Shown in pieces: positions 1 to 64,000 of a stretch of DNA of 64,000 bases (its first letter is position 1; each line of letters opens with the position of its first letter). The stretch comes from Yersinia entomophaga (GTDB lineage: Bacteria; Pseudomonadota; Gammaproteobacteria; Enterobacterales; Enterobacteriaceae). The notes under the pieces are model-generated. The model made no database searches and was not told the DNA's origin. It saw nothing but the letters and a program-made list of their open reading frames with translations. The DNA lies in contig NZ_CP010029.1 of NCBI RefSeq assembly GCF_001656035.1, positions 1,268,885-1,332,884 of the forward strand. Direction: 5' to 3'. A program made the translations under genes and the position numbers.

Positions 1-713
1 ACCAATCCCTGCAAATCTTCACGCGTATGACAACTTTCATCGGCGCAAATAGGCAGCGGATGAATAAAATGCTGCAAAGTCTCGTCTTTATCCGCAGGTA
101 ATGGCTGTTCCAGCATGGCAACACCGAGGTCTGCCAATAATTGACAACGCGCGGCCAAGCCTTCTGGTTGCCAGGATTCATTGGCATCAACAATTAATAT
201 AGCCTCCGGCACTGCGGCACGAATGGCCACTAACCGCTCCGCAATCAGATGATCGTCCAGTTTGATTTTTAACAGCTTTGCGCCCTGCTGTGACAGCAAA
301 CGCGCGTTGTAAGCCATGGACTCCGGCGTACCGATACTGACGGTTTGCGCCATTGAGATAGCATCGAGAGCCTGGGTATGACTCAATTGCCACAAGTTTT
401 TTCGAGTCAGCCCGCATTCCAGTTGCCATAAAGCCGAATCAACGGCGTTACGCGCCGCACCCGCCGGCAATAATTGCTGTAACGCATCGCGGGAAATGCC
501 GTATTCGATCGCATCGGCAACCAATGCCAACTGCGCCATCACGGAAGATTCACTTTCCCCATAACGTGGGTAGGGAGTACATTCACCTACGCCTCGAATG
601 CCATTTTGCTCTATTTCGACCACCACAACCTTGGCTTCAGTACGGCTTCCACGCGAAATAACGAACGCGGTGTGTAACGGCCAGGATTCTGGGTAAAAAC
701 GCATCGTTCTCAT
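1..713 (-). CDS. ycjG: L-Ala-D/L-Glu epimerase (3' end outside window)
   Basis: Enolase-superfamily dipeptide epimerase acting in recycling of murein peptides by interconverting L-Ala-L-Glu and L-Ala-D-Glu in the cytoplasm. About 237 N-terminal codons are present; the C-terminal part runs off the left edge. The sequence reads MRTMRFYPESWPLHT at the start, very like E. coli YcjG. It carries the KIK lysine pair (about residues 149-151), the metal ligands in VDANESW (about 176), EQPLP (about 202) and CADESCHT (about 225). ATG at 713 is chosen by homology; a second ATG lies three codons in. It is divergent from tpx, as in E. coli. No frameshift is seen in the part present. Confidence 0.93.
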   Translation of the reverse strand, partial: MRTMRFYPESWPLHTAFVISRGSRTEAKVVVVEIEQNGIRGVGECTPYPRYGESESSVMAQLALVADAIEYGISRDALQQLLPAGAARNAVDSALWQLECGLTRKNLWQLSHTQALDAISMAQTVSIGTPESMAYNARLLSQQGAKLLKIKLDDHLIAERLVAIRAAVPEAILIVDANESWQPEGLAARCQLLADLGVAMLEQPLPADKDETLQHFIHPLPICADESCHTREDLQGL

Positions 714-862
714 AATGGCTCCCAAGCTATGTGATCGCTGAACCTAAGGAATAGCAGGCTAACTCATCAATATATACAATTGTTTAGAGAATTTCTTATA
801 TGCAATTGCCTATTGTTACCTTAAACTGAAATCCGTGTTACATATCTGTAAAGGAATCTTAA

Positions 863-1366
863 ATGACACAGACCGTACATTTTCAAGGCAATCCTGTTGC
901 CGTAGCGGGTAAACTTCCGCAAGCCGGCGAGAAAGCCAAAGACTTCACTTTGGTCGCTAAAGATCTTTCTGCCGTTTCTCTGAGAGATTTTGCCGGTAAA
1001 CGCAAAGTTCTGAACATCTTCCCCAGCATTGATACCGGTGTTTGCGCCGCTTCCGTGCGTAAATTCAATCAGTTGGCTGGCGAGCTTGAGAATACCGTTG
1101 TTCTTTGTATCTCCGCTGACCTTCCATTTGCCCAATCACGCTTCTGCGGTGCTGAAGGCCTGAGTAACGTAGTGACTCTGTCCACCCTGCGTGGCGCTGA
1201 ATTCAAACAAGCCTATGGCGTTGAAATTGCCGAAGGTCCATTAGCCGAACTGACCGCCCGTGCCGTTGTGGTGCTGGATGGCAATGACAACGTAATTTAC
1301 AGCGAATTGGTGAATGAAATCACTAGTGAGCCTGATTACGATGCCGCATTAGCCGCGCTGAAATAA
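863..1366 (+). CDS. tpx: Thiol peroxidase Tpx
   Basis: Atypical 2-Cys peroxiredoxin that reduces hydrogen and organic peroxides with thioredoxin, probably periplasm-facing or cytoplasmic as debated in E. coli. The 167-residue length matches the family (168 in E. coli). The peroxidatic Cys61 sits in [12 protein letters not shown] and the resolving Cys95 in SRFCGAEG, exactly at the E. coli positions. An AAAGGA Shine-Dalgarno element lies just upstream of the ATG. The gene is monocistronic: ycjG diverges upstream and a strong hairpin terminator follows at 1385-1416. Confidence 0.97.
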
Positions 1367-1384
1367 TAGCTCAACGCAGATAGC

Positions 1385-1416
1385 AAAACGGCTGACATCG
1401 CGTCAGCCGTTTTTTT
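1385..1416 (+). terminator. tpx rho-independent terminator
   Basis: Perfect stem AAAACGGCTGAC / GTCAGCCGTTTT (1385-1396 and 1402-1413) with a 5-nt loop, running into a T tract (1410-1416) directly after tpx. Confidence 0.92.
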
Positions 1417-1479
1417 AACGATAAACGTTATTTAACGATAAATAGCAGCCATTGCTGAAATACCCTCTATTCTTGGTTC

Positions 1480-3066
1480 TTATTCTTGGCTCTCTTCGTT
1501 TTCATCCACGGCCGGGCGACGGCTGCCGCTCAATCCATATTCCCGCAGCTTATTGGCTATCGCCGTATGGGAAACGCCTAAGCGTTTCGCCAATTTACGC
1601 GTACTCGGATAATTACGATAAAGGCGGGTTAATACCGAACGTTCGAAACGCTTACTAATATCGTCCAGCGAACCGTCCAGCACCTCATCCCCCAACGACA
1701 TCTCCACTTCAAATTCCGGCAGAATAATGTCCTGTGGGCGCAGTTCTACGCCATCTAGCTGAGTTAAAGCCCGATAAATGGCATTCTTAAGCTGACGAAC
1801 GTTACCCGGCCAGCCGTAGCGCGTGAGGAATCCGTTAAGTTCCGGTGACAACTTCGGCCGTGGTACGCCTTGCTCATCAGAGAAACGGGCGACAAAGAGT
1901 TCCACCAGCGGCATAATATCCGTTGGGCGCTCGCGTAATGGAGGCAGTGTGATGGTCAGCACGTTTAGGCGATAATAGAGATCTTCGCGGAATTCACCGC
2001 GCTGAACCAATTCCACCAAATTCTTCTGCGTCGCGCAGATAACCCTAACATCCACGTGGACTTCATGCTCTTCTCCTACCCGACGGAAAGTGCCGTCGTT
2101 GAGGAAACGCAGCAGTTTGATCTGCATTCGCGGCGACATTTCACCGATTTCATCCAACAGAACCGAGCCACCGTTAGCCTGTTCAAAGAATCCTTTTTTA
2201 CCTTCCACCGCATTGGGATAGGCGCCCGGCGCATAGCCAAATAGCTCGCTTTCTACCACGTCGTCAGGCATCGATGCACAATTCAGACCGAGGAAAGGTT
2301 TTTTGCCGCGAGGACTGCGCAAGTGGCAAGCTCTGGCCAGCAGATCTTTACCGGTACCGGTATCACCAATTAGCAACAGCGGCGCATCCAACATCGCCAA
2401 TTTGCGCGCCTGGTCTAAAACCTGACGCATTTTGCTGCTCACGGCGACAATTTGTCTGAATTCGCTGTCATCGTTAACCGACAGGGTTTGCAATTGCTGC
2501 CCCATACGCGCGGTCGATTTCAGCATCACCACCGCACCTACCGTTTGGTTATGCTGATTTTCATCCACCAAATGAATAGGTGTCACTTCCATCAGGTAAT
2601 CCTGACTGTGAATCAGTATTCGTTCGGTATGAGGCGTGGTTTCTTCCCGCTCAAACCAGTGGGAAAAATTAAATCCCCCCAGCAGCGTACCCATAGTCTT
2701 ATGACGAATTTTCTCTTCGTTAAAAGAAAATAGCTCGCGAGCCGCCGGGTTAGCCAGTTCAACGTTGCCTTTAAGATCGATGGAAAAAACAGGCTCCGGC
2801 ATGGATTCCAGCAAGGCGCGCAGCGCGCGGTGCTCACGCTCAGAAGGCATGAAAGGAACGGTGCGCACGTCGGTAACCCCGTCGATACGCCGAATTTCCG
2901 CCATCAGCGCCTGAAACACGGCAAAATCCAGTTTGGAGAAATTCAGATAAATACGGCCGATAGGATCAATTTCGATCCCCCGTAAATCAATGCTGCGTAA
3001 AACCAGGAGATCGAGTAACTCTCTGGTGAGACCTATCCGGTCTTCGCAAAACACTTCCAAGCGCAT
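1480..3066 (-). CDS. tyrR: Aromatic amino acid regulator TyrR
   Basis: Transcription factor controlling aromatic amino acid biosynthesis and transport in response to Tyr, Phe and Trp. The 528-residue protein (513 in E. coli) has an N-terminal ACT domain (from residue 1, RLEVFCEDRIGLTREL), a PAS domain (about 80-190), an AAA+ domain with Walker A GDTGTGKD (about 234-241), and a C-terminal helix-turn-helix (TRKLAKRLGVSHTAIANKL). The place where sigma-54 activators have GAFTGA reads GAYPNA, as expected because TyrR works with sigma-70. The acidic C-terminal tail is a little longer than in E. coli. It converges with tpx. Confidence 0.96.
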   Translation of the reverse strand: MRLEVFCEDRIGLTRELLDLLVLRSIDLRGIEIDPIGRIYLNFSKLDFAVFQALMAEIRRIDGVTDVRTVPFMPSEREHRALRALLESMPEPVFSIDLKGNVELANPAARELFSFNEEKIRHKTMGTLLGGFNFSHWFEREETTPHTERILIHSQDYLMEVTPIHLVDENQHNQTVGAVVMLKSTARMGQQLQTLSVNDDSEFRQIVAVSSKMRQVLDQARKLAMLDAPLLLIGDTGTGKDLLARACHLRSPRGKKPFLGLNCASMPDDVVESELFGYAPGAYPNAVEGKKGFFEQANGGSVLLDEIGEMSPRMQIKLLRFLNDGTFRRVGEEHEVHVDVRVICATQKNLVELVQRGEFREDLYYRLNVLTITLPPLRERPTDIMPLVELFVARFSDEQGVPRPKLSPELNGFLTRYGWPGNVRQLKNAIYRALTQLDGVELRPQDIILPEFEVEMSLGDEVLDGSLDDISKRFERSVLTRLYRNYPSTRKLAKRLGVSHTAIANKLREYGLSGSRRPAVDENEESQE

Positions 3067-3335
3067 CAGTATTGACCTTATCTTTGCGGTACGGGATGAC
3101 TAAGTTTGATAATACCCTGTCCCTTCGCCCTGATGAAGAGATCTGTCAGCAAAAGTTGACAGGAATCCTCTTTTTCGTTTCATTTGTCTTCATTTGGTCT
3201 TTTTTATAGCGATATGAAGGCATTATCCCCGTCGTTGTTGAAGAATCTCAGGGTGATATTATCTTCAAAATCAATTATGCAGATGAATATAATATATTCG
3301 TAGAAGCGGCCGTCCTGTCAAGCACAGGTGACACT

Positions 3336-3379
3336 TTGCAATCAATACGCCAACTGGCTATAGTAAAGGTAGCCAGTTG
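3336..3379 (+). promoter_or_regulatory. Promoter and operator of the Xre-RES pair
   Basis: A sigma-70 type promoter, TTGCAA (3336-3341), 17-bp spacer, TATAGT (3359-3364), overlaps a perfect 10-bp inverted repeat CAACTGGCTA / TAGCCAGTTG (3351-3360 and 3370-3379, 9-nt gap). The repeat covers the -10 box and the start point, the layout expected for antitoxin autorepression. AGGAGG at 3384-3389 then precedes the antitoxin ATG. Confidence 0.8.
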
Positions 3380-3393
3380 ACCGAGGAGGTTGC

Positions 3394-3840
3394 ATGAGAA
3401 GTTACCACCCAAGCCCGACCACTAGAGTCAGCGCGTTATGGCGTGAAATCGGGCTGCCCGCCAGCCGCGGCACCGCGTTGGTAGACAGTATTAAGCTCGG
3501 TTTTTCCGTCGACGTTATTGATACGATCCATCTGTGGGCAGCGATGCCAAAGGCCGAAATCTTGCGTGCCACCGGTATTCCCAGCCGCAGCCTGACACGC
3601 CGTCGCACTAATGATGGACGATTTACTCCAGAAGAAAGTGAACGTATTGCTCGTTTTGTCCGAGTTATGGACGCGGCGGTAGATTTGTTCGGCGGAGATC
3701 GCCCCAAGGCCACGGCATGGATGTCAACGCCTGTGAGAGGTTTGGGCAATCGCACTCCCGATTCCCTGCTGGAAACCGAAACCGGAGCGTTGGAAATATG
3801 TGACCTGATTGGTCGATTGGAACATGGCGTCTTTACGTAA
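3394..3840 (+). CDS. Xre/MbcA/ParS-type antitoxin
   Basis: Probable antitoxin of a RES-Xre type II toxin-antitoxin module. The 148-residue protein has an N-terminal Xre-like helical region (FSVDVIDTIHLWAAMPKAEI...SRSLTRRR) and a C-terminal DUF2384 / MbcA-ParS-Xre toxin-binding part (FTPEESERIARFVRVMDAAVDLFGG...KATAWMSTPVRGLGNRTPDSLL). The family normally neutralises its RES partner and represses its own promoter. A perfect inverted repeat overlaps the promoter just upstream, and AGGAGG sets the start. The toxin gene follows 16 bp after its stop. The pair sits between tyrR and ycjF, neighbours in E. coli, so it is an insertion relative to that order. Confidence 0.88.
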   Translation: MRSYHPSPTTRVSALWREIGLPASRGTALVDSIKLGFSVDVIDTIHLWAAMPKAEILRATGIPSRSLTRRRTNDGRFTPEESERIARFVRVMDAAVDLFGGDRPKATAWMSTPVRGLGNRTPDSLLETETGALEICDLIGRLEHGVFT

Positions 3841-3856
3841 TGGAGCTACAGTTTTG

Positions 3857-4312
3857 ATGCTATACCGGATTGTCCATAATCGTTTTGCCGCTACGGCCTG
3901 GTCGGGTTATGGAGCGGAAACCTACGGTGGTCGCTGGAATCATAAAGGCCACAGCGCGATTTATCTGGCCAGCAGTATTTCTCTAGCAATGTTGGAAACA
4001 CTGGTTCATGTTGAAGATAGCGCCACTCTGAACGATTTTAATCTGTTTCAAATCGCGATTCCGGATAACGCTATTATGGCCTTGCAACAGGAAGATTGGC
4101 CTCGAGGATGGCGAGACGATCCGGCTCCGGTGGCGACGATGGATATCGGCACGGAATGGTTAAGCTCAGTTTCCTCCGTGGGATTACTGGTTCCATCTAC
4201 GTTGGTGCCGCTGGAGAGAAATGTGCTGGTTAATCCCAAACATCGTGATTTCCCCCCTTGTCTCACCAGCGTCACCCCACTCGACTTCAGTTTCGACCCG
4301 CGCCTCAAATAG
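3857..4312 (+). CDS. RES-domain toxin (putative NAD-degrading)
   Basis: Toxin partner of the preceding Xre antitoxin. Members of the RES family degrade NAD+ or ADP-ribosylate targets and have an ADP-ribosyltransferase-like fold. The conserved block is visible: MLYRIVHNRF with the family Arg, then ETYGGRWNHKGHSAIYLASSISLAMLE (split here only for description: YGGRWNHKG, AIYLA, AMLETLVH), giving the conserved Arg, Tyr and Glu. Start at ATG 3857 (151 aa) is preferred because GGAG lies at 3842-3845; an in-frame upstream ATG at 3824 lies inside the antitoxin gene and has no ribosome binding site. Function is inferred from family; activity on NAD+ is not visible in sequence. Confidence 0.88.
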   Translation: MLYRIVHNRFAATAWSGYGAETYGGRWNHKGHSAIYLASSISLAMLETLVHVEDSATLNDFNLFQIAIPDNAIMALQQEDWPRGWRDDPAPVATMDIGTEWLSSVSSVGLLVPSTLVPLERNVLVNPKHRDFPPCLTSVTPLDFSFDPRLK

Positions 4313-4328
4313 CCCGAAATAAATGGCC

Positions 4329-5387
4329 TTAGCGCTGTTTGTCTTTCTTAGGCAGCGTATTCTTCAGCTGCGTAATCAATTGACGACGGAAATCCCCCAG
4401 TTTTGGCTTATCATCATCCATCCAGGGCAGCGGGCGACATAACTCCATCGCTTTGATCCCCAAACGCGCGGTGAGTAAACCCGCACCGATTCCCTGCGCC
4501 GCCCGAGCGGATAAACGCGCGGCCAGATCCTGCGATAGCCAGTCCATACCGACTTCCCGCACTAATTCCGACGCACCGGCAAAGGCAATATTCAGTAAAA
4601 CCAAACGGAACAGGCGTAAACGACTGAAATAGCCAAGTTCAATTCCATACAACGCGGCAATACGATTGATTAATCGAATGTTTCGCCAAGCGATAAAAGC
4701 CATATCCACCAGCGCCAGAGGGCTGACGGCGATCATCAGCGCCGATTCTGCCGCATAGCGGCTTATTTCAGATCGAGCCTGATTATCCAACGTCGGTTGT
4801 ACTAATTTGGCATAGAGTTCAACCACTTCCCGATCGTTATGCGTTTCATGCAGCGAGGCTTGCCAGCGCTGTAACGCCGGATGTCCCTGATCCAAACCCG
4901 CCTGACGCGCCAGTTTCTCGCAGAATTGGCGCCCACGGCCCAAACCGTGGCTTACCAGTAACTCCCGCGCCACGTCACGTTCTTCCGCGCGCTGGCGCAG
5001 CCGATATAACCGCCGCCATTCGGTAACAACCGAACCAATCCCGGCAAAAACGATCAGTCCGCCGGCTACCGTGGTGCCCAAGGCTATCCAGTCCTGCTGC
5101 TGCCACGCCTGATTAACCCACTGCACCGCCTGCGCCACGACGCTCACGCCAAACAGCATCAGACCTGCCGTCACCATTTTTCGCCATAGACTGCGTTTTG
5201 GTTTAAGCGCCGCGCTTACCAGACCTTCCGCACGCCCTTCCGCTTCGTCCGCGTCCAGAACCGGATCAACCGGCAAAAAATTCTCGGCCGCGGAGCCACT
5301 AAAGGTCTGCCCCGTTTTTAACTTTGGCTCTTCGATCGGCTGCAATGGCTGTTGAAAATCTATCCGTGGTTTCAATGGTTCATTCAT
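4329..5387 (-). CDS. ycjF: Inner membrane protein YcjF (DUF697)
   Basis: Conserved 352-residue membrane protein of the extended psp operon; molecular role not established. The N-terminal about 70 residues are soluble and proline/lysine rich; two hydrophobic segments follow (about 72-92 and 100-122, [15 protein letters not shown] and [16 protein letters not shown]), then a DUF697 domain with [33 protein letters not shown] sequence. Its ATG overlaps the stop of ycjX by 4 nt (ATGA type), so the two are translationally coupled. It is the last gene of the pspABCD-ycjXF unit. Confidence 0.93.
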
Positions 5388-6781
5388 CGCAGTTTATCTC
5401 CCAATAAAAACTCCATCACCGCATCCAGTCGGATATGCGGCAATGGGCTATCCACGTGCACTTGTTGTGGACGGAACTGATCAAAATGGAAGCCCTGTTG
5501 CAGCCAAAATGCCGGGCCGGGCAAACGTGCCGGAACATCGCCAGGGAACACCGTCAGCGGCGCACCGTCTTCCAGACGATGACCTTTTAATGCCGGAATT
5601 CGCTGGCCATTATGATCGACCATACCGCTTTCCGTGGCCTGTACCGACGCCAGCCCGACACAATCCATGCTGATGCCTTCGAACGCCGCATTTTGCCAGG
5701 CCTCCTGCACTAATTGCTGGAGCAATGACACCAGATTGGCATGTTGGTCCGCAGTTACATGATCGGCTTTAGTGGCAGCGAACATCAGCTTATCAATACA
5801 GGGGGAGAATAAACGACGAAATAGCGTGCGTTTTCCATAATGAAAGCTTTGCATAAGCTGGGTTAATGCCAGACGCATGTCGTTAAAGGCTTGCGGCCCG
5901 CTGTTCAAGGGTTGCAGGCAATCCACCAGGACGATCTGTCGATCAAACCGAATAAAGTGTTCTTTATAAAAACCTTTTACGATTGATTGGCAGTAGTAAT
6001 TAAACCGCGCGCGCAACATACCCAAATTGCTGTGTTTGTCTGCCTGAGCTAAACGAGACTCATCAATCGCGGTGATATCTGGCCAAGGGAAGAACTGCAA
6101 TGCAGGCGCGCCGGCCATATCACCGGGGAGCACAAAGCGCCCCGGCTGAATAAAGTGCAGCCCTTCTTGCTTACAGCGAATCAGGTACTCGGTATAGGCC
6201 TGAGCAATCGCGGCAAGTAAATTTTCGTCCGCCGGAGCCAAAGGATCGCACTGTTTGCACAATTCCAACCACGGTTTAGCCCATTCGGCACGGTTACCCT
6301 GTAACAAACCGCCCATTTGCCGCGACCATTCGAGGTAATCCTGCTCCAACATGGGCAAATCCAGCAGCCATTCACCTGGGTAATCGACGATTTCCAGATA
6401 CAAGGTCGATGTCTCTTTGAAATGACGTAAAACCGAGTCATTCGACCTAAATTTCAGAGCCAGACGAATTTCACTCACGCCGCGAGTCGGCGTCGGCCAG
6501 CTCGGGGGCGTACCGTACAATGAGGCCAGACCTTCGTCATATCTAAAACGCTGGATACCCAAATCCCGCTGAGGCACCCGCTTGACGCCGAGTAAGCGAT
6601 CTTCGCGCACGGCAGAAAACAGCGGTAAACGCGCCCCGCTGTGTACATGTAATAATTGATTGACTAACGCGGTGATAAACGCAGTTTTACCGCTCCGACT
6701 CAGGCCGGTCACCGCCAGTCGCAAATGGCGGTCCATCCCGCGGTTAACTAAAGAGCTGATCTCATTTTGCAGTCGTTTCAT
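5384..6781 (-). CDS. ycjX: YcjX family P-loop NTPase
   Basis: Predicted GTP/ATP-binding protein (DUF463) of the psp regulon, function unknown. Start at ATG 6781 gives 465 residues, the same as E. coli YcjX, with AAGGAA just upstream; a longer reading to 6814 would lie inside pspD. The P-loop GLSRSGKT is at residues 26-33, and conserved blocks such as [14 protein letters not shown] and [13 protein letters not shown] are intact. The start lies within the pspD 3' end (20-nt overlap) and the stop overlaps ycjF, supporting one transcript from the psp promoter. Confidence 0.95.
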
Positions 6782-7004
6782 GCTTTTCCTTTGCAAATCG
6801 GCCAAATACCGCACCTAAACCGCGTCTCAATAACGGTTCCAACAACACAGCCAGCGCCCAACGCAGCGGTTTACGGCTCACGCTGCGTAAAATCCAGGCC
6901 GTGGCACCGGCCGGGCCGTAGCTTAATGCTGCGGTAATAATCACTTTAACCAGCGTTTTCAATACTACACCTGACCGCTGAGTGGCGACGTTATTCTTCA
7001 TCAT
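6762..7004 (-). CDS. pspD: Phage shock protein PspD
   Basis: Small psp-operon protein, 80 residues (73 in E. coli), peripheral or integral inner-membrane. A hydrophobic stretch (VKVIITAALSYGPAGATAWIL) is followed by a basic amphipathic part. Tandem ATG codons at 7004 and 7001 follow GAGGGC. It lies between pspC and ycjX as in E. coli. Its precise role is not known. Confidence 0.9.
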   Translation of the reverse strand: MMKNNVATQRSGVVLKTLVKVIITAALSYGPAGATAWILRSVSRKPLRWALAVLLEPLLRRGLGAVFGRFAKEKHETTAK

Positions 7005-7105
7005 TTATGCCCTCCGGCAGGTCATTTTTCGAATTTCAGCTCGGTAAAAGTCATAAATCAGCCCACTGGCCGCATGAATTACCGATTCATTGCGCTGCGG
7101 ATTCG

Positions 7106-7465
7106 TTATAGCTGACGAAATCTGCTGCGAACACCAAAAGTTTCCGAAGTAACGTAACGCTCTACTTGCCGCAAACGTTGCTCTCCGCTGCTTAATTCGT
7201 AATCCAGTTTATCCAGCAGTTGGCGAGGAGTTTGATAGTCCTCATCCATAAGAGTGCTGGCCGGTACTGGGTCCAACATATAAGTCAGCACCAGGTAGGC
7301 TACGATGGTGAAAACAAACAGGCCGAAAAACATCGATAACACGGCAATAATACGTACCAGTTTGACCGGAATATCCAGATAATGCGCTAAACCGGCGCAC
7401 ACCCCTTTCACCATGCCTTCTTCCGGCACGCGGTACAGTTTTTTTCCACTAAACAAACCGGTCAT
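7106..7465 (-). CDS. pspC: Phage shock protein PspC
   Basis: Inner-membrane sensor that, with PspB, relieves PspA inhibition of PspF when the membrane is stressed (secretin mislocalisation, proton-motive-force loss). It has 119 residues: a PspC domain (KKLYRVPEEGMVKGVCAGLAHY, residues about 8-30), one strong transmembrane helix (IIAVLSMFFGLFVFTIVAYLVL, about 39-60), and a charged C-terminal tail with a leucine-zipper-like part. Its ATG overlaps the pspB stop, so the pair is probably translationally coupled. Confidence 0.96.
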   Translation of the reverse strand: MTGLFSGKKLYRVPEEGMVKGVCAGLAHYLDIPVKLVRIIAVLSMFFGLFVFTIVAYLVLTYMLDPVPASTLMDEDYQTPRQLLDKLDYELSSGEQRLRQVERYVTSETFGVRSRFRQL

Positions 7466-7692
7466 TATGATTGCCTCCAGTTCGGATGTTCTGCATCCAG
7501 AATTTCTTCCAGCGCCTGAATACGTTCGCGCATACGGCGCGCATCATCAGCTAACTGCGCTAAACGCTGCATTTCCTGATGGCTAAGCTGGGTGCCGCTT
7601 TGTTGGCGATTGCTGTAATGTAGCCAGAGCCAGATCGGTGCGACAAACAGCACAAAAATGGTTAGCGGAATAGCTAAAAACAGAATACTCAT
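7465..7692 (-). CDS. pspB: Phage shock protein PspB
   Basis: 75-residue inner-membrane protein acting with PspC in stress sensing. One N-terminal transmembrane helix (about residues 3-25) is followed by a cytoplasmic helix (LAQLADDARRMRERIQALEEIL) predicted to form a coiled coil. Length equals the family norm (74 in E. coli). It overlaps pspC by 1 nt. Confidence 0.96.
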   Translation of the reverse strand: MSILFLAIPLTIFVLFVAPIWLWLHYSNRQQSGTQLSHQEMQRLAQLADDARRMRERIQALEEILDAEHPNWRQS

Positions 7693-7805
7693 TCTTTCCC
7701 CTTATTTATTCTTATCAACGGCAATGCAATCATCATAGCCGCAAGATTCGAGTAATAATATGGCCGCAACCTTTTGGGATAACGGCCCACTTTTATTACT
7801 CTTTA

Positions 7806-8471
7806 TTATTCTGGAGCATTCATTTTTGCTTTTAACGCCGCTAACTGACTGCTGATTTCATCATCGGCTTTCAATTCTGCAAACTCTTGTTCCAGTGACT
7901 TCTTTTTACCGATGCTGACGCTTTCCGCTTCGGCTTCCATATGATCAATTCGGCGTTCGAATTGCTCAAAACGAGCCATTGCCTCATCCAGCTTACCGCT
8001 ATCCAACTGGCGACGAACATCGCGAGAAGAAGAGGCAGCCTGATGACGTAAAGTCAGCGCTTGCTGTCTGGCGCGGGTTTCGGTCAGTTTGCTTTCCAGC
8101 TCGCCAATCTCATGTTTCATGCGATCCAGCGTTTCGTCTACGGTAGCCACTTCACGCTGTAGGGTTTCGATCAGGGAAGCCACTTTCTGTTTCTCAATCA
8201 AAGCGGCACGAGCCAAGTCTTCTTTATCTTTACGCAGCGCCAACTCGGCCTTTTCCTGCCATTCAACCAGCTGGCTTTCACCCAAATCAATCCGGCGCAT
8301 TAGCTGTTTCTTTTCCGCCAACGCGCGAGCAGAGGTAGAGCGAATTTCTACCAGCGTATCTTCCATTTCCTGAATCATCAGGCGAACCAGTTTTTGCGGA
8401 TCTTCGGCTTTATCTAGCAACGTGTTGATGTTGGCATTCACGATATCGGCAAAACGAGAAAAAATACCCAT
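7806..8471 (-). CDS. pspA: Phage shock protein PspA
   Basis: PspA/IM30/ESCRT-III family protein with two jobs: it binds and inhibits PspF in unstressed cells, and it polymerises on damaged inner membrane. The 221 residues (222 in E. coli) are almost entirely helical; an amphipathic N-terminal helix ([25 protein letters not shown]) is followed by long coiled-coil segments. A good AGAGGA ribosome site precedes the ATG. It is the first gene of the minus-strand operon, transcribed from the sigma-54-like promoter near 8567-8583. Confidence 0.97.
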
Positions 8472-8566
8472 TGTTCACATCCTCTTTAATCATGTGGGCG
8501 ACTCTATGCGCCGGTTGTTCAGTGAGCAAGTCTCACCGGTACAGATACAGCTCTGGCTATAGGATA

Positions 8567-8583
8567 ATCAAAAGTCATGCCAA
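8567..8583 (-). promoter_or_regulatory. Candidate sigma-54 promoter of pspA
   Basis: Read on the minus strand the site is TTGGCAT, then GACT, then TTTTGAT: a clean -24 element (GG) and a weaker -12 element (TTGAT where consensus is TTGCA), in the right spacing. It lies about 95 bp upstream of pspA and faces the divergent pspF, as in E. coli. PspF binding sites and an IHF site would lie between here and 8692 but I could not assign them. Confidence 0.65.
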
Positions 8584-8692
8584 CTTTAGAAAATCAAATA
8601 TCATCATGAATTAAAAGGGAAAATAACTTTATTGCTAATTTCAGCATAAAAGGTAGAGTGATTACTTTAACCAACTATTAGCGAATCTCACT

Positions 8693-9715
8693 ATGAGCGA
8701 ACAACTTGAAAACCTGCTAGGTGAAGCAAATTCCTTTGTTGAGGTGCTTGAGCAAGTCTCGGGATTGGCCAAATTGAATAAACCCGTACTGGTGATTGGC
8801 GAACGCGGAACGGGTAAGGAATTGATTGCTCACCGTTTGCATTATCTGTCGAATCGTTGGCAGGGGCCGTTTATCTCGCTGAACTGTGCGGCGCTGAATG
8901 AAAATCTGCTGGATTCCGAGCTGTTTGGTCATGAAGCCGGTGCCTTTACCGGCGCGCAAAAGCGCCATTTAGGTCGATTTGAACGCGCCGATGGGGGAAC
9001 GCTGTTTCTCGATGAACTCGCTACCGCCCCAATGCTGGTACAGGAAAAACTGCTGCGAGTCATTGAATATGGCCATTTGGAGAGAGTCGGCGGTAGCCAG
9101 CCGTTACAGGTTGACGTGCGTTTAGTTTGCGCCACCAATGATAATTTACCCGCTCTGGCCGCCGCAGGAAAGTTTCGGGCGGATTTACTGGATCGTCTGG
9201 CTTTCGACGTGGTGCAACTGCCGCCGCTACGCCAGAGACAGCAAGATATCATGCTGCTGGCGGAGCATTTCGCTATCCAAATGTGCCGCGAACTTGGGCT
9301 GCAATTATTCCCCGGTTTTACTCTACAGGCCAAAAGCCAGCTGCTGGGTTATCATTGGCCGGGAAACGTGCGAGAGCTGAAAAATGTGGTGGAGCGCTCG
9401 GTTTATCGCCACGGCGATAGCCCGGATCTGCTAGACACTATAATTATCAACCCGTTTGCTGCCCATCAGAATACCCAACCCCACCTTCCAACGGAAACGG
9501 CTTCCCTGCCCGCGCTCCCCGTTGACCTCAAAGCCTGGCTACAAAACGGCGAGAAACAGTTAATTATGCAAGCGCTGGAGCAGGCGCGTTTCAATCAGAG
9601 GAAGGCGGCGGATTTATTAGGGCTGACCTATCATCAGTTACGGGGAATGCTGAAAAAACACTCGATATTGCAAGCCGCCACAGATGAGAATAACGAAGAA
9701 TCGGCGAATGACTAG
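8693..9715 (+). CDS. pspF: psp operon activator PspF
   Basis: Sigma-54-dependent AAA+ enhancer-binding protein that activates pspA and is held off by PspA. The 340-residue protein lacks a receiver domain, as usual. Walker A GERGTGKE is at residues 36-43, GAFTGA at 83-88 (contacts sigma-54), Walker B GGTLFLDELA follows, and a Fis-type helix-turn-helix ends the protein (NQRKAADLLGLTYHQLRGML). The C-terminal extension (about 15 acidic residues) is longer than in E. coli. Divergent from pspA. Confidence 0.97.
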   Translation: MSEQLENLLGEANSFVEVLEQVSGLAKLNKPVLVIGERGTGKELIAHRLHYLSNRWQGPFISLNCAALNENLLDSELFGHEAGAFTGAQKRHLGRFERADGGTLFLDELATAPMLVQEKLLRVIEYGHLERVGGSQPLQVDVRLVCATNDNLPALAAAGKFRADLLDRLAFDVVQLPPLRQRQQDIMLLAEHFAIQMCRELGLQLFPGFTLQAKSQLLGYHWPGNVRELKNVVERSVYRHGDSPDLLDTIIINPFAAHQNTQPHLPTETASLPALPVDLKAWLQNGEKQLIMQALEQARFNQRKAADLLGLTYHQLRGMLKKHSILQAATDENNEESAND

Positions 9716-9843
9716 CTAGCGACCATAATTTTTCGCTTATTTATTTTCGCTTATTTATATCAGGCAGAATGATATAAAACAGGGCTAATGACGTGGAAAT
9801 CCGAGGCATAAAAGATGCGAATAAGCTGAAAAGTTAATCGCAA

Positions 9844-9954
9844 GTAAAAAAAAAAGCCAGCACCCGAGCTGGCTTAAAAAACACTGGAAGCAATGTGAGC
9901 AATGTCGTGCCTTTCTATCAGAAGCTCCCTACTGGCGGCCTCTTCCTGAAGTGC
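9844..9954 (-). ncRNA. ryhB: RyhB-type iron-starvation small RNA
   Basis: Reading the minus strand from about 9954: a 5' part GCACTTCAGGAAGA similar to the E. coli RyhB start, then the diagnostic core GCACGACATTGCTCACATTG continuing CTTCCAGT (9883-9910), then a terminator stem AAGCCAGC / GCTGGCTT (9854-9861 and 9868-9875) and a run of ten T. Core and terminator match E. coli RyhB essentially base for base; the middle differs. RyhB is an Hfq-dependent RNA that represses iron-using proteins such as SodB when Fur is inactive. A -10 TATCAT (9961-9966, minus strand) and -35 TTTACA (9985-9990) lie within and next to a Fur box. It sits between pspF and the ureohydrolase gene. Some relatives have two RyhB copies; this may be either. 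Confidence 0.93.
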
Positions 9955-9959
9955 GAAAC

Positions 9960-9978
9960 AATGATAATGGTTATCACT
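9960..9978. promoter_or_regulatory. Fur box over the ryhB promoter
   Basis: Perfect inverted repeat TGATAA-TGG-TTATCA (9962-9976) within a 19-bp Fur-like site covering the -10 region of the RyhB-type RNA. Repression by Fe-Fur when iron is plentiful is the expected logic. Confidence 0.85.
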
Positions 9979-10145
9979 AGCACTTGTAAATACTTTTGTT
10001 GAGAATTTTTCTCATTTCCACAACGATATTGTGGCTCTTCAATTATCCTCTTCACGTTATGTTTTAACCTAATCCGATACCCCTATTCTCTGTCTGGAAT
10101 CCTGTCTGCTTCAAGGTAACGGCCGAAATGGATTAACACTCAAAT

Positions 10146-11174
10146 TTATCGATCGTTATTCTGCCTAAGCGTAGCCAGACACAGTAACGTGAATAGAATC
10201 TGCGCCCCAAGATTCGCCGTATTACTGGTAGGATCATACTGCGGCGCGACCTCAACGATATCTCCACCAACCATGTTGACGCCGGCCAACCCTCTTAACA
10301 TGCCAAATAATTCTCGCGGCAGTAACCCATTGACCTCCGGCGTTCCGGTGCCCGGAGCAAAACTGGGATCGAGAGAATCAATATCTACGCTAATATAAAC
10401 CGGCCCAGTCCCTACAACGGTTTTCACTTGCTCAACGATAGAGTGAACGCCACGCTCAAAAACGGCTTCCGCATGGATCACTGTCATGCCTGAATCGCGA
10501 GAGAACTCCCAAAAATACTCATCCGGGCCACGAATTCCAACTTGCACCGTGCGGCAAGGATCTATCACACCGTCTAATACCGCCTGACGAAACAGCGAAC
10601 CGTGATGCTGATTGCCGTAAAAAAGACCGGCGGTATCACAATGAGCGTCAAAATGAATCACACCAACCGGCCGCTCTGCCCCCAAAGCCCGCAAAATTGG
10701 CAGCGTCATGGAATGATCGCCTCCCACTGACAGTGGCAAAATGCCTGACGCTTTCAGGCGAGATAGCGTATTTTGTATATCCAAATGGGCTTGCGTGAGG
10801 TCAAAACGGTTGCTAAACACCACGTCGCCCAGATCGGCGGCGCTAAGTAACCGAGCTGGCGCAAGATTCAGCACATGATCGTAAGGCCCGATACGTTCCG
10901 CAACGCGCAGCGCTTTAGGGCCAAAACGCGCACCAGCGCGATGCGTCACGCCGAGATCCATGGGAACGCCCAAAATTCCAACGTCGGTTCCCTGCCATTG
11001 ATCCGGCGAACGGAACGGTAAATCGAGAAAAGTGGAAATATGGTCAAACGCCCATGTAGCCTGCGCCTTAGCATCAGGGAAGAAGGTTTCTGCCACCTGA
11101 CGATAATTTTCATCATGAATGGTAAAAGCGTCTTTTCCCGCATACTTCGCCCGCAATTTATTGAGTGAGTTCAT
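10146..11174 (-). CDS. Ureohydrolase (agmatinase/guanidinobutyrase-like)
   Basis: Dinuclear-metal hydrolase of the arginase/agmatinase family that removes urea from a guanidino compound. The 342-residue protein has all metal-ligand motifs: GGDHS (His154), FDAHCD (Asp176, His178, Asp180) and DIDSLDP (Asp264, Asp266). The N-terminal extension and overall pattern resemble agmatinase, guanidinobutyrase and guanidinopropionase; the substrate cannot be told from these motifs. It follows the alpha-oxoamine synthase gene by only 2 nt, so the two are one operon and likely one pathway. No speA-type decarboxylase is adjacent. No terminator is evident after it before the ryhB promoter region. Confidence 0.9.
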   Translation of the reverse strand: MNSLNKLRAKYAGKDAFTIHDENYRQVAETFFPDAKAQATWAFDHISTFLDLPFRSPDQWQGTDVGILGVPMDLGVTHRAGARFGPKALRVAERIGPYDHVLNLAPARLLSAADLGDVVFSNRFDLTQAHLDIQNTLSRLKASGILPLSVGGDHSMTLPILRALGAERPVGVIHFDAHCDTAGLFYGNQHHGSLFRQAVLDGVIDPCRTVQVGIRGPDEYFWEFSRDSGMTVIHAEAVFERGVHSIVEQVKTVVGTGPVYISVDIDSLDPSFAPGTGTPEVNGLLPRELFGMLRGLAGVNMVGGDIVEVAPQYDPTSNTANLGAQILFTLLCLATLRQNNDR

Positions 11175-11176
11175 AT

Positions 11177-12451
11177 TTAACCGGCCTCCTGTTTCACAGC
11201 GTCCGAGCAGGAATAAAACTCGAAGCGATTTGCGGATTCTGCCAGCACTGCCAGTAAATGCTGTACCTGATCGGGATTATTGGCCGCGGTGAGCTGCACG
11301 CGGAAACCGACTTCTTTTTTGGGTACCAGCGGATATAGCGCCAGCGTGACATAAACTCCGCGCTCAAACAGATAACTGCCTAACGCCATAATTTGCCGTG
11401 GATCTTTCAGCGGTATTTCCATGATAGGTAATTCAGAATTATTCAATGTAAAAATATCAAGATCGGCTAACCCTTTGAGCAATTGTCGACACATTTGATG
11501 CAGATCGCGACGTAATTCCTCTCCTTTTTGGGCGTTAACCGCTAAACCACTCAGTGTTGTGGCCAGCGAAGCTACCGGGGATGGCCCCGAATACAGATAA
11601 GGCGACGCGGCAACTTTAATCATTTCCTTCAATACCGTCGGCAGCGCCATAAAAGCCAACAATGATGAATAGGATTTGGATAAACCCGCCACCAGCAGAA
11701 TATTGTCGTAGCTCAACCCACAGTGGCGAACGATACCGTTCCCTTTATACCCCCACGGCATTTCTCCATCGGGATTTTCACCTATCAAACCAAAACCGTG
11801 GGCGTCATCCACATAAAGGATGACGTTCCAGCGCCGGGCTATCTCGGCAAAACGCGCTAAATCCGGCAGATTGCCGGTCATGCTATTCACCCCGTCCATG
11901 CAAATTAAGCGCGGCGGCACGGGGCTACTAGCTAATAATCGTTCTAATTCATCGGCATCGTTATGTTTAAAGCGAATCAGCGTAGCACCTTGCCCCTGCG
12001 CCACTTTACAACCGTCGTAAATGGTTTTATGGGCCCGACTGTCCAGATAAATTGCGCCAGTACCGCTGAGGAAAGGAATCACTGAAAGATGGATATGAGT
12101 GATAGTCGGAAAGGCCAATATATCCGGCGCTTGGGTCAAGGCCGCTAACTCGCGCTCTATATCCCTATAAGGCGTGGGTGTACCAAGCATTCTCGACCAG
12201 CTCGGATGAGTACCCCATTGACGCACCAGAGGTAATATTGACGCCTGAACCTGCGGATTTAGATCCAAACCCAGATAGTTACAGGAGGCAAAATCAATCA
12301 GTTCACGTTCGCCAATCACTATCTTGCGTCCGTCAATACCCTCAATAACGGCATCAACCATAGGGTGAGCGGGAGGTGTAAGTGGAGAATGAGCGAAATG
12401 TGTGTCCAACCATTTCGCCATCCAGGATGGGACGGTTTGCTGATTCATCAT
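11177..12451 (-). CDS. PLP-dependent alpha-oxoamine synthase-like enzyme
   Basis: Fold-type I PLP enzyme of the alpha-oxoamine synthase group (BioF, Kbl, HemA, CqsA and the C-terminal domain of SxtA), which condense an acyl thioester with an amino acid and lose CO2. The 424-residue protein shows the PLP lysine in AGLSKSYSS (Lys259), the cofactor Asp/His in YVDDAHGFG (Asp216, His218) and RAHKTIYDG (His141). Blocks such as FASCNYLGLDL, THPSWSRMLG and CMDGVNSMTGNLPDL remind me of the SxtA-type group rather than BioF, but this is from memory. Tandem ATG codons (12451, 12448) follow AGGAAT. It is the first gene of an operon with the ureohydrolase. Both amino acid and acyl donor are unknown; arginine is an attractive guess given its partner. 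Confidence 0.85.
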   Translation of the reverse strand: MMNQQTVPSWMAKWLDTHFAHSPLTPPAHPMVDAVIEGIDGRKIVIGERELIDFASCNYLGLDLNPQVQASILPLVRQWGTHPSWSRMLGTPTPYRDIERELAALTQAPDILAFPTITHIHLSVIPFLSGTGAIYLDSRAHKTIYDGCKVAQGQGATLIRFKHNDADELERLLASSPVPPRLICMDGVNSMTGNLPDLARFAEIARRWNVILYVDDAHGFGLIGENPDGEMPWGYKGNGIVRHCGLSYDNILLVAGLSKSYSSLLAFMALPTVLKEMIKVAASPYLYSGPSPVASLATTLSGLAVNAQKGEELRRDLHQMCRQLLKGLADLDIFTLNNSELPIMEIPLKDPRQIMALGSYLFERGVYVTLALYPLVPKKEVGFRVQLTAANNPDQVQHLLAVLAESANRFEFYSCSDAVKQEAG

Positions 12452-12583
12452 TAATTCCTATAGTGATGCGTTCAGAATTATTCACCTTGATACGATGAGA
12501 GTGCCCACTAGTATTGTGATAACCAAAAACTATAGGAAAGGACGGTAAAAGCAGCAATTGCTCAATTATCGTGCAACGTAAAG

Positions 12584-12778
12584 CTAGAATGACACAATGA
12601 GTAATGGGGTTATAATTGCTGTTATTTCCCCCCAATCGGTATAAACACAAGAGCCGCGAACGATGGCACGATTTGCGATCGAGCTGTAGCCGCCTCTGGT
12701 CACTGCGGCCCCACGTCTAGAATGAATCACCATGCCATCCTGAATGTTAGAATGCGCACCGATCTGATCTGAGGTCAC
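12584..12778 (-). pseudogene. Remnant of a gamma-carbonic anhydrase-like protein
   Basis: A 64-codon open stretch whose first about 45 residues (IGAHSNIQDGMVIHSRR, then GGYSSIANRAIVRGSC) are a left-handed beta-helix fragment of the gamma-carbonic anhydrase / hexapeptide-repeat family. Intact relatives, as I recall them, have His at the positions that here read Asn and Arg (IAHRAIVHG). After about residue 46 the similarity stops. Both the N-terminal part and the rest of the protein are missing. It lies 15 bp downstream of folE2 in the same direction, so it was probably the second gene of the Zur-controlled transcript. Confidence 0.65.
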
Positions 12779-12793
12779 TGGCCGAAAGGATTT

Positions 12794-13723
12794 TTACGCC
12801 GCATGATTAATACCCTCGCTACTGATAACGGCGACGGCGTTGTGGGCATGCAGGCTTTCCTGATGCTCCACCCTAACTGAAAATGCCGAATAGCGGCATT
12901 GCTTACGCAGCATGGCGTACAAACGGCGCGCCGCGTCCTCGCAGAACATCAGATTTTGTCCATTAGCCAATGCAAACGCCTGCTCATCCTGACGTTTCAC
13001 TAAAGTTTGTACCGGTGTTCCCAGCGTATTTTCAATTTGGTTAATTAATTCCAGTACCGGAAAATTCATCTCAGTGGATTTAAGTGACACCGTCACTCTT
13101 GCCCAGCTGCGTTGACTGTGCGGCGTTGCTGGCATTCCCTGCGTTCCAAGCCAATCCAGCACCTGTTGCTGGGTCAGATTTTCCTGCTGTTCAAAATCCA
13201 GTTGAAACTGCTGCTGAGCAGACTGAATACTCAACGCTACCGAGCTGGGACAAGTGGAAGAATAAGGTACGGACAGAGATAGCCGGAGCCGGAGCTGAAG
13301 CTGTTGTTCGAGCTGGGCGTCAATCGTCAGTGGGTAGGCCTTCCAGCCTCTTTGCGGGGATAACATCGCCGGTCGCGAGATAAAAATATCGCTGGCAATA
13401 TGCAGGCTAGCGCTGGCGGCTAGATCGGGTTGAGAAGCTAAAAATGCGGCTAACGTGGTGTGAATGCGCTGGGGCGTTAATTCCCCTTGAGTCAATTCAT
13501 CTAATGCCAAGTATATACGGGACATATGAATTCCCTTGCTCTGCCCTTTAGCTTTGACACCAATCCCGGCATTCACTTTTGCAGATAGCGGCCTGCCAAC
13601 GATGTCTAACGGTAACGCAATGCCTTCCATGCCGACCCAATCCAGCTCCGTATTGCCAAAATCAATGTATGAAGATTGTACATCTGGTAACGCCGTTAGC
13701 GATTGATTCGCAGCTATTTTCAT
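12794..13723 (-). CDS. folE2: GTP cyclohydrolase IB (zinc-independent)
   Basis: First enzyme of folate synthesis, GTP to dihydroneopterin triphosphate; the IB type (COG1469) does not need zinc and commonly replaces FolE in zinc starvation. Start at ATG 13723 gives 309 residues with GAGGAC upstream; an upstream in-frame start would run into the operator. Family blocks seen: DWVGMEGIALPL, KGIHMSRIYLALDEL, GWKAYPL, YSSTCPSS, ATPHSQRS, GTPVQTLVKRQDEQAF, NGQNLMFCEDAARRLY. The usual STCPCS reads STCPSS here, so the second Cys of that motif is Ser while the first is kept. A Zur-type palindrome lies about 50 bp upstream. Divergent from sapA. Confidence 0.93.
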   Translation of the reverse strand: MKIAANQSLTALPDVQSSYIDFGNTELDWVGMEGIALPLDIVGRPLSAKVNAGIGVKAKGQSKGIHMSRIYLALDELTQGELTPQRIHTTLAAFLASQPDLAASASLHIASDIFISRPAMLSPQRGWKAYPLTIDAQLEQQLQLRLRLSLSVPYSSTCPSSVALSIQSAQQQFQLDFEQQENLTQQQVLDWLGTQGMPATPHSQRSWARVTVSLKSTEMNFPVLELINQIENTLGTPVQTLVKRQDEQAFALANGQNLMFCEDAARRLYAMLRKQCRYSAFSVRVEHQESLHAHNAVAVISSEGINHAA

Positions 13724-13768
13724 GTCGTCCTCTATGTGTGCTTTATTAATATCAAATAAAGGTAACAT

Positions 13769-13792
13769 GCAATTGTTATAGTATAACATATC
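13769..13792. promoter_or_regulatory. Zur operator upstream of folE2
   Basis: Perfect inverted repeat TGTTATA-G-TATAACA (13774-13788) with flanks that also fit the enterobacterial Zur consensus (two TGTTATA/TATAACA halves about one base). It is 51 bp upstream of the folE2 ATG and 155 bp from sapA. Zur with bound zinc would repress folE2. Confidence 0.9.
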
Positions 13793-13942
13793 GAAGTTGC
13801 GTTTTTTTGCTCTCTTTCGGCGCTTTTGCGCATAATTACAGCAATATCCCTGAGATCAGTGAGTTGTTTTGCTCAATGGATTGGGGGGATAACCAGTTTA
13901 CGGTACACTAAGTCTATTGCTTACTTACAGTTGAAGCGTTTT

Positions 13943-15595
13943 ATGCGTGGTTTACTCATTTGGCTGCTGTCGCTTGGCTGTCTAGCGACACCAGCGCTGG
14001 CACAAACTCAGCCAGCCCCCCAAGCGATTCAACCGCCGCCGGATATCCGCCAGCGGGGTTTCGTCTATTGCGTCAGTGGCGTGTTGAATACTTTCAACCC
14101 ACAGATGGCCAGCGGTGGCTTAACCATCGATACGTTAGCGGCACAGCTTTACGATCGCCTGCTAGACGTTGACCCTTATACCTATCGTTTGGTGCCGGAG
14201 CTTGCTGATAGCTGGCAAGTACTGGACAACGGTGCTACTTACCGTTTCCATTTGCGTAAAGATGTGCCTTTCCAAACCACCGAGTGGTTTAAGCCGACGC
14301 GCATGATGAACGCCGACGACGTTGTCTTTAGCTTCCAACGGGTATTTGACCAAAACCATCCGTACCACAACGTTAACGGCGGGGATTATCCCTACTTTGA
14401 TAGCCTGCAATTTGCCGACGCAGTACAGAGCGTGAAAAAACTGGATGATTACACGGTAGAATTCCGCCTAAAAGCGCCAGATGCCTCTTTCCTGTGGCAT
14501 TTAGCCACCCATTACGCGCCGGTGCTTTCCGCTGAATACGGCGATATGCTGGCTGCCAAAGGCAAAAAAGAGCAGATTGACCGCGAACCCTTAGGTACCG
14601 GACCATTTATGCTCAATGAGTATCGTTCTGGTCAATATATTCGGCTTTCTCGAAACAGTAATTATTGGAAGGGCTTGCCGCGTATGCCGCAGGTCATTAT
14701 CGATCTGGGCGCTGGTGGCACCGGTCGCTTGTCTAAATTACTGACCGGCGAATGTGACGTACTGGCCTATCCGGCGGCCAGTCAGTTGTCCATTTTGCGA
14801 GATGACCCGCGTTTACGCCTGACACTGCGACCGGGCATGAATATCGCCTATTTGGCATTTAATACCCGTAAACCGCCGTTGAACGATGAACGCGTTCGTC
14901 AGGCCGTCGCTTTGTCGATTAATAATCAACGGCTGATGCAGTCGATTTATTACGGCACCGCAGAAACCGCCGCATCGATTCTGCCGCGCGCCTCCTGGGC
15001 TTACGATAACCACGCGCAGGTAACCGAATACAATCCCGGCAAAGCCAGAGAAATACTGAAAGAGTTGGGGATCAAACAGTTACAGCTGAATCTGTGGGTG
15101 CCAACTGCTTCGCAGTCTTATAATCCCAGCCCGTTAAAAACCGCCGAACTGATACAGGCGGATTTGGCGCAGGTTGGCATTACTGTGAATATCGTGCCGG
15201 TGGAGGGACGTTTTCAGGAAGCGCGGTTGATGGAAATGAACCATGACCTCACGCTCACCGGGTGGTCAACGGACAGTAATGATCCCGACAGTTTCTTCCG
15301 CCCGTTATTAAGCTGCGCTGCAATACGCTCGCAAACCAACTATGCTCACTGGTGTGACCCAGCTTTCGATGAATTACTGCAAAAAGCTCTGCGATCGCAG
15401 CAGATATCGGAACGCATTGACTATTACCAACAGGCGCAGCGCATTTTGGAGCAACAGTTGCCACTGCTGCCTCTGGCTTCCTCCTTGCGGCTACAGGCGT
15501 ATCGTTACGACATCAAAGGTCTGGTGCTCAGTCCCTTTGGCAATGCGTCCTTTGCCGGGGTGTTCCGCGAAAGTGACGAGGGTAAAAAACCATGA
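13943..15595 (+). CDS. sapA: Peptide-binding protein SapA
   Basis: Periplasmic solute-binding protein (SBP family 5, DppA/OppA-like) of the SapABCDF importer linked to resistance to cationic peptides. Start at ATG 13943 gives 550 residues (547 in E. coli) and a classical signal peptide [23 protein letters not shown]5 features include RGFVYCVSG near the mature N-terminus, and [19 protein letters not shown]. The sapB ATG overlaps its stop by 4 nt, starting a tightly packed operon of five genes. Confidence 0.96.
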
Positions 15596-16557
15596 TTATC
15601 TTTACCTTACGTCGCCTGTTGTTATTAGTTATCACGCTAATCATGCTGTCGCTGGTGAGTTTTAGTCTGAGCTATTTTACGCCCCACGGCCCATTGAGCG
15701 GCGCTTCCCTGTTCGATGCCTACCGTTTTTATTTGCATAGCCTGATGCAATGGGATTTTGGCGTTTCCAGCATTAACGGCCAGCCGATTAGCGAACAGCT
15801 GCGGGAAGCTTTTCCCGCCACGATGGAACTCTGCGTATTAGCATTCAGCCTCGCGCTATTCATCGGTATTCCTTTGGGTATTATTGCCGGTGTAATGCGA
15901 GGAAAATGGCCGGATGTCGCTATCAGTTCTCTGGCACTGATCGGTTTTTCCATCCCCGTATTCTGGCTGGCGCTGCTGCTGATGCTTTTTTTCTCTCTGC
16001 ATCTGGGCTGGCTGCCGGTCTCCGGGCGTTTCGATCTGTTATATCAGGTCAAACCCGTGACTGGGCTGGCACTGGTAGATGCCTGGCTATCCAATTCCCC
16101 TTATCGCAAGGAAATGATATATAGCGCCTTGCAGCATATGATCCTGCCGATAACCGCGCTGGCCGTGGCGCCAACCACGGAAGTCATTCGTTTGATGCGC
16201 ATCAGTACCGATGATGTGATAGGGCAAAATTATATCAAAGCCGCTGCGACCCGCGGGCTGTCGCGGCTGACCATTATTCGTCGTCATGTGCTGCACAACG
16301 CCCTGCCGCCGATTATTCCCAAATTGGGCTTGCAGTTCTCCACCATGTTGACGCTGGCTATGATTACCGAAGTGGTATTCAGCTGGCCGGGGCTGGGACG
16401 CTGGTTGATTAACGCCATCCGTCAGCAAGATTATGCGGCGATTTCTGCTGGCGTAATGGTGGTGGGAACGTTGGTGATCGTGATTAACGTGTTGTCGGAT
16501 ATTTTGGGGGCGATGATGAGCCCGTTAAAGCATAAGGAATGGTATGCCCTTCGATAA
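15592..16557 (+). CDS. sapB: ABC permease SapB
   Basis: Inner-membrane permease of the Sap importer, DppB/OppB family, 321 residues as in E. coli. About six transmembrane helices; the EAA loop is visible around residues 212-230 ([19 protein letters not shown]). Overlaps sapA by 4 nt and sapC by 14 nt, consistent with coupled translation. In E. coli the SapBCDF parts are also reported as a putrescine exporter. Confidence 0.96.
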
Positions 16558-17434
16558 TGTCTACCGCGAAAAGAAAATGCCTAGCCCCCTGCTGTATACC
16601 TGGCGCATTTTCTACGCCGACACTTTGGCAATGACCGGATTTTATGGGGTTATTGCCCTGATTTTGCTGTGCCTGTTTGGCAATATGCTGGCACCCTATG
16701 CTTTGGATCAGCAATTTCTCGGCTATCAATTGCTACCGCCGTCCTGGTCTCGCTACGGGAATGTTTCCTTCTTCCTCGGCACCGACGATCTCGGCCGCGA
16801 TATTCTTAGCCGTTTATTGACCGGCGCAGCCTCCACCTATGGTTCAGCGCTGCTAGTGACCGTTGCCGCCGCCCTGTGCGGCGTGGTGTTAGGCGTGCTG
16901 GCGGGCGTCACTCACGGTTTTCGCTCCGCGATTTTGAATCATATATTAGATACCCTGCTTTCTATTCCGTCTCTACTGCTGGCGATCATTGTGGTGGCCT
17001 TCGTTGGCCCAAGCCTGCAACACGCCATGTTTGCGGTCTGGTTAGCATTGCTGCCGAGAATGGTTAGAACGATTTACAGCGCAGTTCATGATGAGCTGGA
17101 TAAAGAATACGTGGTTGCGGCGCGGCTGGACGGCGCTTCAACGCCTTATATTTTGCTGTATGCCATTTTCCCCAATATTGCCGCCGTGCTGGTGACCGAG
17201 TTTACCCGCGCCCTCTCGATGGCGATTCTGGATATTGCCGCTCTGGGCTTTTTGGATCTCGGCGCGCAGTTACCTTCGCCAGAATGGGGCGCCATGCTGG
17301 GGGATTCGCTGGATTTGGTCTACGTTGCACCTTGGACCGTGATGTTACCGGGCGCGGCGATTTTGGTGAGTGTGCTATTGGTTAACCTGTTAGGTGACGG
17401 TATGCGCCGGGCGATTATCGAGGGAGTGGAATAA
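16544..17434 (+). CDS. sapC: ABC permease SapC
   Basis: Second inner-membrane permease, DppC/OppC family, 296 residues as in E. coli. It has an N-terminal cytoplasmic lead, about six helices, and the EAA loop in [19 protein letters not shown]. The start overlaps sapB and the stop overlaps the sapD ATG by 1 nt. Confidence 0.96.
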
Positions 17435-18426
17435 TGCCGTTACTGGATATCCGCAATCTCACTATTGAATTTATGACCGCCGAAGGGCCGGTAAAAGCCG
17501 TCGATCGCGTCAGCATGACCTTGACAGAAGGCGAAGTTCGCGGCTTAGTCGGCGAATCAGGATCGGGAAAAAGCTTGATTGCCAAAGCAATTTGCGGCGT
17601 GAGCAAAGATAATTGGCGAATCACCGCCGACCGCTTCCGCTTTGATGATATCGACTTGCTCCAGCTCAGCCCACACCAACGGCGTAAGGTGATCGGCCAT
17701 AATATTTCGATGATTTTTCAAGAACCACAGTCCTGCCTGGATCCTTCGGAAAATATCGGTAAGCAGCTCATTCAGGCCATTCCGGGTTGGACCTATAAAG
17801 GCCGCTGGTGGCAACGATTTCATTGGCGTAAACGCCGGGCTATCGAGCTGTTACACCGCGTCGGAATTAAAGATCACAAAGACATTATGCGCAGTTATCC
17901 CTACGAATTAACCGAAGGGGAATGCCAAAAAGTGATGATTTCTATTGCGCTGGCCAATCAGCCACGGTTATTGATTGCCGATGAGCCGACCAACGCCATG
18001 GAACCCACTACGCAGGCGCAGATTTTCCGATTGCTGGCACGATTGAATCAGAATAACAACACGACCATTTTGCTGATCAGTCATGATTTACAAATGATGA
18101 GTAAATGGGCAAACCGGGTAAACGTACTTTACTGTGGGCAAACGGTGGAAAGTGCAGTCTGCGAAGAATTACTGGCCGCCCCGCACCATCCTTATACTCA
18201 GGCGCTGATCCGCGCCATGCCGGATTTTGGCCGCTCTTTGCCCCATAAAAGCCGTTTGAATACCTTGCCCGGCGCGATTCCCTCGCTGGAACATCTGCCT
18301 ATCGGCTGCCGCTTGGGGCCGCGTTGCCCTTACGCGCAAAAAACCTGTATTGAAACCCCGCGTCTGCGGATGGCAAAAACTCACGCCTATGCCTGCCACT
18401 TCCCACTGAATCTGGAGGAACCGTGA
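17434..18426 (+). CDS. sapD: ABC ATPase SapD
   Basis: ATP-binding subunit, 330 residues as in E. coli. Walker A GESGSGKS is at residues 40-47, the signature is the SapD-typical LTEGECQK rather than LSGGQ, and Walker [13 protein letters not shown] follows. The C-terminal oligopeptide-transport extension with Cys residues ([15 protein letters not shown]) is present. SapD ATPase also supports the Trk potassium system in E. coli. Confidence 0.96.
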
Positions 18427-19241
18427 TGACCGAAACCTTGCTTGAAGTGCGCAATCTGAGCAAAACCTTCCGCTATCGCACCGGCCTGTTTCGTCGTCAA
18501 CACGTTGAAGCGGTGAAATCCGTCAGTTTTACCCTGCGGGAAGGCCAGACGCTGGCGGTCATCGGTGAGAACGGCTCCGGTAAATCTACGCTGGCGAAAA
18601 TGCTGTCCGGTATGATTGAACCAACCGAAGGCGAGCTGCTCATCGACGATCATCGATTAAGCTACGGTGATTACGCTTATCGTAGCCAACGAATTCGCAT
18701 GATTTTTCAGGATCCCAGTACCTCGCTGAATCCCCGTCAGCGGATCGGCCAGTTGCTGGATGCACCGCTGAAACTGAATACCGATCTGGACGCCAACGCC
18801 CGTGAACAGCGTATTTATCAAACGTTGCGGCAGGTCGGTTTGTTGCCAGATCACGCTAACTATTACCCGCATATGTTGGCCTCCGGGCAGAAACAGCGTA
18901 TCGCTCTGGCTCGTGCCCTGATTTTACAGCCGAAAGTGATAGTGGCGGACGAAGCCTTGGCGTCGCTGGATATGTCCATGCGCTCACAAATTATCAACCT
19001 GATGCTGGAATTGCAGGACAAACATGGCATAGCGTATATCTACGTGACGCAGCATTTGGGCATGATGAAGCACATCAGCGATCAGGTGATTGTGATGCAT
19101 GAAGGCGAAATCGTTGAACGTGGCAGCACCGCCGAAGTGCTAGCCGCCCCGCTACACGATTTGACCAAGCGCCTGATTGCCAGCCACTTTGGCGAGGCGC
19201 TCACCGCCGATGCCTGGCGACGTGACGGCGGGCGCTTTTAG
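18423..19241 (+). CDS. sapF: ABC ATPase SapF
   Basis: Second ATP-binding subunit. Walker A GENGSGKS (about residues 48-55), signature LASGQKQR, Walker [17 protein letters not shown] at 18423 is followed directly by ATG at 18426, either of which could start it; both overlap the sapD stop, with GGAGGA just upstream. 271-272 residues against 268 in E. coli. Confidence 0.95.
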
Positions 19242-19412
19242 GCGTCCCCACTGCTCGGAGCAGTGGAAAAGCACCATATTCAGTCCGGGCGTGATAGAAT
19301 CGCTCGGTTTATTAACGCAAAACGCGCTGGTTAAGTCGATGTTTCAACAAATTGTTTTAATATTCGTCACCACTCGCGTCAGCACGCAACAATGACCACA
19401 AGGATTACTGCT

Positions 19413-20201
19413 ATGGGTTTTCTAACCGGCAAACGCATTCTGATTACTGGCGTCGCCAGCAAACTGTCTATTGCCTACGGTATTGCACAAGCAATGCACC
19501 GCGAAGGCGCTGAACTGGCTTTCACCTATCAGAACGAGAAACTTAAATCCCGCGTTGAAGGCTTTGCGGCAGAGCTGGGTTCTACCCTGATCCTGCCTTG
19601 TGATGTAGCTGAAGATGCCAGCATCGACGCCATGTTTGCTGAACTGGGAAAAGCCTGGCCTAAGTTTGATGGTTTCGTTCACTCTATCGGTTTTGCTCCG
19701 GCAGACCAGTTAGATGGCGACTATGTTAACGCCGTGACCCGTGAAGGTTTCGGTATTGCTCATGACATCAGCTCTTACAGCTTCGTGGCGATGGCCAAGG
19801 CTTGCCGTTCTATGCTGAACCCGAATTCCGCGCTGTTGACCCTGTCTTATCTGGGCGCTGAGCGTGCGATCCCTAACTACAACGTTATGGGTCTGGCGAA
19901 AGCCTCTCTGGAAGCGAACGTGCGCTACATGGCTAACGCTATGGGTCCTGAAGGCGTTCGCGTTAACGGTATCTCTGCTGGCCCAATCCGTACTCTGGCG
20001 GCATCTGGTATCAAAGATTTCCGTAAAATGCTGGCTCACTGCGAAGCCGTAACCCCCATCCGTCGCACCGTAACCACCGAAGACGTGGGTAACTCCGCCG
20101 CTTTCCTGTGTTCCGATCTGGCGGCTGGCGTTTCCGGTGAAATCCTGCACGTTGACGGCGGTTTCAGCATCGCTGCGATGAACGAACTGGAATTGAAATA
20201 A
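19413..20201 (+). CDS. fabI: Enoyl-ACP reductase FabI
   Basis: NADH-dependent enoyl-acyl-carrier-protein reductase, final step of each fatty-acid elongation cycle, target of triclosan. ATG 19413 gives 262 residues, identical in length to E. coli, with AGGA upstream. The catalytic YNVMGLAK (Tyr156, Lys163) is intact, as is the substrate-loop [10 protein letters not shown]. Separated from sapF by about 170 bp and ended by a strong terminator, so it is its own unit. Confidence 0.98.
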
Positions 20202-20234
20202 CCCGCAGCGGATTTATTCGCTCAAGGTTATCCG

Positions 20235-20266
20235 AATCCGCTGCCTCATCGCAGCGGATTTTTTTT
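20235..20266 (+). terminator. fabI terminator
   Basis: Stem AATCCGCTGC / GCAGCGGATT (20235-20244 and 20251-20260) with 6-nt loop and a T tract to 20266. A second copy of GCAGCGGATT lies at 20205-20214 and could pair with the same left arm. Beyond this hairpin, 20267-20600 holds no feature I could assign. Confidence 0.9.
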
Positions 20267-20613
20267 GGCTTCGATGAGTTCTTTGCTCAGATTAATTCCA
20301 TCAATTAATCGTTTTTTGGCAAAGTTATGGCCATTTTTGTTATATCAATCCATATGTTATTACTTTTGGTTATGGAATATGGTTTAACATTATTTTATCT
20401 CACTAATCCGATCGGCAATGATATCCACTGCGTTTACCTCATCGAACCACAGGATATCTTACCGATGTCGATGCCAACTCCGGTCTTCTGCTATTTATCC
20501 GGCAACGGCTTAGCTGGCAACGTTCATTTGTTGTTCTTCTGTGTTTGCTCAATTGATTCGGCTACAGCCCCTGCTGTTGCTGCCGTTTTTATCAGTAAAA
20601 CAAGGAGATCTTC

Positions 20614-21858
20614 ATGGTGCAGTTTCGACGTCAGGATAATGCCCACTGGTATCACGAGACTCAACGTAGCGTAACAGACGACGCATTACGGGAGGGCGTT
20701 TGTACCAGCGGCCATTACGGACACGATGATTTCTCGGCCTTAAGCAATAGTGAGAATCTGGCTAATGCTTTTTCTGATAAAAGCCCTTTCTTATTGGGAT
20801 TAGAAGCGCAGGTCAATCCGGACTTACAGGATTTGTTACAGCAGCGCGACGAAACGCTACGAGCCTCGCACCGCATGTATCAAACGCTGTTCCCACCCCA
20901 GGTTTCCCTCTCTACCGAGCTGACTCTGTCTCTCTACGATCGTTTAAGCAGCGCCTTAATCGTGGCTCAGGTCACCGGTGTTCAACGTTTGTGTAATCAC
21001 TATGCCGAACGTCTGATGCCGTTATCCAGCGATGACGCATCGCGAGAAAGCAATATTCGCCTCACGCTACTCACCCAGTACGCCCGGCAGTTAGCCAGTC
21101 AGCCGACGCTGATAAACCGCCGCGCATTGCAGCAGCTCAGCGATTCTGGGCTAACATCACTGGATATTATTCTCTTCTCGCAAATTATTGGCTTCGTCGG
21201 CTATCAGGCGCGAGCCGTCGCGGCAGTTTCTGCGTTAGCGGGTTATCCCACGGTGCTGTTGCCCGGTTTTCCTCGAATGGAAGATGCGGAAAGCGCGAAT
21301 TTTAGTGATGAAGTGACGGGCTGGCAGGCCTGGCTGCCGGATCTGTCTTTAGAAACGGAATCGCAGGAACAGGAACAAAACCTGACCTTAACCGATGTGT
21401 TAAACCAGCATCCTCATAGCCAGCAGGTTTACGCTGATATTCTTTTGCGCATACGGGTTCCCGACCATCACCCGCAGCCGGCGTTACTGGAATTGGCGGC
21501 TCTGGTCAGTGCGCGAATCAACGGCAGCGCCTGTTGCCTGGTTCACCATCGTCAGCGCTACTTGCAATTAAAACCAGACATTACTCTCATCAATAAATTA
21601 CAGTCAGGCATTAGCCAGAATTTGAGCCAAAGTTCGACGGAATCAGTGGAAAGCTCGGTGATTCATCTAGCGGCGGAACTCACCCGCGCGCCGGAAAGGT
21701 TTGGTCCGCCGATACTGGCTCCGTTGCAAGAGCGCGGTTTTTCACCGCTGCAACTGATGGACACCTTATTCAGCGTAGCGCTAGCAGGCTGGACCAATCG
21801 ATTAGTACAAACATTGGGGTCGCCTCGCGGCGCATTGCAGCAGGCCTGGACCGATTAA
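20614..21858 (+). CDS. CMD/AhpD-like two-domain protein
   Basis: 414-residue protein that looks like a double carboxymuconolactone-decarboxylase/AhpD-like (peroxidase-related) protein; substrate unknown. The first helical domain (about residues 75-215) ends with GLTSLDIILFSQIIGFVGYQARAVA-like sequence, typical of CMD proteins. The second (about 285-400) has LAALVSARINGSACCLVHHRQRYL, where CCxxHH takes the place of the usual CxxC-xxxH redox motif. AAGGAG at 20602-20607 sets the ATG. It converges on the LysR gene with a 4-nt overlap, suggesting that regulator may control it. The redox-centre difference makes peroxidase activity uncertain. Confidence 0.7.
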   Translation: MVQFRRQDNAHWYHETQRSVTDDALREGVCTSGHYGHDDFSALSNSENLANAFSDKSPFLLGLEAQVNPDLQDLLQQRDETLRASHRMYQTLFPPQVSLSTELTLSLYDRLSSALIVAQVTGVQRLCNHYAERLMPLSSDDASRESNIRLTLLTQYARQLASQPTLINRRALQQLSDSGLTSLDIILFSQIIGFVGYQARAVAAVSALAGYPTVLLPGFPRMEDAESANFSDEVTGWQAWLPDLSLETESQEQEQNLTLTDVLNQHPHSQQVYADILLRIRVPDHHPQPALLELAALVSARINGSACCLVHHRQRYLQLKPDITLINKLQSGISQNLSQSSTESVESSVIHLAAELTRAPERFGPPILAPLQERGFSPLQLMDTLFSVALAGWTNRLVQTLGSPRGALQQAWTD

Positions 21859-22754
21859 ACCGGTGCCAACCACTCTCTGGCGGCGTCAAAGAAATGCTGA
21901 GCCAACGGCGTCACGCGCCCCGGCTCGGCAACCACCACGGCCGCACGGCGACTCATACTGACAATATTCACCGGCCGTCGCATCAGCGCCGGTGACATAT
22001 CCTCCAACAAGCTTCCACGTGGAAACAATCCGCAGCCTAAACCGACGAAGATCCCCTGTAATAACTGAAATATTGAGGTAGTTTCCAAGCGCGCATGCAG
22101 AGAGAAACCCGCGTCGCGAAAGCTGTTATCCAGATAACGACGGAAATAACGCGTCGGCTCCGCTAGACACAGTGGTAATTCCGCGACCTGAGCCAGTGAC
22201 AATGGAGTTTCATCCACCAAATCAGGGAAGTGCTGAGGGTGAAAAATCAAATCTACACCGCTGTCTTCCAAAGGCTGAGACTGAAAATGCAGCTCATTCA
22301 GCGTGGAAAGCTCGAAAAAACCTATTCCCACATCCACTGAGTGACCGGTTAACGCCTCCAATAGCTGATCGGCACTCAGTACCGAAACCCGATAATCCAA
22401 CTGCGGATAGCGCTCGCTGACCCTTTTAAGCAAATCTGACAGGGAAATGCTGCACTGCGGCACCACGCCAATCCGCAGAGTCCCGTTCAAACCGTGTTTG
22501 AGAGACTCAACTTCCAGCTTCAACCCTTGATAAACCGAAACAATCTCCCGCGCCCAGGCCAGCACGCGTTCCCCTTCTGGAGTAAAACCTTCGAAATTAT
22601 TGCCCCGATTGATCAGCGAAACACCCAGTTCTCGTTCCAGATTTTTCAGGCGCATCGACAAAGTCGGCTGACTGACAAAACTGGCCTCGGCTGCCCGCCC
22701 AAAATGACGAGCCTGTTCCAGATTGCACAAATAGATCAGTTGTTTGATATCCAT
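21855..22754 (-). CDS. LysR-family regulator
   Basis: LysR-type transcription factor, about 299 residues. N-terminal winged helix-turn-helix (HFGRAAEASFVSQPTLSMRLKNLERELG) and a type 2 periplasmic-binding-like effector domain (from about residue 90, TLRIGVVPQCSIS). Start at ATG 22754 is chosen by LysR N-terminal pattern (MDIKQLIYL); an ATG four codons upstream has no better ribosome site. Target unknown: it overlaps the CMD-like gene tail to tail and is divergent from dtpA across about 750 bp. Confidence 0.85.
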   Translation of the reverse strand: MDIKQLIYLCNLEQARHFGRAAEASFVSQPTLSMRLKNLERELGVSLINRGNNFEGFTPEGERVLAWAREIVSVYQGLKLEVESLKHGLNGTLRIGVVPQCSISLSDLLKRVSERYPQLDYRVSVLSADQLLEALTGHSVDVGIGFFELSTLNELHFQSQPLEDSGVDLIFHPQHFPDLVDETPLSLAQVAELPLCLAEPTRYFRRYLDNSFRDAGFSLHARLETTSIFQLLQGIFVGLGCGLFPRGSLLEDMSPALMRRPVNIVSMSRRAAVVVAEPGRVTPLAQHFFDAAREWLAPV

Positions 22755-22766
22755 TACTGCGCTCAA

Positions 22767-23502
22767 TATCGCGTTATTTATTCCAGTATATCATTTTGCT
22801 CCCCTATCTCAGCGGCCTGAGGCGGTTTTGCAGCAAAGCCTGTCTGAACTGCGCTATCCGCGCTCAGCGACTCTTTCTACACTTGCTCAATCCAATCAAG
22901 CAGCTCTCACCCAACATTAAAAACCATTTGGCAGACAAATAAGACTTTCTGCAATTTTTAGCCGATTTGTGAAGTTCATGGCGATTAACCCGGTCAAAAA
23001 GATGGGTTTCAGGCTGAGAGTCAGGAACAGAGAGTTTGCAAGACAAAATTTTACTTAAATTTGATAACTGGATCACATTTCGTTATCAGGTTAACCGCAT
23101 TCTGTTGCATAACAATTCACTCAATTTTGGATAATTATGGAAAATCCTGTATATGCACAACATTTAGCGGGTCATTTAACCATGTACAATGTGATGAGCT
23201 ATTGATGAGCCAAATAGCAGAATATATCACTAAATAAAATCCGCTCAGCTTTTAATCAAAATAAAAAATCGGTAAACCGCGAAAACATAAACGTTAATAC
23301 TGCATAACATTTGTAACATGGGTTTATTCCCCTGCCTCGCTTATATGTAACAGAGTATTACAAAGCGCTTGTCTCATTGACAAAGATAGTGAACATTAAC
23401 CGCCGCCATTCATCTTATAACAACGCAAAAGGATGCCGTTCCGCGCATCACATTTGCAAATTCCTGTCATTTTATGGCCGGTAGTAAAAATTAGAGGTCC
23501 CT
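22767..23502. other. Long lysR-dtpA intergenic region
   Basis: No convincing gene. Two copies of TGTAACA (23312-23318, 23346-23352) and the palindrome TGTAA-N7-TTACA (23346-23362) lie upstream of dtpA; dtpA (tppB) is OmpR-activated in E. coli, and these may be part of its control region. The assignment is tentative. Confidence 0.4.
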
Positions 23503-25017
23503 GTGACAACTGCAAACAACAACAGCAACGAACCTGAAAGCATCAGTATGAATGCTTTCAAACAGCCGAAAGCTTTTTACCTAATATTCTCCATCGAACT
23601 TTGGGAACGTTTCGGTTACTACGGCCTACAAGGGATCATGGCCGTCTATCTGGTGAAAATGCTCGGGATGAGCGAAGCCGATTCTATCACCCTGTTCTCA
23701 TCATTCAGCGCACTGGTCTATGGCTTCGTCGCCATCGGCGGTTGGCTGGGTGATAAAGTGCTCGGCGCAAAACGCGTTATCGTGTTAGGCGCGCTGACGC
23801 TGGCCGTGGGTTACACCATGGTGGCCTATTCTGGACACGATATTACTTGGGTGTATATCGGCATGGCGACCATCGCCGTAGGTAATGGTTTGTTTAAAGC
23901 CAACCCGTCCTCCCTGCTTTCAACCTGCTATAACAAAGACGACCCGCGTTTGGACGGTGCATTCACCATGTACTATATGTCCGTCAACATCGGTTCGTTC
24001 TTCTCCATGTTGGCCACTCCGTGGTTAGCAGCAAAATACGGTTGGAGCGTGGCATTCTCTCTGAGCGTGGTCGGTATGTTGATCACCTTGGTGAACTTCT
24101 GGTTCTGCCGTAAGTGGGTGAAAAACCAAGGTTCTAAACCAGATTTCGCGCCACTGCATTTCAGAAAACTGCTTATGGTGCTGATTGGTGTGGTTGCGCT
24201 AGTGACGCTGTCTACCTGGTTGCTGCACAACCAAATCGTGGCTCGCTGGGCGCTGGCGCTGGTTTCCCTAGGTATCATTATTATCTTCGCCAAAGAAACC
24301 TTCTCTCTGCACGGTACTGCTCGTCGTAAGATGATCGTTGCTTTCCTGCTGATGCTGGAAGCCGTGGTGTTCTTCGTGCTGTACAGCCAGATGCCAACTT
24401 CCCTGAACTTCTTCGCGATTCATAACGTTGAGCATTCCATTTTTGGCCTGGCGTTTGAACCTGAACAGTATCAGGCTCTGAACCCGTTCTGGATTATGGT
24501 TGCCAGCCCGATTTTGGCGGCGATCTATAACAAAATGGGCGACAAGTTACCGATGCCGCACAAATTCGCCTTTGGTATGATGCTGTGCTCCGCAGCCTTC
24601 CTGGTTCTGCCTTGGGGCGCCAGTTTTGCCAACGAACACGGCATTGTGTCAGTTAACTGGTTGATTCTGAGCTACGCCCTGCAAAGTATCGGTGAGCTGA
24701 TGATTTCAGGTCTGGGCCTGGCGATGGTTGCACAATTGGTTCCGCAACGTCTGATGGGCTTCATCATGGGTTCATGGTTCCTGACCACCGCCGCTGCCGC
24801 ACTGATCGCCGGTAAAGTTGCCGCGCTGACAGCGGTGCCAAGCGATGTGCCTGATGCCCATGCTTCCCTGGCTATCTACAGCCATGTATTTATGCAAATC
24901 GGTATCGTCACCGCCATTATCGCTATTCTGATGATGCTGACCGCGCCAAAACTGTATCGCATGACATTAGATCTGCAAAAGAAAGATAAAGACGCGACTC
25001 CGGTCACTGCTGCATAA
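23503..25017 (+). CDS. dtpA: Di-/tripeptide permease DtpA
   Basis: Proton-dependent oligopeptide transporter (POT/PTR2 family, formerly TppB) of the inner membrane, 504 residues with about 14 helices. The ExxER signature [12 protein letters not shown] and [12 protein letters not shown] are intact and identity to E. coli DtpA is high throughout. Translation starts at GTG 23503, preceded by AGAGGT; the next ATG is 15 codons in. Followed by a strong terminator at 25041-25067, so monocistronic. Confidence 0.96.
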
Positions 25018-25040
25018 GCAACCCATTAGTTTCGTTAGTC

Positions 25041-25067
25041 AAAACGCCTCGTTATGAGGCGTTTTTT
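25041..25067 (+). terminator. dtpA terminator
   Basis: Stem AAAACGCCTC / GAGGCGTTTT with loop GTTAT, followed by further T residues. Confidence 0.93.
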
Positions 25068-25240
25068 GTTTTGATGCAAACCCTGTGGATCACACATCAA
25101 AGTCGATACTCGCAAGGTGACAATCAGCTAACGGCGAACACTGCAGATACAGGATGGGCAGTACCGCTAGCATTTAATTTCGTATTAACTTCCGCGATTG
25201 TGCAACGTAATCCTCATATTCAACCCTACCGGCGAAATCT

Positions 25241-25546
25241 CTACGATAACAGGACGAAACGATCCAGCCGCCGACGTAATTGCGCGTTTTCTTTCTTGAG
25301 TTGCTCAACTTGCTTCAGTAGCGTCAAGGTCATCGCCACGCCGTGCCAATCCAGATCCAACTCATTTTGCAATCGACGGGCGCGCTGGAGATACATTAAC
25401 GCTTCCGCGTCAAATACCCAGAGAGAATCACCGGGATCTAGCGGAACAATCACTCCCAGCTCAACCACTTCTACCAATTCGTCCTGCAAAATGCCCGTTG
25501 TCTGGCATAATTCAGTCAGCGTATAAGTAATCTGTACTTCGGCCAT
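25241..25546 (-). CDS. cbpM: CbpA modulator CbpM
   Basis: 101-residue MerR-like winged-helix protein that binds the CbpA J-domain and blocks its co-chaperone and DNA-binding activity. Length equals E. coli CbpM. The N-terminal helix-turn-helix (YTLTELCQTTGILQDELVELGVIV-like) and C-terminal coiled coil (LLKQVEQLKKENAQLRRRL) are present. It lies 6 bp after cbpA in the same operon. Confidence 0.95.
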   Translation of the reverse strand: MAEVQITYTLTELCQTTGILQDELVEVVELGVIVPLDPGDSLWVFDAEALMYLQRARRLQNELDLDWHGVAMTLTLLKQVEQLKKENAQLRRRLDRFVLLS

Positions 25547-25552
25547 AATCTG

Positions 25553-26491
25553 TTACTCCCATCCAGTCCGAGGATTAAATGCAGCCTGTTCAGACAGTTG
25601 TTGCCACAGTGCCCGTGCCTTCTCGTCCGGTTTTGGCGGCATAACCACCTTGAGAACCGCATACAAATCGCCAGTGCCTTTTTTGCTCGCCAACCCCTTA
25701 CCTTTCACTCGTAACCGCTGACCGCTCTGACTGCCGGAGGGAATAGTCAGATTGATTTTCCCTGTAAGAGTGGGAACTTCAACGCTGGCTCCCAGCGCCG
25801 CTTCCCAAGGTGCGAGCGGCAACACGATTTGTAAATTCTGCCCGTCAATATCAAACAATGGATGCGGAGCGATACGAATGACCAGATAGAGGTCACCATT
25901 GGCGCCGCCACCGAATCCCGGAACGCCTTGCCCTTTCAAACGAATACGCTCGCCATCCCCAACGCCGGCAGGAATTTTCACCTTCAGCGTTTTGGTTGAG
26001 TCGGTTCTGCCAAGGGCATCATAAGTTGGGATTTGAATTGCGCGCGTCTGCTCGGAAAGCGTTTCTTCCAAGAAGATTGGCAACTCCATCTCAATGTCCT
26101 GCCCGCGCATACTCTGAGAAGATTGATGGGAGGAATAATGAGCAGAGGCGCCGCGATTGCCGAAGAAAGAGTCGAAGAAGTCGGAAAAATCATGGGTATC
26201 ACCGCCACCTGCACGACCCTGCCACTGTTGCCCGCCGCCATGATAACCTGCCTGCTGGCCAAAATGAGGATCGTTGCGATGTAACCTCAGTTCGTCATAT
26301 TCAGCTCGCCGTTCAGCGTCTTTTAACACTTCGTAAGCCTCGGCGATTTCCTTAAACTGACTTTCCGCATCTGGCTCGGTGCTGACATCTGGGTGATATT
26401 TCCGCGCTAACCTGCGATAAGCCGTTTTGATCTCTTTCTGCGAGGCCGTTGGCTCAACGCCCATAATCACATAGTAATCTTTGAATTCCAT
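25553..26491 (-). CDS. cbpA: Curved-DNA-binding co-chaperone CbpA
   Basis: DnaJ paralogue stimulating DnaK and binding curved DNA in stationary phase. 312 residues (306 in E. coli). J-domain with HPD at residues 33-35, a Gly/Gln/Ser-rich linker (about 80-125) with aromatic residues, then two C-terminal substrate-binding domains (from about 135); it lacks the zinc-finger of DnaJ, as the family does. Confidence 0.96.
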
Positions 26492-26859
26492 ACGGCAATA
26501 TCCTTAAGTTTAATGTGCCATAGATATAAGATATCCCCATCTAACTTTTATAAAACAAATTTATGCATATTTCTATCCGTACTCCCACGCGCCAATCCAC
26601 CTGTAAACTATAGCGCTGACCTGGGTTTACGGACTCCCCTCAAGACATTTGGCGGGAACAGCCCTTGTTCATCCGTATCAAGCGCTCAACAGATGCCTGT
26701 TAATGCATAAAAAGAACGTCACTGACATGGAAAACCACCGAGTAAGGTGACAATCTGCCAGGTCAATTGCCCTTTCAACCTTATGTTATTAAATGAATTA
26801 CGTGGTAAAGTGAGCGCCAAAATAAGCGATGCAATCACAATTTAAGCAACGGATAAGTC
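26492..26859. other. cbpA upstream region, no further gene seen
   Basis: Holds the divergent promoters of cbpA and the following membrane-protein gene. Stop codons occur in all frames at short intervals apart from a 65-codon stretch at 26513-26710 with no homology or ribosome site. No clear operator or hairpin. Confidence 0.4.
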
Positions 26860-27309
26860 ATGAATTTAAGAAACCGGACATTTCTTTTTTGGGGAGTGAT
26901 GGATCTCTACGCGGTGTTATATATCGGTTTACAGTATTTCCTACAGGAAAGAATTCCTTTGGTAGCTGAAGTGCAGTACCTGCTGGATACCGGTTTTGAT
27001 AAGTATCCGCTGATTTACACAATGATTACCCTATCGATCATTTTTAAAATATCGCTGGTAATGACCACAGTTCTGTTTCTGACTCGCAGCCAATATGCCA
27101 TTAAAGCGGCATTTATTCAGGAGCCTTTACGCCTACTGTTAGTTATTCCCTCTCTCTCGATGATTACGCCGGTTCTGAAAGAATTCAACATTAAAATTCT
27201 TACCGTGAGCCTAACGCTATTGCTGATATCTGAAGTATTCAAAATCGTTTCTTTATATAGAGTGCAAATAAAGACCGAGCCCAATAAAACCACTCCCTTC
27301 ATCGTCTGA
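26860..27309 (+). CDS. Small integral membrane protein, unknown
   Basis: 149-residue hydrophobic protein I do not recognise. Four transmembrane segments are likely: residues about 7-27, 52-74, 88-107 and 110-131, with a short basic C-terminal tail. GGATAA 9 nt before the ATG could serve as ribosome site. It is isolated between cbpA and a VOC gene. Codon use is AT-richer than the neighbouring housekeeping genes. No motif pointing to a function. Confidence 0.7.
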   Translation: MNLRNRTFLFWGVMDLYAVLYIGLQYFLQERIPLVAEVQYLLDTGFDKYPLIYTMITLSIIFKISLVMTTVLFLTRSQYAIKAAFIQEPLRLLLVIPSLSMITPVLKEFNIKILTVSLTLLLISEVFKIVSLYRVQIKTEPNKTTPFIV

Positions 27310-27537
27310 TTCGGGGGAAAACAGCATTTTCGCGCTATTGGCAAAACGAGTCGCTCAGTGGGAGCCAGGCCAATGCCCTGTTATGCCGCAGTCTGAGTCA
27401 TTTCACCACGAGTACCGCCGCCAGGTTATCTCGCTATTTCGCTAATCACTTAGAATCAACCCAACCCATTGATTACATGCCCGTTTGGCGGGCATGCGGA
27501 TGACCGTAATTGACTGACTCATAGAAGATAGCTTTAC

Positions 27538-27894
27538 TTACTCCGCCGACCATACCGCTAACTGGTAGCCATCCGGATCGAGAAATTGAAAGCGACGACC
27601 ACCGGGGAAGGAAAATATCGGTTTAACCATCACGCCGCCAGCTTCAACGACTCGCCGTTCGGTTTCTTCCAGATTATCAGCATACAAAATGACCAACGGC
27701 CCACCGGCTGCTGTCACGACCCCATCTGTGGTGAAACCGCCAGTCAGGCGACCATCGGTGAATTCGCAATAGGTTGGGCCATAATCGGTAAAGCGCCAGC
27801 CAAACAGGTTACCGTAGAAATTTTTTGAGCGAGTGATATCTCCCACTATAAATTCAATATTATCAATTTGACCCTTCTTGCCTGATACAGCCAT
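27538..27894 (-). CDS. VOC-family (glyoxalase-like) protein
   Basis: 118-residue vicinal-oxygen-chelate superfamily protein, one babbab module pair. Start at ATG 27894 is supported by GGAGG; a longer frame upstream has none. Seen: IEFIVGDITRSKNFYGNLFGW at the start (split by length), GGFTTDG in the middle and FQFLDPDGYQLAVW at the end. Metal ligands typical of glyoxalase I are not all obvious; the substrate is unknown. Monocistronic. Confidence 0.85.
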   Translation of the reverse strand: MAVSGKKGQIDNIEFIVGDITRSKNFYGNLFGWRFTDYGPTYCEFTDGRLTGGFTTDGVVTAAGGPLVILYADNLEETERRVVEAGGVMVKPIFSFPGGRRFQFLDPDGYQLAVWSAE

Positions 27895-28256
27895 AACACC
27901 TCCGGAGAAAAATGCACACCGCGTATTTTGCAAATAGACGCCCGCTGAGCCAGCCTGTTTGGCTGGAAAACCATACCATTAATCCTATACGTGAAATCCG
28001 TAATATTCTCAGAACTGTCGCCCATATCGCTTATCGCCGCCAGAACCCAAAGCGTGATAAGGAATAAGTAAAATTCACCCTATCGCACCGAAGCAGAAAT
28101 AATCCTGTATAAGAAATAAACTATACTGTGATCACGGCTGCAAAATATGTCGGTAGTTTCAGACATAACATAATTTTCAGCCTTGGCAGAAGAAGTATGG
28201 CATAGAGGTTAAATCAGCCCGTGAGAGAGAGTCGGTAACGGGCAAGGAGGTATCTC
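27895..28256. other. VOC gene to yohC intergenic region
   Basis: Contains the upstream regions of both flanking genes. A strong ribosome site AAGGAGG sits at 28241-28247 before yohC. I see a short hairpin CAGCC/GGCTG at 27952-27966 but no assignable operator. Confidence 0.35.
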
Positions 28257-28847
28257 ATGGTCAATCATGTTTGGGGACTTCTGGTGCATCCCAGTCAGGA
28301 AATGAAACAAATCAAAAGTGAATCGGAAAGTATTCCCCACTTTTATACTCACCACGTCCTGTTGATGGCTGCAATTCCCGTGATCTGCGCATTTATTGGC
28401 ACCACCAGAGTGGGATGGAATTTTGGTGAGGGTCAGGTGATTAAAGTCTCCTCGCTTACCGCTTTCTACGCCGCCGTAATTTTCTATGTGATGATTCTTG
28501 CCGCCGTGGCTTTAATGGGGCGAGTGATTTACTGGATGGCACGCCGCTATGAAAGTCGCCCAAGCTGGCAAAGCTGCACCTTGTTCGCCGGTTATGCCGC
28601 CACACCGATGTTTCTGAGTGGGATTGTGGCGGTTTACCCTTTGCTCTGGCTGTGCTTGTTCGCCGGGATTGTCGGGCTGTGTTACGCCGGTTATTTGATG
28701 TACCTCGGCATTCCAACCTTCCTGAATATCGACCGTAGCGAAGGTTTTATCTTCTCCAGTTCAACGCTGGCCATCGGTGTGCTGGTTCTGGAGCTATTAC
28801 TCGGTTTCACCGTTCTGTTATGGGGTTATGGCGTCAGGCTAATCTGA
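28257..28847 (+). CDS. yohC: Inner membrane protein YohC (Yip1 family)
   Basis: 196-residue integral membrane protein of the YIP1 family, five or so transmembrane helices, function unknown. Nearly colinear with E. coli YohC: HVWGLLVHPSQEM at the N-terminus, THHVLLMAAIPVICAFIGTT, TPMFLSGIVAVYPLLWL, and SSSTLAIGVLVLELLL near the C-terminus. AAGGAGG precedes the ATG. A hairpin at 28863-28899 follows. In E. coli the gene is elsewhere on the chromosome, so this position differs. Confidence 0.93.
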   Translation: MVNHVWGLLVHPSQEMKQIKSESESIPHFYTHHVLLMAAIPVICAFIGTTRVGWNFGEGQVIKVSSLTAFYAAVIFYVMILAAVALMGRVIYWMARRYESRPSWQSCTLFAGYAATPMFLSGIVAVYPLLWLCLFAGIVGLCYAGYLMYLGIPTFLNIDRSEGFIFSSSTLAIGVLVLELLLGFTVLLWGYGVRLI

Positions 28848-28862
28848 GCAATTCTTATACCA

Positions 28863-28899
28863 ACACCCTGCACCGTAGATCTCCTACGGCGTAGGGTGT
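28863..28899. terminator. Hairpin after yohC
   Basis: ACACCCT-GCA-CCGTAG pairs with CTACGG-CGT-AGGGTGT across a 5-nt loop, with a 3x3 internal loop in the stem. The following T tract is weak, so it is a possible terminator or mRNA-end stabiliser. Confidence 0.6.
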
Positions 28900-28946
28900 A
28901 TCTCTATTTCATCTTCCATGTTACTGATAATAGAGAGATTAACCTT

Positions 28947-29630
28947 ATGAATAGACAGCGAACATTCGTTATTGCACTTATTTCCCCCCTTCTCTGCAAT
29001 TCCTTCCCTGCTATGAGCGCTATTCCTATACAGGATGGGATTACTGAGCAAACTCTGATTTTCGTTCGTCATGCAGAGAAACCTGAGGCAGGTTTTGGGC
29101 AGATAAATTGTCAGGGTTTAAATCGTTCCCTGGCATTACCTAAAGTGATAAAAAATAAGTATGGCAAACCTGACTTTATATTCGCCCCAGATCCAACGCG
29201 AAAAAAAGCGGATTTCGGCCACTTCTTTTATTATCTCCGCCCGTTGGCGACCATTGAACCGACGGCTATCTACTTCAATATGCCGATAAATATCCGTGTG
29301 GGTCAGTCAGAAAGTGGCTGGCTTATCAACCAATTAGAAAAACCAAAATATTCAAGCGCTAAAGTGCTTATTTCCTGGGCGCATCATGAAATCATGGCTA
29401 TCACTAAGGCACTAATGACCGAATATAACGGCGAGCTTGGACAAATACCCGAATGGGAAAATACTGATTTTGACAGTATTTACGTTCTTAAAATCGTGCG
29501 AAGTGAGGGGGCAAACCAGATTAGTTTTACCCATGACCAACAGGGGCTGAATGGATTACCGCTTGACTGCCCTGAAATTTCCCTGCCGCGATCTAATTCA
29601 TTACCGGGCCGAGTTCCCGACAATAGCTGA
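28947..29630 (+). CDS. Exported histidine phosphatase-superfamily protein
   Basis: Histidine phosphatase superfamily protein, 227 residues from ATG 28947. A signal peptide is likely at the N-terminus (NRQRTFVIALISPLLC... to about Ala23 before IPIQDG). The catalytic motif appears as FVRHAEKP (His and Arg of RHG), and the second His in SWAHHEIMA. The substrate is unknown; sequence is too divergent for phytase or glucose-1-phosphatase assignment. The longer in-frame upstream start overlaps the hairpin after yohC and is less likely. A periplasmic role is inferred from the leader. Confidence 0.75.
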   Translation: MNRQRTFVIALISPLLCNSFPAMSAIPIQDGITEQTLIFVRHAEKPEAGFGQINCQGLNRSLALPKVIKNKYGKPDFIFAPDPTRKKADFGHFFYYLRPLATIEPTAIYFNMPINIRVGQSESGWLINQLEKPKYSSAKVLISWAHHEIMAITKALMTEYNGELGQIPEWENTDFDSIYVLKIVRSEGANQISFTHDQQGLNGLPLDCPEISLPRSNSLPGRVPDNS

Positions 29631-29803
29631 TAATAATAACTCTTTTTTATCTCGATTTTTTAACACTGGATAGCAAATTCTCTGTTTTTGGGTCATTAAC
29701 AGCCTTTGAATCATATTAATGTCGGTGAGATCGCAATCTCTTACATCACCCCGACAAATAAGGTTGTACACTAATTGGGAAAAATAAAAATAAGGCGACG
29801 AAA

Positions 29804-30067
29804 ATGAAAAAGCTGACTGTAAAAGAAATGACCGCAAGCGAACAACGCGACGTGAAAACCCAACTTGATAGAGCCAGGATCAACATGGGACGCGCACTCA
29901 CCAATTCAGAACAAAACAAAGTGAAAGACGAAGCCATCGAAAAAATCATGCAAGCCCGAGCACTGGTCGCCAAAGCCAACCGCCCTGAGAAAAAAACCAA
30001 AAAAACGGCACCGAGCACCACCACCTTTAGCTGGTCCTCTTCCATCAGCAGCCGTCCACCACGTTGA
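29804..30067 (+). CDS. DUF3811 (YjbD-like) small protein
   Basis: 87-residue basic protein resembling E. coli YjbD (DUF3811). The matching features are EMTASEQRDVKTQLDRARI, GRALTNSEQNKVKDEAI, and a C-terminal FSWSSSISSRPPR close to the FSWSA...R ending of YjbD. Helical and Lys-rich in the middle. Unknown function. GGCGACGAAA precedes the ATG. No operon partner. Confidence 0.75.
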   Translation: MKKLTVKEMTASEQRDVKTQLDRARINMGRALTNSEQNKVKDEAIEKIMQARALVAKANRPEKKTKKTAPSTTTFSWSSSISSRPPR

Positions 30068-30265
30068 GTCTTTCCCCCGTCAGGTTTTTGCCTGACTGGG
30101 CACCCAATTTCTAGTAGCGGAGGTCATCCTCCGTCACTATCGGATTGTTATGATTCCTGCCGTTAAATATGTTAATTCAATAGCTGATTTTCCCTCACGA
30201 CTGTCCTAGTATGGCTAATGCTGTATTCCGTTAGTCCGCCCCGTGCACTATTAAGGAGTTTGTTG

Positions 30266-30871
30266 ATGAAACTGTTTTATAAACCTGGCGCTTGTTCCCT
30301 CTCACCACATATCGTCCTGCGTGAGACCGGGCTAGATTTCAGCGTTGAACGCGTTGATTTGGCAACCAAAAAAACTGAAAGCGGCAAAGACTTCTTAACC
30401 ATCAACCCCAAAGGACAGGTTCCTGCACTGGTGTTGGATGATGGCAGCCTGTTAACCGAAGGCGTCGCCATTGTGCAGTATCTGGCCGATCAGGTGCCAT
30501 CGCGCAATCTGATCGCCCCCGCAGGCACCCTTGCCCGCTATCATGCTATTGAATGGCTAAACTATATTGCCACCGAATTGCACAAAGGATTCAGCCCACT
30601 CTTCAACCCGAAAACGCCGGACGAGTACAAAACCATCGCCCGCGAGCGTTTAGACAAACAATTTGCTTATGTCGATAGCGTGCTGGCGAAGCATCATTTC
30701 CTGCTGGGTGATAAATTCAGCGTAGCGGATGCCTATCTGTTCACTATTCTGGGTTGGGCAAAAGCCATGCAGTTCGATCTGCCGCAGTATAAAAATCTGA
30801 CGGCCTATATCGCCCGGATTGCGGCACGCCCAGCGGTAGACGGCGCTCTGGTTGCGGAAGGTCTGAAGTAA
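30266..30871 (+). CDS. gstA: Glutathione S-transferase GstA (beta class)
   Basis: Cytosolic glutathione transferase, 201 residues as in E. coli. ATG 30266 with AAGGAG upstream. The beta-class Cys10 ([11 protein letters not shown]) and His106-type region ([13 protein letters not shown]) are present; N-terminal thioredoxin fold then helical domain. Conjugates glutathione to electrophiles. Converges on pdxY with a shared hairpin. Confidence 0.95.
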
Positions 30872-30893
30872 GAAACGTAAAGAAAGAATGATA

Positions 30894-30932
30894 TCCCCCG
30901 GCAATGGCAGACTTGCGCTTTTGACCGGGGGA
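30894..30932. terminator. Hairpin between gstA and pdxY
   Basis: Perfect 8-bp stem TCCCCCGG / CCGGGGGA (30894-30901, 30925-30932) with a 23-nt loop between the convergent genes. No long T tract, so moderate support. Confidence 0.55.
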
Positions 30933-30938
30933 AAATGA

Positions 30939-31799
30939 TTAGAGTTTTACTGCCGTAAACTGATGAACCGGATTGACGATAAGATCCTGTGCAGCCACGA
31001 TTTGTAATTCATACTCGCCCATTTGCTGGGTAGTCAGCATCACTTCATAAACTGCGGCGGTGACGTGCTCCAGCGCTTTATCTAACGCTTCGCCTTTTAG
31101 CAAATTCACCAACAGTAGGCCGCTGGTTAAATCACCGACGCCCACCGGCTGACGGCTGCCGAAATCCACCAACGGACGGCTGATATGCCAGGCATCTTCC
31201 GCTGTTACCAGTAGCATTTCAAAGCTGTTCAGGTCATAACCCGCGCGGCTAAGATGCTTAACCAGCACCACTTTCGGCCCTTTAGCGCACAGGCCGCGAG
31301 CTACCGTCACGGCTTGCTCGACGTTTTCCACTCGCGTTCCGCTCAGCTCTTCTAACTCAAGCAAGTTCGGCGCGATAATATCGCTGGCCGGTAATGCCTG
31401 CTTACAGAAGAATTCCGCCACGCCCGGCGCGACGATGCAGCCTTTTTCCGGATGGCCCATGACCGGATCGCAGAAATACCACGCCTGCGGATTGGCTTCC
31501 TTCACGCGTTTCACCGCAGCCAAAATATGGCCGCCCTGCTCCGGCGAGCCAATATAGCCGCTCAGCACCGCATCACAGTCTTTCAAACGGTCAACATCGG
31601 CAATGCCCTGCACAATTTCAGTCAAATGGCTGGCTGGCATCACGCAGCCAGTCCAATGACCATACTGAGTGTGATTGGAGAATTGAACGGTGTTCAACGG
31701 CCAGACATTAACGCCCATGCGGCGCATAGGAAATTCCGCAGCGCTATTGCCTGCATGACCAAAAACAACGTGGGATTGAATGGAAAGTATATTTTTCAT
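30939..31799 (-). CDS. pdxY: Pyridoxal kinase PdxY
   Basis: Pyridoxal kinase of the vitamin B6 salvage route, ribokinase-like fold, 286 residues (287 in E. coli). Seen: [20 protein letters not shown] at the N-terminus, [10 protein letters not shown], and the [11 protein letters not shown] anion-hole/catalytic Asp region. Downstream of tyrS in the same direction, but a terminator hairpin lies between them. With pdxH it makes a local B6 cluster, as in E. coli. Confidence 0.96.
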
Positions 31800-31887
31800 C
31801 GGTACGGCCTAAAGTTAGGGGCTGCTCGGCCCTTTCAGTAACACCATTATCACTGCGTGTTTGCCCGCAGTTAATCGTTGACCATAA

Positions 31888-31916
31888 AAAACAAGGGACA
31901 CCAGGCCCCTTGTTTT
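31888..31916 (-). terminator. tyrS terminator
   Basis: Stem AAAACAAGGG / CCCTTGTTTT around a 9-nt loop; on the minus strand it ends in a T-rich tract, fitting termination after tyrS (some read-through into pdxY is possible). Confidence 0.85.
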
Positions 31917-31925
31917 CGCACCGAT

Positions 31926-33200
31926 TTAGATCCAGCTCACCAGGCAGTAATGTTTTTTGCCCCGGCGCAGTAAGGTAAAGCGGCCAAACAGACGATCCGC
32001 ATCGCTAAAGGTGTATTCCGGGTTCGCCTGTTTCTCGCCGTTAATGGTCACGGCATTGGAACCAATCAGGGTACGCGCCTGACCGCGGGACGGAGCCAAT
32101 TCCGCATTCACCAGTGCCTGTTGCAGATCGGCATCGCGGGTTAACTCAATCGCCGGCATACCGTCTTGGGCCAGTTGGGCAAAGTCGGCTTCGGTCATGT
32201 CGTTCAGATTGCCGGAGAATAGGCTGGCCGTAATACGTTTTGCCGCCGCCAGACCTTCAGCACCGTGAACCATACCGGTCACTTCTTCAGCCAGCACGTA
32301 CTGAGCGCGCGGCGCTTTGCCGCTGTTTTTATCTTCTTCTTCCAGCGCATTGATCTCTTCCAGACTCATAAAGGTGAAGAATTTCAGGAAGCGATACACA
32401 TCCGCATCGGCGGTGTTAATCCAGAACTGGTAGAACTTGTACGGGCTGGTTTTTTTCGGGTCTAACCATACCGCGCCACCTTCGGTTTTACCGAATTTGG
32501 TGCCGTCAGCTTTGGTAATCAATGGCACAGTCAGGCCGTACACTTGCTGCTGATGCAGACGACGAGTTAAATCTATCCCGGAGGTAATATTGCCCCACTG
32601 ATCGGAACCGCCGATTTGCAGAACCACATTATGCTCTTTATTCAGGCAGGCGAAATCATAGCCTTGCAACAGATTGTAAGAGAATTCAGTGAAGGAAATA
32701 CCGCTATCATCGCGATTTAGACGTTGTTTTACCGCTTCTTTGTTAATCATTTGGTTAACAGAGAAGTGTTTACCGATATCACGCAGGAAAGTCAGCACAT
32801 TCATGCCGCCGAACCAATCGTAATTGTTGGCGGTAATCGCGCTGTTCTCGCCGCAGTTGAAATCCAGGAACGGGGAAACCTGATGACGGATTTTCTCGAC
32901 CCATTCATTAACGGTATCCGCGGTGTTCAGCTTACGTTCCGTGGCTTTGAAGCTAGGATCGCCGATCAAGCCGGTCGCCCCACCCACCAGCGCCACCGGG
33001 CGGTGACCCTGTAACTGAAAACGCTTCAGGCACAACAACGGAACCAAATGACCCAAATGCAAGCTGTCTGCGGTAGGATCGAAACCGCAATACAGTGAAA
33101 TTGGCCCTTGCGCCAGTCTCTCTGCTAACGCGTCTTCATCCGTAACCTGGGCAACGAGGCCCCGCTCTTGCAATTGTTTAATCAGGTTGCTGCTAGTCAT
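31926..33200 (-). CDS. tyrS: Tyrosyl-tRNA synthetase
   Basis: Class I aminoacyl-tRNA synthetase, 424 residues as in E. coli from ATG 33200 (GGAG upstream; a longer frame has no support). HIGH motif as HLGH in [16 protein letters not shown] as KFGKT, tyrosine-binding residues in [10 protein letters not shown] and GSDQWGN, C-terminal S4-like domain ([19 protein letters not shown]). Confidence 0.98.
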
Positions 33201-33397
33201 TAACGACTCCATTGTCTTATGCAATATATTTATCTGGTTAACGTTTAACGGGAACACTTGCCATCGGGAAATGTTGTCGTTTATCGGCGTAATGCCTGCG
33301 TGCCAGATGGCACCCCATCAGGATGCGTTCAAGGAAGGGTATAGAATAAAGCGCCCGCCCCGCGAGCGCTAGGTTTAACCTCAATATTTCATCGTTC

Positions 33398-34051
33398 TCA
33401 GGGGGCTAAACGGTCAATTTTCCACGTATCGGCGTCTCGTTGGTAGAGAAAACGGTCATGCAGGCGATGTTCGCCTCCCTGCCAGAACTCAACCGAGTCG
33501 AAACGAACGCGGAATCCGCCCCAGAAACTCGGCACCGGTACCTCTCCCTGCTGGAATTTTTGTTTCAACTCCAAAAATTTGCTTTCCAGCACGCCGCGCG
33601 CGGAAATCCGCGAGGATTGCTGAGAAACCCAGGCACCTATCTGGCTATCTTTAGGACGGCTGTTGAAATATTTAAGTACTTCGAAGGTCGACAAACGTTC
33701 GGCTTTGCCGAGGAAAATCACCTGGCGATCCAGCGTATGCCAAGGGAATAGCAGGCTTATATGGGGGTTTTCAGCCAATTGCTGAGCCTTTCGGCTGCCT
33801 AGGTTGGTGTAAAACACCATGCCTTCGTCATCGAAATGCTTTAGTAATACAATACGTTGAAAAGGTTGACCATTGGCATCAACGGTCGCCACGCACATCG
33901 CCGTCGGGTCTGCGAGACGCGCTTCACAGGCTTGTTTCAGCCAGCGCTCAAATAAATCCAGCGGGTTAGCAGTCAGGTCCTTGCGGCGCAGACCGCCACG
34001 GGTATATTCACGTCGTAGGTCTGCAACATCAAACTCATTATTTTCAGTCAT
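33398..34051 (-). CDS. pdxH: Pyridoxamine 5'-phosphate oxidase PdxH
   Basis: FMN enzyme converting pyridoxine/pyridoxamine phosphate to PLP. ATG 34051 gives 217 residues (218 in E. coli). Conserved blocks: [52 protein letters not shown], and the C-terminal [14 protein letters not shown]. The ribosome site is weak. Next to tyrS-pdxY as in E. coli. Confidence 0.97.
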
Positions 34052-34152
34052 ATACACTCTGTAACGCGCTGAAACTCAGTGGATTATTATTGTGCCTCTG
34101 TGACGCCAAGATCTCAATCGCCCTGACGTCACTGCCTGTTTCTAGTAGTCAA

Positions 34153-34458
34153 TCACTTCGAGGGCACGAGCACGCAATCATTCATCACGATTTTATCGCC
34201 CCGCTCGATAAAGGCGCTGTCACCTTTCGACCAGAACGTATAATAACCGTCACTGTATCGGGTGCCCGAAGCAGCAACTACCTGCGGCAGATTCAGTTGC
34301 TTGCCATCCATCACAAACCTAACTTTGTCCTGCTTATTATCCAGCGCTACCGTCAACTGGGTACCCCCGCATTGATAGTGCAAAGTTTCACTTTTCTGTG
34401 AAAACTGGCTACATCCAGCCAAAGTCAGTACGGCAATCGCCGTGAAAACGGATTTCAT
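34153..34458 (-). CDS. mliC: C-type lysozyme inhibitor lipoprotein MliC
   Basis: Membrane-bound lysozyme inhibitor. 101 residues from ATG 34458. Lipobox LAGC with Cys16 after a short hydrophobic signal. The mature part has the MliC/DUF pattern LHYQCGGTQLTVALDN, with AASGTRYSDGYYTFWSKGDSAFIERG near the C-terminus (fragment lengths shortened: RYSDG, YYTFWSKGD) and one pair of Cys. Protects against host or environmental lysozyme. Confidence 0.92.
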   Translation of the reverse strand: MKSVFTAIAVLTLAGCSQFSQKSETLHYQCGGTQLTVALDNKQDKVRFVMDGKQLNLPQVVAASGTRYSDGYYTFWSKGDSAFIERGDKIVMNDCVLVPSK

Positions 34459-34572
34459 TGCCTTATCTCCTGTCATGAGCTTCTCCCGCAGCCTATCACC
34501 CGTAGGCTGGACTTACCGAATATATTGAATTGCAGAATAAATTGAATCACCTAATATCCTAAAAGCGTCGCC

Positions 34573-35691
34573 TTATCGCCCTGGCTGTATGACCGGGTAA
34601 ATCGCGCCCAAAACGGTTTCACAGCTGGCTCCGGTAACCGACGGTAAATTGCCCGGCAGGCCTGAAAGCGTGCGAAATGCTAGCCAGGCAAAAGCCAGGG
34701 CTTCCATATCGTCGCCACTGACGCCAAAGCTGTCGGTGGTCGCGACTTCAGTGCCCGGCAACATCGTCGACATTCGCGCCATCAATAGTGGATTCCGCGC
34801 ACCGCCGCCGCACACCAGCAAACGCTCGCAACCTCCCGCCAGTTGAACCTGTTCGGCAATGGTCACCGCCGTCAGCTCTGCCAGCGTCGCCTGCACGTCT
34901 TCAGGCGCTATTCGCGGCATAATCTTCAGCTGCTGTTCCAGCCAGGCGGCGTTGAAATACTCCCGCCCAGTGCTTTTCGGCGCAGGTTTGGCAAAGTAAG
35001 GATCGGACAACATTTGCTTCAATAGCGGCTGATTGACCTTACCGCTCAACGCCCATTCGGCATCGCGGTCGTAAGGCAACGAGCGATGACGCCAAATCCA
35101 CGCGTCCATCAACATATTTCCGGGGCCGGTATCAAAACCTCTGACCGGAGAATCAGGGATCAGCATGGATAAATTAGCGATACCGCCAATATTCAGCACC
35201 ATCCGCCGTTCGGCATTATGCGCCAGCAATGCGTGGTGGAAAGCTGGCACCAGTGGCGCCCCTTGGCCGCCATAGGCCATATCCCGTCGCCGAAAATCCC
35301 CGACGGTAGTAATCTGCGTTATCGCCGCAATGCGATTATTGTCCCCTAACTGCAGAGTAAAACCTGGCTCTCCCATCGGTTCATGCCAGACAGTTTGCCC
35401 GTGACAACCAATTGCGGTGATGTCCTGCGGCGACACGCCGGTTTTTTTCATCAGCGCCAGCACCGCTTCGGCAAACAGCGTGCCCAACTGCGCATCTAGC
35501 CTGCCCACCGCCGATAAGGTGGTTTCTTGCCCCTGACACATCGCCAGAATATCTTTTTTCAACTGAAGCGGTATCGGGTGGCTATAAGTGGCCTGCTGCG
35601 CCACCATTCGCTCATTGATCGCAGCCAGAACCACATCGATTCCATCCAGGCTGGTACCCGACATCACCCCAATAAAGCGGCCTGATTTCAT
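34573..35691 (-). CDS. anmK: Anhydro-N-acetylmuramic acid kinase AnmK
   Basis: Murein-recycling kinase producing MurNAc-6-phosphate from anhMurNAc. 372 residues from ATG 35691 (369 in E. coli). Seen: [13 protein letters not shown]-terminal nucleotide motif, [29 protein letters not shown] compact palindrome CTCCCGC-T-GCGGGAG (35706-35720) sits just upstream and contains the GGGAG that may be the ribosome site. Confidence 0.96.
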
Positions 35692-36138
35692 AGCAATGAC
35701 CTTATCTCCCGCTGCGGGAGTACAATGACAAAAAAAAAACAACAACCCCCAATGAGGTTACTAAACCAGAATAATAAAATTAACACCATGAAAAGATGTA
35801 GTTTTTAGAGTGTATCCCGCGCTGTCTTCCCCTATATAATGCAAGGCTGGTTTTGCCAGGCAGCTCACAGAAAATGGATGATTTTTTTCTTTTTCATTTC
35901 CTGCTTTTAGAAATTTAAACCACCGTTTAATATTGATTAAGGGAATACACGTTAGGCTAGCGATCAACTAACCGACAATGTGCTTCAATACAGTGTGGTG
36001 CGATAACTACAATGTGATGCAATAACTGTTGGGGTCAGCCATACTTTTATCTATACCCGAAATTAATTGGTTTCGCGTATAGGTAGACAGGACATAGTGA
36101 ACCGAATATCGGTTATGCACTTTAAACTAGGAGTTTTT
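35692..36138. other. anmK-slyB intergenic region
   Basis: Contains the palindrome at 35706-35720 next to anmK, an A10 tract, and three tandem copies of a 15-bp unit at 35979-36027. A 68-codon minus-strand open frame at 35761-35967 lacks a ribosome site and homology and is not called. Confidence 0.5.
35979..36027 (+). repeat. Three 15-bp direct repeats upstream of slyB
   Basis: TGTGCTTCAATACAG (35979-35993), TGTGGTGCGATAACT (35994-36008) and TGTGATGCAATAACT (36013-36027). The second and third differ at two positions. They lie about 110-160 bp upstream of the slyB ATG and may be regulator sites; no known regulator consensus fits clearly. Confidence 0.65.
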
Positions 36139-36606
36139 ATGATTAAGCCTTTCCTCGTCATTGCTATCGCTGCGGTTACTCTGACCGGTTGTGCGAACAA
36201 CAGCACGCTGTCTGGTGATGTATTCAGCGCGTCACAGGCCAAGCAAGTGCAAACCGTAACCTACGGTACATTGGTTTCTGTTCGCCCGGTAACCATTCAA
36301 GGCGGTGACGGCGACAACGTAATTGGCGCTATCGGTGGTGCTGTGCTGGGTGGTTTCCTGGGTAACACCGTTGGCGGTGGTACCGGTCGTAGTCTGGCAA
36401 CCGCAGCGGGTGCCGTAGCCGGTGGCGTTGCTGGTCAGGGCGTACAGGGCGCGATGAACCGTACCGATGGCGTGCAACTGGAAGTACGTAAAGACGACGG
36501 CACCACTATTCTGGTGGTTCAGAAACAAGGCCCGACTCGCTTCAGCGTTGGCCAGCGTGTGATGCTGGCAAGCAGCGGCAGCACCGTGACCGTCAGCCCA
36601 CGTTAA
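36139..36606 (+). CDS. slyB: Outer membrane lipoprotein SlyB
   Basis: 155-residue lipoprotein, same as E. coli. Signal with lipobox LTGC (Cys18). A glycine-zipper region (about residues 55-100: GAIGGAVLGGFLGNTVGGG... GAVAGGVAGQGVQGAM) is the family hallmark. SlyB is a PhoP-regulated protein reported to organise outer-membrane proteins under stress. ATG 36139 follows AGGAG. Ends in a bidirectional terminator shared with slyA. Confidence 0.97.
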   Translation: MIKPFLVIAIAAVTLTGCANNSTLSGDVFSASQAKQVQTVTYGTLVSVRPVTIQGGDGDNVIGAIGGAVLGGFLGNTVGGGTGRSLATAAGAVAGGVAGQGVQGAMNRTDGVQLEVRKDDGTTILVVQKQGPTRFSVGQRVMLASSGSTVTVSPR

Positions 36607-36626
36607 GTTTGGCGCGGACATAAAAA

Positions 36627-36653
36627 AACCGGGGATCACATTGATCCCCGGTT
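36627..36653. terminator. Bidirectional slyB/slyA terminator
   Basis: 12-bp perfect stem AACCGGGGATCA / TGATCCCCGGTT with 3-nt loop, A tract on the left and T-rich right flank, between convergent genes. Confidence 0.9.
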
Positions 36654-36695
36654 GTTTTCTTTTGCTGTGAATAGATTATTTGAACTTTATTATTT

Positions 36696-37127
36696 TTACT
36701 TACTGTGTAATTGATTAATATTTTGTTCAAGTTTCATTAGCACACCTGTTAACAAAATAACCTCCGCATCCGTGATATTCGACATGACTTCGCCTCGGGT
36801 TGTTTCAATGACGTGTTCGAGTTTTTTGATGGTCGAACACGACTCTTCCGTTAATTTAATCCGCTTAGCGCGGCGGTCGTTAGCACAAGTCTGCCGTGTG
36901 ATTAATCCCTTATCCTCCAGTTGGTCCAAAGTCCGAACCAACGATGGCTGCTCGATACCAATCGCTTTTGCCAGTTGAATCTGCGATTGCTCCGGTGGTA
37001 AACGACTAATGTTATGGAGCGTAACCCAGTGTGTTTGGGTCAGTTCCAACGGTTTTAATCGATGATCGATTAAAGCGCGCCAAACGCGAACTAATCGTGC
37101 TAAATCAGATCCTAATGTCGATTCCAA
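36696..37127 (-). CDS. slyA: MarR-family regulator SlyA/RovA
   Basis: Winged-helix regulator, 143 residues. The first about 90 residues ([20 protein letters not shown]..., [21 protein letters not shown]) are nearly the same as RovA of Yersinia and SlyA; the C-terminal dimerisation helix diverges. RovA/SlyA counteract H-NS silencing at virulence and envelope genes. Divergent from ydhIJK, which in E. coli lies next to slyA as well. Confidence 0.95.
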
Positions 37128-37307
37128 TTGCCCCTCCTTTTAATTAGCGTGCTAGCATAACTCCCAGAGTCCAGTCTATTTTGGGTAATTAACATTAAAA
37201 ATACAAATGTATATATACCGCCGATGCAGTGTTAATAGCAATAAATACGAGAAATCCTTTAGAAAAGGTGAAGATTTCTTTAATTCTAACCCCAAAGGAT
37301 TAACCCA

Positions 37308-37544
37308 ATGCAAGTAACTCCTGTACCAATGGCATCACCCTTAACGGACTGGGTACTGGGTGCCTCGATCTATTTCCCGCCTCTCTTCAAGGCGGTTATG
37401 CTAGGTTTGATATTTTGGCTATTGATCCATCATTTACTACGGAATTGGATCTACTCTGGCGAGATCTGGCATCCAATGTTAATGGATTTGTCTATTTTTG
37501 TCATTGCCGTCAGCATTTCTTTGTGGATTTTAGTCAGTTGGTAA
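37308..37544 (+). CDS. ydhI: DUF1656 membrane protein YdhI
   Basis: 78 residues with two transmembrane segments (about 23-43 and 53-74), AaeX/DUF1656 family. First gene of a ydhI-ydhJ-ydhK efflux operon. AAGGA precedes the ATG. Only 6 bp separate it from ydhJ. Confidence 0.92.
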
Positions 37545-37550
37545 ATTGAG

Positions 37551-38408
37551 ATGAAATATCAATCGATAAAATATTTTTCCAGCGTGATCGTTTTTGCTAT
37601 CGCTATGTTCGCCGGTGGGTGGATGTGGAATTATTATATGCAATCCCCTTGGACGCGAGACGGAAAAGTCCGCGCAGAATTAGTCAACATCACTCCAGAA
37701 GTGTCCGGCAGGCTTATTCAAATTGCGATACACGACAACCAATTAGTAAAATCCGGTAGTCTGTTATTCGAGCTAGACCCGATGCCGTTCCAACTGGCGT
37801 TGGATAACGCGCAGGCCGCATTGGATAAAGCGCAGTCCGATATGGATAAGGCCAATCATGAATTGGCTCGACGTCAAAATTTACCTAAAAACCTCATATC
37901 AGGCGAAGACCTGGATATTGCCAATTTAACCGCTCAAGCAATGAAAGCGGCATATCAGGGCGCGCTGGCTAATCTGGAACAGGCTAAATGGAACCTGAGT
38001 AAAACCCATATTCATGCACCGACTGAGGGATATATAACCAATTTACAAACGCGCATCGGAAATTATGCTACCGCGGGGACTCCATTAGTGGCTTTGGTTG
38101 ATATTCATTCCTTTTACGTAATGGGTTATTTCGAAGAAACCAAATTACGACATATCAAAGAAGGCAACCGGGCAAATATTGTTTTATATAATGGAAATAT
38201 ACCCCTTCAGGGTGTAGTAGAAAGTATCGGGCGCGCCATTTACGATCAAAGTGTCGATACAAATAGCGACTTGCTCGTCGATGTTAAGCCGAATGTCCCC
38301 TGGGTTCGTCTGGCACAGCGCGTGCCGGTACGTATCAAACTGATCGATGTTCCGCCGGACGTAACCTTAGTGGCCGGCACCACCTGCACCATTTCTCTGG
38401 CTGACTGA
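37551..38408 (+). CDS. ydhJ: HlyD-family membrane fusion protein YdhJ
   Basis: 285-residue periplasmic adaptor anchored by one N-terminal helix (about residues 8-29). The barrel-sandwich halves ([25 protein letters not shown] and [19 protein letters not shown], both conserved family patterns) flank a helical hairpin (about 75-140). Partners with YdhK to export small aromatic or hydrophobic acids by analogy with AaeAB. Confidence 0.93.
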
Positions 38409-38413
38409 CAAAA

Positions 38414-40435
38414 ATGCACTGGCTACCGCTGCAGTGGAAACGCACGCCCTGGGGGAAGGCCAGCGGGGCGCAGTGGCGCTATGCCTTGCGTAATTCGCTG
38501 GCGATGTGCTTGTCACTGTGGGTTGCTTTTACTCTCAATCTGGATGAGCCTTATTGGGCGATGACTTCCGCGGCGGTTGTGAGTTTCCCCACCGTCGGCG
38601 GTGTAATCAGCAAAAGTATTGGTCGGGTGATTGGTAGTCTGATGGGTGCCGCTGCCTCGGTTATTATTGCAGGTCACTGCCTGAATGATCCTTGGCTGTT
38701 TACCTTCGCTATTGCCGCCTGGATCGGCTGGTGTACTTTCGTATCCAACCATTATCAAAATAACGTTTCCTACGCCTTTGCTCTGGCCGGTTATACCGCA
38801 GCAATCATCGCTTTTTCAACGGTCAACACTACGGATACTCAACAAATTTTCGATATCGCTCAGGCGCGAGTCTGCGAAGTGATTACCGGTATTTTGTGCG
38901 GTGGCCTGATGATGATGCTGTTGCCCAGCACCTCAGACGGCGAAGCGCTGCTGACCTCGCTGCGGCGTATGCATTCCCGCCTGCTGGAACACGCCATGCT
39001 GCTGTGGCAGACCGAAGACGATCCGCAGATTCGTACCTCACACGAGGGCGTGATCGGGCAGATTCTGACGCTCAATCTGTTGCGCATTCAGGCTTTCTGG
39101 AGCCACTACCGCTTCCGGCGACAAAACAATACGCTCAATTTTATGCTGCATAATCAATTACGAACCACCAGCGTCATCGCCAGTCTGCGACGTATGTTGC
39201 TCAACTGGCCCAATCCGCCTGGCAATCTGAAAAAGGTTTTGCAAACGCTGATTACCGAGCTTCAGCAGCCAGATTGCGATAAATATCGAGCCGCCAAAAT
39301 TTTGCAACAAATTATCCCGCGAGATAAAGATGATTACCGCCACCGCGCATTCTGGCTGCGTTTACGTCATTTCTGTTGGTTGTATCTGGAATCTGGCCAT
39401 TGGTTACGCCAATTGGAACAACACAGTGAACGAACTACATTGCCCCTCCCCAAGGTTGCCACGCTGGCGCGCCACACCGATACCTACGAAGCGGCTTACA
39501 ACGGGTTACGCACCTTTGTCTGTATCGTTATTGGCTGCGCATTCTGGATAAACACCCAATGGAGTGCAGGCAGTTCGGCGCTGGCTTTGGCCGCCGTCAG
39601 TTGCGTACTGTATTCCGCCAGCCCGTCCCCGACGGACAGCATCATAACGTTGCTGAAAGCCATCGTGTTGTTATCCATCGGCTGCTTTATTTTAAAATTC
39701 GGCGTCATGATTCGAATCGACGACTTTTGGTTGTTTGCTGCCGTACTCTTACCGATCCTGGTTACCATGCAGATGTTTAAGCAGCAAAATCCGCCCTACG
39801 CGGCGCTGTGGGGGCAGCTTATCGTTTTTATGGGTTCTTTCCTCAGTGTGACCAATCCGCCCAGCTACGACTATCAGGGCTTCCTTAATGACAACCTCGG
39901 CAAGTTGGTGGGCGTGATGCTGGCGGGCGTGGCTTTCCAGATTTTGCGCCCCAGTTCGGATAAACGAAAAGGCCAACGAATTATTCGCGCCCTGCGGCGA
40001 GACTTTATCGACCAGCTCAGCCCTTATCCGCAACAAAGTCAGCCACGATTTGAATCGCTGATTTATCATCGCATCAGCCAGTTAAATCTCAGTCAGGATC
40101 AGGAAGCGCGCATCTGGCTGTTACGATGGGGCATGGTCTATCTGAATTGCAGTCATGTGGTATGGCAGTTACGGGACTGGCAAACCACTGCGCCGCCGCT
40201 GTCTGCGGTGCGGGATTTGTGTATTCATTGTCTGAAAGGCAGCGTAACGGAAAAAGGCGTTGAGCCTGAAGCGTTAGCGGCAACGCTGCAAGAGCTACTG
40301 CGCATCAGCGAAACTCTGGCTCATCATCCGGACTCGTCGGGGCGAGAACTGGCGGGGCTGGTTTGGCGTCTGTACTGCTCGCTGACGCAACTGCAGCTCG
40401 CCCTCACCCCGCCGGCTATTTCTTCCCCTGCCTAA
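38414..40435 (+). CDS. ydhK: FUSC-family efflux protein YdhK
   Basis: 673-residue inner-membrane transporter of the AaeB/FUSC type. Two sets of hydrophobic segments (about 25-165 and 360-500), each with a following cytoplasmic helical domain. Begins 5 bp after ydhJ. Substrate not known. Confidence 0.93.
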
Positions 40436-40459
40436 GGATTAGTCAGGGGAGATCAATCA

Positions 40460-41356
40460 TCAAGGAACGTCATAACCCAAAGCGGCGCGGCGAATGCGGA
40501 ACCACTGCTGACGGCTGAGCGTTAGGGATATCGATTTCCACGCGGCGGCAACGCGCTCAATCTTGCCTGAACCAATAATCGGCAGCGGCACAGAGGGCAA
40601 ACGCATCACCCAGGCATAGACCACTTGCTCGATATTCTCCGCACCGATTTCTTCCGCCACGGCCTGTAATTCATCACGTAATGGCTGGAACTCCCCATCG
40701 TTAAACAAACGCCCACCGCCTAAACATGACCAAGCCATCGGTTTAATACGCAATTGCTGACACATATCCAGCGTGCCGTCCAGAATGGTAGGCTGATGCA
40801 ACGGCGATATTTCCACCTGATTGGTCACTAGCGAGAAAGGCAGGCGAGATTGCAGCAGACTGAACTGAGCCGGTGTGAAGTTAGATACGCCAAAATGCTT
40901 CACTTTGCCGCTTTTGTGCAACTGAGTGAAAGCCTCGGCAACGTCGTCAGCCTCCATCAGTGGATCAGGGCGGTGAATCAACAGCAGATCCAAATAATCC
41001 GTGTGTAAATGAGTCAATGATTGCTCGGCGCTGCGGATAATATGATCGCCATCGGTATTGTAGTGACCCAAGGCGTGCTCTGGCTTAGCCGTCGTCGCGA
41101 TGCCGCATTTGCTGACGATTTCCATCTTATCTCGTAGTGATGGTTGTAAACGCATCGCTTGTCCAAAAGCCTGCTCGCACTGGTAGCCACCGTAGATATC
41201 CGCGTGATCCACCGTGGTAATCCCCATATCCAGATGCTGCTGAATAAAACCCTGTAGCTGGGCGGGCGTCATGTTCCATTCGATCAAACGCCAGTAACCG
41301 CAAATCATGCGGGAAAATTCAGGGCCTTGCGGCGATAATTGGCTACGTGTATGCAT
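40460..41356 (-). CDS. ydhF: Aldo/keto reductase YdhF
   Basis: NADPH-dependent oxidoreductase, 298 residues as in E. coli from ATG 41356 (AGGTGG upstream). TIM-barrel motifs: VDHADIYGGYQCE (catalytic Asp/Tyr), SKCG (Lys), LLIHRPDPL (His), and C-terminal PIIGSGKIERV for cofactor binding. Substrate unknown. Confidence 0.95.
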   Translation of the reverse strand: MHTRSQLSPQGPEFSRMICGYWRLIEWNMTPAQLQGFIQQHLDMGITTVDHADIYGGYQCEQAFGQAMRLQPSLRDKMEIVSKCGIATTAKPEHALGHYNTDGDHIIRSAEQSLTHLHTDYLDLLLIHRPDPLMEADDVAEAFTQLHKSGKVKHFGVSNFTPAQFSLLQSRLPFSLVTNQVEISPLHQPTILDGTLDMCQQLRIKPMAWSCLGGGRLFNDGEFQPLRDELQAVAEEIGAENIEQVVYAWVMRLPSVPLPIIGSGKIERVAAAWKSISLTLSRQQWFRIRRAALGYDVP

Positions 41357-41462
41357 TTTGACCACCTATATATGTTGAATGACCTTCAGCATACACAAGC
41401 GACAGAAAGGATCATCATCCTGACGCAAGGAAATGGCGGTTGATCGGTATCAAAAGATGAAT

Positions 41463-41702
41463 TTAAAATAATGACGGTTGTTCCGGTAGCGGTTCTTCCG
41501 GTTTTTTGTTGGCACGTAGCTGACGCAACAAACGTTGACGACACAGGCGCAGAACGTCGTGTTTTTGCATGTCGGTCATTTGCATCCAGCCAAAGCGCTC
41601 TTCCCGGCTGCGGAAACAGCCACGGCAAAAACCACGGTCATCTGCTTGACAGATACCGCGACAAGGACTGGGAATATCAAAAAACTCAAGCTGCTGAGCC
41701 AC
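41463..41702 (-). CDS. ydhL: DUF1289 protein YdhL
   Basis: 79 residues as in E. coli, with a four-Cys cluster pattern SPCRGICQADDRGFCRGCFRS suggesting metal binding (fragment: CRGIC, FCRGC). The start is GTG at 41702, preceded by GAGGAGG. Function unknown. Confidence 0.93.
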   Translation of the reverse strand: MAQQLEFFDIPSPCRGICQADDRGFCRGCFRSREERFGWMQMTDMQKHDVLRLCRQRLLRQLRANKKPEEPLPEQPSLF

Positions 41703-41738
41703 ACAACCTCCTCGGATTACCCTTTCATTGAAGACGGC

Positions 41739-42659
41739 TTAACGGCGGCTGGCAAGTACAGATTCGCGATGTCGCTGAAAATAATCCCGCAGATAACGTA
41801 TCACCTGACGATTTTTTTCCGGCATCGCCCTTTCCAGCGTCAACGCATGTAACCGCAGCGGCGTTGATTGCCACTCCGGTAGCAGCGTGATTAATTCTCC
41901 GCGTTGCAGCTCATCACCAATTTCATACAAAGGCAGCACGGAAAGCCCCATCCCTTCGCGAGTAAAATCGCGGATAACCGGCATACTACCGCTAATAACC
42001 TGCCCGTGATTCAGACGCAAAACCATCGTTTCTCCCGATGTGTGATGCAAATCTAAATGAATAGCCGAGGGATTATTCACCGAGGACATCCAGCGGTGCG
42101 CCAGTAAGTCCTGCGGCGTTTCTGGCACACCGTGCTGACTGAGATAGCGCGGTGCAGCGCAAATCACCATCGGCCACTCCGCCAACGGATGGGCAATCAT
42201 ATTGGCGTCCGCCAGCTGTCGATTGACTCGCAGAGCGATATCAACCCGCTGTTCGATCAAATCCACCACTTCGTCATTGGCCAGAATCCGCAGGGTTAAT
42301 TTGGGATGAGCGTTTAGCAAAGGGGACAACGCTTCCGCCAGCGGGCGACCACCGATACCTACGGTAGTGGCAATGCGAATTTCGCCCACCAGCGTATCTC
42401 GTAGCTCCGCCAACCGCTGCTCGGCCTCTTTCGCCTGCTGCAACATGGCTTCGCAGCCGGGATAAAAAACCTGCCCGGCTTCCGTTAACGTCAGCCTGCG
42501 GGTTGAGCGATGCAACAAGGGGACGCCGAGCGCTTTCTCTAAAGAGCGCATATGCTGACTAATAGCGGATGCGGTCATACCCAACCGTCGCCCCGCTGCG
42601 GTTAGCGAACCTTCGGCCACTACGGTGGCAAAAATCGCCATTCGGTTGAGTTTATCCAT
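41739..42659 (-). CDS. LysR-family regulator
   Basis: 306-residue LysR regulator. N-terminal helix-turn-helix (GSLTAAGRRLGMTASAISQHM) and effector domain (from about 90, IRIATTVGIGGRPLAEAL). Divergent from the NAD(P)-binding protein gene 105 bp away; classical layout for local control. This pair is not at this position in E. coli (between ydhL and nemR), so it is an insertion relative to that order. Confidence 0.9.
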   Translation of the reverse strand: MDKLNRMAIFATVVAEGSLTAAGRRLGMTASAISQHMRSLEKALGVPLLHRSTRRLTLTEAGQVFYPGCEAMLQQAKEAEQRLAELRDTLVGEIRIATTVGIGGRPLAEALSPLLNAHPKLTLRILANDEVVDLIEQRVDIALRVNRQLADANMIAHPLAEWPMVICAAPRYLSQHGVPETPQDLLAHRWMSSVNNPSAIHLDLHHTSGETMVLRLNHGQVISGSMPVIRDFTREGMGLSVLPLYEIGDELQRGELITLLPEWQSTPLRLHALTLERAMPEKNRQVIRYLRDYFQRHRESVLASRR

Positions 42660-42764
42660 GATTATGAAGTTTTACTTAAAGAAGAAAGCACAAATATGGC
42701 ACTTATCAGCCAGTTTGTTAAGTATTAGAGTTAGCCCCGTCAACCCAACTTGAGGAATTAAACG

Positions 42765-43406
42765 ATGAAACTGGCAATTATTGGTGCAACTGGTTTTGTA
42801 GGCCGTAAAGTCATCGACGAAGCTCTGGCTCGCGGTCATCAGGTTACGGCGATTGCCCGTCAGCCTAAAGATTTACCTAAAACTGATAACCTGACCATCG
42901 CATTAGGTGACATTGCTGATACTGACTGGTTAGCCCAACAATTGAGCGGTCAGGATGCGGTTATCAGCGCTTATAACCCTGGTTGGACCGAAGAAAATCA
43001 GTTTGAAAAATTCACGGCGGGAAGCCAGAAAATTCTGGATGCGCAGCAAAAAGCCGGCGTGAAACGCCTGTTGGTGGTCGGCGGCGCGGGCAGTCTGGAA
43101 GTCGCCCCTGGCGTGGAGTTAGTCGATACGCCAGACTTCCCGGATGCCTACAAGCAAGGCGCCTTGGGCGCCCGTGCGTTACGTAACAAGTTACGCGCTG
43201 AAAACACGCTGGATTGGACCTACCTGTCACCGGCGGCCTTGCTGGAACCAGGAAAACGCACCGGCCAGTTCCGTTTGGGTACCACTTCGTTGCTGATGAA
43301 CGGCACGGCGCCAGCCAGCATCTCCGTGGAAGATTTAGCGGTGGCTATTTTAGACGAAATCGAAAATCCGCAGTTTATTAAAGCGCAGTTTACCGCCGCA
43401 TACTAA
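42765..43406 (+). CDS. NAD(P)H-binding (NmrA-like) oxidoreductase
   Basis: 213-residue short-chain-type protein. N-terminal Rossmann GATGFVGRKVIDEAL (GxxGxxG), LTIALGDIADTDWL, VVGGAGSL and the C-terminal ISVEDLAVAILDEIENP are typical of the YwnB/NAD(P)H-binding group. Catalytic substrate unknown. Probably controlled by the divergent LysR. GAGGAA precedes the ATG. A GC-rich hairpin (about 43421-43484) follows. Confidence 0.88.
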   Translation: MKLAIIGATGFVGRKVIDEALARGHQVTAIARQPKDLPKTDNLTIALGDIADTDWLAQQLSGQDAVISAYNPGWTEENQFEKFTAGSQKILDAQQKAGVKRLLVVGGAGSLEVAPGVELVDTPDFPDAYKQGALGARALRNKLRAENTLDWTYLSPAALLEPGKRTGQFRLGTTSLLMNGTAPASISVEDLAVAILDEIENPQFIKAQFTAAY

Positions 43407-43537
43407 GGACGAACCCGTTCTGCATCAGCCTCGCGCATGGCAGTCAAACCTACCCTCATAGGTGTGCCGTGCGCGGGGCTTTTCTTCTTTCCGCTTGTGT
43501 CACGTCTTTCCGCTTTTGTCACGTTTTGTTTCCAAAC

Positions 43538-43554
43538 GCTAAGGTTATCTTAAG
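43538..43554 (+). promoter_or_regulatory. PmrA (BasR) box upstream of eptA
   Basis: GCTAAG-GTTAT-CTTAAG: two PmrA half sites (second perfect, first 4 of 6) with the exact 5-bp gap, 52 bp before the eptA ATG and followed by a plausible -10. PmrA-dependent induction of lipid A modification is the expected logic. Confidence 0.75.
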
Positions 43555-43605
43555 TTTGCTACTGTATCGTGCCAATCATTAATGAATAATTGGTTCTGAT
43601 TAGCA

Positions 43606-45243
43606 ATGAATGGACGATTCAAGTTACAGTGTAACGCAATCACCTTTATCTTAAGCTGCGCGCTATTTTTCACGCTGTTTCTCAATGCTCTTTTTATACA
43701 CAAAGCCTGGTCGCTGATCGCCTTCGGCAGCCTAGATAGTTATGTGTTCGCCGCCACGATTCCGCTGGTGATATTCTGCGCGTTGAATATTACTTTCAGC
43801 CTGCTGTGCGTGCCATATCTGCGGAAGCCAATCATTATCACACTGCTGCTGGGCAGCGCGGCTGCTAACTATTTTATGTTTAGCTATGGCGTGGTGATCG
43901 ACGGCAATATGATGCAAAACGCCTTTGAAACCAATGCGCAAGAGGCAACCGCCCTGCTCACGCCACGCATGGGCTGGTGGTTGCTGGGGCTGGGCATATT
44001 GCCCGCCGTCGTCATTTGTTTCACCCGGATTGAGTCCACCAAGCCTTGGTGGTACATGCTGGGTCTGCGGGCGGCCAATATTCTGTTATCCATGATGATT
44101 ATTCTGCTGATCGCCGCGTTATTCTATAAGGACTACGCTTCGCTGATTCGCAATAACAAAAGCATCGTTAAAATGCTCACGCCGTCCAACTACGTTAGCG
44201 GTGTGATTGAGTATGCCAAACACAAATATTTCACCAATAACCTGCCACTCATTCGTATCGGTGAAGACGCGCATAAAGGCCCGCAGATTTTGGCGCAACA
44301 GAAAAAAACGCTGATGATACTGGTGGTCGGCGAAACTGCGCGCGCAGAGAACTTCTCCCTCGGCGGTTACGAACGGGAAACCAATCCGCGTCTGAAGCAG
44401 GATCAGGTGATTTATTTTAAAAACACCGCGTCCTGCGGCACCGAAACCGCCGTGTCCGTCCCCTGCATGTTTTCTAATATGCCCCGTAAAGAATACGATG
44501 CGACCCTCGCCAGCCATCAGGAGGGTTTACTGGACATTGTGGCGCTCGCCGGGGTGAATGTGCTGTGGCGGGAAAACGACGGCGGCTGTAAAGGTGCCTG
44601 CGATCGCGTTCCTCATCAGGATGTGACGCAGTTAAATCTGACACAGTACTGCGAAGGTGATGTTTGTATGGATGACGCACTGCTGCATAATCTAGACAAT
44701 TATATCAATGGGTTAAAAGGCGACAGTGTAATTGTTTTACATCAAATGGGGAGCCACGGCCCAGCCTATTATCGCCGTACCACGCCGGAATTTCGCAAAT
44801 TCACGCCAACCTGCGATAGCAATCAGATTCAGGATTGCAGCCCGCAAGAGCTGGTAAATACCTATGATAATTCCTTGCTGTATACCGATGCGACGCTGGA
44901 TAAAACCATCAAAATTTTGCAGCAACACAGTGATACATTTAATACGGCAATGGTTTATCTGTCCGATCACGGGGAATCTTTGGGTGAAAACGGCATGTAT
45001 CTGCACGGAACGCCCTACCTGTTTGCCCCAAGCCAACAAACGCACGTGCCTATGTTGCTGTGGATGTCAGCGGATTATGAAAAGAATTTCGCCATCAATC
45101 GCAACTGTTTAAACCAAATGGCGCAGCAGGCTGAGGTTTCTCAGGATAATCTGTTCCATACCATTTTAGGGATGATGAATATTCAGACCAAAGAATATCA
45201 GCCTTCATTGGATATACTGCACTCTTGCCGCTCACCTGCCTGA
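43606..45243 (+). CDS. eptA: Lipid A phosphoethanolamine transferase EptA
   Basis: Inner-membrane enzyme that adds phosphoethanolamine to lipid A, lowering binding of polymyxin and other cationic peptides. 545 residues. Five N-terminal transmembrane helices, then a periplasmic alkaline-phosphatase-like domain. Metal/catalytic sites: VGETARAENFSLGGY, nucleophile Thr279 in ASCGTETAVSVPCMF, LHQMGSHGPAYY, YLSDHGESLGENG. Cys pairs for disulfides are present. Similar to EptA and the mobile MCR family but chromosomal. The ribosome site is weak. A PmrA box is upstream; no pmrAB genes are adjacent. Confidence 0.95.
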   Translation: MNGRFKLQCNAITFILSCALFFTLFLNALFIHKAWSLIAFGSLDSYVFAATIPLVIFCALNITFSLLCVPYLRKPIIITLLLGSAAANYFMFSYGVVIDGNMMQNAFETNAQEATALLTPRMGWWLLGLGILPAVVICFTRIESTKPWWYMLGLRAANILLSMMIILLIAALFYKDYASLIRNNKSIVKMLTPSNYVSGVIEYAKHKYFTNNLPLIRIGEDAHKGPQILAQQKKTLMILVVGETARAENFSLGGYERETNPRLKQDQVIYFKNTASCGTETAVSVPCMFSNMPRKEYDATLASHQEGLLDIVALAGVNVLWRENDGGCKGACDRVPHQDVTQLNLTQYCEGDVCMDDALLHNLDNYINGLKGDSVIVLHQMGSHGPAYYRRTTPEFRKFTPTCDSNQIQDCSPQELVNTYDNSLLYTDATLDKTIKILQQHSDTFNTAMVYLSDHGESLGENGMYLHGTPYLFAPSQQTHVPMLLWMSADYEKNFAINRNCLNQMAQQAEVSQDNLFHTILGMMNIQTKEYQPSLDILHSCRSPA

Positions 45244-45413
45244 TGGAAAGAGATTAACGCTTAAAATGATGACCGCTGATGTTCGCCATCGGCGGTTTTA
45301 TCTGAATAGCGGGACAAAGACCTTTTATCAAACCTATGAATGATAAGGTGATTATTTAAAATCACCTTATTTACAGCCTCGAAAAGCTCTCGGTGTATCT
45401 TTTTTTCTTGACC

Positions 45414-45429
45414 TAGACCAGTCGGTCTA
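45414..45429. promoter_or_regulatory. NemR operator upstream of nemR
   Basis: Perfect palindrome TAGACC-AGTC-GGTCTA, the known NemR box, directly after a TTGACC -35-like element (45408-45413). NemR is expected to repress its own promoter here until reactive electrophiles or hypochlorite modify it. Confidence 0.92.
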
Positions 45430-45437
45430 TTACGCTA

Positions 45438-46046
45438 ATGGTCATGAACAAGATATTGCACTCTCAAACTGATACCCGCGAACATCTGTTAGCCACCGGC
45501 GAGCACCTGAGCTTACGTCTGGGCTTTAACGGGATGGGACTCAGCCTGCTGCTGACTACCGCTGGCGTACCAAAAGGTTCGTTCTATCATTACTTTAAGT
45601 CGAAAGAAGCTTTCGGCGAAGCCATGCTGCAACGCTATTTTGATCGCTACGATACTCAAATGCATAACCTGTTTTCCAATCCGCAAGGGGATCAGCGCCA
45701 GCACCTTCTGGGCTATTTTGCTCAGGGAATTGGCAATTTTTGCAACAGTGAGTGCCACAACGCCTGTCTGGCGGTCAAACTTTCTGCTGAAGTGAGCGAT
45801 TTATCTGAGCCTATGCGCCACGCACTGGATACCGGCACCGCTCGGGTCATCCGTCGCTTACAGGACGCGATTGAAAAAGGCATTGAGGAGAAATCCCTGC
45901 GGGTGGTTTTATCCGCATCCGCCACGGCAGAAACGCTCTATGCCCTATGGCTCGGCGCCTCGCTGCGCGCCAAAGTGAAACGCTCCGTCGCCCCACTGAC
46001 CTGTGCGTTAGAAAGTATCGAATTGCTATTACAACCGACAGCCTGA
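45438..46046 (+). CDS. nemR: TetR-family redox regulator NemR
   Basis: Repressor responding to N-ethylmaleimide, methylglyoxal, quinones and hypochlorous acid. About 202 residues; ATG at 45438 or the in-frame ATG at 45444 (MNKIL, better aligned with E. coli). TetR HTH GVPKGSFYHYFKSKEAF. The sensing Cys is conserved in NACLAVKLSAEV (Cys106 in E. coli). No clear Shine-Dalgarno between the operator and ATG. Confidence 0.94.
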   Translation: MVMNKILHSQTDTREHLLATGEHLSLRLGFNGMGLSLLLTTAGVPKGSFYHYFKSKEAFGEAMLQRYFDRYDTQMHNLFSNPQGDQRQHLLGYFAQGIGNFCNSECHNACLAVKLSAEVSDLSEPMRHALDTGTARVIRRLQDAIEKGIEEKSLRVVLSASATAETLYALWLGASLRAKVKRSVAPLTCALESIELLLQPTA

Positions 46047-46095
46047 TTTAACAGCCACTCATCTCGCCTGCGAGGTAAGTGTCTTACACAAACAC

Positions 46096-46110
46096 TAGAC
46101 GACTGGTCTA
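46096..46110. promoter_or_regulatory. Second NemR-like box, before nemA
   Basis: TAGAC-GACTG-GTCTA palindrome between nemR and nemA, 17 bp before the nemA ATG. It resembles the nemR operator but is one base shorter and lacks the inner CC/GG pair on one side. It could give nemA its own NemR-controlled promoter or block elongation. Confidence 0.65.
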
Positions 46111-46127
46111 TTATTACAGGAATTATC

Positions 46128-47225
46128 ATGAAGACAGCAAAATTGTTCTCTCCGCTAAAAGTTGGCGCTGTGACGCTGCCAAATCGCGTGTTTATGGCAC
46201 CGCTGACCCGTTTACGCAGCATGGAACCGGGTGATGTTCCTACGCCGTTAATGGCGGAATACTACGCTCAGCGTGCCAGCGCCGGCCTGATTATTACCGA
46301 AGCGACGCAGGTGTCTTTCCAGGCCAAAGGCTATGCGGGCGCACCGGGTCTGCATACTCAGGAACAAATGGAAGCGTGGAAAGAGATTACTCAGGCGGTG
46401 CATGATAAAAAGGGTCATATCGCGGTACAACTGTGGCACGTAGGCCGCATTTCACACAGTAGCCTGCAACCGAATCAACAGGCACCGGTCGCCCCTTCGG
46501 CTATCGCTGCGGATTCTCGTACCACGGTGCGGGATGAAAACGGTGCTTGGGTGCGCGTTCCTTGCTCAACCCCGCGCGCGCTAGCCTTAGAAGAAATTCC
46601 AGGTATTGTGGATGATTTCCGTAAAACCACCGCCAATGCTCGCGAAGCTGGCTTCGATTTCATCGAAATCCACGCTGCTCACGGTTATTTGCTGCATCAA
46701 TTTATGTCTCCGGCGTCCAACCAACGTACCGATGCCTACGGCGGCAGCATTGAAAATCGCACTCGCCTAACACTGGAAGTGGTAGATGCAACCGCCGCTG
46801 AATGGGGCGCGGAGCATATTGGCATCCGCATTTCACCGCTCGGCCCATTCAATGGTCTGGATAACGGGGAAGATCAGGAAGAAGCCGCGCTGTATCTGAT
46901 CGATGAACTGAACAAACGTAAAATTGCCTACCTGCACATTTCCGAACCTGACTGGGCGGGGGGTAAGCCTTATTCAGACGCCTTCCGCGACGCCGTGCGC
47001 GCTCGTTTCAACGGCGTTATTGTAGGCGCTGGCGCTTACAGCGCTGAAAAAGCTGAAGCGTTGATCGAAAAAGGCTTTATTGACGCCGTTGCCTTTGGCC
47101 GCAGTTATATTGCCAACCCGGATCTGGTACAACGTTTGCAGCAGCAAGCGCCCTTGAATACGCCGGACGGTGACACTTTCTATGGCGGCGGCGCTAAAGG
47201 TTACACCGATTATCCAACCCTATAA
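46128..47225 (+). CDS. nemA: N-ethylmaleimide reductase NemA (Old Yellow Enzyme)
   Basis: FMN-dependent ene-reductase detoxifying electrophiles and nitro compounds, 365 residues as in E. coli. [32 protein letters not shown], and [13 protein letters not shown] (FMN phosphate site) are intact. AGGA precedes the ATG. Terminator hairpin at 47250-47280. In E. coli nemRA is followed by gloA; here rluF and a broken gene lie between. Confidence 0.97.
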
Positions 47226-47249
47226 TGCCGCGATTTAGCTAAACATCTT

Positions 47250-47280
47250 AATGCCGGTGAGCGTTTCTCTTACCGGCATT
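47250..47280 (+). terminator. nemA terminator
   Basis: 9-bp stem AATGCCGGT / ACCGGCATT with a 13-nt loop just after nemA; the T tract is weak. Confidence 0.7.
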
Positions 47281-47678
47281 GCTGTATTTAACCGCCATTT
47301 GCGATTTCCTCTCGAGCAGCACACTCATCGATTTACGCCGCGAACGCTGCGCCCCAATGTTAGAGTGTAGAGAAATTTGCCAGCGCTGTGCGGTATTCGC
47401 CTGACTGGGCTTATCGGGGTATCTGTGGCGTTCAGGTGACGAGTATCGCGCAACAGCCCATGGAAGAAGCTCTGTCGCAACACATAGTATTGGTGTTTGG
47501 TTCAAAGAGTATTCAGAGTCGCGACGGAGGTATCCCCAGCCAGATTGCAGAGTGGATGAATCACCGTCGTAACAATTAAACGCCCTGCATGACGGTATGC
47601 CCATCCCTTTCCCGACCCGTGGAGTCAGCTGCTGGGAAAGTCATGGGCAAAGACGACGCTGACCGTCTGATGGGGCGC
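47281..47678. other. nemA-rluF spacer
   Basis: About 400 bp with no recognisable gene. A minus-strand open frame of 118 codons (47248-47604) runs through the nemA terminator, has odd composition and no homology I can name, and is not called. The origin of this spacer is unclear. Confidence 0.4.
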
Positions 47679-48552
47679 TTAGCGCCCTTTCTTCTTGCGA
47701 CCGGGCTGGGCAAAACGCTTGCGGGAAGCGGTGTTATCCGCGGGTTTTTCGACGCTTTTCGGGCGGTTAACGCTCGGTTTTTTCGCGGCAGCAGGCTTGG
47801 CCTGCGCTTTTTTTTGCCGGTTTCTCGTCAGAGGAGGAATTTTCAATCAGCTTGAATAATTCAATCAACTCATCGTCGGTCAAATCTCGCCACTCGCCCT
47901 GCGGCAACCCTTTCAGATTGACGTTCATGATGCGAGTACGCTCAAGTTTGGTGACTTCATAGCCAAAATGCTTACACATACGGCGAATCTGGCGGTTAAG
48001 CCCCTGCACCAGCGTAATACGGAACACAAAAGGCGCTTCTTTTTTCACTTTGCACTTTTTGGTTACCGTTCCCAACATCGGCACGCCGGCAGCTAAACCA
48101 AGAATAAATTCGTCAGTCACCGGTTTGTTAACGGTCACTACGTATTCTTTTTCGTGATCGTTCCCCGCCCGCAGGATTTTATTGACCAAATCGCCGTGAT
48201 TCGTCAGGAAAATCAACCCTTGGGAATCTTTATCCAGCCGACCGATAGGGAAAACGCGTTTGCTGTGATTCACAAAATCAACAATATTGTCGTGCTCGCC
48301 GTCTTCCGTAGTACAAATAATGCCAACCGGTTTGTTGAGTGCGATCAGTACCAAATCATCTTCATTACGCGGCTCAATCAGCTGACCGTTAACTTTCACC
48401 ACATCCCCGACATAAACCTGATCGCCAACTGAGGCTCTCTTGCCGTTAATAAAAACATTTCCCTGTTCGACGTAACGATCGGCGTCGCGACGAGAACAGA
48501 TGCCGCTCTCGCTAATGTATTTGTTAAGACGAATGGATGAGTTGGTCAGCAT
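47679..48552 (-). pseudogene. rluF: RluF 23S rRNA pseudouridine synthase, frameshifted near C-terminus
   Basis: Pseudouridine synthase modifying 23S rRNA U2604 (and tRNA-Tyr U35). The catalytic core is intact: S4 domain [20 protein letters not shown], then [17 protein letters not shown] with the catalytic Asp, and [17 protein letters not shown]. At an A8 run (T8 on the plus strand, 47808-47815) the frame moves to one ending at TAA 47767-47769 after 261 residues. With A7 the frame would continue as [15 protein letters not shown]... to PGRKKKGR and stop at 47679, 290 residues, the E. coli length and ending. Only the Lys-rich tail is affected, so the enzyme may still work; slippage or a sequencing error are alternatives. 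Confidence 0.9.
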
Positions 48553-48620
48553 AGTTCTTCCGAAAAGGGCGGACTATACCTTATCCGCGCCGGGTTGCGA
48601 AGCCTGTAAAGCCCGATAAT

Positions 48621-49028
48621 TTAAATGGTGCAGGCCCCGTCAAGTAGTGCGGTGCCATAAGAATTGTCGATAGTACATAACCAACGTCCGTCCGGTTCAT
48701 GGCGAAAAACGTAAGTCGCTTATCGGGACGCTGTCACCGATCCTCCCTGTCCGTCAGGAAAATGCAACACCGTTTCGATCATCACCAATGCATCGCCCGA
48801 TCCTGCAATAACCTGCATTTCGCCCTGCTCAACCACCAGCCGATCCTGAAAATAATCGGAAATAGCAATAAAAGCCCGACGAATATTGTCCGTTCCTCTG
48901 GCAATCATGCCGGGTTTCGCCACCAGCGCCGTATCTTCCGCATAGTGCTGCATCAGTGCGTCAAAATCTCGGTTAGAAATCGCCTTATCGCAGGTTTCGA
49001 TGATTAAGCGTATGGGATGCGTGGTCAC
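48621..49028 (-). pseudogene. NTF2-like (SnoaL/DUF4440) protein with internal stop
   Basis: NTF2-like small-domain protein of unknown function. Residues 1-102 read normally (DFDALMQHYAEDTALVAKPGM, ARGTDNIRRAFIAI). A TAA at 48720-48722 stops it at ...GGSVTASR, yet the same frame continues for 33 codons with a family-like C-terminus ([32 protein letters not shown]) to a natural stop at 48621. A single nonsense change is the simplest reading. Total would be about 135 residues, normal for the family. Confidence 0.85.
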
Positions 49029-49281
49029 GGATTTCGTCCTTATAAAGATAAAGGCTGAGCATTCCCTTACCTTGGCACCCTTCCGGCATCATAGCTCCCT
49101 CAACTACCCGCCTGCAGGACAGCAACATCGCCTGAACGCAAAAATACTGATTACAGCGTAGGCAAAAGAAATATCGGCTGCCCCACCAGGGTAGTGAGCA
49201 GGAAGATATTGCTATATCATTGATGACTAAGTTTGATTCATGATCACTTATTATTAATTAATTGATAAAAGAGGTATTTCT

Positions 49282-49689
49282 ATGCGCTTACTTCATACCA
49301 TGATCCGCGTCGGTGATTTGCAACGTTCCATCGATTTCTACACCAAGGTATTAGGGATGCGCTTACTGCGTACCAGTGAAAATACTGAATATAAATACTC
49401 GTTGGCTTTCGTTGGCTACAGCGATGAAAGCCAAGGTTCAGTCATTGAACTGACCTATAACTGGGGCGTAGACAGCTACGAAATGGGCACCGCATTCGGT
49501 CATTTGGCGCTGGGCGTAGACGACGTAGCGGCCACCTGTGAGCAAATCCGTCAGGCCGGTGGCAAAGTTACCCGTGAAGCCGGCCCGGTAAAAGGCGGCA
49601 ACACCGTTATAGCCTTCGTTGAAGATCCCGATGGCTATAAAATCGAGCTGATCGAAAATAAAAGCGCCGGTCAGGGTTTAGGCAATTAA
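49282..49689 (+). CDS. gloA: Glyoxalase I
   Basis: Lactoylglutathione lyase converting the methylglyoxal-glutathione hemithioacetal to S-lactoylglutathione. 135 residues as in E. coli. Ni ligands all present: His5 (RLLHTM), Glu56 (SVIELTYNW), His74 (FGHLALG), Glu122 (GYKIELIE). Own promoter region upstream (253 bp). In E. coli it is in the nemRA-gloA operon; here it is separated. Confidence 0.97.
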
Positions 49690-49971
49690 TCGAGCTGCCC
49701 CGTGCTAAAAGCGCCCGAAAGCAATTTCGGGCCGTTGACGTGCAATAGCCGCGAATAGGAAATAGAAGGTCACTGGCGTTAAATCTGATGAGAGTTCCCG
49801 CTCGCACGTTCATACTTGCAGCTAACGCCTTTACTTCCCTGATTTTAGAGCAGGTTTTGATCGCGATCCGGCTTCAACCTTGGCGTCTCCCCCTCTTCTG
49901 ATGATTCCTCCTGCATCGCGCGGAAAAGTTTGACATAATGCGCGCAATATTCGAATGAAGATAAGAAACTA

Positions 49972-50619
49972 ATGGCAGAAAAAAGTGATGTTAACGCCCT
50001 GAGTGGCCGTTTTCGTGGGTATTACCCGGTAGTAATCGACGTCGAAACCGCCGGATTTAATGCCAAAACCGACGCATTGTTAGAAATTGCTGCGGTAACC
50101 TTACAAATGGATCAGGACGGTTGGCTAAAGCGGGATGAAACTCTGCATTTCCACGTTGAACCTTTTGAAGGCGCTAATTTGCAGCCTGAAGCGCTGGCGT
50201 TTAACGGCATCGACCCAACCAATCCGCTGCGCGGCGCCGTGCGGGAATATGATGCATTACACGCCATTTTTAAAGCCGTGCGCAAAGGGCTGAAAGATCA
50301 TGGCTGTAATCGCGCTATCATCGTGGCTCACAATGCCAATTTCGATCATAGCTTTGTGATGGAAGCCGCCGAGCGTGCCAAACTGAAACGCAACCCTTTC
50401 CACCCTTTTGCCACCTTTGATACCGCCGCCCTCAGCGGTTTAGTATTAGGGCAAACCGTGTTGGCTAAAGCCTGCCTGACTGCGGGAATTCCCTTTGATA
50501 GCTCACAGGCGCATTCCGCACTGTATGACACAGAACAAACCGCAGAACTCTTCTGCGAATTGGTTAACCGCTGGAAACGCTTAGGCGGCTGGCCGCTGGC
50601 TATCGCTGACGAATCTTGA
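49972..50619 (+). CDS. rnt: Ribonuclease T
   Basis: DEDDh exonuclease trimming tRNA CCA ends and 3' ends of stable RNAs. 215 residues as in E. coli. Exo [21 protein letters not shown] (Asp23, Glu25), Exo [11 protein letters not shown], Exo [16 protein letters not shown]. No strong ribosome site is seen. In E. coli lhr follows; here an AT-rich spacer and an autotransporter follow. Confidence 0.97.
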
Positions 50620-51508
50620 GTACAACGGCTCCTTCCCCGAGACGAACGCCCGACTAACCGTCAACTGCCTCTTTAAACGAGGCAGTTTTGCGCGGATTGA
50701 TTCAATATCAAACGCTCATCGCTTTAATCAATTCGAGCCAAATTCTCTTCGCTTTTTTGTTTGCTATGACTTGTCCAGATGACTCAATAGATTATCTCTA
50801 TTACATTCAGTATCCATAAAAAATTTTAATTTTTTCTACTCACTTTATATCCGCTACTAGAAATATTTTATTTAATCTATTAAATATCGCTTTAAAATAA
50901 ATAAAACTCACATATGGAATAACAAAAAAATATCAAATTAGAACTCATAAATTAGATCAAAAAATGATGGAAATAAGAAAAGAATTAAAAGTCACCACCA
51001 CAACATCACAAACAAAGATCCCTCCTAGACAACAAAATAATAGCGTGATAATTTTGGCGGGATATTATTCATTAAGATAGCAGGATGTTATTCATATAAG
51101 TTAATACAATACATCACACAGATAGCATTCTTGATATCAACTAAAACAGCTCCAACGCCAATAAAGCGCAGTACAGTGAACTCAAGCCGGTTACAACTAC
51201 AGCGCAGATGCACCACAACCTGTGGAACTCCGTAGTCTTACGGTCATAAACGTTTCTTCACGAGGAGGCATACGTAAGCAGGATATATGCTGGGAAATAG
51301 TGATAATTAATCAATGAATAAATCTGTGGAAATCATACTGGCAATACCAAAACAATAATCAATTGGCGCAGAGAATAGTAAAAACACGATTACCTCAGCG
51401 TGACTCAATATCTTGAAGAAACATTAACCAATAGAATTCACCTCTACCGGGTGATTTTTATTTCCCTGATACGACACAGTTAATCTATTTAATGGATCAT
51501 TTAATTCT
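50620..51508. other. AT-rich 0.9-kb spacer before the autotransporter
   Basis: Clearly richer in A and T than the surrounding genes, with no substantial open frame on either strand. An unused AGGAGG (51263-51268) precedes only an 8-codon frame (ATG at 51287). Such sequence is typical of H-NS-bound acquired DNA and may hold the autotransporter promoter far upstream. Confidence 0.6.
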
Positions 51509-54130
51509 ATGGATAAAAAACATATTAAAAATCAGATTTTCTCATGCAATGAGACAACGGCAATAATCCACTCCCCTTTAGCTAAAATATCGGCGTTTAT
51601 TATTCTTACCTGCGGCGTTTCTGGCAGCACCTCCGTTCTGGCCGAATACGCGGAATTGGTTAGCGGTGATCAGGTTGTTAGAACAGGAGATGTTATTGAT
51701 TCAGGCGATCGGCAAGCAGTGGAAAATGGCGGTAAAAGCCAAGACGCGACAATAAATCAACGGGGCGTACAAATTGTTCGCAAACACGGTACAACATATG
51801 GAACGACTATAAATAAGGATGGAGTCCAGAGCCTGTATGGCAATGGAATCGCCGACTTCACCACCATTAATCCCGGTGGAGAACAAGAGATTGGGTTCAG
51901 AGGTCTGGCTAAAAAAACCAAAATAAACGGCGGCACACAAACAATCCATGATGCGGGATTTTCCGCATATGCGGTGATCGAGCAAGATGGAACGCAGTCT
52001 ATCCAAAATGAAGGGTTAGCCTACGGTACGACCATTGAAAGCGGAAATCAGCATGTGGCAAAAGGAGGTACAGCCGCTCACAGCACGGTAAAAGGCCGCG
52101 GCAGACTGAACGTAAGCGCCGGTGGCCGGCTTACGGGTAAAACACTCATCCTTGAACAGGGAACGTTAAACTTTACAGCCGAAAGCTCAGAGGATGTTTT
52201 ACGCAATGACGGGCAACTGATATTTCAACGCGATGATTACACTCTGGATTTTGGCTTAGGCGGGAGCGGCTCCAGCGCTGTGGTACAAAATAGTCCCGGC
52301 AACACATTAACCCTGACCCAACCGAGCCACTACTTCTCGGAAACAATAATCAAGCAAGGTACCGTTAAAGCCGCAGAAAAACATGTACTCAGCCCAAACT
52401 CTCAGTTTGCAATCCATTCTAATGCGACTCTGGACTTAGGCGGTTTTGATCAAAAGCTTATCGCCCTAAATAATAACGGGACAGTCAATTTCGGCCATTC
52501 AGATAAAAGGGGGACGACATTAATCGTCACCGGTGACTACAGCAGTCACTTTGGTCTGTTGCACATGAACGCGACGTTGGCAGGCGACAGCTCCCTTGGC
52601 GATAAGCTTATTGTGGAAGGTAATACGTCAGGCCATACGTACGTACAGGTGAACAATCTGGGCGGCAGTGGCGCAAAAACGCTTAATGGCATTGAGTTAA
52701 TTACTGTAGCGGGCATGTCTGACGGTGTATTTGTTAAAAACAGCCGTATTGTGGCAGGCAGTTATGAATATGACTTACACAGAGGTTCGGGGGATAACCA
52801 ATCGAATTGGTATCTCAGTAGCAACATGACTGATGACCATACGATAGGAGTCGACGACGTCGAAGCTGAAGAAAGTAGCCTCGATACCCCGCTGGCCCCC
52901 ATTCCCACACTCACCGATGACGATGAGCTAATCGATGACAATGAGCTAACGGACGAAGAGCCAGAAACAAGCAGCCCAGACACCCCGCACGTTGTCGATC
53001 CTGAAATAAGTGTCTCTGAAATAAATGATAATGATATTGACGCATTACCTATCACAGATCCGGAAATAAACAATCCCAATACCACTCCCGTGTCAGAGAT
53101 ACCCAGCATTCCCGCCGGGTCTGATGCAGATCCTGATGTGGATACGAATGTCATGACCTTACGCCCGGAAGCCGCAGCCTACGGCGCCAATCTGTCTGCA
53201 GCGAATAATCTGTTTATAACGAGTCTGAATGACCGTTTAGGCGAAACACACTACACAGACGTACATACGGGAGAACGGAGAGCCACCAGCATGTGGCTGC
53301 GTAATGAAGGCGGACACCAACGCACCCGCGAATCGCAGGGGCAACTGAGCAGCCTGACTAATCGCTATGTTGTGCAACTGGGAGGCGATATTGCCCAATG
53401 GAGTGATAATGCCTGGGGGCATTTCCGGTTGGGGATTATGGCTGGTTACGGCAACAGCAAAAGTAAAACCGAATCCCGAGTCTCCGGTTATAACGCTCGT
53501 TCCTCCATCGACGGCTATAGCACCGGTTTATACAGCACTTGGTATGCCAACAGCGAAGAAAAAAGCGGTTTGTATTTAGACAGTTGGGTCCAATATAGCT
53601 GGTTTAACAACAGTATTAGCGGGCAGGAACTGGCAACCGAAAGGTACAAATCCAAAGGTCTGACCGCATCAGTGGAAAGCGGTTATACCTTCAAGCTCGC
53701 GGGAAACATGGCCAGAAATGCCGCGTACTTTATTCAGCCCAAAGCACAAATGATCTGGATGGGCGTCAAAGCCGATGAACACAAAGAGGAAAACGGCAGC
53801 TATATATCCGGTGTCGGTCAGGGGAACATCCAAACCCGTCTGGGGGTGAAAGCCTTTATGAACGGCTACAGCGATTTGGATAAAGGTAACAATAGGATTT
53901 TCCAACCTTTTATCGAAGCCACCTGGCTCCACAATACCAAAAGCTTCGGTACGACCTTGGATAGCATGACGGTACAACAGAGTGGAACAGCCAATATTGG
54001 CGAGCTGAAATTGGGCGTTGAAGGTCACATCAGTGAAAAGCTTGGCCTGTGGGGGAATGTTGGCCAGCAGATAGGTGGACAGGGATATAGCGATACCGCC
54101 GTCATTTTAGGCGTCAAATATCAATTTTGA
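51509..54130 (+). CDS. AIDA-type autotransporter adhesin
   Basis: Type Va secretion protein, 873 residues. A long basic N-terminal lead then hydrophobic signal (about 1-46, ending TSVLA). Passenger with several about 19-residue AIDA repeats (about 60-205: pattern ...TxIxxxGxQxxxxxGxA), a pertactin-like beta-helix (about 205-445), an acidic Asp/Glu/Pro/Thr linker (about 447-545), then a 12-stranded barrel (about 570-873) starting RRATSMWLRNEGGHQR and ending in LGVKYQF with terminal Phe. Function is likely adhesion or aggregation by family; target unknown. Placed where E. coli has lhr, with AT-rich flank, suggesting acquisition. Weak ribosome site. Confidence 0.92.
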   Translation: MDKKHIKNQIFSCNETTAIIHSPLAKISAFIILTCGVSGSTSVLAEYAELVSGDQVVRTGDVIDSGDRQAVENGGKSQDATINQRGVQIVRKHGTTYGTTINKDGVQSLYGNGIADFTTINPGGEQEIGFRGLAKKTKINGGTQTIHDAGFSAYAVIEQDGTQSIQNEGLAYGTTIESGNQHVAKGGTAAHSTVKGRGRLNVSAGGRLTGKTLILEQGTLNFTAESSEDVLRNDGQLIFQRDDYTLDFGLGGSGSSAVVQNSPGNTLTLTQPSHYFSETIIKQGTVKAAEKHVLSPNSQFAIHSNATLDLGGFDQKLIALNNNGTVNFGHSDKRGTTLIVTGDYSSHFGLLHMNATLAGDSSLGDKLIVEGNTSGHTYVQVNNLGGSGAKTLNGIELITVAGMSDGVFVKNSRIVAGSYEYDLHRGSGDNQSNWYLSSNMTDDHTIGVDDVEAEESSLDTPLAPIPTLTDDDELIDDNELTDEEPETSSPDTPHVVDPEISVSEINDNDIDALPITDPEINNPNTTPVSEIPSIPAGSDADPDVDTNVMTLRPEAAAYGANLSAANNLFITSLNDRLGETHYTDVHTGERRATSMWLRNEGGHQRTRESQGQLSSLTNRYVVQLGGDIAQWSDNAWGHFRLGIMAGYGNSKSKTESRVSGYNARSSIDGYSTGLYSTWYANSEEKSGLYLDSWVQYSWFNNSISGQELATERYKSKGLTASVESGYTFKLAGNMARNAAYFIQPKAQMIWMGVKADEHKEENGSYISGVGQGNIQTRLGVKAFMNGYSDLDKGNNRIFQPFIEATWLHNTKSFGTTLDSMTVQQSGTANIGELKLGVEGHISEKLGLWGNVGQQIGGQGYSDTAVILGVKYQF

Positions 54131-54210
54131 TCCATGAGTCACTCATCAACATTCTGGTAATCAAACCAATATCGGTTGTTCAGTATAGAACTCTCTAATC
54201 AGCGGCAATA

Positions 54211-54240
54211 AAAATGGGTGGCCTTGGCCACCCATTTTTT
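54211..54240. terminator. Bidirectional autotransporter/grxD terminator
   Basis: Long stem AAAATGGGTGGC / GCCACCCATTTT with 4-nt loop between convergent genes, T tract on both sides. Confidence 0.93.
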
Positions 54241-54269
54241 ACGTTCTAACTTATCAGATAATCGCGCGC

Positions 54270-54617
54270 TTATTCAGCCGCCTGATCTTCCTGTGAACGG
54301 TATTTGTCAGCGGTTTCTTTTAATAATTGCTGCAATTCGCCACGTTGATACATTTCGATCATAATGTCGCAGCCGCCGATTAACTCACCGTCGATCCACA
54401 GCTGTGGGAAAGTTGGCCAGTTAGCGTATTTTGGCATTTCAGCGCGAATATCCGGGTTTTGCAGGATATCCACATAGGCAAAACGTTCACCACAGGCAGA
54501 CAGCGCCTGTACAGCCTGAGCGGAAAAACCGCAGCTAGGCAATTTAGGCGAGCCTTTCATGTACAGCAGGATTGGGTTCTCTGCTACCTGGCGCTGAATT
54601 TTTTCAATCGTTGTCAT
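54270..54617 (-). CDS. grxD: Monothiol glutaredoxin GrxD
   Basis: 115-residue CGFS glutaredoxin that binds a [2Fe-2S] cluster with glutathione and BolA and moves clusters. CGFS at residues 29-32, WPTFPQLWIDGELIGGCDI C-terminal block present. ATG 54617 is chosen by alignment; a frame 5 codons longer reads MRKQE. In E. coli RyhB represses grxD. Confidence 0.97.
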   Translation of the reverse strand: MTTIEKIQRQVAENPILLYMKGSPKLPSCGFSAQAVQALSACGERFAYVDILQNPDIRAEMPKYANWPTFPQLWIDGELIGGCDIMIEMYQRGELQQLLKETADKYRSQEDQAAE

Positions 54618-55055
54618 CTCTTGCTTCCTCAAGCCATATTATGGCTAACACTGACGTCATTGCGCTTAGCCGTAATAACAATCTATTTGTTGCGTTCAGG
54701 TTATTGTAACGACTGTGGCGCCCCGAATAAAACGCCATTTTTTGCAGGGTTTTATCACATCGCGCCTATCTGAATAGGCTCCGCTACATAAATACTCATT
54801 GAGAATAACATTTTTACTTCAGCAAATTCAGGAATATCTTTTATAGCCCCCGATTCCAGGATGAAAGCTAACACTATGACAAATGGTTATTTATGACGCA
54901 TTAGCTGCATAAAAAGGCGGCAATTGACAAGCCATTAACGTTTTCTCACAAAATCTATTAGAATCATATAGCTCTCCGCTTTTTTATACGGCGAGTTTCA
55001 GCAATACTGTGAGTCTTCCATCATCCATTTCAGGGTCAAGGTTGGTAGCGTTATT
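54618..55055. other. grxD-mepH divergent intergenic region
   Basis: Holds the two divergent promoters. No gene, hairpin with T tract or recognised operator found by eye. Confidence 0.35.
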
Positions 55056-55898
55056 ATGCGTTTATTCTTCACGCTCTTTGTGCTGCTGTTTACCCAGCTA
55101 TTTTTAAATCTGGCACATGCTTCGCCGCAGGCGCGCGTATCTGCCGACCAGAAAAAAAGCCATGTGAGTCAGGCTAGCCCTGACGATCGCAAAAAACGGA
55201 AAGTCGATAATAAAAGCAGCAGTAAGAAAGTTAAGCCAGTGACCCAAATTAAAAAGAAAGTTACGGCTAAAACCGCGGCTAAATCGACGACGGGTAAAGT
55301 AAGCAAAACCAAAACAACCGCCAACGCGAAAACCTTAACCCAAAAGAAAAGCGTTACGGCTAAAAAAAACGTTACCCGTAAAGAAACGAAAGTGGCTTAT
55401 GGGCGACATCGAAATAGCACGAGCAAAAAAGCAGCGGCAGAATTACTCGCGAATAACAAACTAAAACTCAGTCCGGCACATAAAAAGCGCTATCAGCACG
55501 CCAAACAGACGGCGATGAGTAAGCTGATGAAACAAGTTGGGAAACCCTATCGCTGGGGGGGATCTTCGCCGAATACCGGGTTTGACTGTAGCGGACTCAT
55601 TTATTATGCCTACAAAGATGTGGTCAGAATAAAAATGCCGCGCACCGCGAATGAAATGTACCACCTGCGCGATGCCGCGCCGGTTAAACGCGCAGAGCTG
55701 GAAAGTGGCGATCTGGTGTTCTTCAATATTGCTAATCGCGGCGTCGCCGATCACGTTGGAGTTTATTTAGGCAACGGGAAATTTATCCAGTCTCCGCGTA
55801 CCGGCGAAGAAATTCGCATCAGTATGTTAGATAACGATTACTGGCAAGGCCATTACGTTGGGGCGCGCCGCGTCGTGACCCCTAAAACTATTCGCTAA
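55056..55898 (+). CDS. mepH: Murein DD-endopeptidase MepH (NlpC/P60)
   Basis: Exported peptidoglycan hydrolase cutting D-Ala-mDAP cross-links during growth. 280 residues (271 in E. coli). Signal peptide (about 1-22, LFFTLFVLLFTQLFLNLAHA). A Lys/Thr/Ser-rich basic low-complexity stretch (about 25-150) follows, then the NlpC/P60 domain with catalytic Cys178 (FDCSGLIYYAY) and His233 (VADHVGVYLG). The basic linker is longer than in E. coli. Hairpin terminator follows. Confidence 0.93.
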   Translation: MRLFFTLFVLLFTQLFLNLAHASPQARVSADQKKSHVSQASPDDRKKRKVDNKSSSKKVKPVTQIKKKVTAKTAAKSTTGKVSKTKTTANAKTLTQKKSVTAKKNVTRKETKVAYGRHRNSTSKKAAAELLANNKLKLSPAHKKRYQHAKQTAMSKLMKQVGKPYRWGGSSPNTGFDCSGLIYYAYKDVVRIKMPRTANEMYHLRDAAPVKRAELESGDLVFFNIANRGVADHVGVYLGNGKFIQSPRTGEEIRISMLDNDYWQGHYVGARRVVTPKTIR

Positions 55899-55943
55899 AA
55901 CTATTTGCTAAACGTACTCGTTAAAATCATGCTCTCAAACTTT

Positions 55944-55973
55944 CGCTCCGCCGGTTTATTGGCCGTCGGAGCG
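55944..55973 (+). terminator. mepH terminator
   Basis: Stem CGCTCCGCCGG / CCGTCGGAGCG with one mismatch and an 8-nt loop, followed by TTTCT. Between it and sodB (to 56198) no gene is seen. Confidence 0.75.
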
Positions 55974-56194
55974 TTTCTACCCGGCTCTCAGCCCCTGTGT
56001 TCCACCAATCGAATAACCCATCGCCAATCACTTTAACTCTGTGTGGTTAAACCTGGTTTTCCAGTGGGAAATTGATAATATTGATACCCATAACAACTAT
56101 ATGACAATTATTTATCCGCTCGTCGCCACCGGGATCGCCCTGGCGCATCCGGTGATTTGATGGGCAAACACCCTGAGTCATCCCGAAAGGAGAA

Positions 56195-56203
56195 AGCAAT
56201 GTC
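56195..56203 (+). promoter_or_regulatory. Predicted RyhB pairing site on sodB mRNA
   Basis: AGCAATGTC over the sodB start codon is perfectly complementary to GACATTGCT of the RyhB-type RNA (9898-9906, minus strand). In E. coli RyhB pairs at this same place, blocking translation and triggering decay. Confidence 0.8.
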
Positions 56204-56777
56204 TTTTGAATTACCTGCACTGCCTTATGCAAAGAACGCCCTTGAGCCTCATATCTCGGCAGAAACGCTGGATTATCACTACGGCAAGCACCACAACACC
56301 TACGTGGTAAACCTGAATAATTTGATTAAAGATACCGAGTTTGCTGGTCAATCGCTGGAAGAGATCGTAAAAACCTCCACTGGCGGTATCTTCAATAACG
56401 CCGCTCAAGTATGGAATCACACCTTCTACTGGAACTGCCTGGCGCCAAACGCCGGTGGCGAACCGAAGGGCGCAGTAGCCGAAGCGATCGCCGCATCTTT
56501 TGGGTCTTTCGCGGAGTTCAAACAACAGTTTACCGATGCTGCCGTGAAAAACTTTGGCGCGGGTTGGACCTGGCTGGTGAAAAAACCGGACGGCTCGCTG
56601 GCGATCGTGAGCACTTCTAATGCAGCAACGCCGCTAACCACTTCGGATAAACCATTGCTGACTGTCGATGTGTGGGAGCACGCTTACTATATCGATTACC
56701 GCAATGCGCGGCCGACTTATCTGGAAAACTTCTGGGCGCTGGTTAACTGGGCGTTCGTAGAGAAAAATCTGGCCTGA
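56199..56777 (+). CDS. sodB: Iron superoxide dismutase SodB
   Basis: Cytoplasmic FeSOD. ATG 56199 gives 192 residues (193 in E. coli) with AAAGGAG upstream. Metal ligands: His in YGKHHNTYV, His in VWNHTFYWN, Asp/His in [21 protein letters not shown] has Gln at position 69, the mark of the iron type. Hairpin at 56794-56818 follows. Confidence 0.98.
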
Positions 56778-56856
56778 TTAGCTGGCTAATATCAAGGGCG
56801 GATAACGGCTCCGCCCTTCTCGCTCAAAATCTGTACAGCTCTAAAACAGTCAGGGT

Positions 56857-56946
56857 TTAGTTCATTACCGCTGTAAAGCTAAAGATCATAATCACTGCCA
56901 ACGAACCAATAGTAGTAATCAATGACATTTTCAGATCAGTATCCAT
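56857..56946 (-). CDS. ynhF: Small membrane protein YnhF
   Basis: 29-residue protein reading MDTDLKMSLITTIGSLAVIM then a short hydrophobic tail to VMN. Length and start match E. coli YnhF (MSTDLKFSLVTTI), a known inner-membrane small protein also lying between sodB and purR. GAGGAG-like GAGGAGT (minus strand) precedes the ATG. It is too short for usual gene callers. Function unknown. Confidence 0.88.
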   Translation of the reverse strand: MDTDLKMSLITTIGSLAVIMIFSFTAVMN

Positions 56947-57215
56947 ATAAACTCCTCAGTCGGTTAATTTGGGTGGATAAAGGCACATAGTTAGTGTGTA
57001 AAACGATTTTCCCACAGTTCGAGAATAAAATCTTGTTATCATTACTCACTTTATAACGTTGATTAGATCTTTCACTTTTTCTTTAAATCGGCCAAAATCC
57101 GCAGTTCATTACTGCGTACCGACCAATAACGCCTAAAAACCCCTTTCAGACTAGCGCGCTGACGAAAATAACCAGCGGAACTGATGATATCTGTCTGAAA
57201 GGGTTCGAACAACGC

Positions 57216-57231
57216 AGGCAAACGATTAACA
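57216..57231. promoter_or_regulatory. PurR box upstream of purR
   Basis: AGGCAAACGATTAACA matches the PurR consensus (GCAAACG-TT core) and lies 47 bp upstream of the purR ATG; autorepression is known in E. coli. Confidence 0.7.
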
Positions 57232-57277
57232 TAATACTTACCTGCTGTAACAGGTCAGTTTAGGAGTCATTCTTTTT

Positions 57278-58303
57278 ATGGCAACGATTAAAGATGTGGC
57301 CAAACGCGCGGGCGTTTCCACCACCACCGTTTCGCACGTCATCAATAAAACACGTTTCGTCGCCGAAGACACCAAGGCCGCCGTGTGGGCCGCCATTAAA
57401 GAGCTGCACTATTCGCCCAGTGCCGTCGCACGAAGCCTGAAAGTCAATCACACTAAATCGATTGGTTTGCTAGCCACTTCCAGCGAAGCACCCTATTTTG
57501 CGGAAGTGATCGAAGCGGTAGAAAATAGCTGCTATAGCAAAGGCTATACGCTGATTTTGTGTAACTCTCATAATAATCTGGATAAGCAGAAAGCGTATCT
57601 GGCTATGCTGGCGCAAAAACGCGTCGACGGTTTGCTGGTAATGTGTTCCGAGTATCCAGAGCAACTGTTGGGCATGCTGGAAGATTATCGCAATATTCCG
57701 ATGGTAGTCATGGATTGGGGCACCGCGCGCGGCGATTTTACCGACTCCATTATTGATAATGCCTTTGAAGGCGGTTATTTGGCTGGCCGTTATCTGATTG
57801 AACGCGGTCATCGCGATATTGGAGCCATTCCGGGGCAACTGGCTCGCAATACTGGCGGTGGGCGTCATCAGGGCTTTATCAAAGCGTTGGAAGAAGCCAA
57901 TATTAAACTGCGTGATGAATGGGTGGTTCAAGGGGATTTTGAACCGGAATCCGGTTATAAAGCCATGCATCAAATCCTAACGCAGAAACATCGCCCAACC
58001 GCGGTATTCTGCGGCGGCGATATTATGGCTATGGGCGCTATTTGTGCTGCCGATGAATTAGGTTTACGCGTTCCGCAGGATATTTCGGTGATCGGATATG
58101 ACAATGTGCGAAATGCGCGCTATTTCTCACCGGCACTGACCACTATTCATCAGCCAAAAGAACGTTTGGGCGAAAGCGCCTTTGCAATGTTGCTGGATCG
58201 CATTGTCAGCAAACGTGAAGATCCCCAAACCATTGAAGTACATCCAAAACTGGTTGAACGCCGTTCTGTTGCTGATGGTCCTTTCCGCGATTATCGTCGT
58301 TAA
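57278..58303 (+). CDS. purR: Purine repressor PurR
   Basis: LacI-family repressor using hypoxanthine/guanine as corepressor, 341 residues as in E. coli. HTH and hinge [20 protein letters not shown], then the sugar-binding-like core with [12 protein letters not shown] and [11 protein letters not shown]. Converges on punR. A PUR box is upstream. Confidence 0.98.
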
Positions 58304-58322
58304 AACCGCTGTGGGAAGCCGT

Positions 58323-59270
58323 TTAGCCCGTTGAAACGGCTTCCCGCGTGTTTTCTACACCGTCCCCCGCTCGCAGCCATTCGGCATTCAGCGTTTCCGT
58401 ATCCCCAAGGTACTCCAGCAGCCACGCCATAGCGGGCGAATGGTTGTTTTGCTCCCAGCTCAGGCAGCAAGGGCTATCTGGCAAGGGCTGAGCCAGCGTA
58501 ATAATCACCAGTTTCCCCTGTTTGGCCAGCGGCTCGACGCGATGCGCCGGAACCATACCAATACATAAACCGTCACACAGACAGTCAATGCCCGTTTGCC
58601 AATCCGGTGCCACCAGCCGTCGCTGGTTGTCCAGCGTCCAGGTATCGCGCTTCGGCAGATTACGGGCAGTGTCCTCAATGCAGAGCGAAGGGTAAGGCCG
58701 CAGCTGATCGTCGGTCAAAGGGCCGCTCTGAGATGCCAGCGGATGAGTGGCACTGACCACGCAGTGCCAGTTCATAAACCCCATATCACGGAAGGTAAAG
58801 CGCCCACCGACTGGCACCGCACGCGTCGCACCAATAGCCACATCGGCACGACCATCCGCCAGCGCATCCCACACGCCGTTGAATACCTCAAAATGCACCC
58901 GCAGTTCGATATCGGGGAAATGACGATAAAAATCCAGCACCAACTGACGGCTGCGTAACGGCTTCACAATAATGTCGATAGCAATATCCAGATGGCCGCG
59001 CCAACCGTTAGCGACCTGCTGACATTGACGACGCGTATCAATCATTTTTTTGATAACAGTTCGCGCTTCTTTAATAAACAGCGCTCCCGCTGCCGTCAGT
59101 TCCACATCGCGGTGTCGTCGTTCAAACAGTGGCACTGCCAGCCATGTCTCGAGTTGTCTGACCGTATAGCTGACGGCAGAAGGCACGCGATGCAGTTCTT
59201 GTGCAGCAGCGCTAAAACTACCGGTTCTGGCAACCGCATCAACCACTTCCAATGAATATTCCGACCACAT
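58323..59270 (-). CDS. punR: LysR regulator PunR (YdhB)
   Basis: Activator of the adjacent purine nucleoside exporter/importer gene punC. ATG 59270 gives 315 residues (310 in E. coli). The first 40 residues (MWSEYSLEVVDAVARTGSFS, then AAAQELHRVPSAVSYTVRQL) are nearly identical to YdhB. Divergent from punC. Confidence 0.95.
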   Translation of the reverse strand: MWSEYSLEVVDAVARTGSFSAAAQELHRVPSAVSYTVRQLETWLAVPLFERRHRDVELTAAGALFIKEARTVIKKMIDTRRQCQQVANGWRGHLDIAIDIIVKPLRSRQLVLDFYRHFPDIELRVHFEVFNGVWDALADGRADVAIGATRAVPVGGRFTFRDMGFMNWHCVVSATHPLASQSGPLTDDQLRPYPSLCIEDTARNLPKRDTWTLDNQRRLVAPDWQTGIDCLCDGLCIGMVPAHRVEPLAKQGKLVIITLAQPLPDSPCCLSWEQNNHSPAMAWLLEYLGDTETLNAEWLRAGDGVENTREAVSTG

Positions 59271-59391
59271 TGCCTTGCCTTCAATTATTTTCACACCAGT
59301 ATGCAAATATTACCGTTTCACAGGGGAATAGCCAGCCGGATAGAATGCCCCCCGCATTAATTCTCCTGCAAAGATAACCTGCTTTCGGATT

Positions 59392-59496
59392 GTAGCCAGG
59401 CGGCAACGCCGCGAATCCCAAGGAACCGAGCCACTAAGTGACTGGGGTGAGCGAAGGTAGCCAACACCGCTGCGGTTCGAAAGATAACGGGTATAC
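59392..59496. repeat. Candidate dispersed intergenic repeat
   Basis: The stretch with GCCAGGCGGCAACGCCGCGA, CACTAAGTGACTGGGGTGAG and GAAGGTAGCCAACACCGCTG, ending in ACGGGTATAC, resembles a short intergenic repeat I recall as common in Yersinia/Serratia genomes. It ends 24 bp before the punC ATG. No second copy is in this window, so dispersal is from memory only. Confidence 0.5.
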
Positions 59497-59520
59497 AGAT
59501 AAACGAGATAAATAACGAAA

Positions 59521-60738
59521 ATGAAAACATCCACTAGCTTTATGTTCTACCTCGCCGGTCTGAGCATGTTGGGATACCTTGCCACGGATATGTACTTACC
59601 CGCTTTTGGCGCCATGCAACAAGATTTGCAGGCTTCGGCTGGCTCGATCAGCGCCAGTTTGAGCATTTTTCTCGCCGGATTTGCCATTGCACAATTAGTC
59701 TGGGGACCTTTATCCGATAAATTGGGGCGGAAACCTGTGTTGTTGCTCGGTTTAAGTCTGTTTGCCTTCGGCTGTTTGGGAATGGTTTGGGTGCAAACGC
59801 CGGTACAACTGTTAGCATTACGTCTGGTTCAGGCCGTGGGAGTTTGTTCCGCTGCGGTGACCTGGCAAGCGCTGGTGATTGACCGTTATCGCGATGGCAA
59901 GGCCAATCGGGTCTTTGCCACTATTATGCCTTTGGTCGCCCTTTCTCCTGCGTTAGCACCCCTGCTGGGCGCCTGGTTACTGAACCACTTTAGCTGGCGC
60001 GCCATTTTCGTGGTGCTATTGGCGATTACTCTGCTGCTGTTGATTCCGACTGCTTTATTAAAAGAAAAGCAAAAGAATGCGCAAAGTAGTGAGAGCGAGA
60101 AAGATAATCTTAACTTCTGGCAGATTATTAAATCGCCGCTATTCAGCGGAAACGTGATGATTTTCGCCGCTTGCAGCGCTGGTTTCTTTGCCTGGCTAAC
60201 CGGCTCACCCTTTATTTTGGGCGATATGGGCTATAGCCCGAATGTGATTGGCCTGAGCTACGTCCCGCAAACCCTGGCTTTCTTGCTGGGTGGTTACGGC
60301 TGTCGCAGCGCACTGAATTACATGAAAGGCAATACTCTGTTACCGTGGCTTCTGGTTGGTTACGCTTTAAGCATGATCGCCCTGTATCTGGTGGCGACCC
60401 TAACAGAACCTAACCTGCTGACTTTATTAATTCCATTCTGCGTGATGGCGCTGGTCAACGGTGCCTGTTACCCGATTGTGGTGTCAAATGCATTAATTCC
60501 TTTTCCCAATAACACCGGGAAGGCCGCTGCATTGCAGAATACCCTACAGCTGGGAACCTGTTTTATTGCCAGCATGTTGGTGTCAGCCTTTATTACTCAA
60601 CCGTTATTAGCCACCGTGACCGTCATGGTGTTGACGGTATTATTTGCAGCGCTGGGTTATTTCATACATTTATATGCCACAAATAAGGATGACTCTGATA
60701 ATCAAAGAGAATTAATCTCAGAGAGTCATCATTCCTAA
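59521..60738 (+). CDS. punC: Purine nucleoside transporter PunC (YdhC)
   Basis: Major facilitator superfamily (Bcr/CflA drug:H+ subgroup) inner-membrane protein, 405 residues, 12 helices. [18 protein letters not shown] at the N-terminus and [14 protein letters not shown] (motif A) are present. In E. coli PunC takes part in adenosine uptake under PunR. No clear Shine-Dalgarno is seen before the ATG. Confidence 0.95.
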
Positions 60739-61061
60739 GGGAAATTATTTCAGCCTTTCTAACGCGCCGAGACAGATTTATTATTGAGAAACCTTTCCGG
60801 CGCGCCTATACTCGATCCCAGTTATAAATAAAGCCGTTAGAAAAAAGTCATATTAGTTTCATATTTTGTACACGTTGATCGCGTTACATTTATCCTTAAG
60901 GATGAGTGAACCTAGTGCCAAACGCAGTAGATTTACTTCTTAATCTTCCTCTGTCCGTAGTTGGATATCAGACACCAAGGTAGCCAATACCTATTCGGTA
61001 TGCGCCTGCAATTTTTTCGTTTATTGCGGGACATCAGTCAGAAGAAAGTGATGGAGAAACT
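60739..61061. other. punC-cfa intergenic region
   Basis: Inverted repeat CGCGCCG / CGGCGCG (60763-60769, 60798-60804, 28-nt loop) after punC may act in termination. The rest is the cfa leader; GGAGAA precedes the cfa ATG. In E. coli cfa has sigma-70 and sigma-S promoters and sRNA sites here, which I cannot confirm. Confidence 0.4.
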
Positions 61062-62213
61062 ATGAGTTCATCCTGTATAGAAGACCAAAGTATTCAAGAA
61101 AATCCGTGGTATCGCATTGTGAATGAAATGTTGAGCCAGGCCGATATTGAAATCAATGGTTCAAGACCTTTCGATATTCAGGTTCATAATCCTGATTTCT
61201 TTAAGCGCGCATTGCAGCAAGGCTCGCTGGGACTCGGGGAAAGTTATATGGACGGATGGTGGGACTGTGAACGACTGGACATTTTTTTCCAGCGCGTGCT
61301 ACGAGCCGGTCTGGAAAAGAAACTCCCCCGCCATTTCAAAGATACCTTACGCGTCGCAACCGCCCGCCTGACTAACCTGCAATCGAAAAAACGCGCCTGG
61401 ATCGTCGGCAAAGAACATTACGATCTCGGTAACGATCTGTTTAGCAGAATGCTAGACAGCCACATGCAATATTCCTGCGGATACTGGAAAGACGCCGCCA
61501 ATCTGGAACAAGCGCAGGAACATAAACTGCGCATGATCTGTGAAAAACTGCGGCTGAAACCCGGCATGAAACTGCTGGATATCGGCTGTGGCTGGGGGGG
61601 ATTATCCGCTTTTGCCGCCCGTCATTATGGCGTTTCCGTTCAGGGCGTCACCATTTCTGCCGAACAGCAAAAACTGGCGCAAGAGCGCTGCGCCGGACTG
61701 GATGTCACTATCCTGCTGCAAGACTATCGAGATTTGCATCAACAGTTTGACCGCATTGTTTCCGTCGGTATGTTCGAACACGTTGGGCCAAAGAACTATC
61801 CAACCTATTTTGAAGTCGTCGAACGCAATCTAAAACCCGATGGTCTGTTCTTGCTGCATACTATTGGCGCGAACCGTAGCAATCTGAGCGTTGATCCGTG
61901 GATTGACCGCTATATCTTCCCTAACGGCTGCCTGCCTTCGATTCGACAAATTGCCGACGCCAGCGAGTCGCGGCTCATTATGGAAGACTGGCACAATTTT
62001 GGCGCTGACTATGATCGCACGCTGATGGCGTGGTACGAAAAATTCCGCGCCGCGTGGCCAGTTTTGTCTGAAAAATACTCGGAACGATTTGAGAGAATGT
62101 TCAGCTATTACCTGAATGCCTGCGCCGGTGCGTTCCGCGTCAGAGATATTCAGCTATGGCAGGTATTGTTTAGCCCGCGCGGCGTTGATGGCGGTCTCCG
62201 CGTTCCTCGCTAA
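61062..62213 (+). CDS. cfa: Cyclopropane fatty acid synthase
   Basis: SAM-dependent methyltransferase adding a methylene bridge to unsaturated phospholipid chains, raising acid and stress tolerance. 383 residues (382 in E. coli). N-terminal lipid-binding domain, then EHYDLGNDLF, the SAM site LLDIGCGWGGLSAFAA, and SVGMFEHVGPKNY. Strong hairpin terminator follows. Confidence 0.97.
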   Translation: MSSSCIEDQSIQENPWYRIVNEMLSQADIEINGSRPFDIQVHNPDFFKRALQQGSLGLGESYMDGWWDCERLDIFFQRVLRAGLEKKLPRHFKDTLRVATARLTNLQSKKRAWIVGKEHYDLGNDLFSRMLDSHMQYSCGYWKDAANLEQAQEHKLRMICEKLRLKPGMKLLDIGCGWGGLSAFAARHYGVSVQGVTISAEQQKLAQERCAGLDVTILLQDYRDLHQQFDRIVSVGMFEHVGPKNYPTYFEVVERNLKPDGLFLLHTIGANRSNLSVDPWIDRYIFPNGCLPSIRQIADASESRLIMEDWHNFGADYDRTLMAWYEKFRAAWPVLSEKYSERFERMFSYYLNACAGAFRVRDIQLWQVLFSPRGVDGGLRVPR

Positions 62214-62234
62214 CGTCTGATTCACGGGATCAAA

Positions 62235-62276
62235 AAAAGGGATACGGCCAAGGCTGTTATCCCTTTTCTTTTTTTC
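62235..62276 (+). terminator. cfa terminator
   Basis: Stem AAAAGGGATA / TATCCCTTTT (62235-62244, 62258-62267) and a long T-rich tract to 62276. Confidence 0.9.
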
Positions 62277-62338
62277 AGGCCGATTAAAGCAGCATTTGCT
62301 CCACAGCGCGGCGCTTGCTTCGATTCAGCGCTGTAATG

Positions 62339-63004
62339 TTAAGATTGCGCTTTAGCCGCCATGTCACTGGCCAAATGCGCCGCCGCGCCGGCGATATCCC
62401 GCTGAGCCAATATACGTTCTACCGTTTCGACCACCGCCTGGGTTTGCGGATCGATTTCAATATTGACGGTCTGCCCCAAACGTTTTTTGCCCAAAGTGGT
62501 GCGTTCCAGCGTTTCCGGAATCAAATGCACGCAGAAACGTTTCCCTTCTACTTCGCCAATGGTCAGGCTGATGCCGTCGATACCGATAAAGCCTTTGTGC
62601 AACACGTATTTCATCAAATCTTCACTTGGCATACGGAACCAGATCTGGCGATTATTTTCAGACGTGTAGATTTTGGCAATCTCGGCGGTGCAGGTAATGT
62701 GGCCAGACATCAGGTGCCCACCAATTTCATCGCTGAATTTAGCCGCGCGCTCCAGATTCACCATATCGCCAACCTGTAGCTGACCCAAATTGGTAATGCG
62801 CAGCGTTTCTTTAATCAAATCAAAGCTGACCAAATCGCCTTCCACCTTGGTCACCGTGAGGCAGCAACCGTTGTGAGACACAGATGCGCCTAAAGCCAGC
62901 TCTGGCAACATATCCGTAGGGAATTTGATGACGTGGGTGCGAAAATTGGCCTTTTCATCGATGGCCACAACTGGCGCGGTGGCCTTAACAATACCAGTAA
63001 ACAT
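62339..63004 (-). CDS. ribC: Riboflavin synthase alpha chain
   Basis: Catalyses dismutation of two 6,7-dimethyl-8-ribityllumazine to riboflavin. ATG 63004 (MFTGIVKA) gives 221 residues; a TTG two codons upstream is not needed. Two lumazine-binding repeats, each with HLMSGHI / [14 protein letters not shown] motifs. Named ribC in E. coli and ribE in many other bacteria. Divergent from mdtK, as in E. coli. Confidence 0.96.
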
Positions 63005-63252
63005 AGGCAATGCCTCTTATTCGTTATCTATAGCGAGGAAAATTATCTTGATTGACCTCAGTTTGCCCTAGAAAAACCGGAAAACCAATTCGCGAAAGGT
63101 AAAAATCTGCAAGGTTATCTACTTCGTTGATAATAAGTTACAAATGATTGCTTAAGCTTTTAGAGACGGTACAATATTTGCCCTCAAGGACGATATTTTA
63201 TCATCGTAACTATTAGCCTGCTTAATCCCAACATTATTAGAAAGGTGTGTAC

Positions 63253-64000
63253 TTGCAAAAGTATCTAACAGAAGTCCGCTGCTTATTAGCGCTGGCTATT
63301 CCGGTGGTGATCGCCTCGGTATCCCAAACTGCCATGGGGGTGGTCGATACTATTATGGCCGGCTCGGTCAGTGCCACCGACATGGCGGCCGTCGCCGTCG
63401 GTACCTCAATCTGGCTCCCCGTTATCCTGTTCGGTCACGGCCTGCTCTTGGCATTAACGCCAACCGTAGCTCAATTAAATGGCTCAGGTCGCCGTGACCA
63501 AATCGCTCATCAGATTCGCCAGGGCTTTTGGCTGGCGTCGATATTATCGGTGCTGATTATGACTCTGCTGTATCACAGCGACCATGTCATCACCCGAATG
63601 CATAACATCGATCCGGTCATGGCAGAAAAAGCCGTGGGCTTCTTGCACGCGATTCTGTGGGGCGCGCCGGGTTATCTGTTCTTCCAGGTTTTGCGTAATC
63701 AGTGTGAGGGATTATCCAAAACCAAACCGGGGATGGTGATTGGTTTTCTTGGCCTGCTGGTCAATATCCCCATCAACTACATCTTCATCTACGGTAAGTT
63801 TGGCGCACCGGCGCTGGGTGGCGTGGGCTGTGGCGTGGCGACCGCCAGCGTGTACTGGGTGATGTTCCTGATGATGCGTTGGTATGTGACCAAAGCCCGT
63901 TCACAGCAGGATATCAAGCTGGAAAAAGGCTTCGCACCACCGGATTGGCATGTAATGAAACGCCTGAGCGGCCTCGGTTTGCCGATTGCTCTGGCGCTGT
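63253..64000 (+). CDS. mdtK: Multidrug efflux protein MdtK (5' part, continues beyond window)
   Basis: MATE-family sodium-coupled exporter (norM/mdtK). The 249 codons present read [19 protein letters not shown] at the start and include [40 protein letters not shown] and [19 protein letters not shown]. The start appears to be TTG 63253 (AAAGGTG upstream), aligned with Met1 of E. coli MdtK. The gene runs off the right edge. Confidence 0.94.

What the first reader, a model, noticed from the sequence alone, without database searches (positions are those of the whole stretch)
10146..12451. Two-gene operon: alpha-oxoamine synthase plus ureohydrolase
The genes are 2 bp apart and have all catalytic residues, yet I know of no described pathway combining them in enterobacteria. 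The synthase has sequence features that recall the SxtA C-terminal domain, which uses arginine. A plausible route is acyl-thioester + arginine (or a guanidino amino acid) to an amino-ketone, then removal of urea by the second enzyme, giving an amine product or signal. This is the best candidate for an undescribed small-molecule system in the window.
Basis: inference. Interest (0 to 1): 0.78.

Follow-up and report, generated by a model that had tools for sequence, protein, structure and literature searches.

The report
Rare ketone-synthase and urea-stripping gene pair
Two back-to-back genes in a Yersinia-type bacterium encode an enzyme that probably makes amino-ketones and one that probably strips urea from a guanidine group; the synthase's nearest relatives in actinobacteria sit beside, or are fused to, membrane sensor proteins, which suggests that the pair makes a small signal-like molecule not yet described.

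Summary
On the minus strand an alpha-oxoamine synthase (AOS, 11177-12451) and an arginase-fold ureohydrolase (10146-11174) lie 2 bp apart, with the expected catalytic residues and low dN/dS. The AOS is not BioF, Kbl, HemA, CqsA or SPT: it scores below their curated cut-offs and falls in its own supported clade. The pair is rare: the AOS is in 2 of 25 Yersinia genomes and in the same 2 of 392 genomes sampled in the family. It recurs in the five enteric-type lineages seen, three inferred from equal contig lengths. The enteric ureohydrolases share a changed substrate loop (4 of 120 homologues). SpeA, AguA, AguB, BioF and Kbl are present elsewhere in the genome. Outside enterics, 33 fetched loci of this AOS family show no ureohydrolase nearby. 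Instead, in 23 of 26 actinobacterial-type loci the AOS directly adjoins a polytopic membrane sensor with GGDEF-EAL or kinase output; in 8 of these, all Streptomyces, both lie in one open frame. Best reading: acyl thioester plus a guanidino amino acid gives an amino-ketone, from which urea is removed. Arginine as substrate and a signal role are inferences. Resemblance to SxtA was not tested.

The parts
11177..12451 (-). alpha-oxoamine synthase (PLP enzyme), 424 aa
10146..11174 (-). ureohydrolase (arginase fold, guanidinopropionase/guanidinobutyrase/agmatinase branch), 342 aa
11175..11176 (-). 2-bp spacer between the two genes
11185..11190 (-). AGGAGG ribosome-binding sequence of the second gene, inside the end of the first
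   Evidence: read directly from the sequence
9854..9875 (-). terminator-like stem-loop with T run downstream of the pair
   Evidence: consensus match only (3 such sites found in 9700-14000, 4.6 expected in shuffles)
12794..13789 (-). folE2 (type IB GTP cyclohydrolase), upstream on the same strand; true start probably near 13768
   Evidence: at E 1e-60 found only in the same 2 of 25 Yersinia genomes
13770..13792 (-). Zur-box-like palindrome at the start of folE2 (19 of 23 to a recalled consensus)
   Evidence: best of 210 bins covering 63 kb of the window; next best 16; also 19 of 23 in L091
12600..12793 (-). remnant of a decayed gene between folE2 and the AOS (resembles a gamma-carbonic-anhydrase-type protein by eye; not searched)
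   Evidence: a longer, stop-ridden version in L091

Best explanation
The pair is a two-enzyme pathway for a small secondary metabolite. Step 1 (chemistry inferred from the family; catalytic residues present): the AOS condenses an acyl thioester (CoA or ACP bound) with an L-amino acid, losing CO2 and giving an alpha-aminoketone. Step 2 (inferred): the ureohydrolase hydrolyses a guanidino group on that product to an amine plus urea. The simplest amino acid that makes the two steps meet is L-arginine. The product would then be R-CO-CH(NH2)-(CH2)3-NH2, which should close to a 2-alkyl-3-amino-tetrahydropyridine. The AOS is nested with a group of actinobacterial synthases that adjoin, or are fused to, membrane sensors with c-di-GMP or histidine-kinase outputs, so the most likely role of the product is a signal or related chemical mediator. 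Estimates (mine): the AOS makes an alpha-aminoketone, 0.85; both enzymes act in one pathway, 0.7; the amino acid is arginine, 0.35; the product is a signal, 0.4.
Against: No substrate was tested. None of the 33 fetched non-enteric loci of this AOS family has a ureohydrolase nearby, so the second step is not a general feature of the family. A small residue at the ThAOS V79 position was not enough for Arg, Orn or Lys use in ThAOS (PMC11906848, passages). Fusion of synthase and sensor in the Streptomyces loci supports a functional link but does not fit the simple picture of a separate synthase and receptor. No relative of the sensor was found in the window's genome (the tool warns that this empty answer had no positive control). 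ArgR-box-like sites are no more frequent in the window than chance. The P. polaris synthase entry (P0053) lacks about 90 N-terminal residues, so it may be inactive or cut.
Confidence: 0.4

Rival explanations
1. The order is reversed: the ureohydrolase first frees an amine-bearing amino acid (for example ornithine) from a guanidino precursor, and the AOS then condenses it with an acyl thioester. The final product would be the same diamino ketone.
For: Same gene pair and same final product; gene order in an operon does not fix reaction order.
Against: The ureohydrolase is far below the NCBIfam arginase cut-off (90.8 against 227.6 bits) and its best solved relatives are named for substrates other than free arginine.
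Confidence: 0.12
2. The two enzymes share an operon but not a pathway. The AOS makes an aminoketone from a small amino acid (as its actinobacterial relatives may), and the ureohydrolase salvages a guanidino compound such as agmatine, guanidinobutyrate or guanidinopropionate.
For: The nearest solved ureohydrolases are guanidinopropionase and guanidinobutyrase. The ureohydrolase lies just below the TIGR01230 agmatinase cut-off (172.8 against 174.3 bits) and is the only arginase-family gene found in the genome. AOS relatives occur without it.
Against: The pair is kept together in the five enteric-type lineages seen, and the ureohydrolase loop differs in exactly the AOS-linked clade. Agmatine can already be handled by AguA/AguB.
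Confidence: 0.3
3. The pair belongs to a zinc-starvation (Zur) response with folE2, and its product helps with metal limitation, for example as a chelator.
For: A strong Zur-box-like site precedes folE2; folE2 and the pair occur in the same 2 of 25 Yersinia genomes, on one strand. The sigma-70 scan found no site of 9 or more of 12 on the minus strand between folE2 and the AOS.
Against: About 340 bp with a decayed gene separates folE2 from the AOS. A TTGCTG-17-TATAGT promoter-like sequence just upstream of the AOS is kept in both genomes (read by eye; 8 of 12, below the scan's threshold). No Zur-box-like site precedes the AOS itself (best 13 of 23). A diamino ketone is not an obvious chelator.
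Confidence: 0.08

Closest known systems
CqsA/CqsS and LqsA/LqsS (alpha-hydroxyketone quorum sensing; PMC3376566, passages read)
   Same: An AOS-type PLP synthase encoded beside a polytopic membrane sensor with a kinase output; the actinobacterial relatives of this AOS have a like layout.
   Different: The AOS is not a CqsA by sequence (107.8 against a cut-off of 428 bits). In the relatives most sensors end in GGDEF-EAL, and 8 of 26 are in one open frame with the AOS. In the window no sensor is adjacent and a ureohydrolase is present instead.
ThAOS, BioF, Kbl, serine palmitoyltransferase (solved AOS enzymes)
   Same: Fold and catalytic residues.
   Different: About 20-27% identical in the Foldseek rows; the pocket loop and neighbouring motifs differ from BioF/Kbl-type rows; separate clade from the genome's own BioF and Kbl.
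Guanidinopropionase (3nip), guanidinobutyrase (3nio), proclavaminate amidinohydrolase (1gq6)
   Same: Same ureohydrolase branch; loop FYG..HHG close to proclavaminate amidinohydrolase by eye.
   Different: Loop residues differ from guanidinopropionase and guanidinobutyrase; substrate unknown.
SxtA synthase domain (arginine use recalled; named as an AOS homologue in PMC11906848, passages)
   Same: Same chemistry is proposed for step 1.
   Different: Not compared here. I recall no ureohydrolase partner of SxtA.

Membership tests
alpha-oxoamine synthase superfamily | fold-type I PLP fold with catalytic Lys, Asp, stacking His and carboxylate-binding Arg | tested here: met
BioF (8-amino-7-oxononanoate synthase) | TIGR00858 score over cut-off and placement with BioF | tested here: not met
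   193.3 against 426.45 bits; outside the clade that holds the genome's own BioF L002
Kbl (glycine C-acetyltransferase) | TIGR01822 or PRK06939 score over cut-off | tested here: not met
   122.8 against 493 and 159.8 against 460 bits; own Kbl is L003
HemA (5-aminolevulinate synthase) | TIGR01821 score over cut-off | tested here: not met
   112.7 against 338.55 bits
CqsA (autoinducer synthase) | PRK07179 (NF005526) score over cut-off | tested here: not met
   107.8 against 428 bits
CqsA/CqsS-like signal system | cognate membrane sensor encoded beside the synthase | tested here: not met
   Not at the window locus, whose scanned neighbours are pspF, folE2 and sapA; a sensor elsewhere in the genome is not excluded (no positive control). 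Met, as adjacency, in 23 of 26 actinobacterial-type relatives
serine palmitoyltransferase | NF047599, NF047600 or NF047603 score over cut-off | tested here: not met
   188.9/500, 161.6/640 and 138.8/670 bits
SxtA arginine-using synthase | sequence placement with SxtA and use of arginine | not tested
   No such sequence was fetched; substrate cannot be tested with these tools
ureohydrolase (arginase) superfamily | Arginase domain with the dimetal-site motifs | tested here: met
   PF00491 271.1 bits; GGDHS, DAHCD and DIDSLD present, metal-binding positions invariant in 17 rows
agmatinase (equivalog) | TIGR01230 or PRK02190 (subfamily) score over cut-off | tested here: not met
   172.8 against 174.3 and 263.4 against 302 bits: a near miss for the first
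arginase (equivalog) | TIGR01229 score over cut-off | tested here: not met
   90.8 against 227.6 bits
guanidinopropionase / guanidinobutyrase | substrate-loop residues as in the solved enzymes | tested here: inconclusive
   Best PDB hits by sequence, but the loop differs from both; NCBIfam showed no model of this name

The most novel reading that the evidence does not exclude
The enteric pair is an offshoot of an undescribed family of AOS-made signals. In actinobacteria the synthase is adjacent or fused to a polytopic membrane sensor that drives c-di-GMP turnover or a histidine kinase. In these enterobacteria a recruited ureohydrolase trims the guanidino head of an arginine-derived aminoketone to give a new cyclic diamine-type mediator.
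Probability: 0.22. Interest if true: 0.85.

Novelty: new variant of a known kind. Interest (0 to 1): 0.6.

Why it matters
If true, AOS enzymes would be a wider source of signalling molecules than the CqsA/LqsA group, with direct c-di-GMP outputs, and pairing with a ureohydrolase would be a new way to turn arginine into an amine-bearing small molecule. The actinobacterial neighbourhoods make the signal idea directly testable. For the window itself, it marks a rare accessory operon with a predicted product that mass spectrometry can look for.

Full report
What is there. On the minus strand of the window, between pspF (8693-9715 +) and sapA (13826-15595 +), lie folE2, a decayed stretch, the AOS gene and the ureohydrolase gene. 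The last two are 2 bp apart with a strong AGGAGG inside the end of the first. The genome is a 4.28 Mb single contig, and the nearest named AOS is from Yersinia nurmii, 95%. From genome size and kinship I would guess Y. entomophaga, but that name is recalled and comes from no call.

The ureohydrolase. It belongs to the branch of guanidinopropionase, guanidinobutyrase, proclavaminate amidinohydrolase and agmatinase, just below the agmatinase equivalog cut-off. It is the only arginase-family gene found in its genome, and at E 1e-5 it was found in 2 of 25 Yersinia genomes, the window's and G016. The listed relatives outside the enteric clade are about 54-60% identical and, where named, mainly alphaproteobacterial. 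The four enteric entries (P0121, which is the window's own, P0122, P0123, P0124) form one clade (100/99). In the substrate loop these 4 of 120 carry FYGxQ-HHGS (HQGS in one); 115 of 120 have an acidic residue followed by (K/R)F(H/Q)HG(G/A); one, P0125, is intermediate with FEGRWHHGS. By eye the loop is nearest to proclavaminate amidinohydrolase FYGGRYHHG. That this loop (GpuA Y157, GbuA M161) governs substrate choice is recalled.

How common. Counts include the window's own genome. AOS: 2 of 25 Yersinia genomes (E 1e-100); at E 1e-80, 1 of 394 in the order sample, 2 of 392 in the family sample and 1 of 369 in the class sample. dN/dS is 0.09 for the AOS, 0.14 for the ureohydrolase and 0.15 for folE2, against 0.04 or less for pspA, sapA, sapD and sapF.

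What the relatives say. Of these, 32 fall in the AOS clade and L035 joins them by identity. None of the 80 has a ureohydrolase match at E 1e-8. In 26 actinobacterial-type loci (L005-L027, L032, L034, L036), 24 carry a GGDEF-EAL match (all but L018 and L027) against 3 of 47 BioF/Kbl-type loci of similar mean length (Fisher p 7e-14, but the loci are related, not independent). In 23 of 26 a gene with one shared membrane domain lies within about 210 bp of the AOS match on the same strand: with GGDEF-EAL in 22, with a histidine kinase in L006. In 8 of these 23, all Streptomyces (L012, L014, L017, L019, L021, L022, L023, L025), sensor and AOS lie in one uninterrupted open frame, which suggests a fusion protein; in the other 15 they are in separate frames. 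L027 has the membrane domain with a histidine kinase further upstream, L036 a GGDEF-EAL protein without the domain match on the other strand, and L018 neither. The domain shows no Pfam match in the four proteins scanned, is predicted as a bundle of ten long helices, and was aligned in 15 copies from 14 loci. An MFS transporter match is in 8 of 26 loci and a methyltransferase match in 9 of 26. In deeper branches an AMP-forming acyl ligase lies near the AOS (L028, L031, and a partial match in L033), and in L038 ligase, carrier protein and AOS are one protein, which points to acyl-ACP or acyl-CoA donors. In L029 a Cache histidine kinase gene follows the AOS. The synthase-sensor layout resembles CqsA/CqsS and LqsA/LqsS (PMC3376566, passages); the fusions do not.

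Host context. The genome has SpeA, AguA and AguB, so agmatine to putrescine does not need the ureohydrolase. folE2 carries a strong Zur-box-like site at its start, but the AOS has no such site and may have its own promoter, so zinc control of the pair is open. A search with the actinobacterial sensor region found nothing in the window's genome (no positive control), so a receptor for the product, if any, is unknown.

Mechanism. Shown: gene structure, co-conservation (part direct, part inferred), catalytic residues, selection, family placement, altered substrate loops, and the sensor link of the relatives. Inferred: the AOS makes an alpha-aminoketone; the ureohydrolase acts on it; arginine is the amino acid; the product cyclises; it is a signal. 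The main rival is that the two enzymes share an operon but not a pathway.

Noticed in passing
L005-L026 (except L018), L032, L034: In 23 of 26 actinobacterial-type loci examined the AOS directly adjoins an undescribed polytopic membrane domain linked to GGDEF-EAL or, in L006, a histidine kinase: a candidate synthase-sensor signalling family.
   Followed up: partly
L012, L014, L017, L019, L021, L022, L023, L025: In these 8 Streptomyces loci the membrane sensor, GGDEF-EAL and AOS lie in one open frame, an apparent natural fusion.
   Followed up: partly
window 13770-13792: Strong Zur-box-like palindrome at the start of folE2; folE2 was found in only 2 of 25 Yersinia genomes at the cut-off used.
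   Followed up: partly
window 12600-12793 and L091 7177-7800: Decayed gene between folE2 and the AOS, longer in the sister genome; looks like a gamma-carbonic-anhydrase-type protein by eye.
   Followed up: no
L038 7135-10173 (Nannocystis): One protein joins an AMP-forming acyl ligase, a carrier protein domain and an AOS of this family.
   Followed up: no
L098 1495-2670: A second PF04371 (agmatine deiminase-type) gene in the genome, with no NCBIfam match at E 1e-100.
   Followed up: no
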